From the NCBI GenBank assembly GCA_021806745.1, contig JAJZQS010000014.1, positions 1 through 37,762 on the forward strand: a stretch of DNA of 37,762 nt. Reading direction: 5' to 3'. The notes beneath the pieces are model-generated. The model was not told the origin of the DNA. It searched no databases and saw nothing but the letters and a program-made list of their open reading frames with translations. Source of the stretch: a bacterium (GTDB lineage Bacteria; Elusimicrobiota; Elusimicrobia; UBA1565; UBA9628). A program made the position numbers and the translations under genes. Of the stretch, positions 1 through 37,762 are shown in pieces. Within the stretch, counting starts at the first letter, position 1. The number at the start of each line of letters is the position of its first letter.

Positions 1-243
1 AGCCCGACGAGAGATCGCGTCGGGGTCGCGCAAGGCCTCGATGCGCCCCGGACGCGACGCGGCGCGCGAGAGCGGCGCGGCGACGGCGGCGGCCGACGGC
101 GCGGAAGGGCCGACGAAATCGATCGAATAGACGCCGGCCGTCGACGGCGGACGCGCGCGCGACGACAGCAGCAGAAACGCCGCCGCGGCCGCCGCGTGCA
201 GGCCCAGCGATCGGGCCAAATAGGGCTTGAGCGCTTCGTTCAC
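1..243 (-). CDS. TonB-like energy transducer, N-terminal part (runs off the window)
   Basis: Only the first 81 codons are visible. The GTG start at 243 overlaps the exbD stop in a GTGA, so translation is probably coupled to exbD. The product begins with a short cytoplasmic stretch (VNEALKPYLARS), then an alanine/leucine-rich membrane anchor at about residues 11-27, then an Ala/Pro/Ser/Arg-rich periplasmic start. That architecture plus its place directly after exbB and exbD suggests TonB (or TolA): the protein that carries proton-motive energy from the ExbBD motor to outer-membrane partners. The diagnostic C-terminal TonB fold lies outside the window, so the call rests on anchor and context only. 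Confidence 0.6.
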   Translation of the reverse strand, partial: MNEALKPYLARSLGLHAAAAAAFLLLSSRARPPSTAGVYSIDFVGPSAPSAAAVAAPLSRAASRPGRIEALRDPDAISRRA

Positions 244-659
244 CGCGCCTCGGGCGTCACGCCCACGCCCAGCTTGCCCACGCCCAAACGCTTGGCCGCG
301 TCGAGCACCGCCACCACTTTTTCCACCGGCACGCTGCGGTCGGCCTCCACGAGCAAGGTTTTTCCCGCCGCGCGCGGCAGGCGCAAGACCAGTTCGTGCT
401 CGAGATCGTTCCAATGGACGGCCGTGCCGTCGACGGTCACCGCGCCGCTCTTTTCGATCTGCACGGTCACCGCGCTGTCGGCCGAGGTCGGCTCGCCGCT
501 GACGGCCTTGGGAAGCTTGACCGTGAGCTGATGGCGCACCAAAATCGGCGTCAGCACCATGAAGATGATGACCAAGATCAGCGACACGTCGATGAGCGGG
601 ATCAGGTTCATCTCCGCGATCAGGCGCCTGCGCGCCCGCGCGCCGGTGTGGACGATCAA
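240..659 (-). CDS. exbD: ExbD/TolR-family biopolymer transport protein
   Basis: A 139-residue protein, the usual ExbD length. It has a short basic N-terminus, one transmembrane helix at about residues 18-38 (starting NLIPLIDVSLILVIIFM) and a periplasmic domain. Asp24 in the helix matches the conserved Asp of ExbD/TolR that takes part in proton flow. With ExbB it forms the inner-membrane motor driven by the proton gradient. The start is read as TTG at 659, overlapping the exbB stop (TTGA); the next ATG (codon 17) would cut away the basic segment before the helix. It sits between exbB and the TonB-like gene with four-base overlaps on both sides. Confidence 0.9.
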   Translation of the reverse strand: MIVHTGARARRRLIAEMNLIPLIDVSLILVIIFMVLTPILVRHQLTVKLPKAVSGEPTSADSAVTVQIEKSGAVTVDGTAVHWNDLEHELVLRLPRAAGKTLLVEADRSVPVEKVVAVLDAAKRLGVGKLGVGVTPEAR

Positions 660-1279
660 CGGTGCGCCCTCTCGGAAAGGCCGTCAAGAACCTCCTCGAC
701 GGCCCAACCCAGGTCTTCCTGGAAGCGCGCGATGCGCTGGTTGAACGCGTTGAAGGCCGCCACCGACGGGATGGCCACAAGAAGCCCCGCCGCCGTGGTG
801 ACCAGGGCCTCGGAGATGCCCACGGCCACAAGGCCCGGGCCGGCGCCCGCCGCCGAGGCGAGGTCATGAAAGGCCCGCATCACGCCCACGACCGTGCCGA
901 AAAGACCGATGAAGGGCGCGACCGACGCGATCGTGCCGAGCGTCGCCAACCCCCGCTCGAGCTCCGCGGCGGCTCGTCCGATGGCGCGTTCGGCCGAGCG
1001 CTGACGCTCCTCGCGGTGCGGCGGTCCCGACAAGGTCGCCGCGATGACTCCCGCGGCCAGTCCGCGGTGCTGCCTGGCCAGGGCCGCCGCTTCCTGCAGC
1101 TTGCCCGCGGCCGCCGCCGCGCGCACGCGCGCGAGGAAATCGGCGTAGCCGCCCGTGGCGCGCCGGAAAAAACGCCAGCGCTCCCAAATCAACGCCACTC
1201 CGTAGACCGACAACAGGAACATCCCCGCCAGCACCGGCCCTCCGGCGGCGAGCACGCCGAAAAATCCCTCGTGATCCAT
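656..1279 (-). CDS. exbB: ExbB/TolQ/MotA-family proton channel protein
   Basis: A 207-residue inner-membrane protein with three predicted helices: about residues 15-37, 112-136 and 148-175. The second carries the family-typical run LGTIASVAPFIGLFGTVVGV. ExbB-type proteins form the pentameric ring around ExbD and conduct protons to energise TonB or Tol partners. It is the first gene of exbB-exbD-tonB. The ATG at 1279 has no Shine-Dalgarno sequence, but CATAAT lies six bases upstream, which fits a leaderless message. TolQ and ExbB are hard to tell apart from one sequence; no tolB or pal is present here. Confidence 0.9.
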   Translation of the reverse strand: MDHEGFFGVLAAGGPVLAGMFLLSVYGVALIWERWRFFRRATGGYADFLARVRAAAAAGKLQEAAALARQHRGLAAGVIAATLSGPPHREERQRSAERAIGRAAAELERGLATLGTIASVAPFIGLFGTVVGVMRAFHDLASAAGAGPGLVAVGISEALVTTAAGLLVAIPSVAAFNAFNQRIARFQEDLGWAVEEVLDGLSERAHR

Positions 1280-1285
1280 GACGCG

Positions 1286-1291
1286 ATTATG
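1286..1291 (-). promoter_or_regulatory. Candidate -10 element (CATAAT) of the exbB operon
   Basis: CATAAT on the minus strand ends six bases before the exbB ATG, which would place the transcript start at or next to the A of the start codon. No convincing -35 hexamer is seen at 16-18 bases. It is one of several such sites in the window. Confidence 0.4.
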
Positions 1292-1307
1292 CCAAATCGC
1301 TCCGCGC

Positions 1308-1336
1308 TTGCGCGATCCGCCCCAGGCTGGTAAACT
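1308..1336 (+). promoter_or_regulatory. Candidate sigma-70-type promoter of the MoxR operon
   Basis: TTGCGC at 1308-1313 and TAAACT at 1331-1336 are separated by 17 bases. Each hexamer matches four of six consensus positions. The ATG of the following gene is 11 bases beyond the -10, so the leader would be about five bases long. Confidence 0.45.
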
Positions 1337-1347
1337 GACGCGCGCCG

Positions 1348-2417
1348 ATGAAGACGATCGCGACGATGTTGTGCCTGTGCGCCGGCGCGGCCGCGGCCGC
1401 CGCGCATCCTCCCGCGCCGGGCATGGAAATCCCCCCCGGCTGGAGCGCCGCCGCTGCGACGAGCGCGATGCCGCAGGCGCTGATCGTGCTACGCGGCCCC
1501 GAGTCCGCCTCGTTCATCGTCGCGCCCGCGGGCGCGGTGCCGCCGGGAGCCTCGGGCGTCAAGCGCTACCTGGCCAAGGTGCTGGAGGGCATCAAAAGCG
1601 GCTCCGGCGGGGATTACCGCACCGACGGCGAGATCGAGACGCGGCTTTTCCGCAACGGCGTGAGCGCGCAGATGCTGCGCGCCACTCTGGACGGCCGGCC
1701 GCGGCTGGTGGTGGCCCTGCTCGACGCGGGTGGAGCGCCCCTGCTCGCCACCCTGTCGAGCGCCGCGCCCGAGGCCATGCTGACGCCGCTCATCGGCGGC
1801 CTGCGCCCGAGCGCGCCCGAAGGCGAGGTGCGCATGAGCGGCGTCGAGCGCAGCCTCGACGGGCAGCTCGAAATCGCGCTCGGCGGCGGGCGGCGCGGCC
1901 GCGCGCTGACGGTCGACGAGCGCGGACGCGGCGCGGTGATGGCCGTACAGGAGGCCGGCGCGGAGATCGTTTTCTTCAAGCTCTCGCCGCAAGACGCCGC
2001 GGCCAAGGACCAGCCCGGGCTGGTGCGCGCGACCGTCGCCGACGAACTCAAGGTCTCTCTGGATTCCGTACCTCCCGCCCGCCGCGCGCCCACGCCCGCC
2101 GGTCCCGCGGCCGCGTGCACGGGCGCGGCCGTGCCGGGCTCGCCGGACCTGCGCTTTGCCGCGGCGTACCTGCCCTGGGGCTACTGGGGCTACTCGGCGC
2201 TGGCGCGCGGACCCAAGGCCGAGGACGCGCTGATCGGCGTGCTCGCCGCTCTCAAGCCCGGACCGGACGCTTTGCCCAAACTGCTGGCCGACACGCCTGT
2301 CCTGGAACTGCCCGATCCCGACGCCTCGCGCCGCGCCGCGCTCGCGGCCGCGGCCGCCGCGGCCGCCGTCGTCATGATCGTCTGGAGCCTGACGCGAAAA
2401 AAAGGTAGCCTGCCGTC

Positions 2418-2421
<4 letters not shown>
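1348..2421 (+). CDS. Secreted protein with C-terminal membrane anchor, unknown function
   Basis: A 357-residue protein that I do not recognise. It has a signal peptide at residues 1 to about 19 (MKTIATMLCLCAGAAAAAA) and, near the C-terminus (about residues 328-348), a hydrophobic Ala/Val helix followed by SLTRKK, the look of a single-pass protein with a large extracytoplasmic domain and a short basic tail. The middle is a mixed alpha/beta-looking domain with an aromatic patch (LPWGYWGYSAL) near residue 275. Its stop overlaps the GTG of the moxR gene (GTGA at 2418-2421), so it is the first gene of the MoxR operon. It may be an accessory or substrate of that chaperone-like system; this is inference from position only. 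Confidence 0.75.
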
Positions 2422-3399
<978 letters not shown>

Positions 3400-3413
<14 letters not shown>

Positions 3414-4251
3414 CCCGGCCGACCAGGCGCGGCTGAAAGGCCTGCGGTTTACGCCGCGCCGCGCCGCCGCCCACGCGGCCGGAAGCCACCGCAGCGCGGC
3501 GCGGGGCTTCTCGCGCGAGTTCGACGAGCGCCGACCGTACGCCGCCGGCGACGAGGCGCGCTCCATCGACTGGAAGGCGTATGCGCGCCTCGATCGCTGG
3601 TATGTTCGCCAGAACCGGGCCGAGGTGCGCGCGCGTGTGGTCGTCGCCGTCGACGCGACCGCGTCGATGAGCTACGCAGGAGCTGGGCGACCGCCCAAGC
3701 TCGACGCCGCGCGCCGCGCCGCCGCGGCCCTGGCGTGGCTGGCGCTGTCGCGCGGCGACGAGGCGGGACTGGCCCTGATCGGCGCCGCCGGGGGCGTGCC
3801 CGCGCGCGGCGGCGCGGCGCACCTCGAGGCCATCGACCGCGCGCTCGACGAAATCCGCCCCGGCGCCGATCCCGACCTGGGCTCGGCGCTGGCCGCCGCC
3901 GCCGCCGAGCTGCCCGCGCGCGCCGCAGTCGTGCTGATCTCGGATCTGATGGGAGAGACCGCCGCGGTCCTGCGCGGCCTGCGCCGCCTGGCCGCGGGGC
4001 GGCGAGAACTGCGGGTGCTGCGCGTGCTCGACTCCGACGAGCGGGAGTTCCCCTTTTCCGGACCGTTGCTCGCGCTCGGGCTGGAGGGCGGGCGCGTCTC
4101 ACTTGACGCCGACGCGGCCGGCTCCGCCTATCGCGCGGCGTTCGCCGCGCAGGCCGAGGCCTACCGCGCGGCTCTGCGCCGCGCGGGCGCGCGCCTGTCC
4201 GAGACCGAAGGCGACTGGACGCGGGCGCTGGCGCGCCTGCTCGCGCCGTGA
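3400..4251 (+). CDS. DUF58-domain protein (VWA-like partner of MoxR)
   Basis: A 283-residue protein. The DUF58 hallmark appears around residues 45-80: a YAAGDEARSIDWKAYAR stretch followed by RWYVRQNRAEVRARVVVAVDATASM. The last part is the start of a VWA-like fold with a metal-site motif DATAS (DxTxS in place of DxSxS). No clear membrane helix is present, so it is probably cytoplasmic. DUF58 proteins nearly always pair with MoxR ATPases. GTG start inside the end of the moxR gene; its own stop overlaps the GTG of the next gene (GTGA). Confidence 0.9.
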
Positions 4252-6977
4252 ACTTCCTGACTCCCGCGGCGCTCTGGGCCCTGCCCGCCGCCGTCCTGCC
4301 GACGCTGATCCACCTTCTGTCGCGGCGGGCTCGGCGGCGCGTGGAGTTTTCCGACCTCGCGCTCTTGTCGAGCGTGGAGGCTCGGTTGCGCCCCCGCGCG
4401 CGCCTGCACGACCTCCTGCTGCTGGCCGTGCGCACGGCGCTGATTCTTTTTCTCGTGCTGGCCGCCGCGGGGCCCGTCTCGCGCGGCGGCGCCGCGGCCG
4501 GGCGCGGCGACGGGCTGGACTTGGCGATCTTGTTCGACGAGTCCTATTCGATGCGCGCCGTCCAAGACGGCCGCACGCGCTTTGAACGCGCCCGCGAGGC
4601 GGGGCGGCGTCTGCTGCGGCGCCTGGGTTCCGGCGACCGCGTCGCCGTGGCCGGTTTCGACGACCGGACGCCCGTCTTCTCGGCCTGGACCGACGCGGCC
4701 GCAGCCGACGCCACGCTGGCCGCGGCCGTGCCCGGCTGGCGCGGGAGCGACGCCGCCCGGGCCGTGGCCGCCGCGCGCACGCTGCTGTCGCGCTCGCCCC
4801 GCGGCCGCAGGCGAGCGCTCGTGGTGCTCGGCGACGGAGCCGCGCACATGTTCGCCGCCGGTCCCGTCGGGCCCGCGCCCGACGGCGAGACCGACATCGG
4901 CTTGCGCATGCCCGCTCTGCCCAATCGCTGGATCGAGGATGCCCGCCTCGCGCCGGACGCGCTTTCCCTGGAGGCGTTCGTTCGCTCCTCCGGCGCTCCC
5001 GCCGCCGCGCCGTTGGAGGCGCATTTCGGCGTCGGGCGCGCCTCCACGGCACGCGCGTCCGGCGTCGGCGATCGCGCGCGGGCTTCCGTCCCCCTGCCCG
5101 AGCCCGAAGACCCGCGCGACCCGCGCTGGTCCGGACGCCTGGTCTTGCCGCCCGACGCGCTCTCGCAAGACGGCTCCTACTATTTCTCGGCGCGGCGCAA
5201 GCCCTCCCCGCCCGTTCTGGTTTTGCTGTGCGATCCCGACGGAGAGCGCGCGGGGCGCGCCGGCTGGTTTCTGCGCCGCGTGTTCGGCCGCGCCGACGCC
5301 ACCTTGGCCGGACGACGCGCCGATGAGCGTCCCGCCGCGCTCTGGCGCGATGCCGACTGGAGCGCCTATGGCGCGGTCTTGCTTGCCGACGCCGAGAACC
5401 TCCCCGCGGGGCTGTCCGCGGCGTTGGAGGAATTCGCCGCGCGCGGAGGCAGCGTGCTGGTGGCTCCCGGCGAGAACGCCCGGCCGGAAGATTTCGCGCG
5501 GCTCTCGGGCTGGCTGCCCGCTCGCCTGGAGCGCTTCGAGACCGCGCCCGCCGGTCTTCGCTTCGCCCCGTCGCTGGCGGGTTTCGAACTCGGGAAGGTC
5601 GAATTTTCCCGGCGCGTACGGCTGACTCCGGCTCCCGGGGCGCGAGTGGACCTCGCCGCGTCCGACGGAGCGCCCATGCTCGTTTCGGGCCGCGTCGGCC
5701 GCGGCCGCGCCGCGGTGTGGGGCGCGCCGCTGGACGCCGACGGCTCCAATCTCGCACTCAAGCCCATGTTCCCGGCCTGGACGCGGCTGCTGCTGGACGC
5801 GGGCCTGCCCGAGATTGCCGCCTCGCCGACGCGGCAGGCGTTCGTGGGCGAGCCGCTCGCCCGCGTCTGGAGCGCCGACGAGGCCGCCCCGGACCGCGTG
5901 CGCGTGCGCCTGCCCGACGGGCGTCACACGACGCTGCCCGTGCGCGGGCGGCGCGCGCTGCTGCCCTCGGCCGACGAGCCCGGCCTCTACCGGTTCGAAG
6001 AGCCCGGCGGCGCCGACGCCGTGTTCGCCGTCAACCTCGACGCGCGCCGCGGCGAGAGCGACCTGACGCCCGCGCCTCGCCCGCCCTGGACGCCCGCCGC
6101 GCCCGAGGACCTCGACGCGGTGTTCTTGGCGGCGGTCTACGGCGTCGATCGGCGCGGACTTTGCCTCTGGCTGGCCGCGCTCGCGCTGGCACTGGAGATG
6201 CTCCTGTCGGCGCCCTCCCGCGCGGCAAAGACTCGCGTCGGCGCGGCGCTGGCGTGCGCGCTCGCGCTCGCCGCGCTGCCTGCCGCCCCCGCGCGCGCCC
6301 AGCAGGCGGACCGCTTCGTCTGGACGCAGTGGCGCTGGGGCCCGGATTGGGACCCCGACGCTCAAGCCCCGCGGCGGCTGCTGACGGCGCTGGCCGAGGA
6401 GACCAGCGTGCGCGTCCTGCCCGAGCGGCGCGTGATCGACCTGGACGATCCGGCGCTGTTCTCGTCGCCGTTCCTCTATTTGACCGGCGCGGGCCTGCCC
6501 GCGGAGCTCGACGATTCCCGACTGCGCCGCCTGCGCCAATACCTGGCCGCCGGAGGATTTCTCTGGATCGAAGACGCCTCCGGAGGGCCGCCCGCGGCGT
6601 TCGACCGCTGGGCGCGCGCGCTCGCGGCCAAGGCGCTGCCCGGAGCGCCGTTGACGCCTCTGCCCGACGACCACGTCGTCGACCGCACCTTCTTTCTCCT
6701 GCGACGCGCCGAGGGCTGCTCGGACGCCGAGCCGGCGCTGGAGGCGGCCTCGCTTGGCGGAAGGCTGGCGCTGGTGTATTCGCGCGCGGACGCGATGAGC
6801 GCCTGGGCCGAGGACGCCCTCGGCCACCCGCTGACGCCGTGCGGCGACCAACGCCGCCGGGAGCTCGCGCGCCGTCTGACGATCAACATCGTGATGTATT
6901 CGCTGACGGGCTCTTACAAGGCCGACGCGGTCCACCAGGCGCTGATCTTGAGCAAGCTGCGGGAGGCCGGGCCTTGA
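4248..6977 (+). CDS. BatA-type VWA membrane protein fused to a DUF4159 domain
   Basis: A 909-residue protein joining two families. The N-terminus is the BatA/aerotolerance-type double helix (FLTPAALWALPAAVLPTLIHLLS, then a second helix near residues 60-85). A VWA-like domain begins at about residue 90 with an intact metal site, DESYS. A third hydrophobic segment lies near residues 634-652. Next come a basic break and a second, signal-peptide-like run near 664-685 (GAALACALALAALPAAPARA, then QQA). The last 225 residues are DUF4159-like, starting FVWTQWRWGPDWDP. In other bacteria these are often separate genes, so this looks like a fusion with an internal export signal. GTG start overlapping the DUF58 stop; TTGA overlap with the next gene. 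Confidence 0.88.
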   Translation: MNFLTPAALWALPAAVLPTLIHLLSRRARRRVEFSDLALLSSVEARLRPRARLHDLLLLAVRTALILFLVLAAAGPVSRGGAAAGRGDGLDLAILFDESYSMRAVQDGRTRFERAREAGRRLLRRLGSGDRVAVAGFDDRTPVFSAWTDAAAADATLAAAVPGWRGSDAARAVAAARTLLSRSPRGRRRALVVLGDGAAHMFAAGPVGPAPDGETDIGLRMPALPNRWIEDARLAPDALSLEAFVRSSGAPAAAPLEAHFGVGRASTARASGVGDRARASVPLPEPEDPRDPRWSGRLVLPPDALSQDGSYYFSARRKPSPPVLVLLCDPDGERAGRAGWFLRRVFGRADATLAGRRADERPAALWRDADWSAYGAVLLADAENLPAGLSAALEEFAARGGSVLVAPGENARPEDFARLSGWLPARLERFETAPAGLRFAPSLAGFELGKVEFSRRVRLTPAPGARVDLAASDGAPMLVSGRVGRGRAAVWGAPLDADGSNLALKPMFPAWTRLLLDAGLPEIAASPTRQAFVGEPLARVWSADEAAPDRVRVRLPDGRHTTLPVRGRRALLPSADEPGLYRFEEPGGADAVFAVNLDARRGESDLTPAPRPPWTPAAPEDLDAVFLAAVYGVDRRGLCLWLAALALALEMLLSAPSRAAKTRVGAALACALALAALPAAPARAQQADRFVWTQWRWGPDWDPDAQAPRRLLTALAEETSVRVLPERRVIDLDDPALFSSPFLYLTGAGLPAELDDSRLRRLRQYLAAGGFLWIEDASGGPPAAFDRWARALAAKALPGAPLTPLPDDHVVDRTFFLLRRAEGCSDAEPALEAASLGGRLALVYSRADAMSAWAEDALGHPLTPCGDQRRRELARRLTINIVMYSLTGSYKADAVHQALILSKLREAGP

Positions 6978-9169
6978 GCCTTGGGCTTGAGCGCGGGCCC
7001 GGCGGGCCGGCCGACTGGGCGGCGGCGGCCCTCGCGCTGGGCGCGCTGATCTGGCATCTGCGGCGCGCGCGCGCGCCGCTGGGCGCGCGCGCGTTGCGCG
7101 CGGCCGCGGCCGGCGCGCTGATGCTGGCGGTCGCGCGCCCCGAGTTCGCGCGCCTGCAGACGCGGCGCGAAAAACCGCGGCTGCTGATCCTCGTCGACGA
7201 CGCCGCCTCCATGGCGGCGCCGGGTCCAGACGGTACGCGCTGGCGCCAGGCCCTGCGCTGGCTTGAACGGGCGCGCCCCGCGCTTGAAAGCCGCGCGCGC
7301 GTGTCGCTGGCGCTCATCGACGAGCGCGTGCGCCCGCTCGGCGGCTGGGACGAACTGAAAAAGGCCGCCGCGCGCGGCGGCGCGTTCACGCCCGCGCAGG
7401 CTCTCGACGCGGCGGCTCCCACGCGCGCCGACCGCATCTGGCTTCTGTCCGACGGCGTCGTCGACGACGGCGGCGACGCCGCGCGGGCGCTCTCGGCGCT
7501 GGGCGCGCCGACGGACGCGCTCGGCGTGGGCCCCGCGCGGCGCGACGCCGGCCCGACCGTCGTCGACGCTCTGGCTCCCGATTTCGCGTTCGCGCACGGC
7601 GAACTGCCGGTGCGCGCGGACATCGACGCGTCCGGGCTCAAGGGCCGCGAGGTGCTCGTCACGCTGTCGCGCGCCGACGACGCCGCGCCCGGCGGCTGGC
7701 GAGAGGCGGCGCGGCAAAACCGCCGCGTGTCGGCCGACGACGAGGTCTTCACCTCCTGCTTCACCGCCGTGGTTCCGTCTTTGGGCGCCGAGCGCTGGCG
7801 CGTGGAGGCGCGCGCCGGCGCGCGCGCGAACGCGCGCGAGTTCGTCGTGTCCGTCGTGCGCCAGAAATACCGGATCATGTACCTGGCCGGACGCCCGAGC
7901 CCCGAGTACGCGTTTTTGCGCGACTTCCTCAAGTCCGATCCCAATCGGGAACTAGTCTCCTTCGTCATCTTGCGCAACCCCAGCAGCCTCCCCCCCGCGC
8001 CCGACGACGAACTCTCACTGATCCCGTTCCCAGCGCAGGACGTCTTCGACCGCGCCCTGCCGCAGTTCGACTTGTTCATCCTGGAGAATTTCTCGGCCCC
8101 GCGCTTCGGCCTGCCGCCGTCGGCGCTGGAGCCCCTGCGCCGCTTCGTGGCCTCCGGCGGCGCCTTGCTGCTGCTGGGAGGCGAGAACGCCTTCTCCGCG
8201 GGCGGCTACAAGGGCACGCCGCTCGAGGAGATGCTTCCGGTGACCTTGACCGGGCGCACGCCTGACTTCAGCCCGGGACTGTTTCATCCCGAGCCCGCGT
8301 CCGTCGAGCATCCGCTGGCGGAACTTTTCGACACGCCCGAGAGCTCTCGCCGCGCCTGGCGAAGCCTGCCGCCCCTGGACGGCTGGGCCGACTTCGCGTC
8401 GGTTCGTCCCGGCGCGCAGGTGGTGGCCGTGCGCCAGGGCAAGACGACCGACGACGGCCGCCCCCTGCCGGTGATCGCCGTGCGCGCCTACGGGCGCGGC
8501 AAGGTCATGCTCGTCAGCACGGACTCGACATGGCGCTGGAAGCTCGGCGCCGCCGCGGACGAGTTCGCCTCGGATTTCTACGAACGATTCTGGTCGCGCG
8601 CGGTCGAATACCTGACCGGCACGCTCGATCTCTCAAAAGTCCAGTTCGCGCCGATCCCTCCCGAGGTGCCCGCGCGAGAACCGTTCACGGTCGTCGTGAG
8701 GGTCTTCGACTCCGATTTCACTCCCGCGAATTCCGCCCAGACGCGCCTGGAGTTGACCTGGACGCCTCCCGGCGCCGCGCCGCGCGCGGTGGCCGCGCGC
8801 GAGACCGCGCCGGGGGTCTACGAGGCGGACTTGACGGGGCTTTCGCCCGGCCTTCAGCGCCTGCGCGCCGTCGCGCGCGTGCGCGGAAGGCCCTGGGGAG
8901 AAAGCCAAGCGAGCTTTCTCTGGCGGGCGCCGCAGGCCCGTCCGATGGACAAGCCCTGGCTTGCGCGCGCCGCGGCCGGCTCCGGGGGGCGCTTTCTGGA
9001 TTTGTCCACGACCGACCCCGCGAAAGCGCTCGCGCTGCTGCCCGCGCCCAGACCGCGCGAACGCGTACGGCGGACGCTGCGCCCCTTCTCGTCGGCGCGC
9101 TGGCTGGCCCTGTGCGCGGTCTTGCTGGCTCTGGAGTGGGCTTGGCGCAGGCGCCTGGGCCTGGCGTGA
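6974..9169 (+). CDS. Membrane protein with VWA-like and glutamine-amidotransferase-like domains
   Basis: A 731-residue protein. The TTG start at 6974 overlaps the previous stop (TTGA); the open frame extends much further upstream, but that part is antiparallel noise over the preceding gene. Two N-terminal helices (about residues 12-30 and 40-57) are followed by a VWA-like domain whose metal motif is degenerate (DDAAS). A class-I glutamine-amidotransferase-like fold spans about residues 295-550 (MYLAGRPSPEYAFLRDFL; DLFILENFSAP; GGALLLLGGENAFSAGGY), without the catalytic Cys-His pair of true amidotransferases as far as I can see. A final helix lies near the C-terminus (ARWLALCAVLLALEWAW). This architecture is standard for the last gene of MoxR/Bat-like operons. 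Confidence 0.88.
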   Translation: MSLGLERGPGGPADWAAAALALGALIWHLRRARAPLGARALRAAAAGALMLAVARPEFARLQTRREKPRLLILVDDAASMAAPGPDGTRWRQALRWLERARPALESRARVSLALIDERVRPLGGWDELKKAAARGGAFTPAQALDAAAPTRADRIWLLSDGVVDDGGDAARALSALGAPTDALGVGPARRDAGPTVVDALAPDFAFAHGELPVRADIDASGLKGREVLVTLSRADDAAPGGWREAARQNRRVSADDEVFTSCFTAVVPSLGAERWRVEARAGARANAREFVVSVVRQKYRIMYLAGRPSPEYAFLRDFLKSDPNRELVSFVILRNPSSLPPAPDDELSLIPFPAQDVFDRALPQFDLFILENFSAPRFGLPPSALEPLRRFVASGGALLLLGGENAFSAGGYKGTPLEEMLPVTLTGRTPDFSPGLFHPEPASVEHPLAELFDTPESSRRAWRSLPPLDGWADFASVRPGAQVVAVRQGKTTDDGRPLPVIAVRAYGRGKVMLVSTDSTWRWKLGAAADEFASDFYERFWSRAVEYLTGTLDLSKVQFAPIPPEVPAREPFTVVVRVFDSDFTPANSAQTRLELTWTPPGAAPRAVAARETAPGVYEADLTGLSPGLQRLRAVARVRGRPWGESQASFLWRAPQARPMDKPWLARAAAGSGGRFLDLSTTDPAKALALLPAPRPRERVRRTLRPFSSARWLALCAVLLALEWAWRRRLGLA

Positions 9170-9179
9170 GGCCGCCTCA
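9167..9179. repeat. 13-base palindrome covering two convergent stop codons
   Basis: TGAGG-CCG-CCTCA. The left arm contains the TGA of the plus-strand VWA gene and the right arm the TGA of the minus-strand Nudix gene. There is no T-run on either side, so it is unlikely to be a strong terminator by itself. Confidence 0.5.
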
Positions 9180-9746
9180 GAGCAGCGGCAAGATCGAGCT
9201 CAGTATCCTGTAGGTCAGACCCCAGATCGTCGCATCGCCGAGAACGAACGCGTCGACCTCGCGCTCGCCCGCGGGCATCGAGACGCGAGCGCGCCTCGAC
9301 AGCGACGGCAGTTCTCCCAGACCCGCCCAGAGAAGTCCCGCGACCTCGTCGCTCAGGCGCGCGGCCGGGCGCTCCTCCAGGCCGAAGACGAACGGACGAA
9401 TGAGCAGCGGCTCGGGGCCGGGAGCGCTCGGGCGCAAGTCGTCGAGTTCGCCCAGCAGCGCGGCGCCGCTCAGGTGCACGCCGACTTCCTCGCGCGTCTC
9501 GCGCACGGCCGTCGCCAGCAAGTCCGCGTCGACGGCCTCTCGGCGGCCGCCGGGAAGCCCGATGTGTCCCGACCACGGATCGCCCTCGCGCCGCGCGCGG
9601 CGGATGAGCAGGATTTCCGGCCCCCGCGCCCCCGGAGACAGCGCCAGCGCCACCGCCGCCTCCCGCGACGAGGGCGCTTCGCGCCGAGGCGCGCGCGCGG
9701 CCAGTCTGCGGCGCAGGCCTGAGTAATGATCGCGCGCGCCGAACAC
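9177..9746 (-). CDS. Nudix hydrolase, CoA pyrophosphatase-like
   Basis: A 189-residue Nudix protein. Residues 45-90 read ILLIRRA...DPWSGHIGLPGG...TAVRETREEVGV. The motif core is Gly66-Gly67, Arg82-Glu83, Glu86-Glu87 and Gly89. The first acidic residue of the classical box is shifted (Asp73/Asp75), and the WSGHIGLPGG lead-in resembles the NudL/YeaB group that cleaves CoA and its derivatives. Substrate is inferred from this resemblance. GTG start, one base after the stop of the POTRA-like gene, making it the last gene of the seven-gene minus-strand operon. Its end converges on the VWA gene. Confidence 0.85.
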   Translation of the reverse strand: MFGARDHYSGLRRRLAARAPRREAPSSREAAVALALSPGARGPEILLIRRARREGDPWSGHIGLPGGRREAVDADLLATAVRETREEVGVHLSGAALLGELDDLRPSAPGPEPLLIRPFVFGLEERPAARLSDEVAGLLWAGLGELPSLSRRARVSMPAGEREVDAFVLGDATIWGLTYRILSSILPLL

Positions 9747-9747
9747 G

Positions 9748-11052
9748 CTAGCGATTGGGGAACTCGTTGAATCGGAACTGGATGAGGCCCAGAAGGTCGT
9801 AGCCGCCCTGGAAGGTCAGCAGGCCCAAGTCGAAGTTCAGCTTCAGCGCGCGGCCGACTTTCATGTTGATGAGCGTCGGCGAGCCGGCCGCGCCGGAGAA
9901 TTTCATGATCTCGAAGCCGATCGGGTAGTCCGGTTTGACCAGATAGAACATGTTCATGAAGGGTACGGTGCGCGTCTGCGACATGGTGCCCGGGGGAGCT
10001 CCCTTGTAATACTGCAGGTCCTCGGGCGTCAGGAATTCGGTCAGGTTCTCGGGCAGGTCGCCGATGGTGCCCTCCATGATCCCGGCGCTGGTGCGGACCT
10101 TGTGGAATTCCTTCGAGGCCACCACATAGGCGTCGCCCAACTCCTGGACCGCCTGCTGGCTGACCGTGGTCTGCACCGTGGGCGTGTTGACGTTGGGCTG
10201 GGGCGCGTCGTGGAACATCAAGATGCCCTGCGCGCCCACGGCCATGGCCGGGCGCCAATCGGTTTCCGATTGGATCTGCATCTTGCCGTCGGCCTCCAGA
10301 AGCCACAGGCCGATGCGGTCGAGATAGTTCGTCTGCGCGGGCGCCTGAGAATAGGAGTTCTTGCCGTAGAGGCGGCCGATGTAATAGGCGGCGTTGAAGT
10401 CCAAGCCAAGGCCGGGAGTGTTGTAGTGGCCGAGGCCGCGGTAGGCCGTCGGCGTCAGGATCAGGCCCGAGACCGCCACCGGCGGCGTGACGATCGTCGG
10501 CTTGGGCTTGGCCACGGGCTTGAGCGCCACGTCGAAGACGACTCGGATTTCCGTCGTGGACACCGCCACCGCGGCGAATTGCGGCGGCACCGGCGAGTTC
10601 GCGATCGCGTAGACGGCGGGCGTGACGCGGTCGAAGGCGTTGAGCGCCTTCAAGGCCGCCAGGTCCTCGGCGAGATCGGCCGCGGTGTAGAGCTGATCCT
10701 TGATGCCCCGCAGCTTGTCTCGCCAGGCGTAGTCGCCGATGATCTTGCCGCCCGAGGTGAACAGCGCCTCTCCGAAGACCCACGGACCGCCGGTGATCGA
10801 CAGCGGCTGACCGTAGCCGACCGCCGGCGCGGCCGCCGCGGCCGGCGGCGGCGCCCCGGGCGCGGGGGCGGTGGACGCGGCCGGCGCGGCCGTGGAACTC
10901 GGCGCGTCGAAAGGGCTCGGCGCGAAAGCGAAGGGCTGATTGAGCGGCGACGACGCGGAGTTCGCGGACTGTCCCGGCGCGGCCGGCGGCGGAATCTGCG
11001 CGCCGGCGCAGACGGACAAAGCGGCGACCAGCGCGGCGGCGGTCAGGCCCAT
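9748..11052 (-). CDS. Secreted protein with POTRA-like segment, possible outer-membrane protein
   Basis: A 434-residue protein with no named family that I can be sure of. Signal peptide at residues 1 to about 19 (MGLTAAALVAALSVCAGAQ), then an Ala/Pro/Ser linker to about residue 75. A segment near residues 95-170 (LRGIKDQLYTAADLAEDLAAL, then ALNAFDRV and TTEIRVVFDVALK) has the helix-strand layout of a POTRA repeat as in BamA/TamA proteins. The rest is rich in alternating aromatic/polar strands (GLGLDFNAAYYIGRLYG; WRPAMAVGAQGILMF; FQGGYDLLGLIQFRF), compatible with a beta-barrel or beta-rich domain. ATG at 11052 lies ten bases inside pgpA. Its place in an envelope operon fits an outer-membrane role. 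Confidence 0.7.
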   Translation of the reverse strand: MGLTAAALVAALSVCAGAQIPPPAAPGQSANSASSPLNQPFAFAPSPFDAPSSTAAPAASTAPAPGAPPPAAAAAPAVGYGQPLSITGGPWVFGEALFTSGGKIIGDYAWRDKLRGIKDQLYTAADLAEDLAALKALNAFDRVTPAVYAIANSPVPPQFAAVAVSTTEIRVVFDVALKPVAKPKPTIVTPPVAVSGLILTPTAYRGLGHYNTPGLGLDFNAAYYIGRLYGKNSYSQAPAQTNYLDRIGLWLLEADGKMQIQSETDWRPAMAVGAQGILMFHDAPQPNVNTPTVQTTVSQQAVQELGDAYVVASKEFHKVRTSAGIMEGTIGDLPENLTEFLTPEDLQYYKGAPPGTMSQTRTVPFMNMFYLVKPDYPIGFEIMKFSGAAGSPTLINMKVGRALKLNFDLGLLTFQGGYDLLGLIQFRFNEFPNR

Positions 11053-11534
11053 CCCCAATTCCTCAGCAAGACCCGCGCCAGCAGATTGGCCGCGACGCCC
11101 GCGCCCAAGTCGTCGGCGACCACGCCCAGTCCGCCGGGCAAGCGCTCCAGGCGGTTGTAGGGCGGCAGCTTGAGCGAGTCGAAAACGCGGAACGCCGCGA
11201 ACGCCCACAGCGCGGGCCCCGCGGCGCGCGGCAGTCCCGCCGCGGCGATCCAGTAGCCGACGATCTCGTCGAGAACGATGCGCGGGTTGTCGTGCGTGCC
11301 CAGCGCTCGGTCGGCGCGGCCGCAAATCCAGCACGCCGCCGCGCAGGCGCCGGCGACGACGACGGCGTAAAGCAAGGCCGGGCGCGGCAGCAGAAACCAC
11401 AGCCCCGCCCCCTCCACCGTGCCGAGAAACCCCGCGCCGGTCCACTTGCGCCCGAACCACGGCGGCGCCAGAAAAGATATTCCAAGCCCCGTGGCCAGCG
11501 CGACGCAGGCGCGGTCGAGCGCGCTCAACTCCAC
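11043..11534 (-). CDS. pgpA: Phosphatidylglycerophosphatase A
   Basis: About 163 residues, the usual PgpA size. It shows the family blocks: FLGTVEGAGLWFLLP, then HDNPRIVLDEIVGYWIA (the acidic catalytic/metal region), AFRVFDSLKLPPYN and PGGLGVVADDLGAGVAANL. PgpA removes the phosphate from phosphatidylglycerophosphate to give phosphatidylglycerol, the step after PgsA, whose gene is directly upstream. The start is either GTG at 11534 or TTG at 11528, the latter overlapping the pgsA stop (TTGA), a junction type used elsewhere in this window. The 3' end overlaps the POTRA-like gene by ten bases. Confidence 0.88.
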   Translation of the reverse strand: MELSALDRACVALATGLGISFLAPPWFGRKWTGAGFLGTVEGAGLWFLLPRPALLYAVVVAGACAAACWICGRADRALGTHDNPRIVLDEIVGYWIAAAGLPRAAGPALWAFAAFRVFDSLKLPPYNRLERLPGGLGVVADDLGAGVAANLLARVLLRNWGWA

Positions 11535-12091
11535 GACTTCACCAGCATCGAGCGGTATTGGCGGTAGTAGGTCCAAAGGCTGGAGATCGCGATGACCGCG
11601 CAGAGCACGGTGAGCGGGCGCGGCGCGGCCAGCATCCAGTCCGCGGCCCACCCGTGGTCGCGCAAGACGACGACGACGATCATCAGCAAGACGGCGACGC
11701 ACTGCACGACCGTCTTGATCTTGCCCGAGCGCTCGGCGGCGAAGGTCTTGCCCTGGGCCGCGGCCAGCATGCGCACGCCGCCCATCAGCAATTCCCGCAT
11801 CAGCATCACGAACACGGCCCAAACCGGGATCGCCAGCTCGCGGCGGTGGATCAAGGCCAGCAGCGTGCCCAGGATCAAAATCTTGTCGGCGATGGGGTCT
11901 GCGATCTTGCCGAACGCGCTGACCGAATTCGTGCGCCGCGCCAGCCAGCCGTCAAGCCAGTCCGTGGCGATCGCCGCGCCAAACATCGCCAGCGCGGCCG
12001 CGTGCGCCGACGCGGAGCGGCGCATCATCGCCGCGAACACGGCCGCCGCCAAGACGACTCTGAGGACCGTCAGGCGGTTGGCGAGCGTCAT
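11525..12091 (-). CDS. pgsA: CDP-diacylglycerol-glycerol-3-phosphate 3-phosphatidyltransferase
   Basis: A 188-residue membrane enzyme of the CDP-alcohol phosphatidyltransferase family. The full signature D-x2-DG-x2-AR-x8-G-x3-D-x3-D is present: Asp44, Asp47-Gly48, Ala51-Arg52, Gly61, Asp65, Asp69. It transfers a phosphatidyl group from CDP-diacylglycerol to glycerol 3-phosphate, making phosphatidylglycerophosphate. The start NRLTVLRVVLAAAVF is typical for PgsA. ATG at 12091 directly abuts the stop of the RodZ-like gene. The pgpA gene follows, so both steps to phosphatidylglycerol are encoded side by side. Confidence 0.93.
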   Translation of the reverse strand: MTLANRLTVLRVVLAAAVFAAMMRRSASAHAAALAMFGAAIATDWLDGWLARRTNSVSAFGKIADPIADKILILGTLLALIHRRELAIPVWAVFVMLMRELLMGGVRMLAAAQGKTFAAERSGKIKTVVQCVAVLLMIVVVVLRDHGWAADWMLAAPRPLTVLCAVIAISSLWTYYRQYRSMLVKSWS

Positions 12092-12883
12092 CTAGCGAAG
12101 GGAGATTCGGTATCGTCCGCCCGGGCCAGCGGCGCCAAGGCCCCGTTCGACGCCGTCGACCGTTACGCGCACGAGAGAGGCGTCGGAAACCGTCAGCGCC
12201 ATCGACTTGGACGGCGTCCAATCCATCCGAGCTCCCTTGGGGATGCGTCCCTCGAAGACGGTCTCGCCGTCCACGTCGACTTTCGTCTGGACGTCGTCGA
12301 CGGCCTCGACGACCACGCGTTTGGGCTCGGCTTGCGGCGCCGCATCGGGGCGCGCCGCATCGGGCCGCGCCATGCCGGAATCGGCGCCGGACACGGCGCC
12401 AGGCTCGGCGGCGGCCGGAGCGGGCGCGACCGCGGGTCTCGGCGCGGCCGCCGGGGAAGACGCGTGCGGGCGAAGAAGCCAGACCGCGCCGACGACGAGA
12501 AACACCCCGGCAAAGACCCAGGCGCCGGAAACCGACGCGACCGGGCGCGATTCGGAAGGCGCTGAGGACGCCGCGGCCTTCGCGTCGGCCGCGGCGGGAG
12601 CAGGCGCGGGCGGCGCGACGCTCGCCCACAGAGGCTCGAAGGCGATTTCCAGGAAATCGCAGTAGCTCTTCAGGAAGCCGCGCAGATAGACGGGAGCCGG
12701 GAACTCGTCGAAACGGTCTTCCTCGAGCGCGGTCACGTAGCGCTTCGGGATTCGCGTTCGGTCGGCCACGCTTTCCACGGTCACGCCTCGCTTGAGGCGC
12801 GCCGCGCGCAGGACGGAACCCACCGGCGCGCGGTCGGAGACGGACGGAGGGGTGGGATCGGGCACGGCGGCTTCGGGGGTCAT
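12092..12883 (-). CDS. RodZ-like helix-turn-helix membrane protein
   Basis: A 263-residue protein with RodZ architecture. An HTH domain of the kind found in RodZ spans about residues 20-90 (LRAARLKRGVTVESVADRT; RYVTALEEDRFDEFPAPVYL; RGFLKSYCDFL). A single transmembrane helix follows (about 122-142, WVFAGVFLVVGAVWLL), then an Ala/Pro-rich linker and a C-terminal DUF4115-type domain (VEAVDDVQTKVDVDGETVFEGRIPKG to the end). RodZ links MreB to the cell-wall elongation machinery; no mre gene is in view. ATG overlaps the lolA stop (ATGA at 12880-12883). Confidence 0.88.
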   Translation of the reverse strand: MTPEAAVPDPTPPSVSDRAPVGSVLRAARLKRGVTVESVADRTRIPKRYVTALEEDRFDEFPAPVYLRGFLKSYCDFLEIAFEPLWASVAPPAPAPAAADAKAAASSAPSESRPVASVSGAWVFAGVFLVVGAVWLLRPHASSPAAAPRPAVAPAPAAAEPGAVSGADSGMARPDAARPDAAPQAEPKRVVVEAVDDVQTKVDVDGETVFEGRIPKGARMDWTPSKSMALTVSDASLVRVTVDGVERGLGAAGPGGRYRISLR

Positions 12884-13617
12884 CGAGAGTCTCCTGGCGT
12901 TTTGAACACGTCGGCGTCGGCCGGCGGCGTGAAGCGGAAGACGGCGTCGGGAATGTCCGGGTTCAGCCGCACGTTCGAGAAGGTCGAGCGGATGCTCGCG
13001 CGCCCCACGCGCAACTCGGATTCATAAGGAAAAAAATCCCGCGTCGAGGCCCTCAAGGTCAGCACGAAGTCCGCGTCGCCCGCCTTCCTATCGGCCGGCT
13101 TGGGAGTCAGGCGCACGGCGAAAGTCCTGTAGCCGTCCGCGCCGGGAGCGGAAACGGTGGAAATCGACGCCGCGTAGCGTTGCAGCAGGTCCGCCGAACG
13201 GCCGAAATCCAGCAGGCCCTTGGCCAGCGGCTCCGAGCGGCGCCATTGATCGAGCTTGGTCTGTATGGCCTGGTTGGTCGAGGGCCGATACACCCACAGC
13301 CAGGTGCCGTCGCTGACCACGGTCTGCGCCTCGGGAAGGCGATGGGTCAGGAGCATCAAATCGGGCTTCTTGAACAGCACCGAACCTTCCACTTGCTGCG
13401 TCGAGTCGGAGCCGTCCAGGCGCACGAACTGCCTGAAATCGGCGCGCAGCGTCAGCAACCGGGCGTCGAACGCGGAAAAACGCGCGGCGACCTCGTCCAG
13501 CGTCACGGGAGCGGTGGAGGCGGCGTACTCCGGAAGCGACGAGCCGCCGGCGGCGGCGGAAGACGAAGCCGCGCGCGCGGCGGGCACGAGCAAGACGGCG
13601 AGGGCGAGGGCGTTCAC
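12880..13617 (-). CDS. lolA: LolA-like outer-membrane lipoprotein carrier protein
   Basis: A 245-residue exported protein. The signal peptide covers about residues 1-16 (MNALALAVLLVPAARA). The body follows the LolA pattern: FSAFDARLLTLRADFRQFV, then VEGSVLFKKPDLMLLTH, DGTWLWVYRPSTNQ, and the end SFSNVRLNPDIPDAVFRFTPP-like (written STFSNVRLNPDIPDAVF here). LolA carries lipoproteins across the periplasm to the outer membrane, which supports a diderm cell. GTG start, one base after the ftsK stop; its end overlaps rodZ by four bases. Confidence 0.87.
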   Translation of the reverse strand: MNALALAVLLVPAARAASSSAAAGGSSLPEYAASTAPVTLDEVAARFSAFDARLLTLRADFRQFVRLDGSDSTQQVEGSVLFKKPDLMLLTHRLPEAQTVVSDGTWLWVYRPSTNQAIQTKLDQWRRSEPLAKGLLDFGRSADLLQRYAASISTVSAPGADGYRTFAVRLTPKPADRKAGDADFVLTLRASTRDFFPYESELRVGRASIRSTFSNVRLNPDIPDAVFRFTPPADADVFKTPGDSR

Positions 13618-13618
13618 G

Positions 13619-15892
13619 CTAGCTCTTGCGGTCGATGGGGACCTGCGGAAAATGGGTGCGCATGTAGTCCTCGATGGTGTCGAAGTGGATTTCCCAGCGG
13701 TTGGAACCCTCGGGCTTGTGAATGAACTCCTTGACCTCGAGCGCGGACAGGATGTTGGTCGCGCGCGCCGAGGAGCCGAACTGGGACTTCAACAGGTCCT
13801 GGGACACGCGCCGGCGCTCAAGCACCAATTTCAGCGCCTGCGAGAACTCCAGGGGCTCCACGCCGAACTGCGAAAGGTCGGCCGCCGCCGAGCCCTTGGC
13901 GGCCATGGTCTCGAGCATCGGGTAGTCGGGCTTGCCCTGCGTCTTCAGGTACTCGACGACCGCGCGGATCTCGTCTTCGGACACGAACGCGCCCTGGCAG
14001 CGCTCTGGCTTCTGAGCGCCGCTCGACAAGTAGAGCAAGTCGCCCCGGCCCTGCAAGGCCTCCGCGCCCGAGGAGTCCAGGATGACCTTCGAGTCGATCT
14101 TGGAGATCACCTGCAGCGCGATGCGGCTGGGCAAGTTGGCCTTGATGACGCCGGTGATCACGTCCACCGACGGGCGCTGGGTCGCCAGCACCAGGTGGAT
14201 GCCGACCGCGCGCGCCATCTGGGTCAGGCGCTGGATGGCGTCTTCGACGATGTCGCCGGCGATCAGCATCAAGTCGGCGAGTTCGTCGATGACGACGACG
14301 ACCTGGAACTCGCGCGGCAGGCCCTTTTTGTCGGCCTCGGCGTTGTAGCCGTCGAGGTTGCGCACGCCGTGAAGCTGGAGCTTCTCGTAGCGCTTCTCCA
14401 TGAGGCTCACCAAGGCCTTGAGCGCCTTCGCGGCCTCCTTGGGATTGGTGATCACCGACACGCGCGCGGGATCGACCATGGGGTCGAAGAGGTGCGGGAT
14501 GCCTTCGTAGAAGGTCAACTCGGTGCGCTTGGGGTCGATGAGCACGAACTTGACCTCGTCTGGGCGCGCGCGGAAGAGCACCGACAGCACCATCGAGTGA
14601 ATCAGCACCGACTTGCCCGAGCCGGTGGCTCCGGCCACCAGCACATGGGGCATCTTGGCGATGTCGGCGGTCACCGGCTCGCCGCTGGCCGACAGGCCCA
14701 GCGCGAAGCTCAGCAGCGGCGCCGAGGTCGGCATGGCCTCGCTTTGCAGTATCTCGCGCAGCACGACCGCGGCCTGGCGCGCGTTGGGGATCTCGATGCC
14801 GACGGCGGCCTTGCCGGGGATGGGCGCGATGATGCGGATGCCCTTGGCGCGCATCGCCAGCGCGATGTCGTTTTCAAGCGCGACGATCGAGGAGACCTTC
14901 ACGCCCGGCGCGGGAGAAATCTCGTAGCGCGTGATCACGGGGCCGGGAGCGTAGCCGGACACGCGCGCGTCGATGTCGAAGCTCTTGAGCGTGCGCTCCA
15001 AGTCGGAGACGGCTTGGGCGATCTCGGCCTCGGTGGGCTTGCCGCGGCTGCGCGCGTCCGAGGGCAGGTGGAGCAGGGCCATCGGAGGCAGCGCGTAGTC
15101 CTTGTACGCCGAGCCGGGCGCGGGAGCCGCGGTGCGAGGCGCCGCGATCTCCGGCTCGGCCTTGGTCTTGGCCGCGGGCTTGACCTCCACGGGCTTGGGC
15201 GAGAGTTCGACCGGCTTGACCGCGCGCGTGTCCACCGGCTTGGGCGGCGCGGCGGGATCCGAGGACTTGGTCGAGGCGGCCTGCTCCGGGCTTGGCGCCT
15301 TGGCCTTCCTCTCGGCAAGCTCCGCGCGAGCCTTCGTCCACTGCGCGTAGTCGTCGGCGAGCAAAGCGCCCGCCGCCGCGGCGACGGCCGACCAGCGTAT
15401 CTCGAAGACGATCTGCAGAGCGAAGAGCAGCACGCCCAGCGCCAGAATGAACGCGCCGGCGCCGCCCAGGCCCGACGACAGCCCCGAGAAGATCGCCGCG
15501 CCCGCCGCTCCTCCGGCCGCGCGCGCGTCCGCGCCCGCCCACGCGCCGCCTTGCGCGAAAAGAGACGCGCCCGCCAGAAGGCCGAACAGCGAGGCCAGCG
15601 TCGTGGTCATCCAGCCGGTGGTCTTGCCTCGCAGAACGTTTTGCAGCAGGCCGTTGAACAGGAACAGGGGCAGAAGATACGCGGCGCGCCCGAAAGCCGA
15701 GAACAGCTCCGAGGCGATGAAGCCGCCCAAGCGGCCGGACTGCGCGGTGAAGACCAAAGTCCAGCCCAGGTATACCGCGCCGAGGAAAAACGCCGCCCAG
15801 CGCAGCGCCGAGGGCAGGAGGTCGCGCCGGGAATTTTTCGCGCCGCGGCCTCGGGCGGACTTCGCGGGCGAACGATAGCGTTGGATGGGCAT
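13619..15892 (-). CDS. ftsK: DNA translocase FtsK/SpoIIIE
   Basis: A 757-residue septum-associated DNA pump. Four or so N-terminal helices (about residues 25-170) are followed by a Pro/Lys-rich linker and the motor: Walker A GATGSGKS near residue 422, Walker B VVVIDELADLM near 534, then the typical LATQRPSVDVITGVIKANLP. The C-terminal gamma winged helix is present (VLERRRVSQDLLKSQFG; ATNILSALEVKEFI). I take the ATG at 15892 (MPIQRYRSPAKS); the frame stays open further upstream but runs over the candidate promoter. First gene of a seven-gene operon through to the Nudix gene. Confidence 0.95.
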   Translation of the reverse strand: MPIQRYRSPAKSARGRGAKNSRRDLLPSALRWAAFFLGAVYLGWTLVFTAQSGRLGGFIASELFSAFGRAAYLLPLFLFNGLLQNVLRGKTTGWMTTTLASLFGLLAGASLFAQGGAWAGADARAAGGAAGAAIFSGLSSGLGGAGAFILALGVLLFALQIVFEIRWSAVAAAAGALLADDYAQWTKARAELAERKAKAPSPEQAASTKSSDPAAPPKPVDTRAVKPVELSPKPVEVKPAAKTKAEPEIAAPRTAAPAPGSAYKDYALPPMALLHLPSDARSRGKPTEAEIAQAVSDLERTLKSFDIDARVSGYAPGPVITRYEISPAPGVKVSSIVALENDIALAMRAKGIRIIAPIPGKAAVGIEIPNARQAAVVLREILQSEAMPTSAPLLSFALGLSASGEPVTADIAKMPHVLVAGATGSGKSVLIHSMVLSVLFRARPDEVKFVLIDPKRTELTFYEGIPHLFDPMVDPARVSVITNPKEAAKALKALVSLMEKRYEKLQLHGVRNLDGYNAEADKKGLPREFQVVVVIDELADLMLIAGDIVEDAIQRLTQMARAVGIHLVLATQRPSVDVITGVIKANLPSRIALQVISKIDSKVILDSSGAEALQGRGDLLYLSSGAQKPERCQGAFVSEDEIRAVVEYLKTQGKPDYPMLETMAAKGSAAADLSQFGVEPLEFSQALKLVLERRRVSQDLLKSQFGSSARATNILSALEVKEFIHKPEGSNRWEIHFDTIEDYMRTHFPQVPIDRKS

Positions 15893-15914
15893 GGTGATGG
15901 GCGAGATCGCCGCG

Positions 15915-15920
15915 ATTATA
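15915..15920 (-). promoter_or_regulatory. Candidate -10 element (TATAAT) of the ftsK operon
   Basis: A perfect TATAAT on the minus strand, 22 bases before the ftsK ATG. A weak -35 (CGACAA) lies 16 bases further upstream. It sits in the 64-base gap between vapC and ftsK, the only place a promoter for this operon could be without lying inside vapC. Confidence 0.5.
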
Positions 15921-15956
15921 GCGGTTTTTCTTGCGCTTGTCGTCGGGCGCCGCGCC

Positions 15957-16346
15957 TTAAAATCCGTGCTCGCGCAGGCCGGAAACGCGCGCCAAGGCCT
16001 GAAAATCCCTGTCTTTATGAAGCACGGCCACGTCATTGCGCAGCGCGCAAGCGGCGATCAAGCAATCGACGGAAGACCGGATGGTCAGCCCCTGGCGGCG
16101 CGCGAGTCGATAGAGCTCGACGGCCCGCTCATAAAGTTCGACGCTCATCGGGGATTCCAGGATCGGAAGAGCGAGCAGGGACTCTCTCGCTCGGCGGTAA
16201 TAGACTTCGTCGCGGATTCCCTGGAGAACCTCCTGAACGACCGGGAGGCAGGTCACGGCCTCGTCGATGTCGAAGGGCGCGCCTTTCCACGACTTCGGAC
16301 CCTTTCGGAATATCTCGACCCAGACGGACGTGTCGACGAGGATCAC
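15957..16346 (-). CDS. vapC: VapC-type PIN-domain ribonuclease toxin
   Basis: A 129-residue PIN-domain protein, the usual VapC size. The acidic active site is complete: Asp5 in MILVDTSVWVE, Glu39, Asp94 in SSVDCLIAACAL, and Asp112/Asp114 in HKDRDF. VapC toxins cut RNA, often tRNA, when freed from VapB. The GTG start overlaps the vapB stop (GTGA at 16343-16346), the classical coupled toxin-antitoxin arrangement. The cellular target cannot be read from the sequence. Confidence 0.9.
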   Translation of the reverse strand: MILVDTSVWVEIFRKGPKSWKGAPFDIDEAVTCLPVVQEVLQGIRDEVYYRRARESLLALPILESPMSVELYERAVELYRLARRQGLTIRSSVDCLIAACALRNDVAVLHKDRDFQALARVSGLREHGF

Positions 16347-16567
16347 CGTCGATTGCGAATGCGGCGGCGCGGCCGGTCGTCGCGCATTTCGGCGAGGTTT
16401 CCCTCCCACGCCCCCGTCCCGGCCAATTCCCAGATGCGCCGCGCCTTCGCGCGACGAACGAAATCATGAAGCGCCATGTCGACGGTCATCGAGAAAGTCT
16501 TGGCTCCGGACAAGGCCACGGCCTCCTGGAGCAACGCCTCGTTAAGCACAAGATTCGTCCGTTTCAT
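16343..16567 (-). CDS. vapB: VapB-type ribbon-helix-helix antitoxin
   Basis: A 74-residue protein beginning MKRTNLVLNEALLQEAVAL, the pattern of the VapB family whose N-terminal ribbon-helix-helix binds DNA (a strand, then helices to about residue 40). The C-terminus (WELAGTGAWEGNLAEMRDD and an Arg-rich end) is the toxin-wrapping part. Three in-frame ATGs lie close together (16582, 16573, 16567). I choose 16567 because the family starts there and because a promoter -10 falls exactly six bases before it. Together with vapC it forms an independent unit between two housekeeping operons. Confidence 0.85.
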   Translation of the reverse strand: MKRTNLVLNEALLQEAVALSGAKTFSMTVDMALHDFVRRAKARRIWELAGTGAWEGNLAEMRDDRPRRRIRNRR

Positions 16568-16583
16568 ACACATAGTGTGCATG
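16565..16583. promoter_or_regulatory. Palindromic candidate VapB operator
   Basis: CATACACATAGTGTGCATG pairs at seven of nine positions around a central base. It covers the candidate -10 and the vapB start codons, the position expected for autorepression by a ribbon-helix-helix antitoxin. Confidence 0.5.
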
Positions 16584-16602
16584 AGAAAACGAGCCCCGTC
16601 AA
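16574..16602 (-). promoter_or_regulatory. Candidate vapBC promoter
   Basis: TTGACG (16602-16597) and CACACT (16579-16574) are 17 bases apart. The -10 matches only three of six positions, but its spacing to the ATG at 16567 is six bases, as at other leaderless-looking genes here. The -35 lies inside the upstream terminator stem. Confidence 0.4.
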
Positions 16603-16634
16603 GGCGTTGGCCGCCCAGACCGCCGACGAGGCTC
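16583..16634 (-). terminator. Intrinsic terminator of the rpsO-pnp-accB operon
   Basis: Read on the minus strand, GAGCCTCGTC-GGCG pairs with CGCC-TT-GACGGGGCTC around a 14-base loop, with only a two-base bulge. It is followed at once by GTTTTCTC. One pair is G-U and works only in the minus-strand RNA, which supports the orientation. It lies 32 bases after the accB stop. Confidence 0.75.
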
Positions 16635-16666
16635 GCCCGGCGCCGATTCGGCTCCCGGAAGCGCTT

Positions 16667-17170
16667 CTAGCGCGAGACGATGAGCAGGTCTTGGCCGGCT
16701 TTGACCGGCTTGCCGTTTTCGACGAGGTACTTGACGATCGTGCAGGGATACTCGGCCTTGATCTCGTTGAAGACCTTCATCGCCTCGATCATGCACACGA
16801 CCTGGCCGGGCTTGACCGTCTCTCCCTCCTTGCAAAACGGGGGGCTCGACGGCGACGGGGCGCGGTAGAAAATGCCCATCATTGGGGACTTGATGGCCGT
16901 GCCCGCCGGAACGGACGCGGCCGCGGAAACGGCGGGGGTGGGCGCCGCCGGCGCGGCCGCGGCGGGAGCGACGGCTCCCGCCGCGGCGACCGCGACCGGC
17001 ACGGCCACGGCGACGGATTGCGCCTTGCGGCGCGCCAACTTGATCTGCGCTCCGTCCGATACGATCTCGACGGAGTCCAGGCCGTTGGCGGTCATGAACT
17101 CGTAGACGGATTTCAGCGTCTTCAAAGGCTCGGAGGAGCCGTTCGCGGTCGCTTCCGTTTTCTTGGCCAT
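16667..17170 (-). CDS. accB: Biotin carboxyl carrier protein of acetyl-CoA carboxylase
   Basis: A 167-residue BCCP of normal length. An N-terminal domain (about 15-48, LKSVYEFMTANGLDSVEI) is joined by an Ala/Pro/Val linker to the biotinyl domain (about 92-167). The biotin-accepting lysine lies in IEAMKVFNEI near residue 131. It carries CO2 as carboxybiotin in the first step of fatty-acid synthesis. A strong Shine-Dalgarno AGAGGAGG precedes the ATG. It follows pnp by 16 bases and is closed by a terminator; the usual partner accC is not next to it, so the biotin carboxylase must be encoded elsewhere. Confidence 0.93.
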   Translation of the reverse strand: MAKKTEATANGSSEPLKTLKSVYEFMTANGLDSVEIVSDGAQIKLARRKAQSVAVAVPVAVAAAGAVAPAAAAPAAPTPAVSAAASVPAGTAIKSPMMGIFYRAPSPSSPPFCKEGETVKPGQVVCMIEAMKVFNEIKAEYPCTIVKYLVENGKPVKAGQDLLIVSR

Positions 17171-17186
17171 GCCGCCTCCTCTCGCC

Positions 17187-19391
17187 TCAGCGCCGTCCGC
17201 CGCGTCCGCCGCCCACGCGCTCTCGCGGGGGGCCGTCGCGGCGCGGACCCGGGGTGTCGTTCTCGGAACCGGGGTTCAGGACCGCCTTGCGCGACAACCG
17301 AATCTTGCCGGTGGGGTCGACTTCCAGGCACTTGACCTCGACCTCGTCGCCGATCTTGAGCACGTCCTCGACGCGGTTGACCCGCTTGACATCGATCTGG
17401 CTGACGTGCAGCAGGCCTTCCTTGCCGGGGAATATCTCGACGAACGCGCCGAACTCCTTGATGGAGACAACATGGCCCTTGTAGATCTTGCCGACCTCGG
17501 CCTCGAGCGTGAGAGCCTCGACCTCGGCCTTGGCCTGGTCGCAACCCACGGGATCGACGCCGGCGATGAACACGGAGCCGTCGTCTTCGACGTCGACTTG
17601 CACGCCGTAGGTGTCGATGAGCCGGCGGATGTTCTTGCCGCCGGGACCGATGAGCGCGCCGATCTTGTCGGTGGGAATCTGCAGGCGATACAAACGCGGC
17701 GCGGTGGCCGCGAGCTCCTTGCGCGGCTCGGGCAGGACCTGGTCCATCTTGTCGAGGATGAACAGGCGTCCGCGCTGGGCCTGGGCCAAGGCCTCCTTCA
17801 TGATGTCGATGGACAGCCCTTCGATCTTCATGTCCATCTGGAAGCCCGTGATGCCCTGGCGGGTGCCGGCGACCTTGAAGTCCATGTCGCCGTTGTGGTC
17901 CTCGATGCCGGCGATGTCGGTGAGCACGGCGTACTTGCCGTTCTCGAGAACCAGTCCCATCGCGATGCCGGCGCAGGCGGCCTTCATCGGCACGCCCGCG
18001 TCGAAGAGCGCCAACGACCCACCGCAGACCGAGGCCATGGAGCTCGAGCCGTTGGACTCCCAAATCTCGCTGACCACGCGCAGGGTGTACGGGAACTCCT
18101 CCTCCGCCGGCAGTAGCGGCGCAAGGCTTCTGCGCGCCAGCGCGCCGTGGCCGATCTCGCGGCGTCCGGGACCGCGCTCGGGGCGGACTTCGCCCACCGA
18201 GAAGGCGGGGAAGTTATAGTGGAGCATGAAGCGCTCCTTATATTCCCCCTCCAGGACGTCCATGATCTGCATGTCGCCGGGCGTGCCCAGCGTGGCCGAG
18301 CAGAACGCCTGCGTCTGTCCGCGCTGGAACACGACCGAGCCGTGCAGGCGCGAGAACGGGCGCGGGGTTATGGTGATGGGGCGAATTTCCTCGAAGCCGC
18401 GACCGTCGGGACGGATGCGGTCGACGAGAGTCATCGAGCGGCTCTCGGCGTAGAGGATGTCCTCGAGGATTTTAGACACATACTTGAGGCCTTCGGCGAA
18501 GACGGGCTCGGTCTTGCCCTTCTCCTCGACTTGCTTCTTGACGGCGTCCTTGACCTCGTGAATCTTGGCGTCGAGGCCGTGCTTGTCGAGCTTGGCTCGC
18601 AGATGCCGCCGGATGGGCTCGGTGGCCTGCGCCTTGACGAAGTCGGCCACGGCGGGCGGGATGGGCAGCGGCGCCACGACGCGCTTGACGACCTTGCGTC
18701 CGGCGGCCTCGCTGCGGCGCACGAGCTCGAGTTGGAGCTCGCAAAGCTTGTTGATCTCCTTTTGCGCCAGGTCCAAAGCCTCGGCGAAGACTTCCTCGGA
18801 GACCTCCTGCGCGGAACCCTCGACCATCAGCAGTGCGTCCTTCTTGCCGGCCACGACGAGCTCCAGGTCGGCCTTCGCGCGCTCCTCCCAAGTGGGCATG
18901 AGCACGAACGCTCCGTCCACGCGGCAGATGCGCACGCCTCCGACGGGGCCGTTGAAGGGCGCGTCGGAGAGCATCAGCGCCGCGGAAGCGCCGGTGATGG
19001 CCAACACATCGGGATCATTCTGCATGTCGCAGGAGATCGCGATGGACTGGATCGAGGTCTCGTAGTTCCAACCCTCGGGGAAAAGCGGGCGGATGGGACG
19101 ATCGACCAGGCGGGAGGTCAAGGTCTCCTTGTCGCGCGGGCGCATCTCGCGCTTGAAGAACCCGCCGGGCACGCGACCCGCGGCGTAGGCGCGCTCGCGG
19201 TAGTCGGAGGTCAGCGGCACGAAACTCACGTCCTTGGGGCTTGAGGCCGCGGTGGCGGCGGCGAACACGATGGTGTCGCCCAGGTGAACGGTCACCGAGC
19301 CGCCGGCCTGCTTGGCGAGCGTCCCGGTCTGCAGCGAAATGGTCTTGCCGCCCACAGTCTCCTGCAGGCCGATCTTCTGAAGGTTGTCCAT
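17187..19391 (-). CDS. pnp: Polyribonucleotide nucleotidyltransferase (PNPase)
   Basis: A 734-residue phosphorolytic 3'-5' exoribonuclease, full length. It contains two RNase PH-like domains separated by a helical domain, a KH domain with IGPGGKNIRRLI (near residue 580) and an S1 domain (GKIYKGHVVSIKEFGAFVEI, from about residue 640), then a glycine/arginine-rich tail (RVGGGRGGRR). FKREMRPRDKE and RRSLAPLLPAEEEFPYTLR are typical PNPase blocks. It degrades mRNA from the 3' end and can add tails. The ATG lies one base after the rpsO stop with no clear Shine-Dalgarno, suggesting coupling to rpsO; rpsO-pnp is the classic bacterial pairing. Confidence 0.97.
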   Translation of the reverse strand: MDNLQKIGLQETVGGKTISLQTGTLAKQAGGSVTVHLGDTIVFAAATAASSPKDVSFVPLTSDYRERAYAAGRVPGGFFKREMRPRDKETLTSRLVDRPIRPLFPEGWNYETSIQSIAISCDMQNDPDVLAITGASAALMLSDAPFNGPVGGVRICRVDGAFVLMPTWEERAKADLELVVAGKKDALLMVEGSAQEVSEEVFAEALDLAQKEINKLCELQLELVRRSEAAGRKVVKRVVAPLPIPPAVADFVKAQATEPIRRHLRAKLDKHGLDAKIHEVKDAVKKQVEEKGKTEPVFAEGLKYVSKILEDILYAESRSMTLVDRIRPDGRGFEEIRPITITPRPFSRLHGSVVFQRGQTQAFCSATLGTPGDMQIMDVLEGEYKERFMLHYNFPAFSVGEVRPERGPGRREIGHGALARRSLAPLLPAEEEFPYTLRVVSEIWESNGSSSMASVCGGSLALFDAGVPMKAACAGIAMGLVLENGKYAVLTDIAGIEDHNGDMDFKVAGTRQGITGFQMDMKIEGLSIDIMKEALAQAQRGRLFILDKMDQVLPEPRKELAATAPRLYRLQIPTDKIGALIGPGGKNIRRLIDTYGVQVDVEDDGSVFIAGVDPVGCDQAKAEVEALTLEAEVGKIYKGHVVSIKEFGAFVEIFPGKEGLLHVSQIDVKRVNRVEDVLKIGDEVEVKCLEVDPTGKIRLSRKAVLNPGSENDTPGPRRDGPPRERVGGGRGGRR

Positions 19392-19392
19392 G

Positions 19393-19659
19393 TTACTTGC
19401 GAAGGTCCAACTGCTTGAGGACGCTGTTGTAGGACGAGAGGTCGCTCTTCTTCAGGTAGCCGAGCAGGCGCCGGCGCTGGCCGACGAGCTTGAGCAGTCC
19501 GCGGTGGGAGGAGTGGTCCTTCTTGTTGGCCTTGAGGTGGCCCGAGAGGTCCTTGATGCGCTCGGTGAGCAGCGCGATCTGGACGGGAGTGCTGCCGGTG
19601 TCGCCGCCGGCCTTTCCGAATTTCTTGCTGAGGTCCGACTTCTTTTCTTTCGTGATCAT
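19393..19659 (-). CDS. rpsO: Small ribosomal subunit protein S15
   Basis: An 88-residue S15, standard length. The conserved core reads [21 protein letters not shown], then [22 protein letters not shown]15 binds 16S rRNA early in 30S assembly. It is the first gene of rpsO-pnp-accB. The upstream sequence has no Shine-Dalgarno and a -10 hexamer only ten bases away, so the mRNA leader would be about four bases, too short for the folded autoregulatory leader known from other bacteria. Confidence 0.97.
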
Positions 19660-19669
19660 ATTAAGGGAC

Positions 19670-19699
19670 AGTGTATGAAATGCCCCTTCCGACGGTCAA
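19670..19699 (-). promoter_or_regulatory. Candidate rpsO promoter
   Basis: TTGACC (19699-19694) and TACACT (19675-19670) are 18 bases apart; five and four of six consensus positions match. The rpsO ATG follows ten bases after the -10. Confidence 0.6.
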
Positions 19700-19731
19700 G
19701 GAATAGTCTTGGAATCCCTTCCAACGCCGGC

Positions 19732-19768
19732 CGCTGCCGCCGACCGTGGGGCGCGGCCGACGGCAGCG
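19732..19768 (-). terminator. Strong hairpin without U-tract after the arsR unit
   Basis: In minus-strand RNA, CGCTGCCGUCGGCCG pairs with CGGUCGGCGGCAGCG around a seven-base loop: 15 pairs, two of them G-U. In plus-strand RNA those two positions would be C-A mismatches, so the hairpin suits minus-strand transcription. No run of T follows. It may stop or protect the arsR-unit transcript before the rpsO promoter. Confidence 0.5.
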
Positions 19769-19795
19769 CGGAGGCGGGGCGCCAAGCGGGGCGGC

Positions 19796-20101
19796 CTACA
19801 CGCTCTTTTTTGATTTCGCCAACGCTTGGCGCACGTCTTGCGCGCTCAACTCGCCGCGCATCTCGATGCTGATTTCGCCGCCTTCGTCCCTAACGTCCAT
19901 GGCCGTGACCTTGGCCTTGGCGGCGTCGGACATGCACTCGCAGCGGCCGTGCTTGCAGTTGTCGACGATCTCCTGCACGACCTCCTTTTTGACCGTCTCG
20001 TCGGTGATGCGAATGCGCACGCCTCCGGAGACCTCGCCGACCTCGCTGACGTCCTTCATGGTCCTGGACTTGGAACCGCAGCAGCCGTTCTCGTCGTTCA
20101 T
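19796..20101 (-). CDS. Small cysteine-rich protein next to ArsR, unknown function
   Basis: A 101-residue protein that I do not recognise. Cys7-Cys8 stand near the N-terminus (MNDENGCCGSKS) and a second cluster, Cys49-x4-Cys54-x-Cys56 with His51, reads DNCKHGRCECM. Predicted layout is strand (VRIRITDE), helix (TVKKEVVQEIVDN), the Cys cluster, strands (VTAMDVRDEGGEISIEMRG), helix (SAQDVRQALA). There is no signal peptide, so it is cytoplasmic. The start at 20101 is fixed by a strong Shine-Dalgarno GGGAGG; an upstream ATG at 20113 and open codons beyond it are less likely. It follows arsR by 55 bases and shares its operator-like sequence, so it is probably under ArsR control and may bind a metal or metalloid. 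That is inference. Confidence 0.8.
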   Translation of the reverse strand: MNDENGCCGSKSRTMKDVSEVGEVSGGVRIRITDETVKKEVVQEIVDNCKHGRCECMSDAAKAKVTAMDVRDEGGEISIEMRGELSAQDVRQALAKSKKSV

Positions 20102-20122
20102 AACGCCTCCCATGTATTTCTT

Positions 20123-20133
20123 TTTTGCCAAAT
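20123..20133. promoter_or_regulatory. Second ArsR operator candidate
   Basis: On the minus strand ATTTGGCAAAA repeats ten of eleven bases of the perfect palindrome ATTTGGCAAAT found inside the arsR promoter. It lies between arsR and the cysteine-rich gene, 21 bases before that gene's start, and overlaps a second inverted repeat TGCC-AAATA-GGCA (20126-20138). Confidence 0.5.
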
Positions 20134-20156
20134 AGGCATATTTAAGATCAAAAAAA

Positions 20157-20447
20157 CTAGGCCGTCTTCAGCACCCGGCAGGCGCAGAGGAAAAAGTCCT
20201 TCACGCACGGCGTCAGCAAGGTGTAGACCACGGCGGTGCCGACTCTCTCGTCGTCCACGATCCCGCGGGCCTTGAGCACGGACAAATGCTTGCTCACCGT
20301 GCTTTGGTCCGATCCGACCAACCGCGTCAATTCCCCCGCCGTGGCCGGGCCTTTCTGCAGCCGGTCGACGATGGCCAGCCGCGCGGGATGCGCCAGGGAC
20401 TTGAGCACCTGCGCCTGCTGTTTGAAGCGCCTCGCGACTTCGGTCAT
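20157..20447 (-). CDS. ArsR-family metal/metalloid or redox-sensing repressor
   Basis: A 96-residue winged-helix protein of ArsR size. LKSLAHPARLAIVDRL leads into the recognition region GELTRLVGSDQSTVSKHLSVL and the wing (VDDERVGTAVVYTLL). The classical alpha-3 CxC site (ELCVCDL) is absent. Instead three cysteines sit at the C-terminus, Cys81, Cys88 and Cys90, in TPCVKDFFLCACRVL, suggesting a C-terminal sensing site. The ATG at 20447 lies six bases after a perfect -10 box, so the mRNA is probably leaderless; further in-frame upstream codons would overlap the promoter. The inducer is unknown. Confidence 0.92.
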   Translation of the reverse strand: MTEVARRFKQQAQVLKSLAHPARLAIVDRLQKGPATAGELTRLVGSDQSTVSKHLSVLKARGIVDDERVGTAVVYTLLTPCVKDFFLCACRVLKTA

Positions 20448-20453
20448 GCCCAC

Positions 20454-20482
20454 ATTATATGGCTGATTTGCCAAATTGTCAA
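20454..20482 (-). promoter_or_regulatory. arsR promoter with embedded operator
   Basis: TTGACA (20482-20477) and TATAAT (20459-20454) are both perfect and 17 bases apart. The spacer contains the perfect palindrome ATTTGGCAAAT (20476-20466), so a bound repressor would block RNA polymerase. The ATG follows the -10 by six bases. Confidence 0.8.
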
Positions 20483-20551
20483 GCCTTGGCTCGCCGCCAA
20501 AGTCGCGGCGACCGCATCACCGCGCGCGAACCAATTGATCGTCGCGCACCG

Positions 20552-21793
20552 TCAGGCCGCAGCGTCGAACGCCAGCCGCAGCGCCGCGGTGACCGCGCGG
20601 CCGCGCACGGCCTCGCGCGGGCCGTTGATTTCAAGGCGCTTGCCCGACCGCGCGCGCCCGGGCCCGCTGACCGCGATGAAGACCAGGCCCACCGGCTTGT
20701 CCTTGGTCCCCCCGCCCGGCCCGGCCACGCCCGTGATCGACACGCCCATGTCCGCGCCGAGCCTGCGCCGCACGCCCGCGGCCAGCGCCGCAGCGCACTC
20801 CGCGCTGACGGCGCCGTGCCGCGCGATGATCCCTCGCGGCACGCCCAACTGCTTGATCTTGACCTCGTTGGCGTAGGACACGATTGCGCCCAAGAAATAT
20901 CGCGACGACCCCGGGACCGCCGTCACCCGCGCCCCGAAAAGTCCCCCCGTGCACGACTCCGCCGCGCCCAAGGTCAAGCGCTTTTTCTTCAACCGCGCGC
21001 CCAACGCGGACTCGAGCGTCGCATCCCCCTCGCCGTGAGCGAAGCTGCCCACCGCCGCCAGGATTTCCCGGCGCAGACGCGCGCGCAGCGCCCGCGCCTC
21101 GGCGGCGGAAGATGCCCGCGCCGTCGCGTGGAAGGAGACCTCGCCCCCCGAGGCCAGGATCGTGAACTCGGCCTTGGGCCAACGCGCCCGCACCGGGTCC
21201 AATTTCTCGTCGGCCGTGGACTCCGGCACGCCCGAAAGACGCACGGAAAAAGACGCGGGACACACCCCGCGCGCGTGCGCGCGCGCCAACTCCGGCAGAA
21301 CCTTCTCGAACATCGGGTACATCTCGGAGGGCGGCCCCGGAAGAAGGACCAGGCTGCGCCCGCCCGCCCGCAGCAATTGTCCCGGCGCCGAGCCGTTGGG
21401 GTTGGCCAAAACCCGCGCGCCGGAAATCACCATCGCCTGGCGCTTGTTTTCCTCGGGCACGCTCAGCCGGTAGCGCGCGAAGCGCCGCAGGATGCCGCGC
21501 CACAAGGCCGGGCGAAAGCGCAGTCCCCGGCCCAACGCGCGTGCCGCGGCTTCGCGCGTGAGGTCGTCGAAGGTCGGCCCCAGTCCCCCGCAGACGACCA
21601 CCGCGTCGGCCGAGGACAGCGCCCGGCGCATCGCCGCGGAGATTCGCTCGACCTCGTCGGGACAGGACTCCTCGCCCACGACGGTGAAACCCGCGCGCCG
21701 CAGACGCACCGACAGCCAGGCCTGGTGCGTGTTGACCTGGCCCGCGAGCAGTTCGCTGCCCACGCAGACCAGCGCGGCCCTCGGCGCGCGCAT
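20552..21793 (-). CDS. cinA: CinA-family protein (nicotinamide-nucleotide amidohydrolase / ADP-ribose pyrophosphatase type)
   Basis: A 413-residue two-domain CinA. The N-terminal molybdopterin-binding-like domain has CVGSELLAGQVNTHQAWL and CGGLGPTFDDLTREAAA; the C-terminal PncC-like amidohydrolase domain has AAESCTGGLFGARVTAVPGSS, FLGAIVSYANEVK and GVAGPGGGTKDKPVGLVFIA. It recycles pyridine nucleotides by hydrolysing NMN and related damage products. The start is the ATG at 21793 (MRAPRAALVCVG), four bases after the DUF3467 stop. Confidence 0.92.
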   Translation of the reverse strand: MRAPRAALVCVGSELLAGQVNTHQAWLSVRLRRAGFTVVGEESCPDEVERISAAMRRALSSADAVVVCGGLGPTFDDLTREAAARALGRGLRFRPALWRGILRRFARYRLSVPEENKRQAMVISGARVLANPNGSAPGQLLRAGGRSLVLLPGPPSEMYPMFEKVLPELARAHARGVCPASFSVRLSGVPESTADEKLDPVRARWPKAEFTILASGGEVSFHATARASSAAEARALRARLRREILAAVGSFAHGEGDATLESALGARLKKKRLTLGAAESCTGGLFGARVTAVPGSSRYFLGAIVSYANEVKIKQLGVPRGIIARHGAVSAECAAALAAGVRRRLGADMGVSITGVAGPGGGTKDKPVGLVFIAVSGPGRARSGKRLEINGPREAVRGRAVTAALRLAFDAAA

Positions 21794-21797
21794 CGAA

Positions 21798-22094
21798 CTA
21801 CTGGTAGACGCCGGGCGTCGGCGCGGCGGACGCCGAGCCCGCGTCGATGACGCCGAAGCGCGCCTCGTATTTGGCGATGTTGTCCTGGAGCGCGGCCAGG
21901 AAGCGCTTGGCATGAAGAGGCGAGGTCACGATCCTCGACAACACCTTGGTCTTGGGCGTCTGCGGCTGCAGGAACAGGAAGTCGATGAGCAATTCGGTCT
22001 GGCTGTGCGTGATCAGCGCCAGGTTCGTGTAGACGCCGCGCGCCACGGCCTCGTCGATCTCGATCTGCAGAGGGGGCGGGTTCTCGTTGGACAT
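21798..22094 (-). CDS. DUF3467 family protein
   Basis: A 98-residue protein of the DUF3467 family, whose function is not established. The family pattern is clear: ARGVYTNLALITHSQTELLI, DFLFLQPQTPKTKVLSRI, then TSPLHAKRFLAALQDNIAKY. No signal peptide or membrane helix. It starts at ATG 22094 (or 22103, adding MAG). It sits 13 bases after the desaturase stop, and TACGAT seven bases before the ATG could be a -10 of its own. Confidence 0.85.
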   Translation of the reverse strand: MSNENPPPLQIEIDEAVARGVYTNLALITHSQTELLIDFLFLQPQTPKTKVLSRIVTSPLHAKRFLAALQDNIAKYEARFGVIDAGSASAAPTPGVYQ

Positions 22095-22107
22095 GCCCGC
22101 CATCGTA

Positions 22108-22989
22108 TCATTTCGCGGCCGAGGCGAAAGCGCGCAACTGGCGGTAGGTGTCGAGAAACCCCGTCGAGAGATCGCCGCCCGCCGCCGCGCCGCGGTCCGC
22201 CACGAACTCGGCGTGCGCCCGGCGCAGGTTGTAGAACGGCACCCACGCGATCGCGTGGTGGACGGCGTGATAGCCGTTGTTGTGGAACAGCCAGTTGTTG
22301 AGCGCGCCCAGGACCGTGCGCGTGCCGTAGACCGTGCCGTAGTGGTCCTGGATCTCCGACCAATACAGCCACACCGCATGGCCGAAAGCCATCGGCACCA
22401 GCCAATACAGCGCCAGCAATTTCAGCGCGCTCAGCTTCCATGCCGCGCCCAGAGCCAGGGCCCAGAACATGATGATCTTCACGCCGTCTTTGGCGGGCCG
22501 CAGCGACAGCTTGGTCAGGTAGAAGTATGCCGCGAATCCCGTCCAGGGCTTCACGAACCACAGCCAAAACATGTTCGGCCTCGGCTCCAGCAGGCCGATG
22601 AAGCGGTAGTCGGCCAGCAGGTTGTCGCGCGGCGTGCCCACGTCGCGGTGGTGCGCCAGGTGTTCCGCGCGGAACTGCGCCAGCGTCATGAAAAACGGCA
22701 GCGCATACAGCGGCTCGAAAACCTCGTTGAGCGCTCGCGAGCCGAACAGATGGTAGTGCGACGCCTCGTGCAGCAACGCCTCGCCGATGGCGAACTGGAA
22801 GGCTCCGATGACCGCGACCGCCGCCGCGTATGCCCACGGCCCTCCCAAGCGCTCGGCCGCCCACGCGGCCAGCAGGATCGCGCTCCAATCGCGCGCCAGC
22901 GCTAGCGCGCCGCGCCAGTCGCTTCCTAATTCCGCGCCCGCGCGCGCGTCGATCGCCCTCGGCACCGGCTTGCGCCCAACGGCGATCAT
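22108..22989 (-). CDS. Membrane fatty-acid desaturase family protein
   Basis: A 293-residue membrane di-iron enzyme. Three histidine boxes are visible: HEASH (near residue 84), HLAHH (near 120) and HAVHH (near 244), with an additional FHNN stretch. Hydrophobic helices lie between (about 35-75, 150-165, 180-215). Such enzymes insert double bonds or hydroxyls into acyl chains using O2; the substrate is not readable here. The ATG at 22989 overlaps the alcohol dehydrogenase stop (ATGA), so the two are co-translated. The open frame extends upstream over the dehydrogenase but is only a shadow there. Confidence 0.88.
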   Translation of the reverse strand: MIAVGRKPVPRAIDARAGAELGSDWRGALALARDWSAILLAAWAAERLGGPWAYAAAVAVIGAFQFAIGEALLHEASHYHLFGSRALNEVFEPLYALPFFMTLAQFRAEHLAHHRDVGTPRDNLLADYRFIGLLEPRPNMFWLWFVKPWTGFAAYFYLTKLSLRPAKDGVKIIMFWALALGAAWKLSALKLLALYWLVPMAFGHAVWLYWSEIQDHYGTVYGTRTVLGALNNWLFHNNGYHAVHHAIAWVPFYNLRRAHAEFVADRGAAAGGDLSTGFLDTYRQLRAFASAAK

Positions 22990-24029
22990 AGCGTCGAGCA
23001 GTCGATCGAGAAGCGGTAGCGCACGTCGCTTTTGAGCAGGCGCTCGTAGGCCGCGTTGATGTCCTTGGCCGCGATGACCTCCACGTCGGCCAGGACTTTC
23101 TTCTTGGCGCAGAAGTCCAGCATCTCCTGCGTCTCGGCGATGCCTCCGATCAAAGATCCCTCCACCGCCCGCCGGCCCACGATCAGCGGAAACGACCCCA
23201 CCGCGTGCGGCGCGGGGGAGGCGCCGACCATCACCAAAGTCCCTCCCACGGCCAGCAGGCCGATCATCGCGTTGACGTCGTGCGCGCCGGAAACCGTGTC
23301 GATGATCAAATCGAGCGTGCCCGCGCGCTTGGTCATCTCGGCGGCGTCCTTGGTCAAGACGAACTCGGCGGCGCCCAGAGCGCGCGCGTCGGCGCGCTTG
23401 GACTCGGTGCCGCTGAGCACGACCACCTTGCCGCCCATCGCGGCCGCGAGCTTCACGGCCATGTGGCCAAGGCCCCCCAGGCCGAGCACGCCCACGCGCG
23501 AGCCCTTCTTGACGCCGTGGCGCTTGAGCGGAGAGTAGGTGGTGATGCCCGCGCACAGAAGCGGCGCCACGCGCTCAAGAGGCAGTCCGGACTTGATCTT
23601 CAAGACGAAGGCCTCGTCGACGACGATCCTCGTCGAGTAGCCGCCCTGCGTGGGCGTGACGCCGTCTTGCTCGAACGCGTTGTAGGTGAACGAGATGCGG
23701 TTTTGGCAGTGCTGCTCAAGCCCCTTGCGGCACTGCGGGCACTTGCGGCAGGAGTCGACCATGCAGCCCACGCCGGCCAAATCGCCGACCTTGAATTTCT
23801 TGACTTTTTTTCCCACGCGCGAGACGCGGCCCACGATTTCGTGGCCGGGCACGATCGGGTAGGCGCCCTCGCCCCACTCGCCGCGCACCGTGTGCAAATC
23901 GGAGTGGCAGATGCCGCAGTAGGCGATGTCGATTTCGACGTCACGCTCGCGCGGCTCGCGGCGCGTCAGCGTCATTGGGGCCAGCGGAGAAGTGGGCGAG
24001 GCGGCACCGTAGGCTCGGGCTTCGGACAT
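22986..24029 (-). CDS. Zinc-dependent alcohol dehydrogenase, CAD/YahK type
   Basis: A 347-residue medium-chain dehydrogenase. Catalytic-zinc residues: Cys38 in AYCGICHSDLH and His in VPGHEIVG. The structural zinc loop CRKCPQCRKGLEQHC has four cysteines. The Rossmann motif is VGVLGLGGLGHMAVK. The GGYSTRIVVDEAFV and LLCAGITTYSPLKRHG blocks match the cinnamyl-alcohol/aldehyde reductase group (YahK, AdhC), so it probably reduces aldehydes with NADPH. The ATG has a good Shine-Dalgarno (AGGAGA, spacing six). It leads an apparent operon with a desaturase. Confidence 0.92.
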   Translation of the reverse strand: MSEARAYGAASPTSPLAPMTLTRREPRERDVEIDIAYCGICHSDLHTVRGEWGEGAYPIVPGHEIVGRVSRVGKKVKKFKVGDLAGVGCMVDSCRKCPQCRKGLEQHCQNRISFTYNAFEQDGVTPTQGGYSTRIVVDEAFVLKIKSGLPLERVAPLLCAGITTYSPLKRHGVKKGSRVGVLGLGGLGHMAVKLAAAMGGKVVVLSGTESKRADARALGAAEFVLTKDAAEMTKRAGTLDLIIDTVSGAHDVNAMIGLLAVGGTLVMVGASPAPHAVGSFPLIVGRRAVEGSLIGGIAETQEMLDFCAKKKVLADVEVIAAKDINAAYERLLKSDVRYRFSIDCSTL

Positions 24030-24054
24030 GTCGAATCTCCTATGGATGCGGCAA

Positions 24055-24084
24055 AATAGATTGACCGTGCGATCAGTGAATCAA
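24055..24084 (-). promoter_or_regulatory. Weak candidate promoter of the alcohol dehydrogenase operon
   Basis: TTGATT (24084-24079) and TCTATT (24060-24055) are 18 bases apart, four of six matches each. The leader would be about 20 bases and contains the Shine-Dalgarno AGGAGA, unlike the leaderless neighbours. Confidence 0.3.
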
Positions 24085-24124
24085 AATCTCCCCCATGCCG
24101 TCAAACCGCGCGCACGCCATGCCA

Positions 24125-24154
24125 TTGGATTTTCCACGCGAAAACGGATACAAT
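24125..24154 (+). promoter_or_regulatory. Candidate gmk promoter
   Basis: TTGGAT (24125-24130) and TACAAT (24149-24154) are 18 bases apart. The gmk ATG is ten bases after the -10, giving a leader of about four bases with no Shine-Dalgarno. Confidence 0.6.
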
Positions 24155-24164
24155 CACCGACCCC

Positions 24165-24770
24165 ATGAGGACCGGCGCCCTGCTGATCATCTCCGCGCCG
24201 TCTGGCGCCGGCAAGACCACGATCTGCCGCAAACTGCTGGCGCGCCGGCGCGACTTGCGCTACTCGATCTCCTGCACCACGCGCGCGCCGCGGCCCGGAG
24301 AAAAAAACGGACGCTCCTATTTTTTCATCGGCCGCGAGGAGTTCCAGCGCCGCATCCGCCGCGGCGAATTCCTGGAGTGGGCGGTGGTCCACGACGAGTA
24401 CTACGGCACGCCCAAGCGCTTCGTCGAAAACGAGACCGCCGCGGGGCGCCACGTCGTGATGGCCATCGACGTCCAAGGCGCGCGCGCCGTCCGCCGCCGC
24501 TACCCGTCGGCGATTCTGGTGTTCGTGCTGCCCCCGTCGCTGCGCGCGCTCAAGTCCCGCATGACCCGCCGCGGCGGGCAGGACGCCGACGAAACCGCCA
24601 AGCGCCTGGCCAACTCTCGCGGAGAATTGGCCGCCGCCAAGGACTACGACTACGCGGTGGTCAACGATGATCTGCAGAAAGCCGTCGAACAGATTTCGTG
24701 CATCCTGACCGCCGAATCGTTGAGAACCTCGCGTCTGGACGCCGCCCGCATGATCGCCTCGCCCGATTAG
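24165..24770 (+). CDS. gmk: Guanylate kinase
   Basis: A 201-residue enzyme that phosphorylates GMP to GDP. P-loop SAPSGAGKTT at residues 10-19, GMP-binding block SISCTTRAPRPGEKNGRSYFF, VHDEYYGTPKRFVE and the DVQGARAVRRRYP segment are all present. It is the first gene of a plus-strand group that follows the widespread order gmk, rpoZ, coaBC, priA. ATG at 24165 just behind a promoter. Confidence 0.96.
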   Translation: MRTGALLIISAPSGAGKTTICRKLLARRRDLRYSISCTTRAPRPGEKNGRSYFFIGREEFQRRIRRGEFLEWAVVHDEYYGTPKRFVENETAAGRHVVMAIDVQGARAVRRRYPSAILVFVLPPSLRALKSRMTRRGGQDADETAKRLANSRGELAAAKDYDYAVVNDDLQKAVEQISCILTAESLRTSRLDAARMIASPD

Positions 24771-24793
24771 CACGCCTCGTCAAGGAGAACCGA

Positions 24794-25066
24794 ATGCCGA
24801 AGAAAGACGCCGCCAAAGAAGCCCCGATCCGCAAGACCACCGAGGAGCTCATCCTCGATTTCGGCAAGGGGAAATATTCCGCCATCCCGATGGCCGCGCT
24901 GTGGGCCAAGGAGCTCAAGAAGCGGGAGGAAAACCGCCATCTGACTCCGGCCGAACTCCTGGATTTGGCCCTGCGCGAAGTTCTGGGCGGTTCCGTGGAC
25001 TGGAAGGACTTGAAAAAAGCCGCCTCCGGCGCCGCCGAGGTCGACGCGCCGGCCAAGGCGTCCTAG
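24794..25066 (+). CDS. rpoZ: RNA polymerase omega subunit-like protein
   Basis: A 90-residue protein. The conserved omega core is divergent but traceable: KYSAIPMAALWAKELKKR stands for the usual RFxLVLxAAxRARQL block and LTPAELLDLALREVLGG for the TTxALREIxxG block. Length, the Lys-rich N-terminus and the place between gmk and coaC agree with omega, which helps assemble RNA polymerase. The start at 24794 is set by AAGGAG eight bases upstream. Identification rests more on position than on residue identity. Confidence 0.7.
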   Translation: MPKKDAAKEAPIRKTTEELILDFGKGKYSAIPMAALWAKELKKREENRHLTPAELLDLALREVLGGSVDWKDLKKAASGAAEVDAPAKAS

Positions 25067-25072
25067 AAGGCC

Positions 25073-25612
25073 ATGCCCAAGCCCGCGCGCCGCATCGCGC
25101 TCGGGGTCACCGGCAGCATCGCCGCGATCAAGGCCCCCGCGCTGGTGCGCGCGCTGGTCAAGGGCGGCGCCCAGGTGCGCTGCGTGCTGACGCCGACCGG
25201 CGCCAAGTTCGCCGCGCCCTTGGCGCTGGCGGCGGTCTCCCGCGCGCCCGTGGCCCAGGGAGCCGACGATCCCTCCCTGTGGACGATGGCGCATCTCGAA
25301 CTGGCCGACTGGGCGGACTTGATCTTGGTCGCGCCGGCCACGGCCGACTTCATCGCCCGGCTGGCTCACGGCCGAGCCGAGGGCTTGCTCGACGCGCTGG
25401 TGCTGTCGGCGCGCGGTCGCGTGGCGGTGTGTCCGGCCATGGACGCCGAGATGTGGAAGCACCCCGCCACTCAGGCCAATGTCAAGACCATCGGCGGCTA
25501 CGGCTACGCGGTCTGGGGACCGGCCCGCGGGGAGCTGGCCAGCGGCCGCGAGGGCTTGGGGCGCCTGCTCGAGCCCGACGACATCGCGCGGCGCGCGCTC
25601 GCCGCGCGCTGA
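25073..25612 (+). CDS. coaC: Phosphopantothenoylcysteine decarboxylase (CoaC), stand-alone
   Basis: A 179-residue flavoprotein equal to the N-terminal half of bifunctional CoaBC. IALGVTGSIAAIKAP binds FMN; the catalytic His74 lies in TMAHLELADWADL; APATADFIARLAHG replaces the PASANT motif; CPAMDAEMW is the substrate clamp. It decarboxylates phosphopantothenoylcysteine in coenzyme A synthesis. Bacterial CoaBC usually continues for another 200 residues with the CoaB synthetase; here the frame stops after the CoaC domain and the next gene is a uracil-DNA glycosylase. ATG six bases after the omega stop. Confidence 0.9.
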   Translation: MPKPARRIALGVTGSIAAIKAPALVRALVKGGAQVRCVLTPTGAKFAAPLALAAVSRAPVAQGADDPSLWTMAHLELADWADLILVAPATADFIARLAHGRAEGLLDALVLSARGRVAVCPAMDAEMWKHPATQANVKTIGGYGYAVWGPARGELASGREGLGRLLEPDDIARRALAAR

Positions 25613-25658
25613 TGCGCGGCGCTTGACCGCGCCGTCCGATCCCGCATATCATGACGCC

Positions 25659-26411
25659 TTGAGCCGAGAACGCGAGGAGTTGGCCGATTTGACGAAATCC
25701 CTGCGCCGGCGCGCGGCGTTGTCGGACGCCTCGGACTGGATCGCGTCCTCCGCGCCCGCCGCGACCGCGACGCCCGCCGCGCGCCCCCGCGCCGGCGCGG
25801 CGCGCGGCAAGGCCGAGGTGTTTGCCGAACTCTCCGAAAAGATCAAGGCCTGCCGCGCCTGTCCGCTGGGTTCTACACGCATCCAGGCCGTGCCCGGCGT
25901 GGGCAGCGTCGACGCGCGCGTGATGTTCATCGGCGAGGGTCCGGGCTTCGACGAAGACCACCGCGGCGAGCCCTTCGTCGGCCGCTCGGGACAACTGCTC
26001 GACAAGATCATGGAGTCCATCGGCCTTTCGCGCGCGAGCGTCTACATCGCCAACATCGTCAAATGCCACCCGATGGTCGACCCGTCCGACCCGGAGAAGC
26101 GCGGCAACGACCGCCCGCCCTCGCCCGAGGAGATCGCCGCCTGCCGCGGCTGGCTTGACACTCAGATCCGCACGATCGCCCCGCGCTTTCTAGTCACGCT
26201 GGGCGCCGTGCCCGCGCGCGTGCTGCTTGGCGACGCGACGCCCATCTCCAAGATCCGCGGCGTCTGGCGCGACTACGACCCCGGCGGCGGCGCCGCGCCC
26301 GTGCGCCTGCTGCCCACGTTCCATCCCGCCGCGCTCCTGCGCAACCCCGACCTCAAGCGCGACGTCTGGACGGACATGAAAAATCTGAAAGCCGAACTGG
26401 CCCGCCCGTGA
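25659..26411 (+). CDS. Uracil-DNA glycosylase, family 4 (iron-sulphur)
   Basis: About 250 residues. The conserved part starts with KIKACRACPLGSTR (two cluster cysteines), then GEGPGFDEDHRGEPFVGRSG (uracil pocket), NIVKCHPM and AACRGWL (the other two cysteines), and FHPAALLRNP near the end. Family 4 enzymes remove uracil from DNA and carry a 4Fe-4S cluster. The start is uncertain: TTG at 25659 is chosen, TTG at 25623 or at 25689 (after GAGGAG) are alternatives; no in-frame ATG exists before the conserved domain. An Ala/Pro linker precedes the domain. The stop overlaps the next gene (GTGA). Confidence 0.87.
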   Translation: MSREREELADLTKSLRRRAALSDASDWIASSAPAATATPAARPRAGAARGKAEVFAELSEKIKACRACPLGSTRIQAVPGVGSVDARVMFIGEGPGFDEDHRGEPFVGRSGQLLDKIMESIGLSRASVYIANIVKCHPMVDPSDPEKRGNDRPPSPEEIAACRGWLDTQIRTIAPRFLVTLGAVPARVLLGDATPISKIRGVWRDYDPGGGAAPVRLLPTFHPAALLRNPDLKRDVWTDMKNLKAELARP

Positions 26412-27115
26412 GCAAGCCCAAGCGCGCCCCCCTCCGTCCGCGGCGCGACGCGCTCGAGGGACTCGGCGACAGGATCGGCCAGAGCCTGAAAAAAGGCATG
26501 TCCAAGCTCGAGGAACTCATCGCCGATTCCCGGAAAAGCGGCGACGAGAACGCGGCCTGCGACGCGCGACTGCTCGACTACGTGAAAGTCCTCATCGACG
26601 GCAAAAACATCGGCTCGGTGGCGCCGTCGAGCAAGTACCTCGTCGAGCGCATGGCCAAGGCCGCCGACCTCGAAAGCGCGCGCGTCGTCGTCGAATACGG
26701 CCCCGCCACCGGCGTCATCACCCGCCGACTTCTTCATAAGATGCGTCCGGACGCGCGCCTGATCGCCGTCGAATACAACGAGACCTTTCTGGCCGAGTTG
26801 ACCGCGCGCGTGAAAGATCCTCGCTTTACCGCCGTGCACGGCGACGTGCGCGAAATCGACCGCGTGCTGGCCCCTCTCGGCGTGACTCGCGCCGACCGCG
26901 TGGTCTCGGGCGTGCCTTTCGCGCTGTTTTCCGGCCACGAGCGCCGCGCGATCCTGACCAAGACTTCCACCCTGCTGGTCCCCGGCGGCCGTTTCGTCGC
27001 GTTCGGCTACACCACGCACCTCATCCCGATGCTCAAGGACCACTTCTCCAGCTTCGACATCCAATTCGAAGTGCGCAACCTCCCGCCGAGCTTCGTGTTC
27101 ACGGCGCGCAAGTAG
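26408..27115 (+). CDS. PmtA-like SAM-dependent methyltransferase (phospholipid N-methyltransferase type)
   Basis: A 235-residue class-I methyltransferase. After a basic N-terminus, NIGSVAPSSKYLVERMAK and VVEYGPATGVITRRLL form the SAM site, followed by LIAVEYNETFLAEL, VVSGVPFALFSGHERRAIL and RNLPPSFVFTARK. The GSVAPSS lead-in, SG-P-F block and RNLPP end match bacterial PmtA proteins, which methylate phosphatidylethanolamine, and distinguish it from rRNA dimethylases (no NLPY/NIPY). The activity is inferred from these motifs. GTG start overlapping the glycosylase stop; priA follows two bases after its own stop. Confidence 0.75.
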   Translation: MSKPKRAPLRPRRDALEGLGDRIGQSLKKGMSKLEELIADSRKSGDENAACDARLLDYVKVLIDGKNIGSVAPSSKYLVERMAKAADLESARVVVEYGPATGVITRRLLHKMRPDARLIAVEYNETFLAELTARVKDPRFTAVHGDVREIDRVLAPLGVTRADRVVSGVPFALFSGHERRAILTKTSTLLVPGGRFVAFGYTTHLIPMLKDHFSSFDIQFEVRNLPPSFVFTARK

Positions 27116-27117
27116 CC

Positions 27118-29091
27118 GTGCGCATCGCCGAGGTCGCCTTTCCCGTGCCCCTGCACCGCGCGTTCCACTACCGCGTGCCCGAGGGCATCGACGCGCGCCC
27201 CGGGCTGCGCGTGCGCGCCTGCTTCGGGCCGCGCCGCGCCTCGGGAACGGTGCTGTCGGTCTTCGACGGCGAGCCCGAGCGCCCGCTGAAGACCCTGGAG
27301 GCCGCGCTCGACGCCGAGCCCGCGTTGTCCGAGGAAGGGGTGCGCTTCGCGCGCTGGATGTCGCGCCGCTACGGCGCTCCCGTGGGCGAGTGCGTGAAAG
27401 CGCTGATTCCCCCCTACGTGAAGTCCCTCGCCGAGCCCGCGCCGGTCTCGGCCGCCCCCGCCCGCCCCGAGACGGCGCCGCCTTTCCAGCTCACGCCGGG
27501 CCAGTCCGCGGCGCTTGAGCGCCTGACGGCCCTGCTCGGCGCGCGGCGTCAAGCGCGCGCGCTGCTTTTCGGCGTGCCCGCCTCAGGCAAGACCGAGGTC
27601 TATCTGAGGCTGATCCGCCTGGCGATCCAAGACGGCGGTCAGGCGCTGTTCCTGCTGCCCGAGATCGCCCTGACGCGGCCGTTCTTCGATGAATTCTCCG
27701 CGGGGCTCGGCGTTCCGGTGGCGCTGTGGCACAGCGGGCTGACCCCGCGCGAACGGCGCCTGAACTGGCTTGCCGTGCGCCGAGGCGAGATCAAGGTGAT
27801 CGTGGGCGCGCGCTCGGCCTGCCTGCTGCCGCTCAAGGACCTGCGCCTGGTCGTGCTCGACGAGGAACAAGACGAGTCCTTCAAGCAGGACGGCCAGTCG
27901 CCGTTCTACCACGCGCGCGACGCGGCGCTGGAGCGCGCGCGCGCGTTCGCAGCGCTGGCGGTGCTGGGCTCGGCGACGCCGTCGTTGGAGGCGTGGGACC
28001 TGGCGCGGCGAGGCGAGGCGGAGCTGGTGGCCATGCCCGAGCGCGTCTCGCGCGTGGAGCGCCCGAGCGTGCGCGTGATCCCCATGCCCGGCTTCGGCGA
28101 GGCCATTTCCGAGGAACTGCTGTCGAAGATGCGCGAGCGGCTGGCGCGCGGCGAGCAGTCGATCCTGCTGGTCAACCGTCGCGGATTTTCCACCCTGACG
28201 ATGTGCCGCAAGTGCCGCTGGATCGACCGCTGCGCCGACTGCGGCGTGGCCAAGATCAGCCACGTGGACGGCGAAGGGAAATTCACCTTGGTCTGCCATC
28301 ACTGCGGCAAGACCTGGCCCCCGCCGCTGAAGTGCGGCGCGTGCGGCGAGGCCGCGATCGCGGTCTCCGGCATCGGCACGCAGAAGGTCGCCGCCGAGGT
28401 CAAGCGCCGCCTGCCCGGAGCGCGCGTGCTGCGCATGGACCGCGACACGGTGTCCAAGGAGCAGCGCGCCGAGCAGAGCGTCTACGAGCGCTTCCGCGCG
28501 CGGCAGGCCGACGTGCTCGTGGGCACCAAGCTCGTGGCCAAGAGCTTTCATTTTCCGGACGTGACTCTGGTGGGCGTGGTGGACGCCGACACCATGCTGC
28601 ACATGCCCGACTTCCGCTCCTCGGAGCGCACCATGCAGATGCTCGCGCAGGTCGCCGGCCGCTCGGGACGCGCCGACAAGCCCGGCGAGGTCATCTTGCA
28701 AAGCCTGTCTCCCGACCACGACGCGGTGCGCGGCGCCGCCGCGGGAGACTACGCCGCCTGGGCCGACGCGGAGCTGGCCAGCCGCCGCGAGCTGCGCTAC
28801 CCGCCGGAAACCTCGCTGCTGCGCGCGGTCCTCGCGGGCAAAGACGAGCCGCGCGTCGTCGAGGCCGCGCGCGCGCTGGCCGCCGCGCTGTCGGACTCCC
28901 TGGGCCTGGAGGCTCAGGTGGTGGGTCCGGCGCCGGCGCTGCTGCGCGAGGTCCGCGGCAAGTTCCGCCACCACATCCTCGTCAAGCTCGCGCCGGACCG
29001 CGTCGAGGCGGCTCTGGCCGCCGCGCGCGCGCGCGCCCAACCCTCGGGAGTGCGGCTGACGCTCGACGTCGACCCCTACGACCTGTTCTGA
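27118..29091 (+). CDS. priA: Primosomal replication protein N' (PriA helicase)
   Basis: A 657-residue superfamily-2 helicase that reloads replication at stalled forks. Walker A GVPASGKTE near residue 155; the DExH box reads DEEQ (VVLDEEQDESFKQDG, near 247) rather than the usual DEEH. The zinc region has CRKCRWIDRCADC and CHHCGKTW, CGACGE between residues 362 and 410. GTKLVAKSFHFPDVTLVGV and QVAGRSGRADKPGEV are typical PriA motifs. It is somewhat shorter than the E. coli protein. GTG start two bases after the methyltransferase stop. Confidence 0.95.
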   Translation: MRIAEVAFPVPLHRAFHYRVPEGIDARPGLRVRACFGPRRASGTVLSVFDGEPERPLKTLEAALDAEPALSEEGVRFARWMSRRYGAPVGECVKALIPPYVKSLAEPAPVSAAPARPETAPPFQLTPGQSAALERLTALLGARRQARALLFGVPASGKTEVYLRLIRLAIQDGGQALFLLPEIALTRPFFDEFSAGLGVPVALWHSGLTPRERRLNWLAVRRGEIKVIVGARSACLLPLKDLRLVVLDEEQDESFKQDGQSPFYHARDAALERARAFAALAVLGSATPSLEAWDLARRGEAELVAMPERVSRVERPSVRVIPMPGFGEAISEELLSKMRERLARGEQSILLVNRRGFSTLTMCRKCRWIDRCADCGVAKISHVDGEGKFTLVCHHCGKTWPPPLKCGACGEAAIAVSGIGTQKVAAEVKRRLPGARVLRMDRDTVSKEQRAEQSVYERFRARQADVLVGTKLVAKSFHFPDVTLVGVVDADTMLHMPDFRSSERTMQMLAQVAGRSGRADKPGEVILQSLSPDHDAVRGAAAGDYAAWADAELASRRELRYPPETSLLRAVLAGKDEPRVVEAARALAAALSDSLGLEAQVVGPAPALLREVRGKFRHHILVKLAPDRVEAALAAARARAQPSGVRLTLDVDPYDLF

Positions 29092-29114
29092 CGCGCGGCC
29101 GGCGCGCCGCGTGC

Positions 29115-29120
29115 TATGAT
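29115..29120 (+). promoter_or_regulatory. Candidate -10 element (TATGAT) of engB
   Basis: TATGAT ends five bases before the engB ATG; no Shine-Dalgarno and no good -35 at the usual distance. Position fits a leaderless transcript. Confidence 0.4.
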
Positions 29121-29125
29121 GGCGC

Positions 29126-29722
29126 ATGCGCCGCGCGGGCCTTGCCGAGGCGAACCATCTGCTCAGCGAAACCTCGGCCGACCGCCTGGGCGCGGCGGCC
29201 GCGGAAATCGCCTTCGTCGGCCGCTCCAACGTGGGCAAGAGCAGCCTGATCAACGCGCTGTGCCGCAAGGACCTGGCTCGCGTCTCCGGCACGCCCGGCC
29301 GCACGCGCGCCATCAACGTGTTCGCGGCCGCGCCCGGCCGCTGGCTGGTGGACCTGCCCGGCTACGGCTACGCGCAGGGCGGCCAGGCCGAGCGCGCGGG
29401 CTGGGGAGCCATGATCGAGGGCTACCTGACGCGCCGCCCCGCGCTGCGCCGCATCTTCGTGCTGGTCGACGCGAAGGTCGGCCCCACGCGCCTGGACCTG
29501 GACATGCTGGCCTGGCTGCAGTCGCAGGGACTGCCCTGGCGCGTGGTCGCCACGAAAGCCGACCAAGTCAAGCGCGCGGCGTCGTCTACGCGGCGCGGCG
29601 AGGCGGCGCGCCTGATGGGGATACTGCCCGAAAACCTCGCCTGGGTCAGCGCGGCGGAAAACGTCGGCGTGAAGGAACTGCGCGCCGAAGTCGAGCGCGA
29701 GCTCTTCTCGGACGCGGCGTGA
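29126..29722 (+). CDS. engB: Ribosome-biogenesis GTPase EngB/YsxC
   Basis: A 198-residue GTPase with G1 GRSNVGKS (residues 32-39), the switch-I sequence SGTPGRTRAINVF, G3 DLPGYGYA, G4 TKAD and G5 SAAENVG. It assists assembly of the large ribosomal subunit. The length and motifs are normal for the family. ATG at 29126. It ends 22 bases before the convergent ABC-F gene. Confidence 0.95.
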   Translation: MRRAGLAEANHLLSETSADRLGAAAAEIAFVGRSNVGKSSLINALCRKDLARVSGTPGRTRAINVFAAAPGRWLVDLPGYGYAQGGQAERAGWGAMIEGYLTRRPALRRIFVLVDAKVGPTRLDLDMLAWLQSQGLPWRVVATKADQVKRAASSTRRGEAARLMGILPENLAWVSAAENVGVKELRAEVERELFSDAA

Positions 29723-29744
29723 AGTCCGGCGGCGTTTTCCGGCC

Positions 29745-31532
<1,788 letters not shown>

Positions 31533-31614
31533 GGCGATGGTCTTGCAGGCTTCGGGAGCGCGACTGTAGCTTATTTGCGCCCGAGCGCGAGAGGAGATAC
31601 GGCCTCAATTTTGG

Positions 31615-31620
31615 TAGGAT
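31615..31620 (+). promoter_or_regulatory. Candidate -10 element (TAGGAT) of tyrS
   Basis: TAGGAT ends nine bases before the GTG of tyrS. No clear -35 and no Shine-Dalgarno; weak evidence taken alone. Confidence 0.3.
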
Positions 31621-31629
31621 CGACCTCGC

Positions 31630-32808
31630 GTGGACATCCAGGCTCAGGTCGCGGCGCTCAAGCGCGGCACGGTGTCTGTCGTCAGCGAAGGGGAGCTGGC
31701 CCAAAAGCTCGCTCTCGGCCGCCCGTTGCGCGTCAAGCTCGGCGTCGACCCGACCTCCACCGACTTGCACCTCGGCCACTCGGTGGCGCTGAGCCTGCTG
31801 CGCCGCTTCCAGGACCTCGGCCACACCGCCGTGCTCATCATCGGCGACTTCACCGCCCAGGTCGGCGACCCTTCGGGCCGCGACGCGACGCGGCCGACGC
31901 TGACCCCGGAGCAGGTCAAGACCAACGCCCTGACCTACCAGGAGCAGGCCTTCAAGGTCCTCGACCGCGCGAGGACCGAGCTGCGTTTCAACTCCGAGTG
32001 GCTTGAGCCCATGATGCGCGAGGGCCTTCTCGACATCCTCAAGCGCCACACCGTCCAACAGGTGCTCGCGCGCGAGGACTTCAAGAAGCGCGTGGCCGAG
32101 AACTCTCCGCTGACCCTGCTCGAGATTCTCTACCCGATCCTCCAGGGCTACGACTCGGTGGCCGTGAAGGCCGACGTCGAACTCGGCGGCAACGACCAGT
32201 TGACGAACCTCCTGATGGGGCGAAAGATGCAGGCCGACGCCGGCCAGCCGCCGCAAGTCGCGATGACCGTGCCGCTGCTCGTGGGCCTGGACGGCGTCAA
32301 GAAGATGTCCAAGTCCTACGGCAACTCGATCGGGCTCAACGACGCGCCCAACGAGATGTTCGGCAAGACCATGCGCGCAAGCGACGAGCTGATGCTCGAC
32401 TACTACACCCTGCTCACCGACGCCGACTTGCCCGCGGTCAAGGCCGAGCACCCGATGAAGGCCAAGAAGGCGCTGGCGCGGCTGCTGGTCGAGCGCTTCC
32501 ACGGCGCCGCCGCGGCCGACGGCGCGCTGGAATACTTCGAGCGGACTTTTTCACGCAAGGAACTGCCCGGCGAATACGCCCTCATCCAAGCGCCGAGAAC
32601 GTTGAAATTTCCCGAGATCATCCTGCGCACCGGCGCGGTCAAGTCCAAGGGCGAGGCCGGGCGCCTGATCGCCCAGGGCGGAGTGAAGATCAACGGCGCC
32701 AAGGCGCTCGCCCTTCCCGAGCCCGCGCCCAGGGACTTCATCCTTCAGGTGGGCAAGCATCAATTCTTCCGAGTTCAACTCGTAGACGCCACGGAGGCCG
32801 CGCCGTGA
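31630..32808 (+). CDS. tyrS: Tyrosyl-tRNA synthetase
   Basis: A 392-residue class-I synthetase that charges tRNA-Tyr. HLGH lies near residue 47 (VDPTSTDLHLGHSVAL), KMSKS near residue 225, and YPILQGYDSVAVKADVELGG is the tyrosine-pocket block of the TyrZ-like bacterial group. The C-terminus carries an S4-like RNA-binding domain (SKGEAGRLIAQGGVKING). GTG start without Shine-Dalgarno. Its stop overlaps the next gene (GTGA), linking it to the FecR-domain protein, the mutase and the response regulator. Confidence 0.96.
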   Translation: MDIQAQVAALKRGTVSVVSEGELAQKLALGRPLRVKLGVDPTSTDLHLGHSVALSLLRRFQDLGHTAVLIIGDFTAQVGDPSGRDATRPTLTPEQVKTNALTYQEQAFKVLDRARTELRFNSEWLEPMMREGLLDILKRHTVQQVLAREDFKKRVAENSPLTLLEILYPILQGYDSVAVKADVELGGNDQLTNLLMGRKMQADAGQPPQVAMTVPLLVGLDGVKKMSKSYGNSIGLNDAPNEMFGKTMRASDELMLDYYTLLTDADLPAVKAEHPMKAKKALARLLVERFHGAAAADGALEYFERTFSRKELPGEYALIQAPRTLKFPEIILRTGAVKSKGEAGRLIAQGGVKINGAKALALPEPAPRDFILQVGKHQFFRVQLVDATEAAP

Positions 32809-33596
32809 CATTCTTCGCCGCGCTCGCGCTGATGACCGTCCCGGCCTTCGCCCAAAGCGCCCCCGACTCGTCTTACGACGCGCGCATCACCGCGGTCGCC
32901 GGCGAGGTCGCGGTCTACTCCGCCGCGAAACCCTCCGAACCCGCGCAGGCCGAGCCGGGGATGTTCCTGGAAGAGGGCGACCGCGTGGTCGTTTCGAGCG
33001 CCTCCAGCGCCGAGATCTCCTTCGACGGCAAAAGCCTCATCGATCTGGGCGAAAACGCCGACTTCACGCTGACGAGCCTGTCGCGCGCTCGCGCGGAGCT
33101 TTCCCTCGCGTTCGGCTCCCTCATCGCTAAAATTCAGAAACTCGGCGACGACAATCTGGAGGTGCGCACGCCCGCCGCCGTGGCCGCCGTGCGCGGCACG
33201 GAGTTCGGCGTGGACGCCGGCTCCGGCGGCGACGACGCCCACGTCGGCGTGTTCGACGAGGGCCGCGTCGAAGTCACGGGCCAAACGGGCGCGCAGGTGC
33301 TCACGGCCAACCAGGAGACTTCCGTGCGCCGGGGCGGCTCGCCCGAAGCGCCCCACCCGCTGCGTCGCTTCCTGGCGCGGCGCGCGGCGATGCGCGCCGC
33401 GCTGCGCCGCCTCGCCTTCGTGCGCGCGCATTGGCGGCGCGTCTCCGCCGCGCGGCGGCGAATGCTGCGCCGCCGCGCGTGGGCGCGCCTGCGCGCGCGC
33501 TGGCGCGCCCGAAAGGTTTTGCGCCGCCGCGCCGCGCGCCGAGCGCGCTCGAACCAGCGCGCGTGGCGTCGCCGCAAGGAAGGAGACCGCCGATGA
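32805..33596 (+). CDS. Exported FecR-domain protein with arginine-rich C-terminal tail
   Basis: A 263-residue protein in three parts. A signal peptide covers about residues 1-17 (MTFFAALALMTVPAFAQ). A FecR-like beta domain spans about 25-170: ARITAVAGEVAVYS, MFLEEGDRVVVSSASSAEI, SLIAKIQKLGDDNLEVRTP, AVAAVRGTEFGVDAG. The last 80 or so residues are an extreme Arg/Ala tail with little acidic charge (for example MLRRRAWARLRARWRARK). FecR domains occur in many envelope proteins besides sigma regulators; no sigma factor is near. The tail might bind LPS, teichoic-like polymers or nucleic acid; unknown. GTG start overlapping tyrS; end overlapping the mutase (ATGA). Confidence 0.82.
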   Translation: MTFFAALALMTVPAFAQSAPDSSYDARITAVAGEVAVYSAAKPSEPAQAEPGMFLEEGDRVVVSSASSAEISFDGKSLIDLGENADFTLTSLSRARAELSLAFGSLIAKIQKLGDDNLEVRTPAAVAAVRGTEFGVDAGSGGDDAHVGVFDEGRVEVTGQTGAQVLTANQETSVRRGGSPEAPHPLRRFLARRAAMRAALRRLAFVRAHWRRVSAARRRMLRRRAWARLRARWRARKVLRRRAARRARSNQRAWRRRKEGDRR

Positions 33597-35203
33597 GCGT
33601 CGTCGACAAGCCGGCGCCCGCCGCCGCCGAAGAACCCGTGACCCTGTCGGGCATCCCGATCAAGCGCGAGTACGGCCCCGAGGACCTCGCGGGACGCGAC
33701 CTCGCCGCCGAACTCGGCCGCCCGGGGCAGTTTCCGTTCACGCGCGGACTCAAGTCCAGCGGCTACCGCGTCACGCCGTGGACGATGCGCATGTTCGCCG
33801 GCCACAAGACGGCCAAGGACACCAACGAGCGCTTCAAGTACCTGCTCGCCCACGGCGAGACGGGCTTGTCGACCGCCTTCGACTTGCCCACGCTGATGGG
33901 CCTGGACTCCGACGACCCGCGCTCGCTCGGCGAAGTCGGCCGCGAGGGCGTGGCCGTGGACAGCCTGGCCGACATGGAGGTCCTCTTCTCCGGCATCGAG
34001 CTCGCCAAGGTCTCCACCTCCATGACGATCAACCTGCCTGCGCCGGTGATCCTGGCGATGTATCTGGCGGTGGCCAAGAAGCAAGGCGTGCCTTTCAAGC
34101 GCATCCGAGGCACCTGCCAAACCGACATCCTCAAGGAGTACATCGCCCAGAACGAGTATCTCTACCCCCCCGAGCCCTCGATGCGGCTCGTGCTCGACCT
34201 CATCGAGTACTGCGTGAAGGAAGTCCCGCGCTTCTACCCGATCTCGATTTCCGGCTACCACATCCGCGAAGCCGGCGCCGACGCGGTGCAGGAACTGGCG
34301 TTCACCCTCGGCGACGGACGCGACTACGTGGAGCGCCTGGTCAAGCGCGGCCTCGCCGTCGACGACTTCGCCTCGCAGCTCTCGTTTTTCTTCGACGTCC
34401 ACAACGACTTCTTCGAGGAGATCGCGAAGCTTCGCGCCGCGCGCTCGATCTGGGCCAAGCTGATGCGCGAAGAATTCGGCGCCAAGAGGGAAATTTCCTG
34501 GATGCTGCCCATGCACTGCCAGACCGCGGGCGTGAGCCTCACCGCCCAGCAGCCGCTCAACAACCTCGCGCGCGTGGCCTACCAGGCGATGGCGGCCGCA
34601 CTCGGCGGCACGCAGAGCCTGCACACGAACTCCTTCGACGAGGCGCTGGCCCTGCCCACCGACGAGGCGGTCATGCTGGCGCTGCGCACGCAGCAAATAC
34701 TCGCGCTTGAGACCGGCGTCACCGACACTCCCGATCCCTTCGGCGGCTCCTACTACCTGGAGACTCTCACCCGCGAAGTCGAGTCCCGCGCGCAGGCGAT
34801 CCTCGCCCGCATCCGCGAGCTCGGCGGGGTGGTGCCGGCCATCGAGAAGGGCTACTTCCACCGCGAGATCGCCGAGACCGCCTATCGGCACGAAATGGAG
34901 CTGTCTTCCGGGCGGCGCAAGATCGTGGGCGTCAACGCCTACGCCGCCGGCGCGGCCGCGCCGCCCATCCTCAAGATCGACCATGAAGTCGAACGCGGCC
35001 AGGTGCGCGGCCTCAAGAAGCTCAAGCGCGGCCGCGACTCGGCGCGCGTCGAGAAATGCCTCGCCCGGCTGCGCGACCTCGCGCGCGGCCAGACCAACCT
35101 GATGCCCGCCATCCTGGAAGCCGTCGAGGCCTACGCGACCGTCGGCGAGGTCACCTCCGCTCTCAAGGACGTGTTCGGCGAGTACCCGGTGTTCGGCGGA
35201 TGA
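33593..35203 (+). CDS. Acyl-CoA mutase large subunit (methylmalonyl-CoA mutase family, isobutyryl-CoA mutase-like)
   Basis: A 536-residue TIM-barrel subunit without the C-terminal B12-binding domain, so it needs a separate small subunit, not encoded in this window. The family blocks are clear: FPFTRGLKSSGYR, PWTMRMFAGH, TGLSTAFDLPTLMGLDSDDP, DILKEYIAQNEY, PPEPSMRL, SISGYHIREAGAD. Substrate residues differ from methylmalonyl-CoA mutase: Phe68 takes the place of Tyr89 and Gln186 that of Arg207 (P. shermanii numbering), with catalytic His223 retained. Phe/Gln is the pair of isobutyryl-CoA mutase, so the predicted reaction is isobutyryl-CoA to n-butyryl-CoA. ATG at 33593 follows a Shine-Dalgarno GGAAGGAG. 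Confidence 0.9.
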   Translation: MSVVDKPAPAAAEEPVTLSGIPIKREYGPEDLAGRDLAAELGRPGQFPFTRGLKSSGYRVTPWTMRMFAGHKTAKDTNERFKYLLAHGETGLSTAFDLPTLMGLDSDDPRSLGEVGREGVAVDSLADMEVLFSGIELAKVSTSMTINLPAPVILAMYLAVAKKQGVPFKRIRGTCQTDILKEYIAQNEYLYPPEPSMRLVLDLIEYCVKEVPRFYPISISGYHIREAGADAVQELAFTLGDGRDYVERLVKRGLAVDDFASQLSFFFDVHNDFFEEIAKLRAARSIWAKLMREEFGAKREISWMLPMHCQTAGVSLTAQQPLNNLARVAYQAMAAALGGTQSLHTNSFDEALALPTDEAVMLALRTQQILALETGVTDTPDPFGGSYYLETLTREVESRAQAILARIRELGGVVPAIEKGYFHREIAETAYRHEMELSSGRRKIVGVNAYAAGAAAPPILKIDHEVERGQVRGLKKLKRGRDSARVEKCLARLRDLARGQTNLMPAILEAVEAYATVGEVTSALKDVFGEYPVFGG

Positions 35204-35889
35204 ACGTCGCCGTCGCGGCCGAGGACGCGCGACTGCGCGAGCGCCTGGGGGCTCTGCTCGTCGGGCAGGGCTACCGCGTGCAGCCGGTGGCCTCGCTGGC
35301 CCAGGCCGCCGCGGTGCTGCGCCAAGCGCGCCCGCACATGCTCGTCATCGCCCACGAAGGCGGAGAGGCGCCGGTGACGGCCGCGTTGCGGCGCCTGAGA
35401 GAAGCGCCCGAACTGCTGGGGCTTCCCGTGCTGTGCTTCGATCCCAAGGCCACCGCCTTCCAGAGCGTGGCCATGCTCGACGCCGGCGCCGACGATGTGA
35501 TCCACCGTCCGTTCCAGGCGCCGGTTTTTCTGGCCCGCGTGCGCACGCTGCTGCGCCGGGCGGTCTGGTCCGGCGAGGCCCCGGAGCAGACGGTCACGGT
35601 CATCAACGCCGGGCCCGTGGAACTGCGCCTGGTCGCGCGCCAGGCGCTGGTGGGCGGGCGCCCGGTGGAGTTGACCCGTCTGGAGTTCGACTTGCTCGCG
35701 CACCTGATGAAGAACGTCGAGCGCGCCTTCAAGCGCGAGGAACTGCTCTCCGCGGTCTGGAATTACCCGTCGGGCGTGGAGACGCGCACGCTCGACAAGC
35801 ACATCGAGTCCCTGCGTCGAAAGCTCGGCGCCGCGGGCCCGCGCATCGAAACCGTGCACGGCATCGGCTACCGCTTCGCCGCCGCCTGA
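35200..35889 (+). CDS. OmpR-family response regulator with degenerate receiver domain
   Basis: A 229-residue regulator. The C-terminal winged helix is well kept: PVELTRLEFDLLAHLMKN, FKREELLSAVW, SGVETRTLDKHIESLRRKLG, IETVHGIGYRF. The receiver domain is not: the phospho-acceptor Asp is replaced (Ala51 in MLVIAHEGG), only Glu8-Asp9 remain of the acidic pocket, and the conserved Lys before Pro-Phe is Arg (DVIHRPF). It therefore probably works without phosphorylation, and no histidine kinase lies nearby. ATG overlaps the mutase stop (ATGA), so it may control or be controlled with that operon. Confidence 0.9.
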   Translation: MNVAVAAEDARLRERLGALLVGQGYRVQPVASLAQAAAVLRQARPHMLVIAHEGGEAPVTAALRRLREAPELLGLPVLCFDPKATAFQSVAMLDAGADDVIHRPFQAPVFLARVRTLLRRAVWSGEAPEQTVTVINAGPVELRLVARQALVGGRPVELTRLEFDLLAHLMKNVERAFKREELLSAVWNYPSGVETRTLDKHIESLRRKLGAAGPRIETVHGIGYRFAAA

Positions 35890-35911
35890 GCGCCGAGATC
35901 ACGGTTTTTCG

Positions 35912-35924
35912 CGCCCCAGGGGCG
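35912..35924. repeat. Short inverted repeat between convergent genes
   Basis: CGCCCC-A-GGGGCG lies in the 43-base gap between the convergent response regulator and fic genes. The only T-run (TTTTT, 35905-35909) precedes it on the plus strand, the wrong side for a terminator of the response regulator gene, and reads as A-run for fic. A weak termination role is possible. Confidence 0.25.
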
Positions 35925-35932
35925 AACCATGA

Positions 35933-37093
35933 CTAGGCGAGTCCCGGGAAAAGCACGGCCGACATTTCCGTCGTGATGCTCAGTCTCAGCGGGCCGTAGG
36001 TCGATTCACTCCGGACGATCTTCGCTTCGAACAACTCCTTGATGATGTCCGTGGCGCGTCTTTGCTTTACATCGGCGATTTCCTGAACCTGGGCGCGCGG
36101 GATTTCCCCCTGCAACAGCAACCGTCCCATGACCTTGGCCCCGGCTTTCGAGATGATCTTGTTCTTCCGCAGCCCCTCGATGTAATGGTCATAGCGCCGT
36201 TCCAATTCCGCGAGCTTGAGGGTCTCATCCATGTAGCTGATCTGATCCTTGCAGCACTCCAGAAAGTAGGTGCAGAACTGGGTCAGGTTTTCTTCCGAGA
36301 GCGGGCCTCGGCCATCGAGGGAGTTTCGGGGCCTCTGATCGGCCCAATTCAGGTTCGCATCGTAATCCGGCCTGTTCCTTGCGAAGGCGCGGCTCACGGT
36401 CCAGAGCATGGTTGTTCCCATTCCGATCTTGTAGGCGTAGGCGATGCTAAAAAGCCGAGCGACTCTTCCGTTGCCATCCGGGAATGGGTGAATCCAAAGA
36501 AATCTATGGTGGGAGGATGCCATGCCGAGCAGCTTCCGCGAGCCCACCAGTCTCTCGGGGCTCAGTGCTTGCTCGAACTTGCCGAGGTAAGAGCGGACTT
36601 CGTCGCGGGTAACCAGTGACGTGTCATGGCGGCCGACGCTGATTCCCCGATCCCTCAGCTCCCCGGGAATCACGGGAACTGGTTCGCCGCTCACGGTCGT
36701 GGCGAAGCGCATGTCTTCGGGGAGTCGGTTGTAGAACTGCTCATGAATCCAGCAGAGGAAGCCTTCGGAGCAAATCTTGAGATCGGGCTCAGTCTTGAGC
36801 CGATGGACCATGGCCTCTTGGACTTCGATATGGGCTAGGTGCTCTTTCTGGTAGTTGCGGGCGCTCTTATCCTTGGAGAAGTGCTTGTTGAGGGCCGCTT
36901 CGATGTCCTTGAGCTTCGAGGGATTCCCCTCCATGGCGTTGGTGTAGTAGCTGTTCACCTTGACCATGAGGCGGGCGACCTCTTCTAGAATCAGGGGGGT
37001 GATCCCTCGACCCAGGGCGGCCGAGGCAGTCGTCACGTCCATAATGAGCTGGTCCAATTCCGGAGGAACTCGAGATGGAAGGACCGGGAACAC
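35933..37093 (-). CDS. Fic-domain protein (AMP-transferase family), class II type
   Basis: A 386-residue Fic protein. An N-terminal helical part contains the inhibitory motif T-x3-E-G at Thr51-Glu55-Gly56 (YYTNAMEGN), placing it in class II. The catalytic motif HPFPDGNGRVAR lies near residue 200, complete with the His. A winged-helix-like C-terminus (about 310-386) contains VQEIADVKQRRATDIIKEL. Fic enzymes usually attach AMP to hydroxyls of target proteins. GC content is visibly lower than in the surrounding genes and the 5' flank is AT-rich, suggesting horizontal transfer. GTG start at 37093, six bases after a -10. Confidence 0.92.
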   Translation of the reverse strand: MFPVLPSRVPPELDQLIMDVTTASAALGRGITPLILEEVARLMVKVNSYYTNAMEGNPSKLKDIEAALNKHFSKDKSARNYQKEHLAHIEVQEAMVHRLKTEPDLKICSEGFLCWIHEQFYNRLPEDMRFATTVSGEPVPVIPGELRDRGISVGRHDTSLVTRDEVRSYLGKFEQALSPERLVGSRKLLGMASSHHRFLWIHPFPDGNGRVARLFSIAYAYKIGMGTTMLWTVSRAFARNRPDYDANLNWADQRPRNSLDGRGPLSEENLTQFCTYFLECCKDQISYMDETLKLAELERRYDHYIEGLRKNKIISKAGAKVMGRLLLQGEIPRAQVQEIADVKQRRATDIIKELFEAKIVRSESTYGPLRLSITTEMSAVLFPGLA

Positions 37094-37099
37094 AAGTGA

Positions 37100-37128
37100 A
37101 GTTTAGCTTTAAAAATGCTACTTGTCAA
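37100..37128 (-). promoter_or_regulatory. fic promoter
   Basis: TTGACA (37128-37123) and TAAACT (37105-37100) are exactly 17 bases apart. The GTG start at 37093 follows the -10 by six bases, so the message is probably leaderless; there is no Shine-Dalgarno. Confidence 0.7.
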
Positions 37129-37136
37129 TGCTACTT
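37114..37136. repeat. Tandem AATGCTACTT repeats over the fic -35
   Basis: AATGCTACTT occurs at 37114-37123 and 37127-37136 with three bases between (13-base period). The copies flank and overlap the -35 hexamer, a typical repressor-site position. The Fic protein carries its own C-terminal winged-helix-like domain and could bind here; this is inference. Confidence 0.55.
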
Positions 37137-37280
37137 AAATATCGAATAAATTTATTTTTTATAACGATTTATATATTTACAAAGCGTTATGTTGTATTAT
37201 AAAGTGCTAGATAAAAGTGCTCCATTGGCGTATTGTTCAAGATGGCCCCGTCTCGTTTTGCAGTTAGAGCTAGCTGGCAG
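37137..37280. other. AT-rich non-coding stretch
   Basis: No gene is seen. The stretch is far richer in A and T than the rest of the window. It holds an inverted repeat ATAACG/CGTTAT (37161-37166 and 37185-37190, loop of 18) and a direct repeat AAAGTGCT (37201-37208 and 37214-37221, 13-base period). It looks like imported or decayed sequence between fic and the transposase remnant. Confidence 0.5.
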
Positions 37281-37410
37281 GCCGCGGCGGTGCGGGTGCC
37301 GTTGCCCAAGCCGACGGGACCGAATCAGTTCTGGTCGATCGACTTCGTATGGGATTGGCTTACGCAACGGACGACGGCTGAAGATGCTGACGATCATGAG
37401 TGAATATAGG
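37281..37410 (+). pseudogene. Remnant of an IS3-family transposase (OrfB)
   Basis: One frame reads RVPLPKPTGPNQFWSIDFVWD (in pieces: PLPKPTGPNQ, WSIDFV), matching the PNQxWSxDFV block with the first catalytic Asp of IS3 transposases. About four codons later the match continues one base out of frame as GRRLKMLTIMSEYR, corresponding to the usual G-R-x-x-x-LTI-x-DEYTRE block. The fragment is frameshifted, both ends are missing and no terminal repeats are evident. It is dead. Confidence 0.7.
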
Positions 37411-37577
37411 CCAAGGCAAGGCGAGATGCGCCCTCTGCCATCCGCCGCCGCTGTTCACCGACGGCTCGTTTCACAATGTCGGAGTGGGCATGCAGCGCGC
37501 CCCCGCCCGGACCCCGGCCGCGCCGCGATCACCGGGCGCAAGGGGGACTTCGGCGCGTTCAAGACACCGAGCGATTC
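37409..37577 (+). pseudogene. Remnant of a di-haem cytochrome c peroxidase / MauG-family gene
   Basis: One frame reads GQGKARCALCHPP, then LFTDGSFHNVGVG: a haem-binding CxxCH and the downstream block of the second haem domain of bacterial cytochrome c peroxidases. The match then continues in another frame as PDPGRAAITGRKGDFGAFKTPS, the PDxGR...GAFKTP block of the same family. So a fragment of about 55 codons with a frameshift near 37500 survives, lacking both ends. It directly follows the transposase remnant. Confidence 0.7.
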
Positions 37578-37597
37578 CGCACGCCTCTTCCCCATGG

Positions 37598-37603
37598 TAG
37601 AAT
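37598..37603 (+). promoter_or_regulatory. Candidate -10 element (TAGAAT) of the kamA-like gene
   Basis: TAGAAT ends five bases before the ATG at 37609. TTCCGC 17 bases upstream is a poor -35. There is no Shine-Dalgarno, in line with other leaderless-looking starts here. Confidence 0.4.
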
Positions 37604-37608
37604 GAACC

Positions 37609-37762
37609 ATGGCCAAGAAAGTCAAGGCGGACCCAAACCGACAGCCGTTTCACTATCCGCTCAAGCGCGAGTTCGTGGAGCCGGATTGGACGCGCCTGCC
37701 CGGCTACAAGGGCGTGACCAAGGCCGAATGGGAAAGCGCGCTTTGGCAGCGCCAGCACTCGA
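37609..37762 (+). CDS. kamA: KamA-family radical SAM aminomutase, N-terminal part (runs off the window)
   Basis: The first 51 codons are visible: a basic start (MAKKVKADPNRQ), then FVEPDWTRLPGYKGVTKAEW and ESALWQRQHS. The W-x-R-x-PGY/W...T-x-x-EW...WQR sequence is the conserved N-terminal region of lysine 2,3-aminomutase and its relatives, ahead of the radical SAM cluster motif CxxxCxxC, which would lie beyond the window. Substrate (lysine, glutamate or other) cannot be judged from this part. The gene starts 31 bases after the peroxidase remnant. Confidence 0.75.
   Translation, partial: MAKKVKADPNRQPFHYPLKREFVEPDWTRLPGYKGVTKAEWESALWQRQHS

Follow-up and report, generated by a model that had tools for sequence, protein, structure and literature searches.

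A two-gene arsR unit of an Elusimicrobiota genome as a probable arsenic-response cassette encoding a member of an undescribed arsenic-linked mini-protein family

Analysis of a 37,762-nucleotide stretch of an Elusimicrobiota genome (the window, meaning the whole stretch of DNA analyzed) led to a two-gene unit in which arsR is followed by the gene of a 101 aa mini-protein; both genes, the promoter and both operators are located on the minus strand. Judged by sequence comparison, the mini-protein belongs to an undescribed family that is widespread and linked to arsenic. Since this family is found elsewhere inside arsenic-resistance operons, the most likely identity of the two genes is an acquired module for the arsenic response, and we consider it fairly probable that it works as a cassette whose mini-protein binds As(III) via C49, C54 and C56 and buffers it or passes it to a pump. 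The features of the locus are as follows.

20454..20482, minus strand: arsR promoter, TTGACA-17-TATAAT with operator 1 in the spacer (12/12 consensus)
20157..20447, minus strand: arsR, encoding a 96 aa ArsR/SmtB repressor (NF033788, alignment with 29 relatives, tree)
20123..20133, minus strand: operator 2, ATTTGGCAAAA, before the mini-protein gene and within 24 nt that repeat the operator-1 region at 75%
20106..20110, minus strand: ribosome-binding site (GGAGG) for the mini-protein gene (sequence)
19796..20101, minus strand: mini-protein, 101 aa, ars-linked Cys-triad family (family HMM, 82.8 bits; alignment)
20078..20083, minus strand: N-terminal vicinal pair C7-C8 (sequence)
19934..19957, minus strand: Cys motif C49-x4-C54-x-C56 (CKHGRCEC), proposed As(III) triad (common to the Alicyclobacillus relative)
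19732..19768, minus strand: downstream hairpin, arms 19732-19746 and 19754-19768 (13/15 pairs)

The mini-protein starts at the ATG at 20101, with the GGAGG 4 nt upstream, and its cysteines are arranged as originally predicted, as a CC pair (C7-C8) and a CKHGRCEC cluster. Alone, it has no relative in Pfam, NCBIfam, PHROG or PDB, and neither an ArsD model nor an HMA domain appears among its Pfam matches; MTH889, the only PDB hit of the profile search (E-value = 0.13), was not accepted. A weak tblastn match (E-value = 0.07) was obtained with a hypothetical protein which ends an ars gene cluster on an Alicyclobacillus plasmid. The two proteins align over 87 columns with the same C..G.C.C, and the Alicyclobacillus protein was confirmed independently from a Sulfurovum query (E-value = 9e-10). 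Residues common to this pair, with their spacing and a downstream V-x-x-[ILMV]-[DE]-[VI], were used as a DNA pattern in a scan of 85,000 species genomes, yielding 73 stretches, of which 54 were clear relatives by eye and 19 were chance matches, the latter serving as decoy loci. A family HMM built from 53 members, with the window left out, recovered the window ORF with 82.8 bits (E-value = 4.1e-25, profile positions 4-83 of 86) and nothing else significant in the window.

The window protein carries the CxxGxCxC motif as C49, G52, C54 and C56. Invariance of C..G.C.C among the 54 relatives is imposed by the search pattern, of which the three cysteines are part, and is therefore not evidence; its presence in the window and Alicyclobacillus proteins does count, as no Cys pattern was used in finding these two. 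A terminal vicinal CC occurs in nine of the 54 relatives: three Acidithiobacillus proteins have it at the N-terminus, like the window protein, and six others at the C-terminus. Exact 8-mer searches of the genome and viral contigs with the window or Alicyclobacillus protein returned nothing, 8-mers being too strict here, while the phage and plasmid collections gave the Alicyclobacillus relative only; a DNA pattern of cysteines alone hit 34 viral stretches, all of them dismissed by eye as chance. When the alignment of the window protein and its 53 relatives was run against Pfam and NCBIfam, no family was found, and the literature searched (most subscription journals lay outside the search) holds no account of the mini-protein. 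The original prediction, which could not assign the protein, was thus right as far as curated libraries go, but the protein is no orphan: the profile search it proposed matched no characterized unrelated family, and the protein belongs to an unnamed one conserved in ars operons.

Concerning gene neighborhoods, 39 of the 54 loci have an arsB, arsC, arsR or aquaporin gene within 1.5 kb against 0/19 decoys, counts which are not independent because most loci are from Campylobacterota; the independent ars-linked lineages are Campylobacterota, Hydrogenothermaceae and Bacillota, plus the window, where arsR is adjacent. At 38 of these 39 loci the ars gene lies no more than 150 bp away on the same strand. 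The commonest close neighbor is arsC (29/54 within 150 bp, same strand), and the usual order is arsR-arsC-mini-arsB with gene ends often overlapping, as in Sulfurovum. Other arrangements are mini-arsR-arsC-arsB in a Hydrogenothermaceae genome, arsR-arsB-arsC-arsC-trxB-mini on the Alicyclobacillus plasmid and arsC-mini-aquaporin at three Sulfurovum loci. Neighbor identities were checked by NCBIfam and Pfam in a sample (ArsB with 628 bits, LMWPc-type ArsC, ArsR and MIP). The known arsRCB and arsR-arsC-aquaporin operons both enclose the mini-protein gene in Campylobacterota, and arsRCB does so in Hydrogenothermaceae, whereas the window has only arsR and the mini-protein gene, with pump and reductase on another contig. 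The effector for a thiophilic metal, metalloid or thiol stress that had been predicted is accordingly tied, strongly and at the level of the family, to detoxification and specifically to arsenic.

At the remaining 15 loci, all four Acidithiobacillus ones among them, no ars gene was present in the flanking DNA covered. Eight gene copies, mostly from Campylobacterota, lack a close ars neighbor in the DNA covered; some of these may act in arsenic handling on their own or do something else. In one Acidithiobacillus locus (L096, 3827-6490) the mini-protein gene directly follows what by eye is an IS21-like transposase pair, which may hint at mobility.

AlphaFold2, run on the family alignment, predicted a beta-beta-alpha, Cys loop, alpha-beta-beta-alpha fold (mean pLDDT 78.6) with CxxGxCxC placed after the first helix; the prediction agrees with an internal duplication that is visible by eye. 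A Foldseek search of the PDB and viral structures with this model gave nothing below 1e-3. ArsD, the metallochaperone that works with ArsA/ArsB, is a small cytoplasmic Cys protein of ars operons, in which a vicinal CC and a further Cys suit three-coordinate As(III). The mini-protein resembles it in being a small cytoplasmic Cys protein of ars operons with a vicinal CC plus further cysteines that would suit such coordination; however, it has no sequence match to ArsD, its cysteines come in another order, its predicted fold is the one given above, and most of its operons have ArsB or a channel, ArsA having been seen beside it only upstream in Alicyclobacillus. It also differs from HMA-type metallochaperones (CopZ/Atx1, HMA domain with CxxC) in having CxxGxCxC and no HMA match.

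The arsR promoter has its -35 TTGACA at 20482-20477 and, after 17 nt, its -10 TATAAT at 20459-20454, identical to the consensus at 12 of 12 positions. Operator 1 (ATTTGGCAAAT, 20476-20466) takes up spacer positions 1 to 11 of 17, so that the palindrome is where the original prediction had put it, and the near copy claimed before the next gene is likewise present, at 20133-20123. Two sites of the motif are present in the window (three matches at one mismatch or fewer) against 0.07 expected from shuffles, and the 2.78 Mb genome contains exactly two copies of ATTTGGCAAA, both of them at this unit. Conservation in related genomes, suggested as a check, was borne out for the motif: 20 of 30 arsR genes of the lineage, the window one included, have the exact core ATTTGGCAAA[AT] at the same upstream position, and in operator 2 CTATTTGGCAAAA fits the operator core of the phylum's arsR genes. 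Read from the upstream regions of the 30 genes, the core is part of a larger inverted repeat, TATTTGGCTATTT-GGCA-AAATAGCCAAATA. By this comparison the operator is the native one of this ArsR lineage within its phylum, and the window ArsR would bind it and be released by an inducer. Many genomes of the class carry the same inverted repeat inside the spacer of a TTGACA promoter, and arsR starts there just a few bases further on and is probably leaderless. Since the ATG of the window arsR lies only 6 nt past the end of TATAAT, its mRNA is probably leaderless too.

The window ArsR belongs to the HTH_metalloreg profile NF033788 (78.4 bits, cut-off 55). Its cysteines are Cys81, Cys88 and Cys90, and the alignment agrees with the earlier claim that these stand in a regulator devoid of the alpha-3 CxC: ATAGEL replaces the CVCEL of its relatives, and the R773-type CxC..C of alpha-3 is absent. 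In the 30-sequence alignment, columns 43, 45 and 86, which hold Cys in most relatives, have lost it in the window ArsR (T at 43 and 86), and column 88 (C81) alone is kept; C88 is present in 30/30 and C90 is exclusive to the window. Three-Cys sites are the rule among As(III)-sensing ArsR proteins, and ArArsR of Arsenicibacter rosenii binds As(III) via Cys41, Cys80 and Cys82 (PMC11868830). The relatives in the phylum, with CVC and mostly also CPC, match ArArsR at Cys41/43 and Cys80/82 (PMC11868830), but the window ArsR retains just the second Cys of the CPC (C81), plus C88 and the new C90, and lacks the ArArsR-type set equivalent to Cys41, Cys80 and Cys82. Because the window ArsR has neither the CVC of alpha-3 nor the leading Cys of the C-terminal CPC, its sensing of arsenic is not assured, and what this altered regulator would sense is the main and a real doubt about the window. 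C81, C88 and C90 might together make up a new three-Cys site resembling the triad at the C-terminus of AfArsR, as in both cases three cysteines lie close together near the C-terminus of one chain; the spacing nevertheless differs (C-x6-C-x-C against CC-x5-C in AfArsR) and the window As site is putative.

In the tree, the window ArsR joins on a long branch the ArsRs of two genomes of the same order (G230 and G233; support 96/88), which head operons of permease-ArsE-like thioredoxin-ArsF-ArsG-ArsC-Acr3. It clusters away from the ArsRs found with the mini-protein in other genomes, so that the mini-protein is paired here with a different ArsR. Most ArsR relatives in the phylum stand ahead of ArsP_1-type permeases, and at loci L162 and L163 of the same order large ars operons behind a single ArsR were seen, with ArsP_1/SaoE-like permease, ArsE-like thioredoxin, ArsF, ArsG, ArsC and Acr3.

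The pair fills the 892-bp gap between cinA and rpsO, which measures about 60-115 bp in four sister species of the genus; since cinA and rpsO are adjacent in these, the pair is an insertion. Searches by sequence and by profile found the mini-protein in no other of 341 phylum genomes; weak matches there (E-value 0.005-0.1), which were short or inside other ORFs, were rejected as relatives. As rpsO and pnp follow the mini-protein gene, there is locally no transporter or reductase downstream. That earlier observation, with its absent permease, holds for the locus but not for the genome, which has a canonical arsR-arsC-acr3 operon on another contig (C29; L159, 1-2031), with an ELCVCDI-bearing ArsR and an Acr3 of 428.7 bits (TIGR00832) and with no ArsB or ArsP_1 match in the genome. 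The mini-protein consequently need not be the only effector, contrary to what had been proposed. The 15-pair hairpin said to close the unit exists with 13 of 15 pairs; it has no T run, its fold stability does not exceed that of shuffled sequence (z = -0.09), and as a terminator it is unproven and indistinguishable from background. Elsewhere in the window (15957-16582, minus strand), a VapC-like PIN-domain ORF of about 150 aa with a VapB-like antitoxin ORF of 79 aa upstream was noticed by eye.

In the mechanism we propose, ArsR on the ATTTGGCAAAT operator between -35 and -10 would repress the single strong promoter, with a second operator preceding the mini-protein gene. The repressor would be released when the ArsR cysteines bind trivalent arsenic or a comparable thiophile, and the mini-protein would then be made, bind As(III) by C49, C54 and C56 with the help of C7-C8, and buffer it or pass it to an efflux pump, presumably ArsB in most relatives and the Acr3 encoded elsewhere in the window's genome. 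The analysis itself demonstrates that the protein belongs to the family, that the family is linked to ars operons, that the operator is conserved, that the pair was inserted at this locus and that Acr3 and ArsC are encoded elsewhere in the genome. From this we infer As(III) as ligand, its binding at the triad, a role as chaperone or buffer and what induces the window ArsR; capture by the Cys triad with buffering or handing on is the most economical reading of the operon linkage and the motif.

The frequency of arsC as a close neighbor, together with three cysteines that could relay thiols, would also suit a redox or protein partner of ArsC (a thiol relay or assembly factor) that carries no As(III). 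We regard this as unlikely, given that the mini-protein gene abuts arsB at three loci with no adjacent arsC in the DNA covered, that no arsC lies near the window unit and that alignment scans gave no match to thioredoxin or glutaredoxin families. Slightly less likely still is an answer to another thiophile (Cd, Pb, Hg, Cu) or to thiol/persulfide stress, with an ArsR re-tuned after loss of its CVC and the mini-protein buffering the ligand; the Cys losses at columns 43, 45 and 86, the unique Cys90 and the long branch favor it, as does the response of a vent Campylobacterota ars operon to Cd and Cu (PMC10092412), but full arsenic operons stand behind the closest ArsRs, and the family of the mini-protein is itself linked to arsenic.

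A larger ars operon could have been acquired and have decayed to arsR and a bystander gene of little present function, as the occurrence in one species of the phylum and a regulator without its known ligands might suggest; the perfect consensus promoter, the intact operators, ribosome-binding site and reading frames and the retained motif residues make this improbable. Least probable of all, and by our estimate very much so, is an auxiliary regulator (an ArsD-like inducer-binding protein or ArsR modulator): the mini-protein gene stands beside arsR in the window and at several loci, has its own operator copy, and the DNA-binding MotA C-terminal domain is one among many weak Foldseek matches, yet ArsD and significant fold matches are lacking and several family loci have no nearby arsR.

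Arsenic operons are among the best-studied resistance loci. A text search of a 2018 survey of ars genes turned up no small-protein or chaperone candidate besides ArsD (PMC6205960). A broader reading than the arsenic-response cassette, which we put forward tentatively and with more doubt than confidence, is that the family may be a new class of As metallochaperone serving ArsB, Acr3 or aquaporin-type efflux without ArsA, with a small duplicated beta-beta-alpha fold that presents CxxGxCxC for As(III) binding, and that it may move between phyla and be plugged in under the host's ArsR, here as a two-gene arsR-mini cassette. Conserved within operons of dozens of species from vents and acid habitats and covered by no family model, the mini-protein is a concrete, testable candidate for a new ars gene, and its compact cysteine site could also be of use for sensing or capturing As(III).

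Follow-up and report, generated by a model that had tools for sequence, protein, structure and literature searches.

Among described Fic proteins, CccR from Yersinia pseudotuberculosis (PDB 7XUX) associates a Fic domain with a C-terminal HTH domain and, in the available text of its report, represses its own promoter near the -35/-10 region via this C-terminal domain, the footprint being an inverted repeat, i.e. AGATAATCAT-N26-ATGATAATCT (PMC9755527). This work on autorepression has since been cited in a study of a different Fic protein (PMC10628234).

SoFic (PDB 3EQX, 3ZCN; NCBIfam NF046030) also has a Fic domain, in a similar overall fold to that of the Fic protein considered here. Regarding the degraded genes lying next to the latter, the closest systems are the MauG/CCP-type di-haem enzymes (TIGR03791, PF03150), which carry two CxxCH motifs in one open frame, and the IS3 family, where a complete element consists of OrfA, OrfB and terminal inverted repeats.

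The stretch of DNA analysed, hereafter the window, is 37,762 nucleotides long and corresponds to the whole contig C48 of the Elusimicrobiota genome G000 (2.78 Mb, 183 contigs). We consider it quite probable that its right-hand end is a composite joint where gene debris adjoins an intact fic module, with Fic most likely repressing its own expression via two promoter boxes, DNA binding, repression and looping being putative steps of this reading.

A probable rearrangement joint between a response regulator and kamA

33593-35203: mutase-like gene (presumably so, to judge from its sequence), immediately preceding the response regulator gene
35200-35889, forward strand: OmpR/PhoB-type response regulator gene, left flank of the joint (NCBIfam PhoB, E = 1.9e-37)
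37283-37398, forward strand: internal piece of an IS3 OrfB (DDE transposase), frameshifted, 73% DNA identity to L028 with one indel
37421-37581, forward strand: piece of a MauG/CCP-type di-haem enzyme, C-terminal haem domain, frameshifted, 71% DNA identity to L023 with indels
37598-37603, forward strand: -10 hexamer of kamA, TAGAAT, 5 nt 5' of the ATG
37609-37762, forward strand: 5' end of a kamA-like radical-SAM gene, 459 aa when joined to contig C40 (presumably kamA, as named in the earlier note)

An earlier note on this DNA had recognised two unrelated dead gene pieces lying head to tail, and DNA alignments to both families, each frameshifted, bear this out. As 22 unassigned bases (37399-37420) part the two alignments, the overlap by one or two bases that had also been reported is not demonstrated. 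The IS3 piece resembles sister-genome IS3 OrfB in DNA and protein: its reference, L028, is the IS3 OrfB of sister genome G011, the whole-genome search gave E = 4.6e-12, and the protein match with the copy of G005 is spread across two frames. The intact relative matches the IS3 transposase model NF033516 (E = 7.1e-72), and intact elements of the same type occur in G011, G005 and G037, while no match to IS elements of its subgroup is left in G000. Compared with a complete element, only internal OrfB could be aligned here, over some 115 frameshifted bases; OrfA is missing, and neither element ends nor target duplications were noticed.

The peroxidase piece has as reference an open MauG-like gene of G010 (L023) and was retrieved at E = 2.8e-14 in the whole-genome search. 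With the C-terminal haem domain of MauG/CCP-type enzymes it has the blocks CxxCH, FTDG.FHNVGVG and GAFKTP in common; instead of two CxxCH motifs in one open frame, however, its ~160 bases hold a single CxxCH across two frames (CALCH...FHNVGVG in frame 2, PDPGR...GAFKTP in frame 1), and the N-terminal haem domain is missing. The profile similarity on which the earlier note had staked both fragments was obtained for the peroxidase piece, whose frame 2 matches TIGR03791 (MauG) at E = 1.5e-6, but not for the IS3 piece, for which neither Pfam nor NCBIfam gave a profile match and which is recognised by its DNA and protein similarity. The Pfam results, no match for the IS3 piece and E = 0.28 only for the peroxidase piece against CCP_MauG, are explained by the length of the pieces and by their position, i.e. 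the C-terminal haem domain for the peroxidase.

Regarding the origin of the joint, 37 loci were compared, namely 10 mutase-regulator and 17 kamA loci of sister genomes together with 10 other fic loci, several of them short or ending at contig ends. The mutase-like and response regulator genes stand together in all 10 loci of the first set, none of which has a match to kamA, fic, MauG or IS3; likewise, none of the 17 sister kamA loci has one to fic, the mutase, MauG or IS3, although a 37% paralogue of the regulator is present in one, and similarity of the window to sister kamA loci starts at ~37595. In several sisters, a gene starting ...LRTPFGEV lies 3' of the regulator, and its best homologue in G000 (62%) is found on contig C171, adjoining what we take from their sequence to be cytochrome-oxidase-like genes; in many sisters, an SDR gene is divergent from kamA, with its best G000 homologue (73%) on contig C110. 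The exact IS3-peroxidase join had no match among the genome contigs searched, a result of little weight, as the window's own records were possibly excluded from them. Since the two blocks are separate in the sisters and the best G000 homologues of their neighbours lie on C171 and C110, the joint would be specific to the present lineage, as far as the compared lineages go, and the earlier description of the site as a join holds in the sense of a rearrangement joint.

The mutase-regulator block on the left and the kamA block on the right would thus have been brought together, with the fic module and the two decayed pieces between them. The core promoter of kamA was kept, since its -10 box sits just beyond the debris; the 3' end of the peroxidase piece lies ~20 bases upstream of this box and so does abut the kamA promoter, as had been claimed. 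The fic module is intact, including its regulatory DNA up to ~37222. To judge from their sequences, the IS3 and MauG-type pieces are non-functional debris of an old rearrangement joint, a matter of ordinary genome decay.

It had been proposed that a respiratory or H2O2-detoxifying gene was lost here, in other words that IS3 insertion and deletion destroyed an ancestral peroxidase gene where it stood, fic arriving via the same IS activity. Such a history accords with both pieces lying head to tail at the joint and with the intact IS3 elements mentioned above, but we judge it distinctly unlikely: none of the 27 sister loci of kamA or the regulator has a peroxidase, no IS3 or MauG piece adjoins fic at the 10 other fic loci, and G000 has its own intact MauG-like gene elsewhere. 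The intact peroxidase anticipated at the corresponding interval of sister genomes was found beside neither kamA, the regulator nor fic in any of the 37 loci. While fic does sit at the same place, its arrival by IS activity finds no echo at the other fic loci nor in G000, from which the IS subgroup is absent. Attractive as it may be, the notion that a defence against peroxide was lost is not supported.

The MauG-like gene of G000 is a 364-aa open frame on contig C126, adjoining what is presumably, to judge from its sequence, an aldehyde-dehydrogenase-like gene, as in G017; with this copy intact, the loss of every MauG-like gene from G000 was rejected. The peroxidase piece gives no DNA match to the C126 gene at E 0.01 and is nearer to a second, sporadic paralogue (G010:C63); MauG-like genes are present in 23 of 58 related genomes.

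That the debris joint arose as a chimera when the metagenome bin was assembled is very improbable. The contig does stop 154 bases into kamA, where 37636-37762 overlaps exactly, over 127 bases, with another contig end (G000:C40:7333-7459), which denotes a branch in the assembly graph; this overlap, however, begins at 37636, which places the branch 27 bases into kamA and 3' of the scar. A single contig spans the debris together with the -10 box and codons 1-9 of kamA, these codons matching sister kamA genes. A rearrangement joint in the genome itself is the preferred reading.

Three minor observations concern the flanks. The overlap between C48 and C40 inside kamA may reflect strain variation. 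By eye, the window and each of the 19 sister loci inspected (L002-L020) have a TANNNT hexamer 5-8 nt 5' of the start codon of kamA, a conserved position which suggests a leaderless mRNA common to the group. Beside the LRTPFGEV gene of G000 (L133), two predicted frames 1 kb apart (1539-2210 and 2541-3212) have identical first 90 residues, possibly as a result of a recent tandem duplication.

The Fic protein

35936-37093, reverse strand: fic, encoding a 386-aa Fic protein (Pfam Fic, E = 1.2e-13) with TNAMEG, the motif HPFPDGNGRVAR and a C-terminal winged-helix domain

The Fic motif HxFx(D/E)GNGR is found as HPFPDGNGR at residues 202-210. In Fic proteins, the N-terminal inhibitory motif is (S/T)xxxE(G/N); the TNAMEG at residues 51-56 fits it and is invariant in the 10 homologues aligned. 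In the AlphaFold2 model (pLDDT 88.3), the C-terminal winged-helix/HTH domain is predicted with high pLDDT as helices and a strand between residues 294 and 381. The nearest solved structure is 7xux, i.e. CccR, which itself has a C-terminal winged-helix/HTH domain (profile search E = 3.2e-17; Foldseek TM 0.74-0.75 over 397-402 columns), so that the association of a Fic domain with a C-terminal HTH domain is common to both proteins. Secretion and FtsZ modification belong to the CccR side of this comparison, the likeness to the window Fic lying in sequence and predicted fold. Despite the fold shared with SoFic, the score against the SoFic model NF046030 is 34.8 bits for a cut-off of 550.

The fic promoter and its twin boxes

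37100-37105, reverse strand: -10 hexamer of fic, TAAACT, 6 nt 5' of the start codon, a leaderless layout as read from the sequence
37115-37133, reverse strand: proximal putative operator box, with two TAGCAT half-sites, at -40 and -27, spaced by 13 bp
37123-37128, reverse strand: -35 hexamer of fic, TTGACA, overlapped by the proximal box
37134-37203, reverse strand: AT-rich spacer, GC 0.16 at -108 to -46, conserved in length and not in sequence
37204-37222, reverse strand: distal putative operator box, 89 bp away from the proximal one, with half-sites GAGCAC/TAGCAC, at -129 and -116, again spaced by 13 bp

The region upstream of fic departs strongly in composition from the rest of the window (GC 0.29 in 37094-37250 vs. 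0.70 in 1-35932). The earlier note had taken the whole of 37137-37608 as scar; its first part, from 37137 to ~37222, is instead the fic promoter. In the phylum, fic is found in 10 of 340 genomes (profile search, E 1e-60), one of these matches being partial. Eight of the nine full-length Elusimicrobiota orthologues have TAGCAY at about -27 and again between -116 and -119, i.e. 89-91 bp apart, a pair which only 0 to 16 of 5000 shuffles reached, depending on the promoter. By eye, most orthologues have a weaker second half-site 13 bp 5' of either TAGCAY, the proximal box overlaps the -35 hexamer and the promoter spacer, and the -10 hexamer stands ~5-6 bases 5' of the start. The DNA between the boxes has a GC content of 0.08-0.24 across these orthologues, in GC-rich hosts; its identity from one orthologue to another (0.37) is close to that of shuffled sequences (0.35), length and AT content being kept. 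The fic gene of G014 (L107) has the proximal box only, both the AT-rich spacer and the distal box being absent, and so provides a natural single-box variant.

Among 58 genomes, the two-box pattern, though derived from the same orthologues it then matched, occurs in eight, once in each and always at fic, and is absent from all those lacking a full-length fic; a reversed control pattern gave two matches in the 58 genomes, one of them in G000. When promoters were scanned singly for 16-mer repeats, most Elusimicrobiota promoters showed no significant repeat and a few did; the boxes emerged only from the comparison between orthologues. An identity of the boxes with the ends of a mobile element was rejected, as the proximal box lies within the core promoter.

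The boxes at the fic promoter are a well-supported comparative finding, from which we infer Fic binding, repression and looping. Fic would use its C-terminal winged helix to bind the two boxes, and would thereby repress its own leaderless promoter, the AT-rich spacer probably looping between them. The operator of CccR, in the available text, is an inverted repeat with an N26 spacer, whereas the fic promoter of the window carries direct repeats, in two boxes separated by an AT-rich spacer. As the boxes are direct repeats present in two copies at a fixed distance, unlike the CccR site, we propose autorepression in the manner of CccR but with another arrangement of the operator; by analogy, we infer that Fic may act on its own gene through a new operator design. 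No prior description of direct-repeat Fic operators was recognised among the entries listed by one open-access library.

The twin boxes could instead be bound by another factor, such as an unlinked regulator or a nucleoid protein that silences AT-rich foreign DNA. The extreme AT-richness of the spacer in GC-rich hosts speaks for such a factor, as does the putative status of Fic binding, but the box pattern is restricted to genomes with a full-length fic (8 of 58) and the sequence of the boxes varies with the protein between phyla, which makes this explanation rather unlikely. A host-wide silencer in particular fits poorly, because the pattern tracks one gene, fic. Autorepression by Fic itself is favoured.

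Homologues beyond the Elusimicrobiota

Outside the phylum, ATGCGCAC is repeated at -152 and -50 in a homologue (53% identity) under the label Deltaproteobacteria, and that of 'bacterium nzgw234' (47% identity) has an exact 16-bp direct repeat at -136 and -48, i.e. 88 bp apart, reached by none of 100 shuffles. The Verrucomicrobiia homologue L147 (37%) has no half-site upstream and was dropped from the later spacer, shuffle and four-half-site tests. No fic homologue was found in viral contigs and phages. On plasmids, homologues occur at ~35% identity and 234 plasmid records have a match of any kind, of which 20 were examined, picked for taxonomic spread.

Several of these 20 plasmid homologues have CGGCAA half-sites 12-13 bp apart, and the CGGCAA boxes are 69 bp apart in the Methylobacterium, Mesorhizobium, Bradyrhizobium Ash2021 and BTAi1 plasmids. 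In the alphaproteobacterial subset of 12 plasmids retained for counting (leaving aside Bradyrhizobium guangzhouense, Terrarubrum, Acidiphilium, Chondrocystis, two Hymenobacter, Sulfurimonas and Acinetobacter), paired CGGCAA half-sites stand at fic in 11, and 15 of the 27 paired matches present in 3.08 Mb fall within 140 bp upstream of fic, as judged against the plasmid annotations. As the CGGCAA pattern was picked after viewing the promoters, its presence at fic is no independent test; its rarity elsewhere is. With a strict four-half-site statistic, at most 1 of 60 shuffles equalled the promoter in 14 of 31 cases and more did so in the other 17, including G017, G003, G036, Sulfurimonas, Acinetobacter, Acidiphilium and one of the two Hymenobacter. 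The two-box design is therefore not universal.

The distance between boxes, 69 bp in several rhizobia-type plasmids, is 89-91 bp in the Elusimicrobiota. Since the half-site differs between phyla, a co-evolution of box and protein is suggested. A broader proposal, offered tentatively and at somewhat less than even chances, is that a widespread group of Fic proteins with a winged-helix HTH domain, from Elusimicrobiota chromosomes to alphaproteobacterial plasmids, would autorepress, each bridging a pair of direct-repeat boxes set a constant distance apart across AT-rich DNA, with box sequence co-evolving with the protein and geometry kept, the enzyme acting as its own transcriptional antitoxin. 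If true, the shared two-box geometry would turn the isolated case of CccR into a family rule, and single-gene Fic systems devoid of a separate antitoxin would gain short operators amenable to testing.

As for the surroundings of the plasmid genes, the fic homologue adjoins the replication gene repC in the Phaeobacter and Thioclava plasmids (L166, L170). In the plasmid of Bradyrhizobium Ash2021 (L160), it has two IS256 transposase genes and an IS1595 gene on its flanks, in an arrangement resembling a composite transposon.
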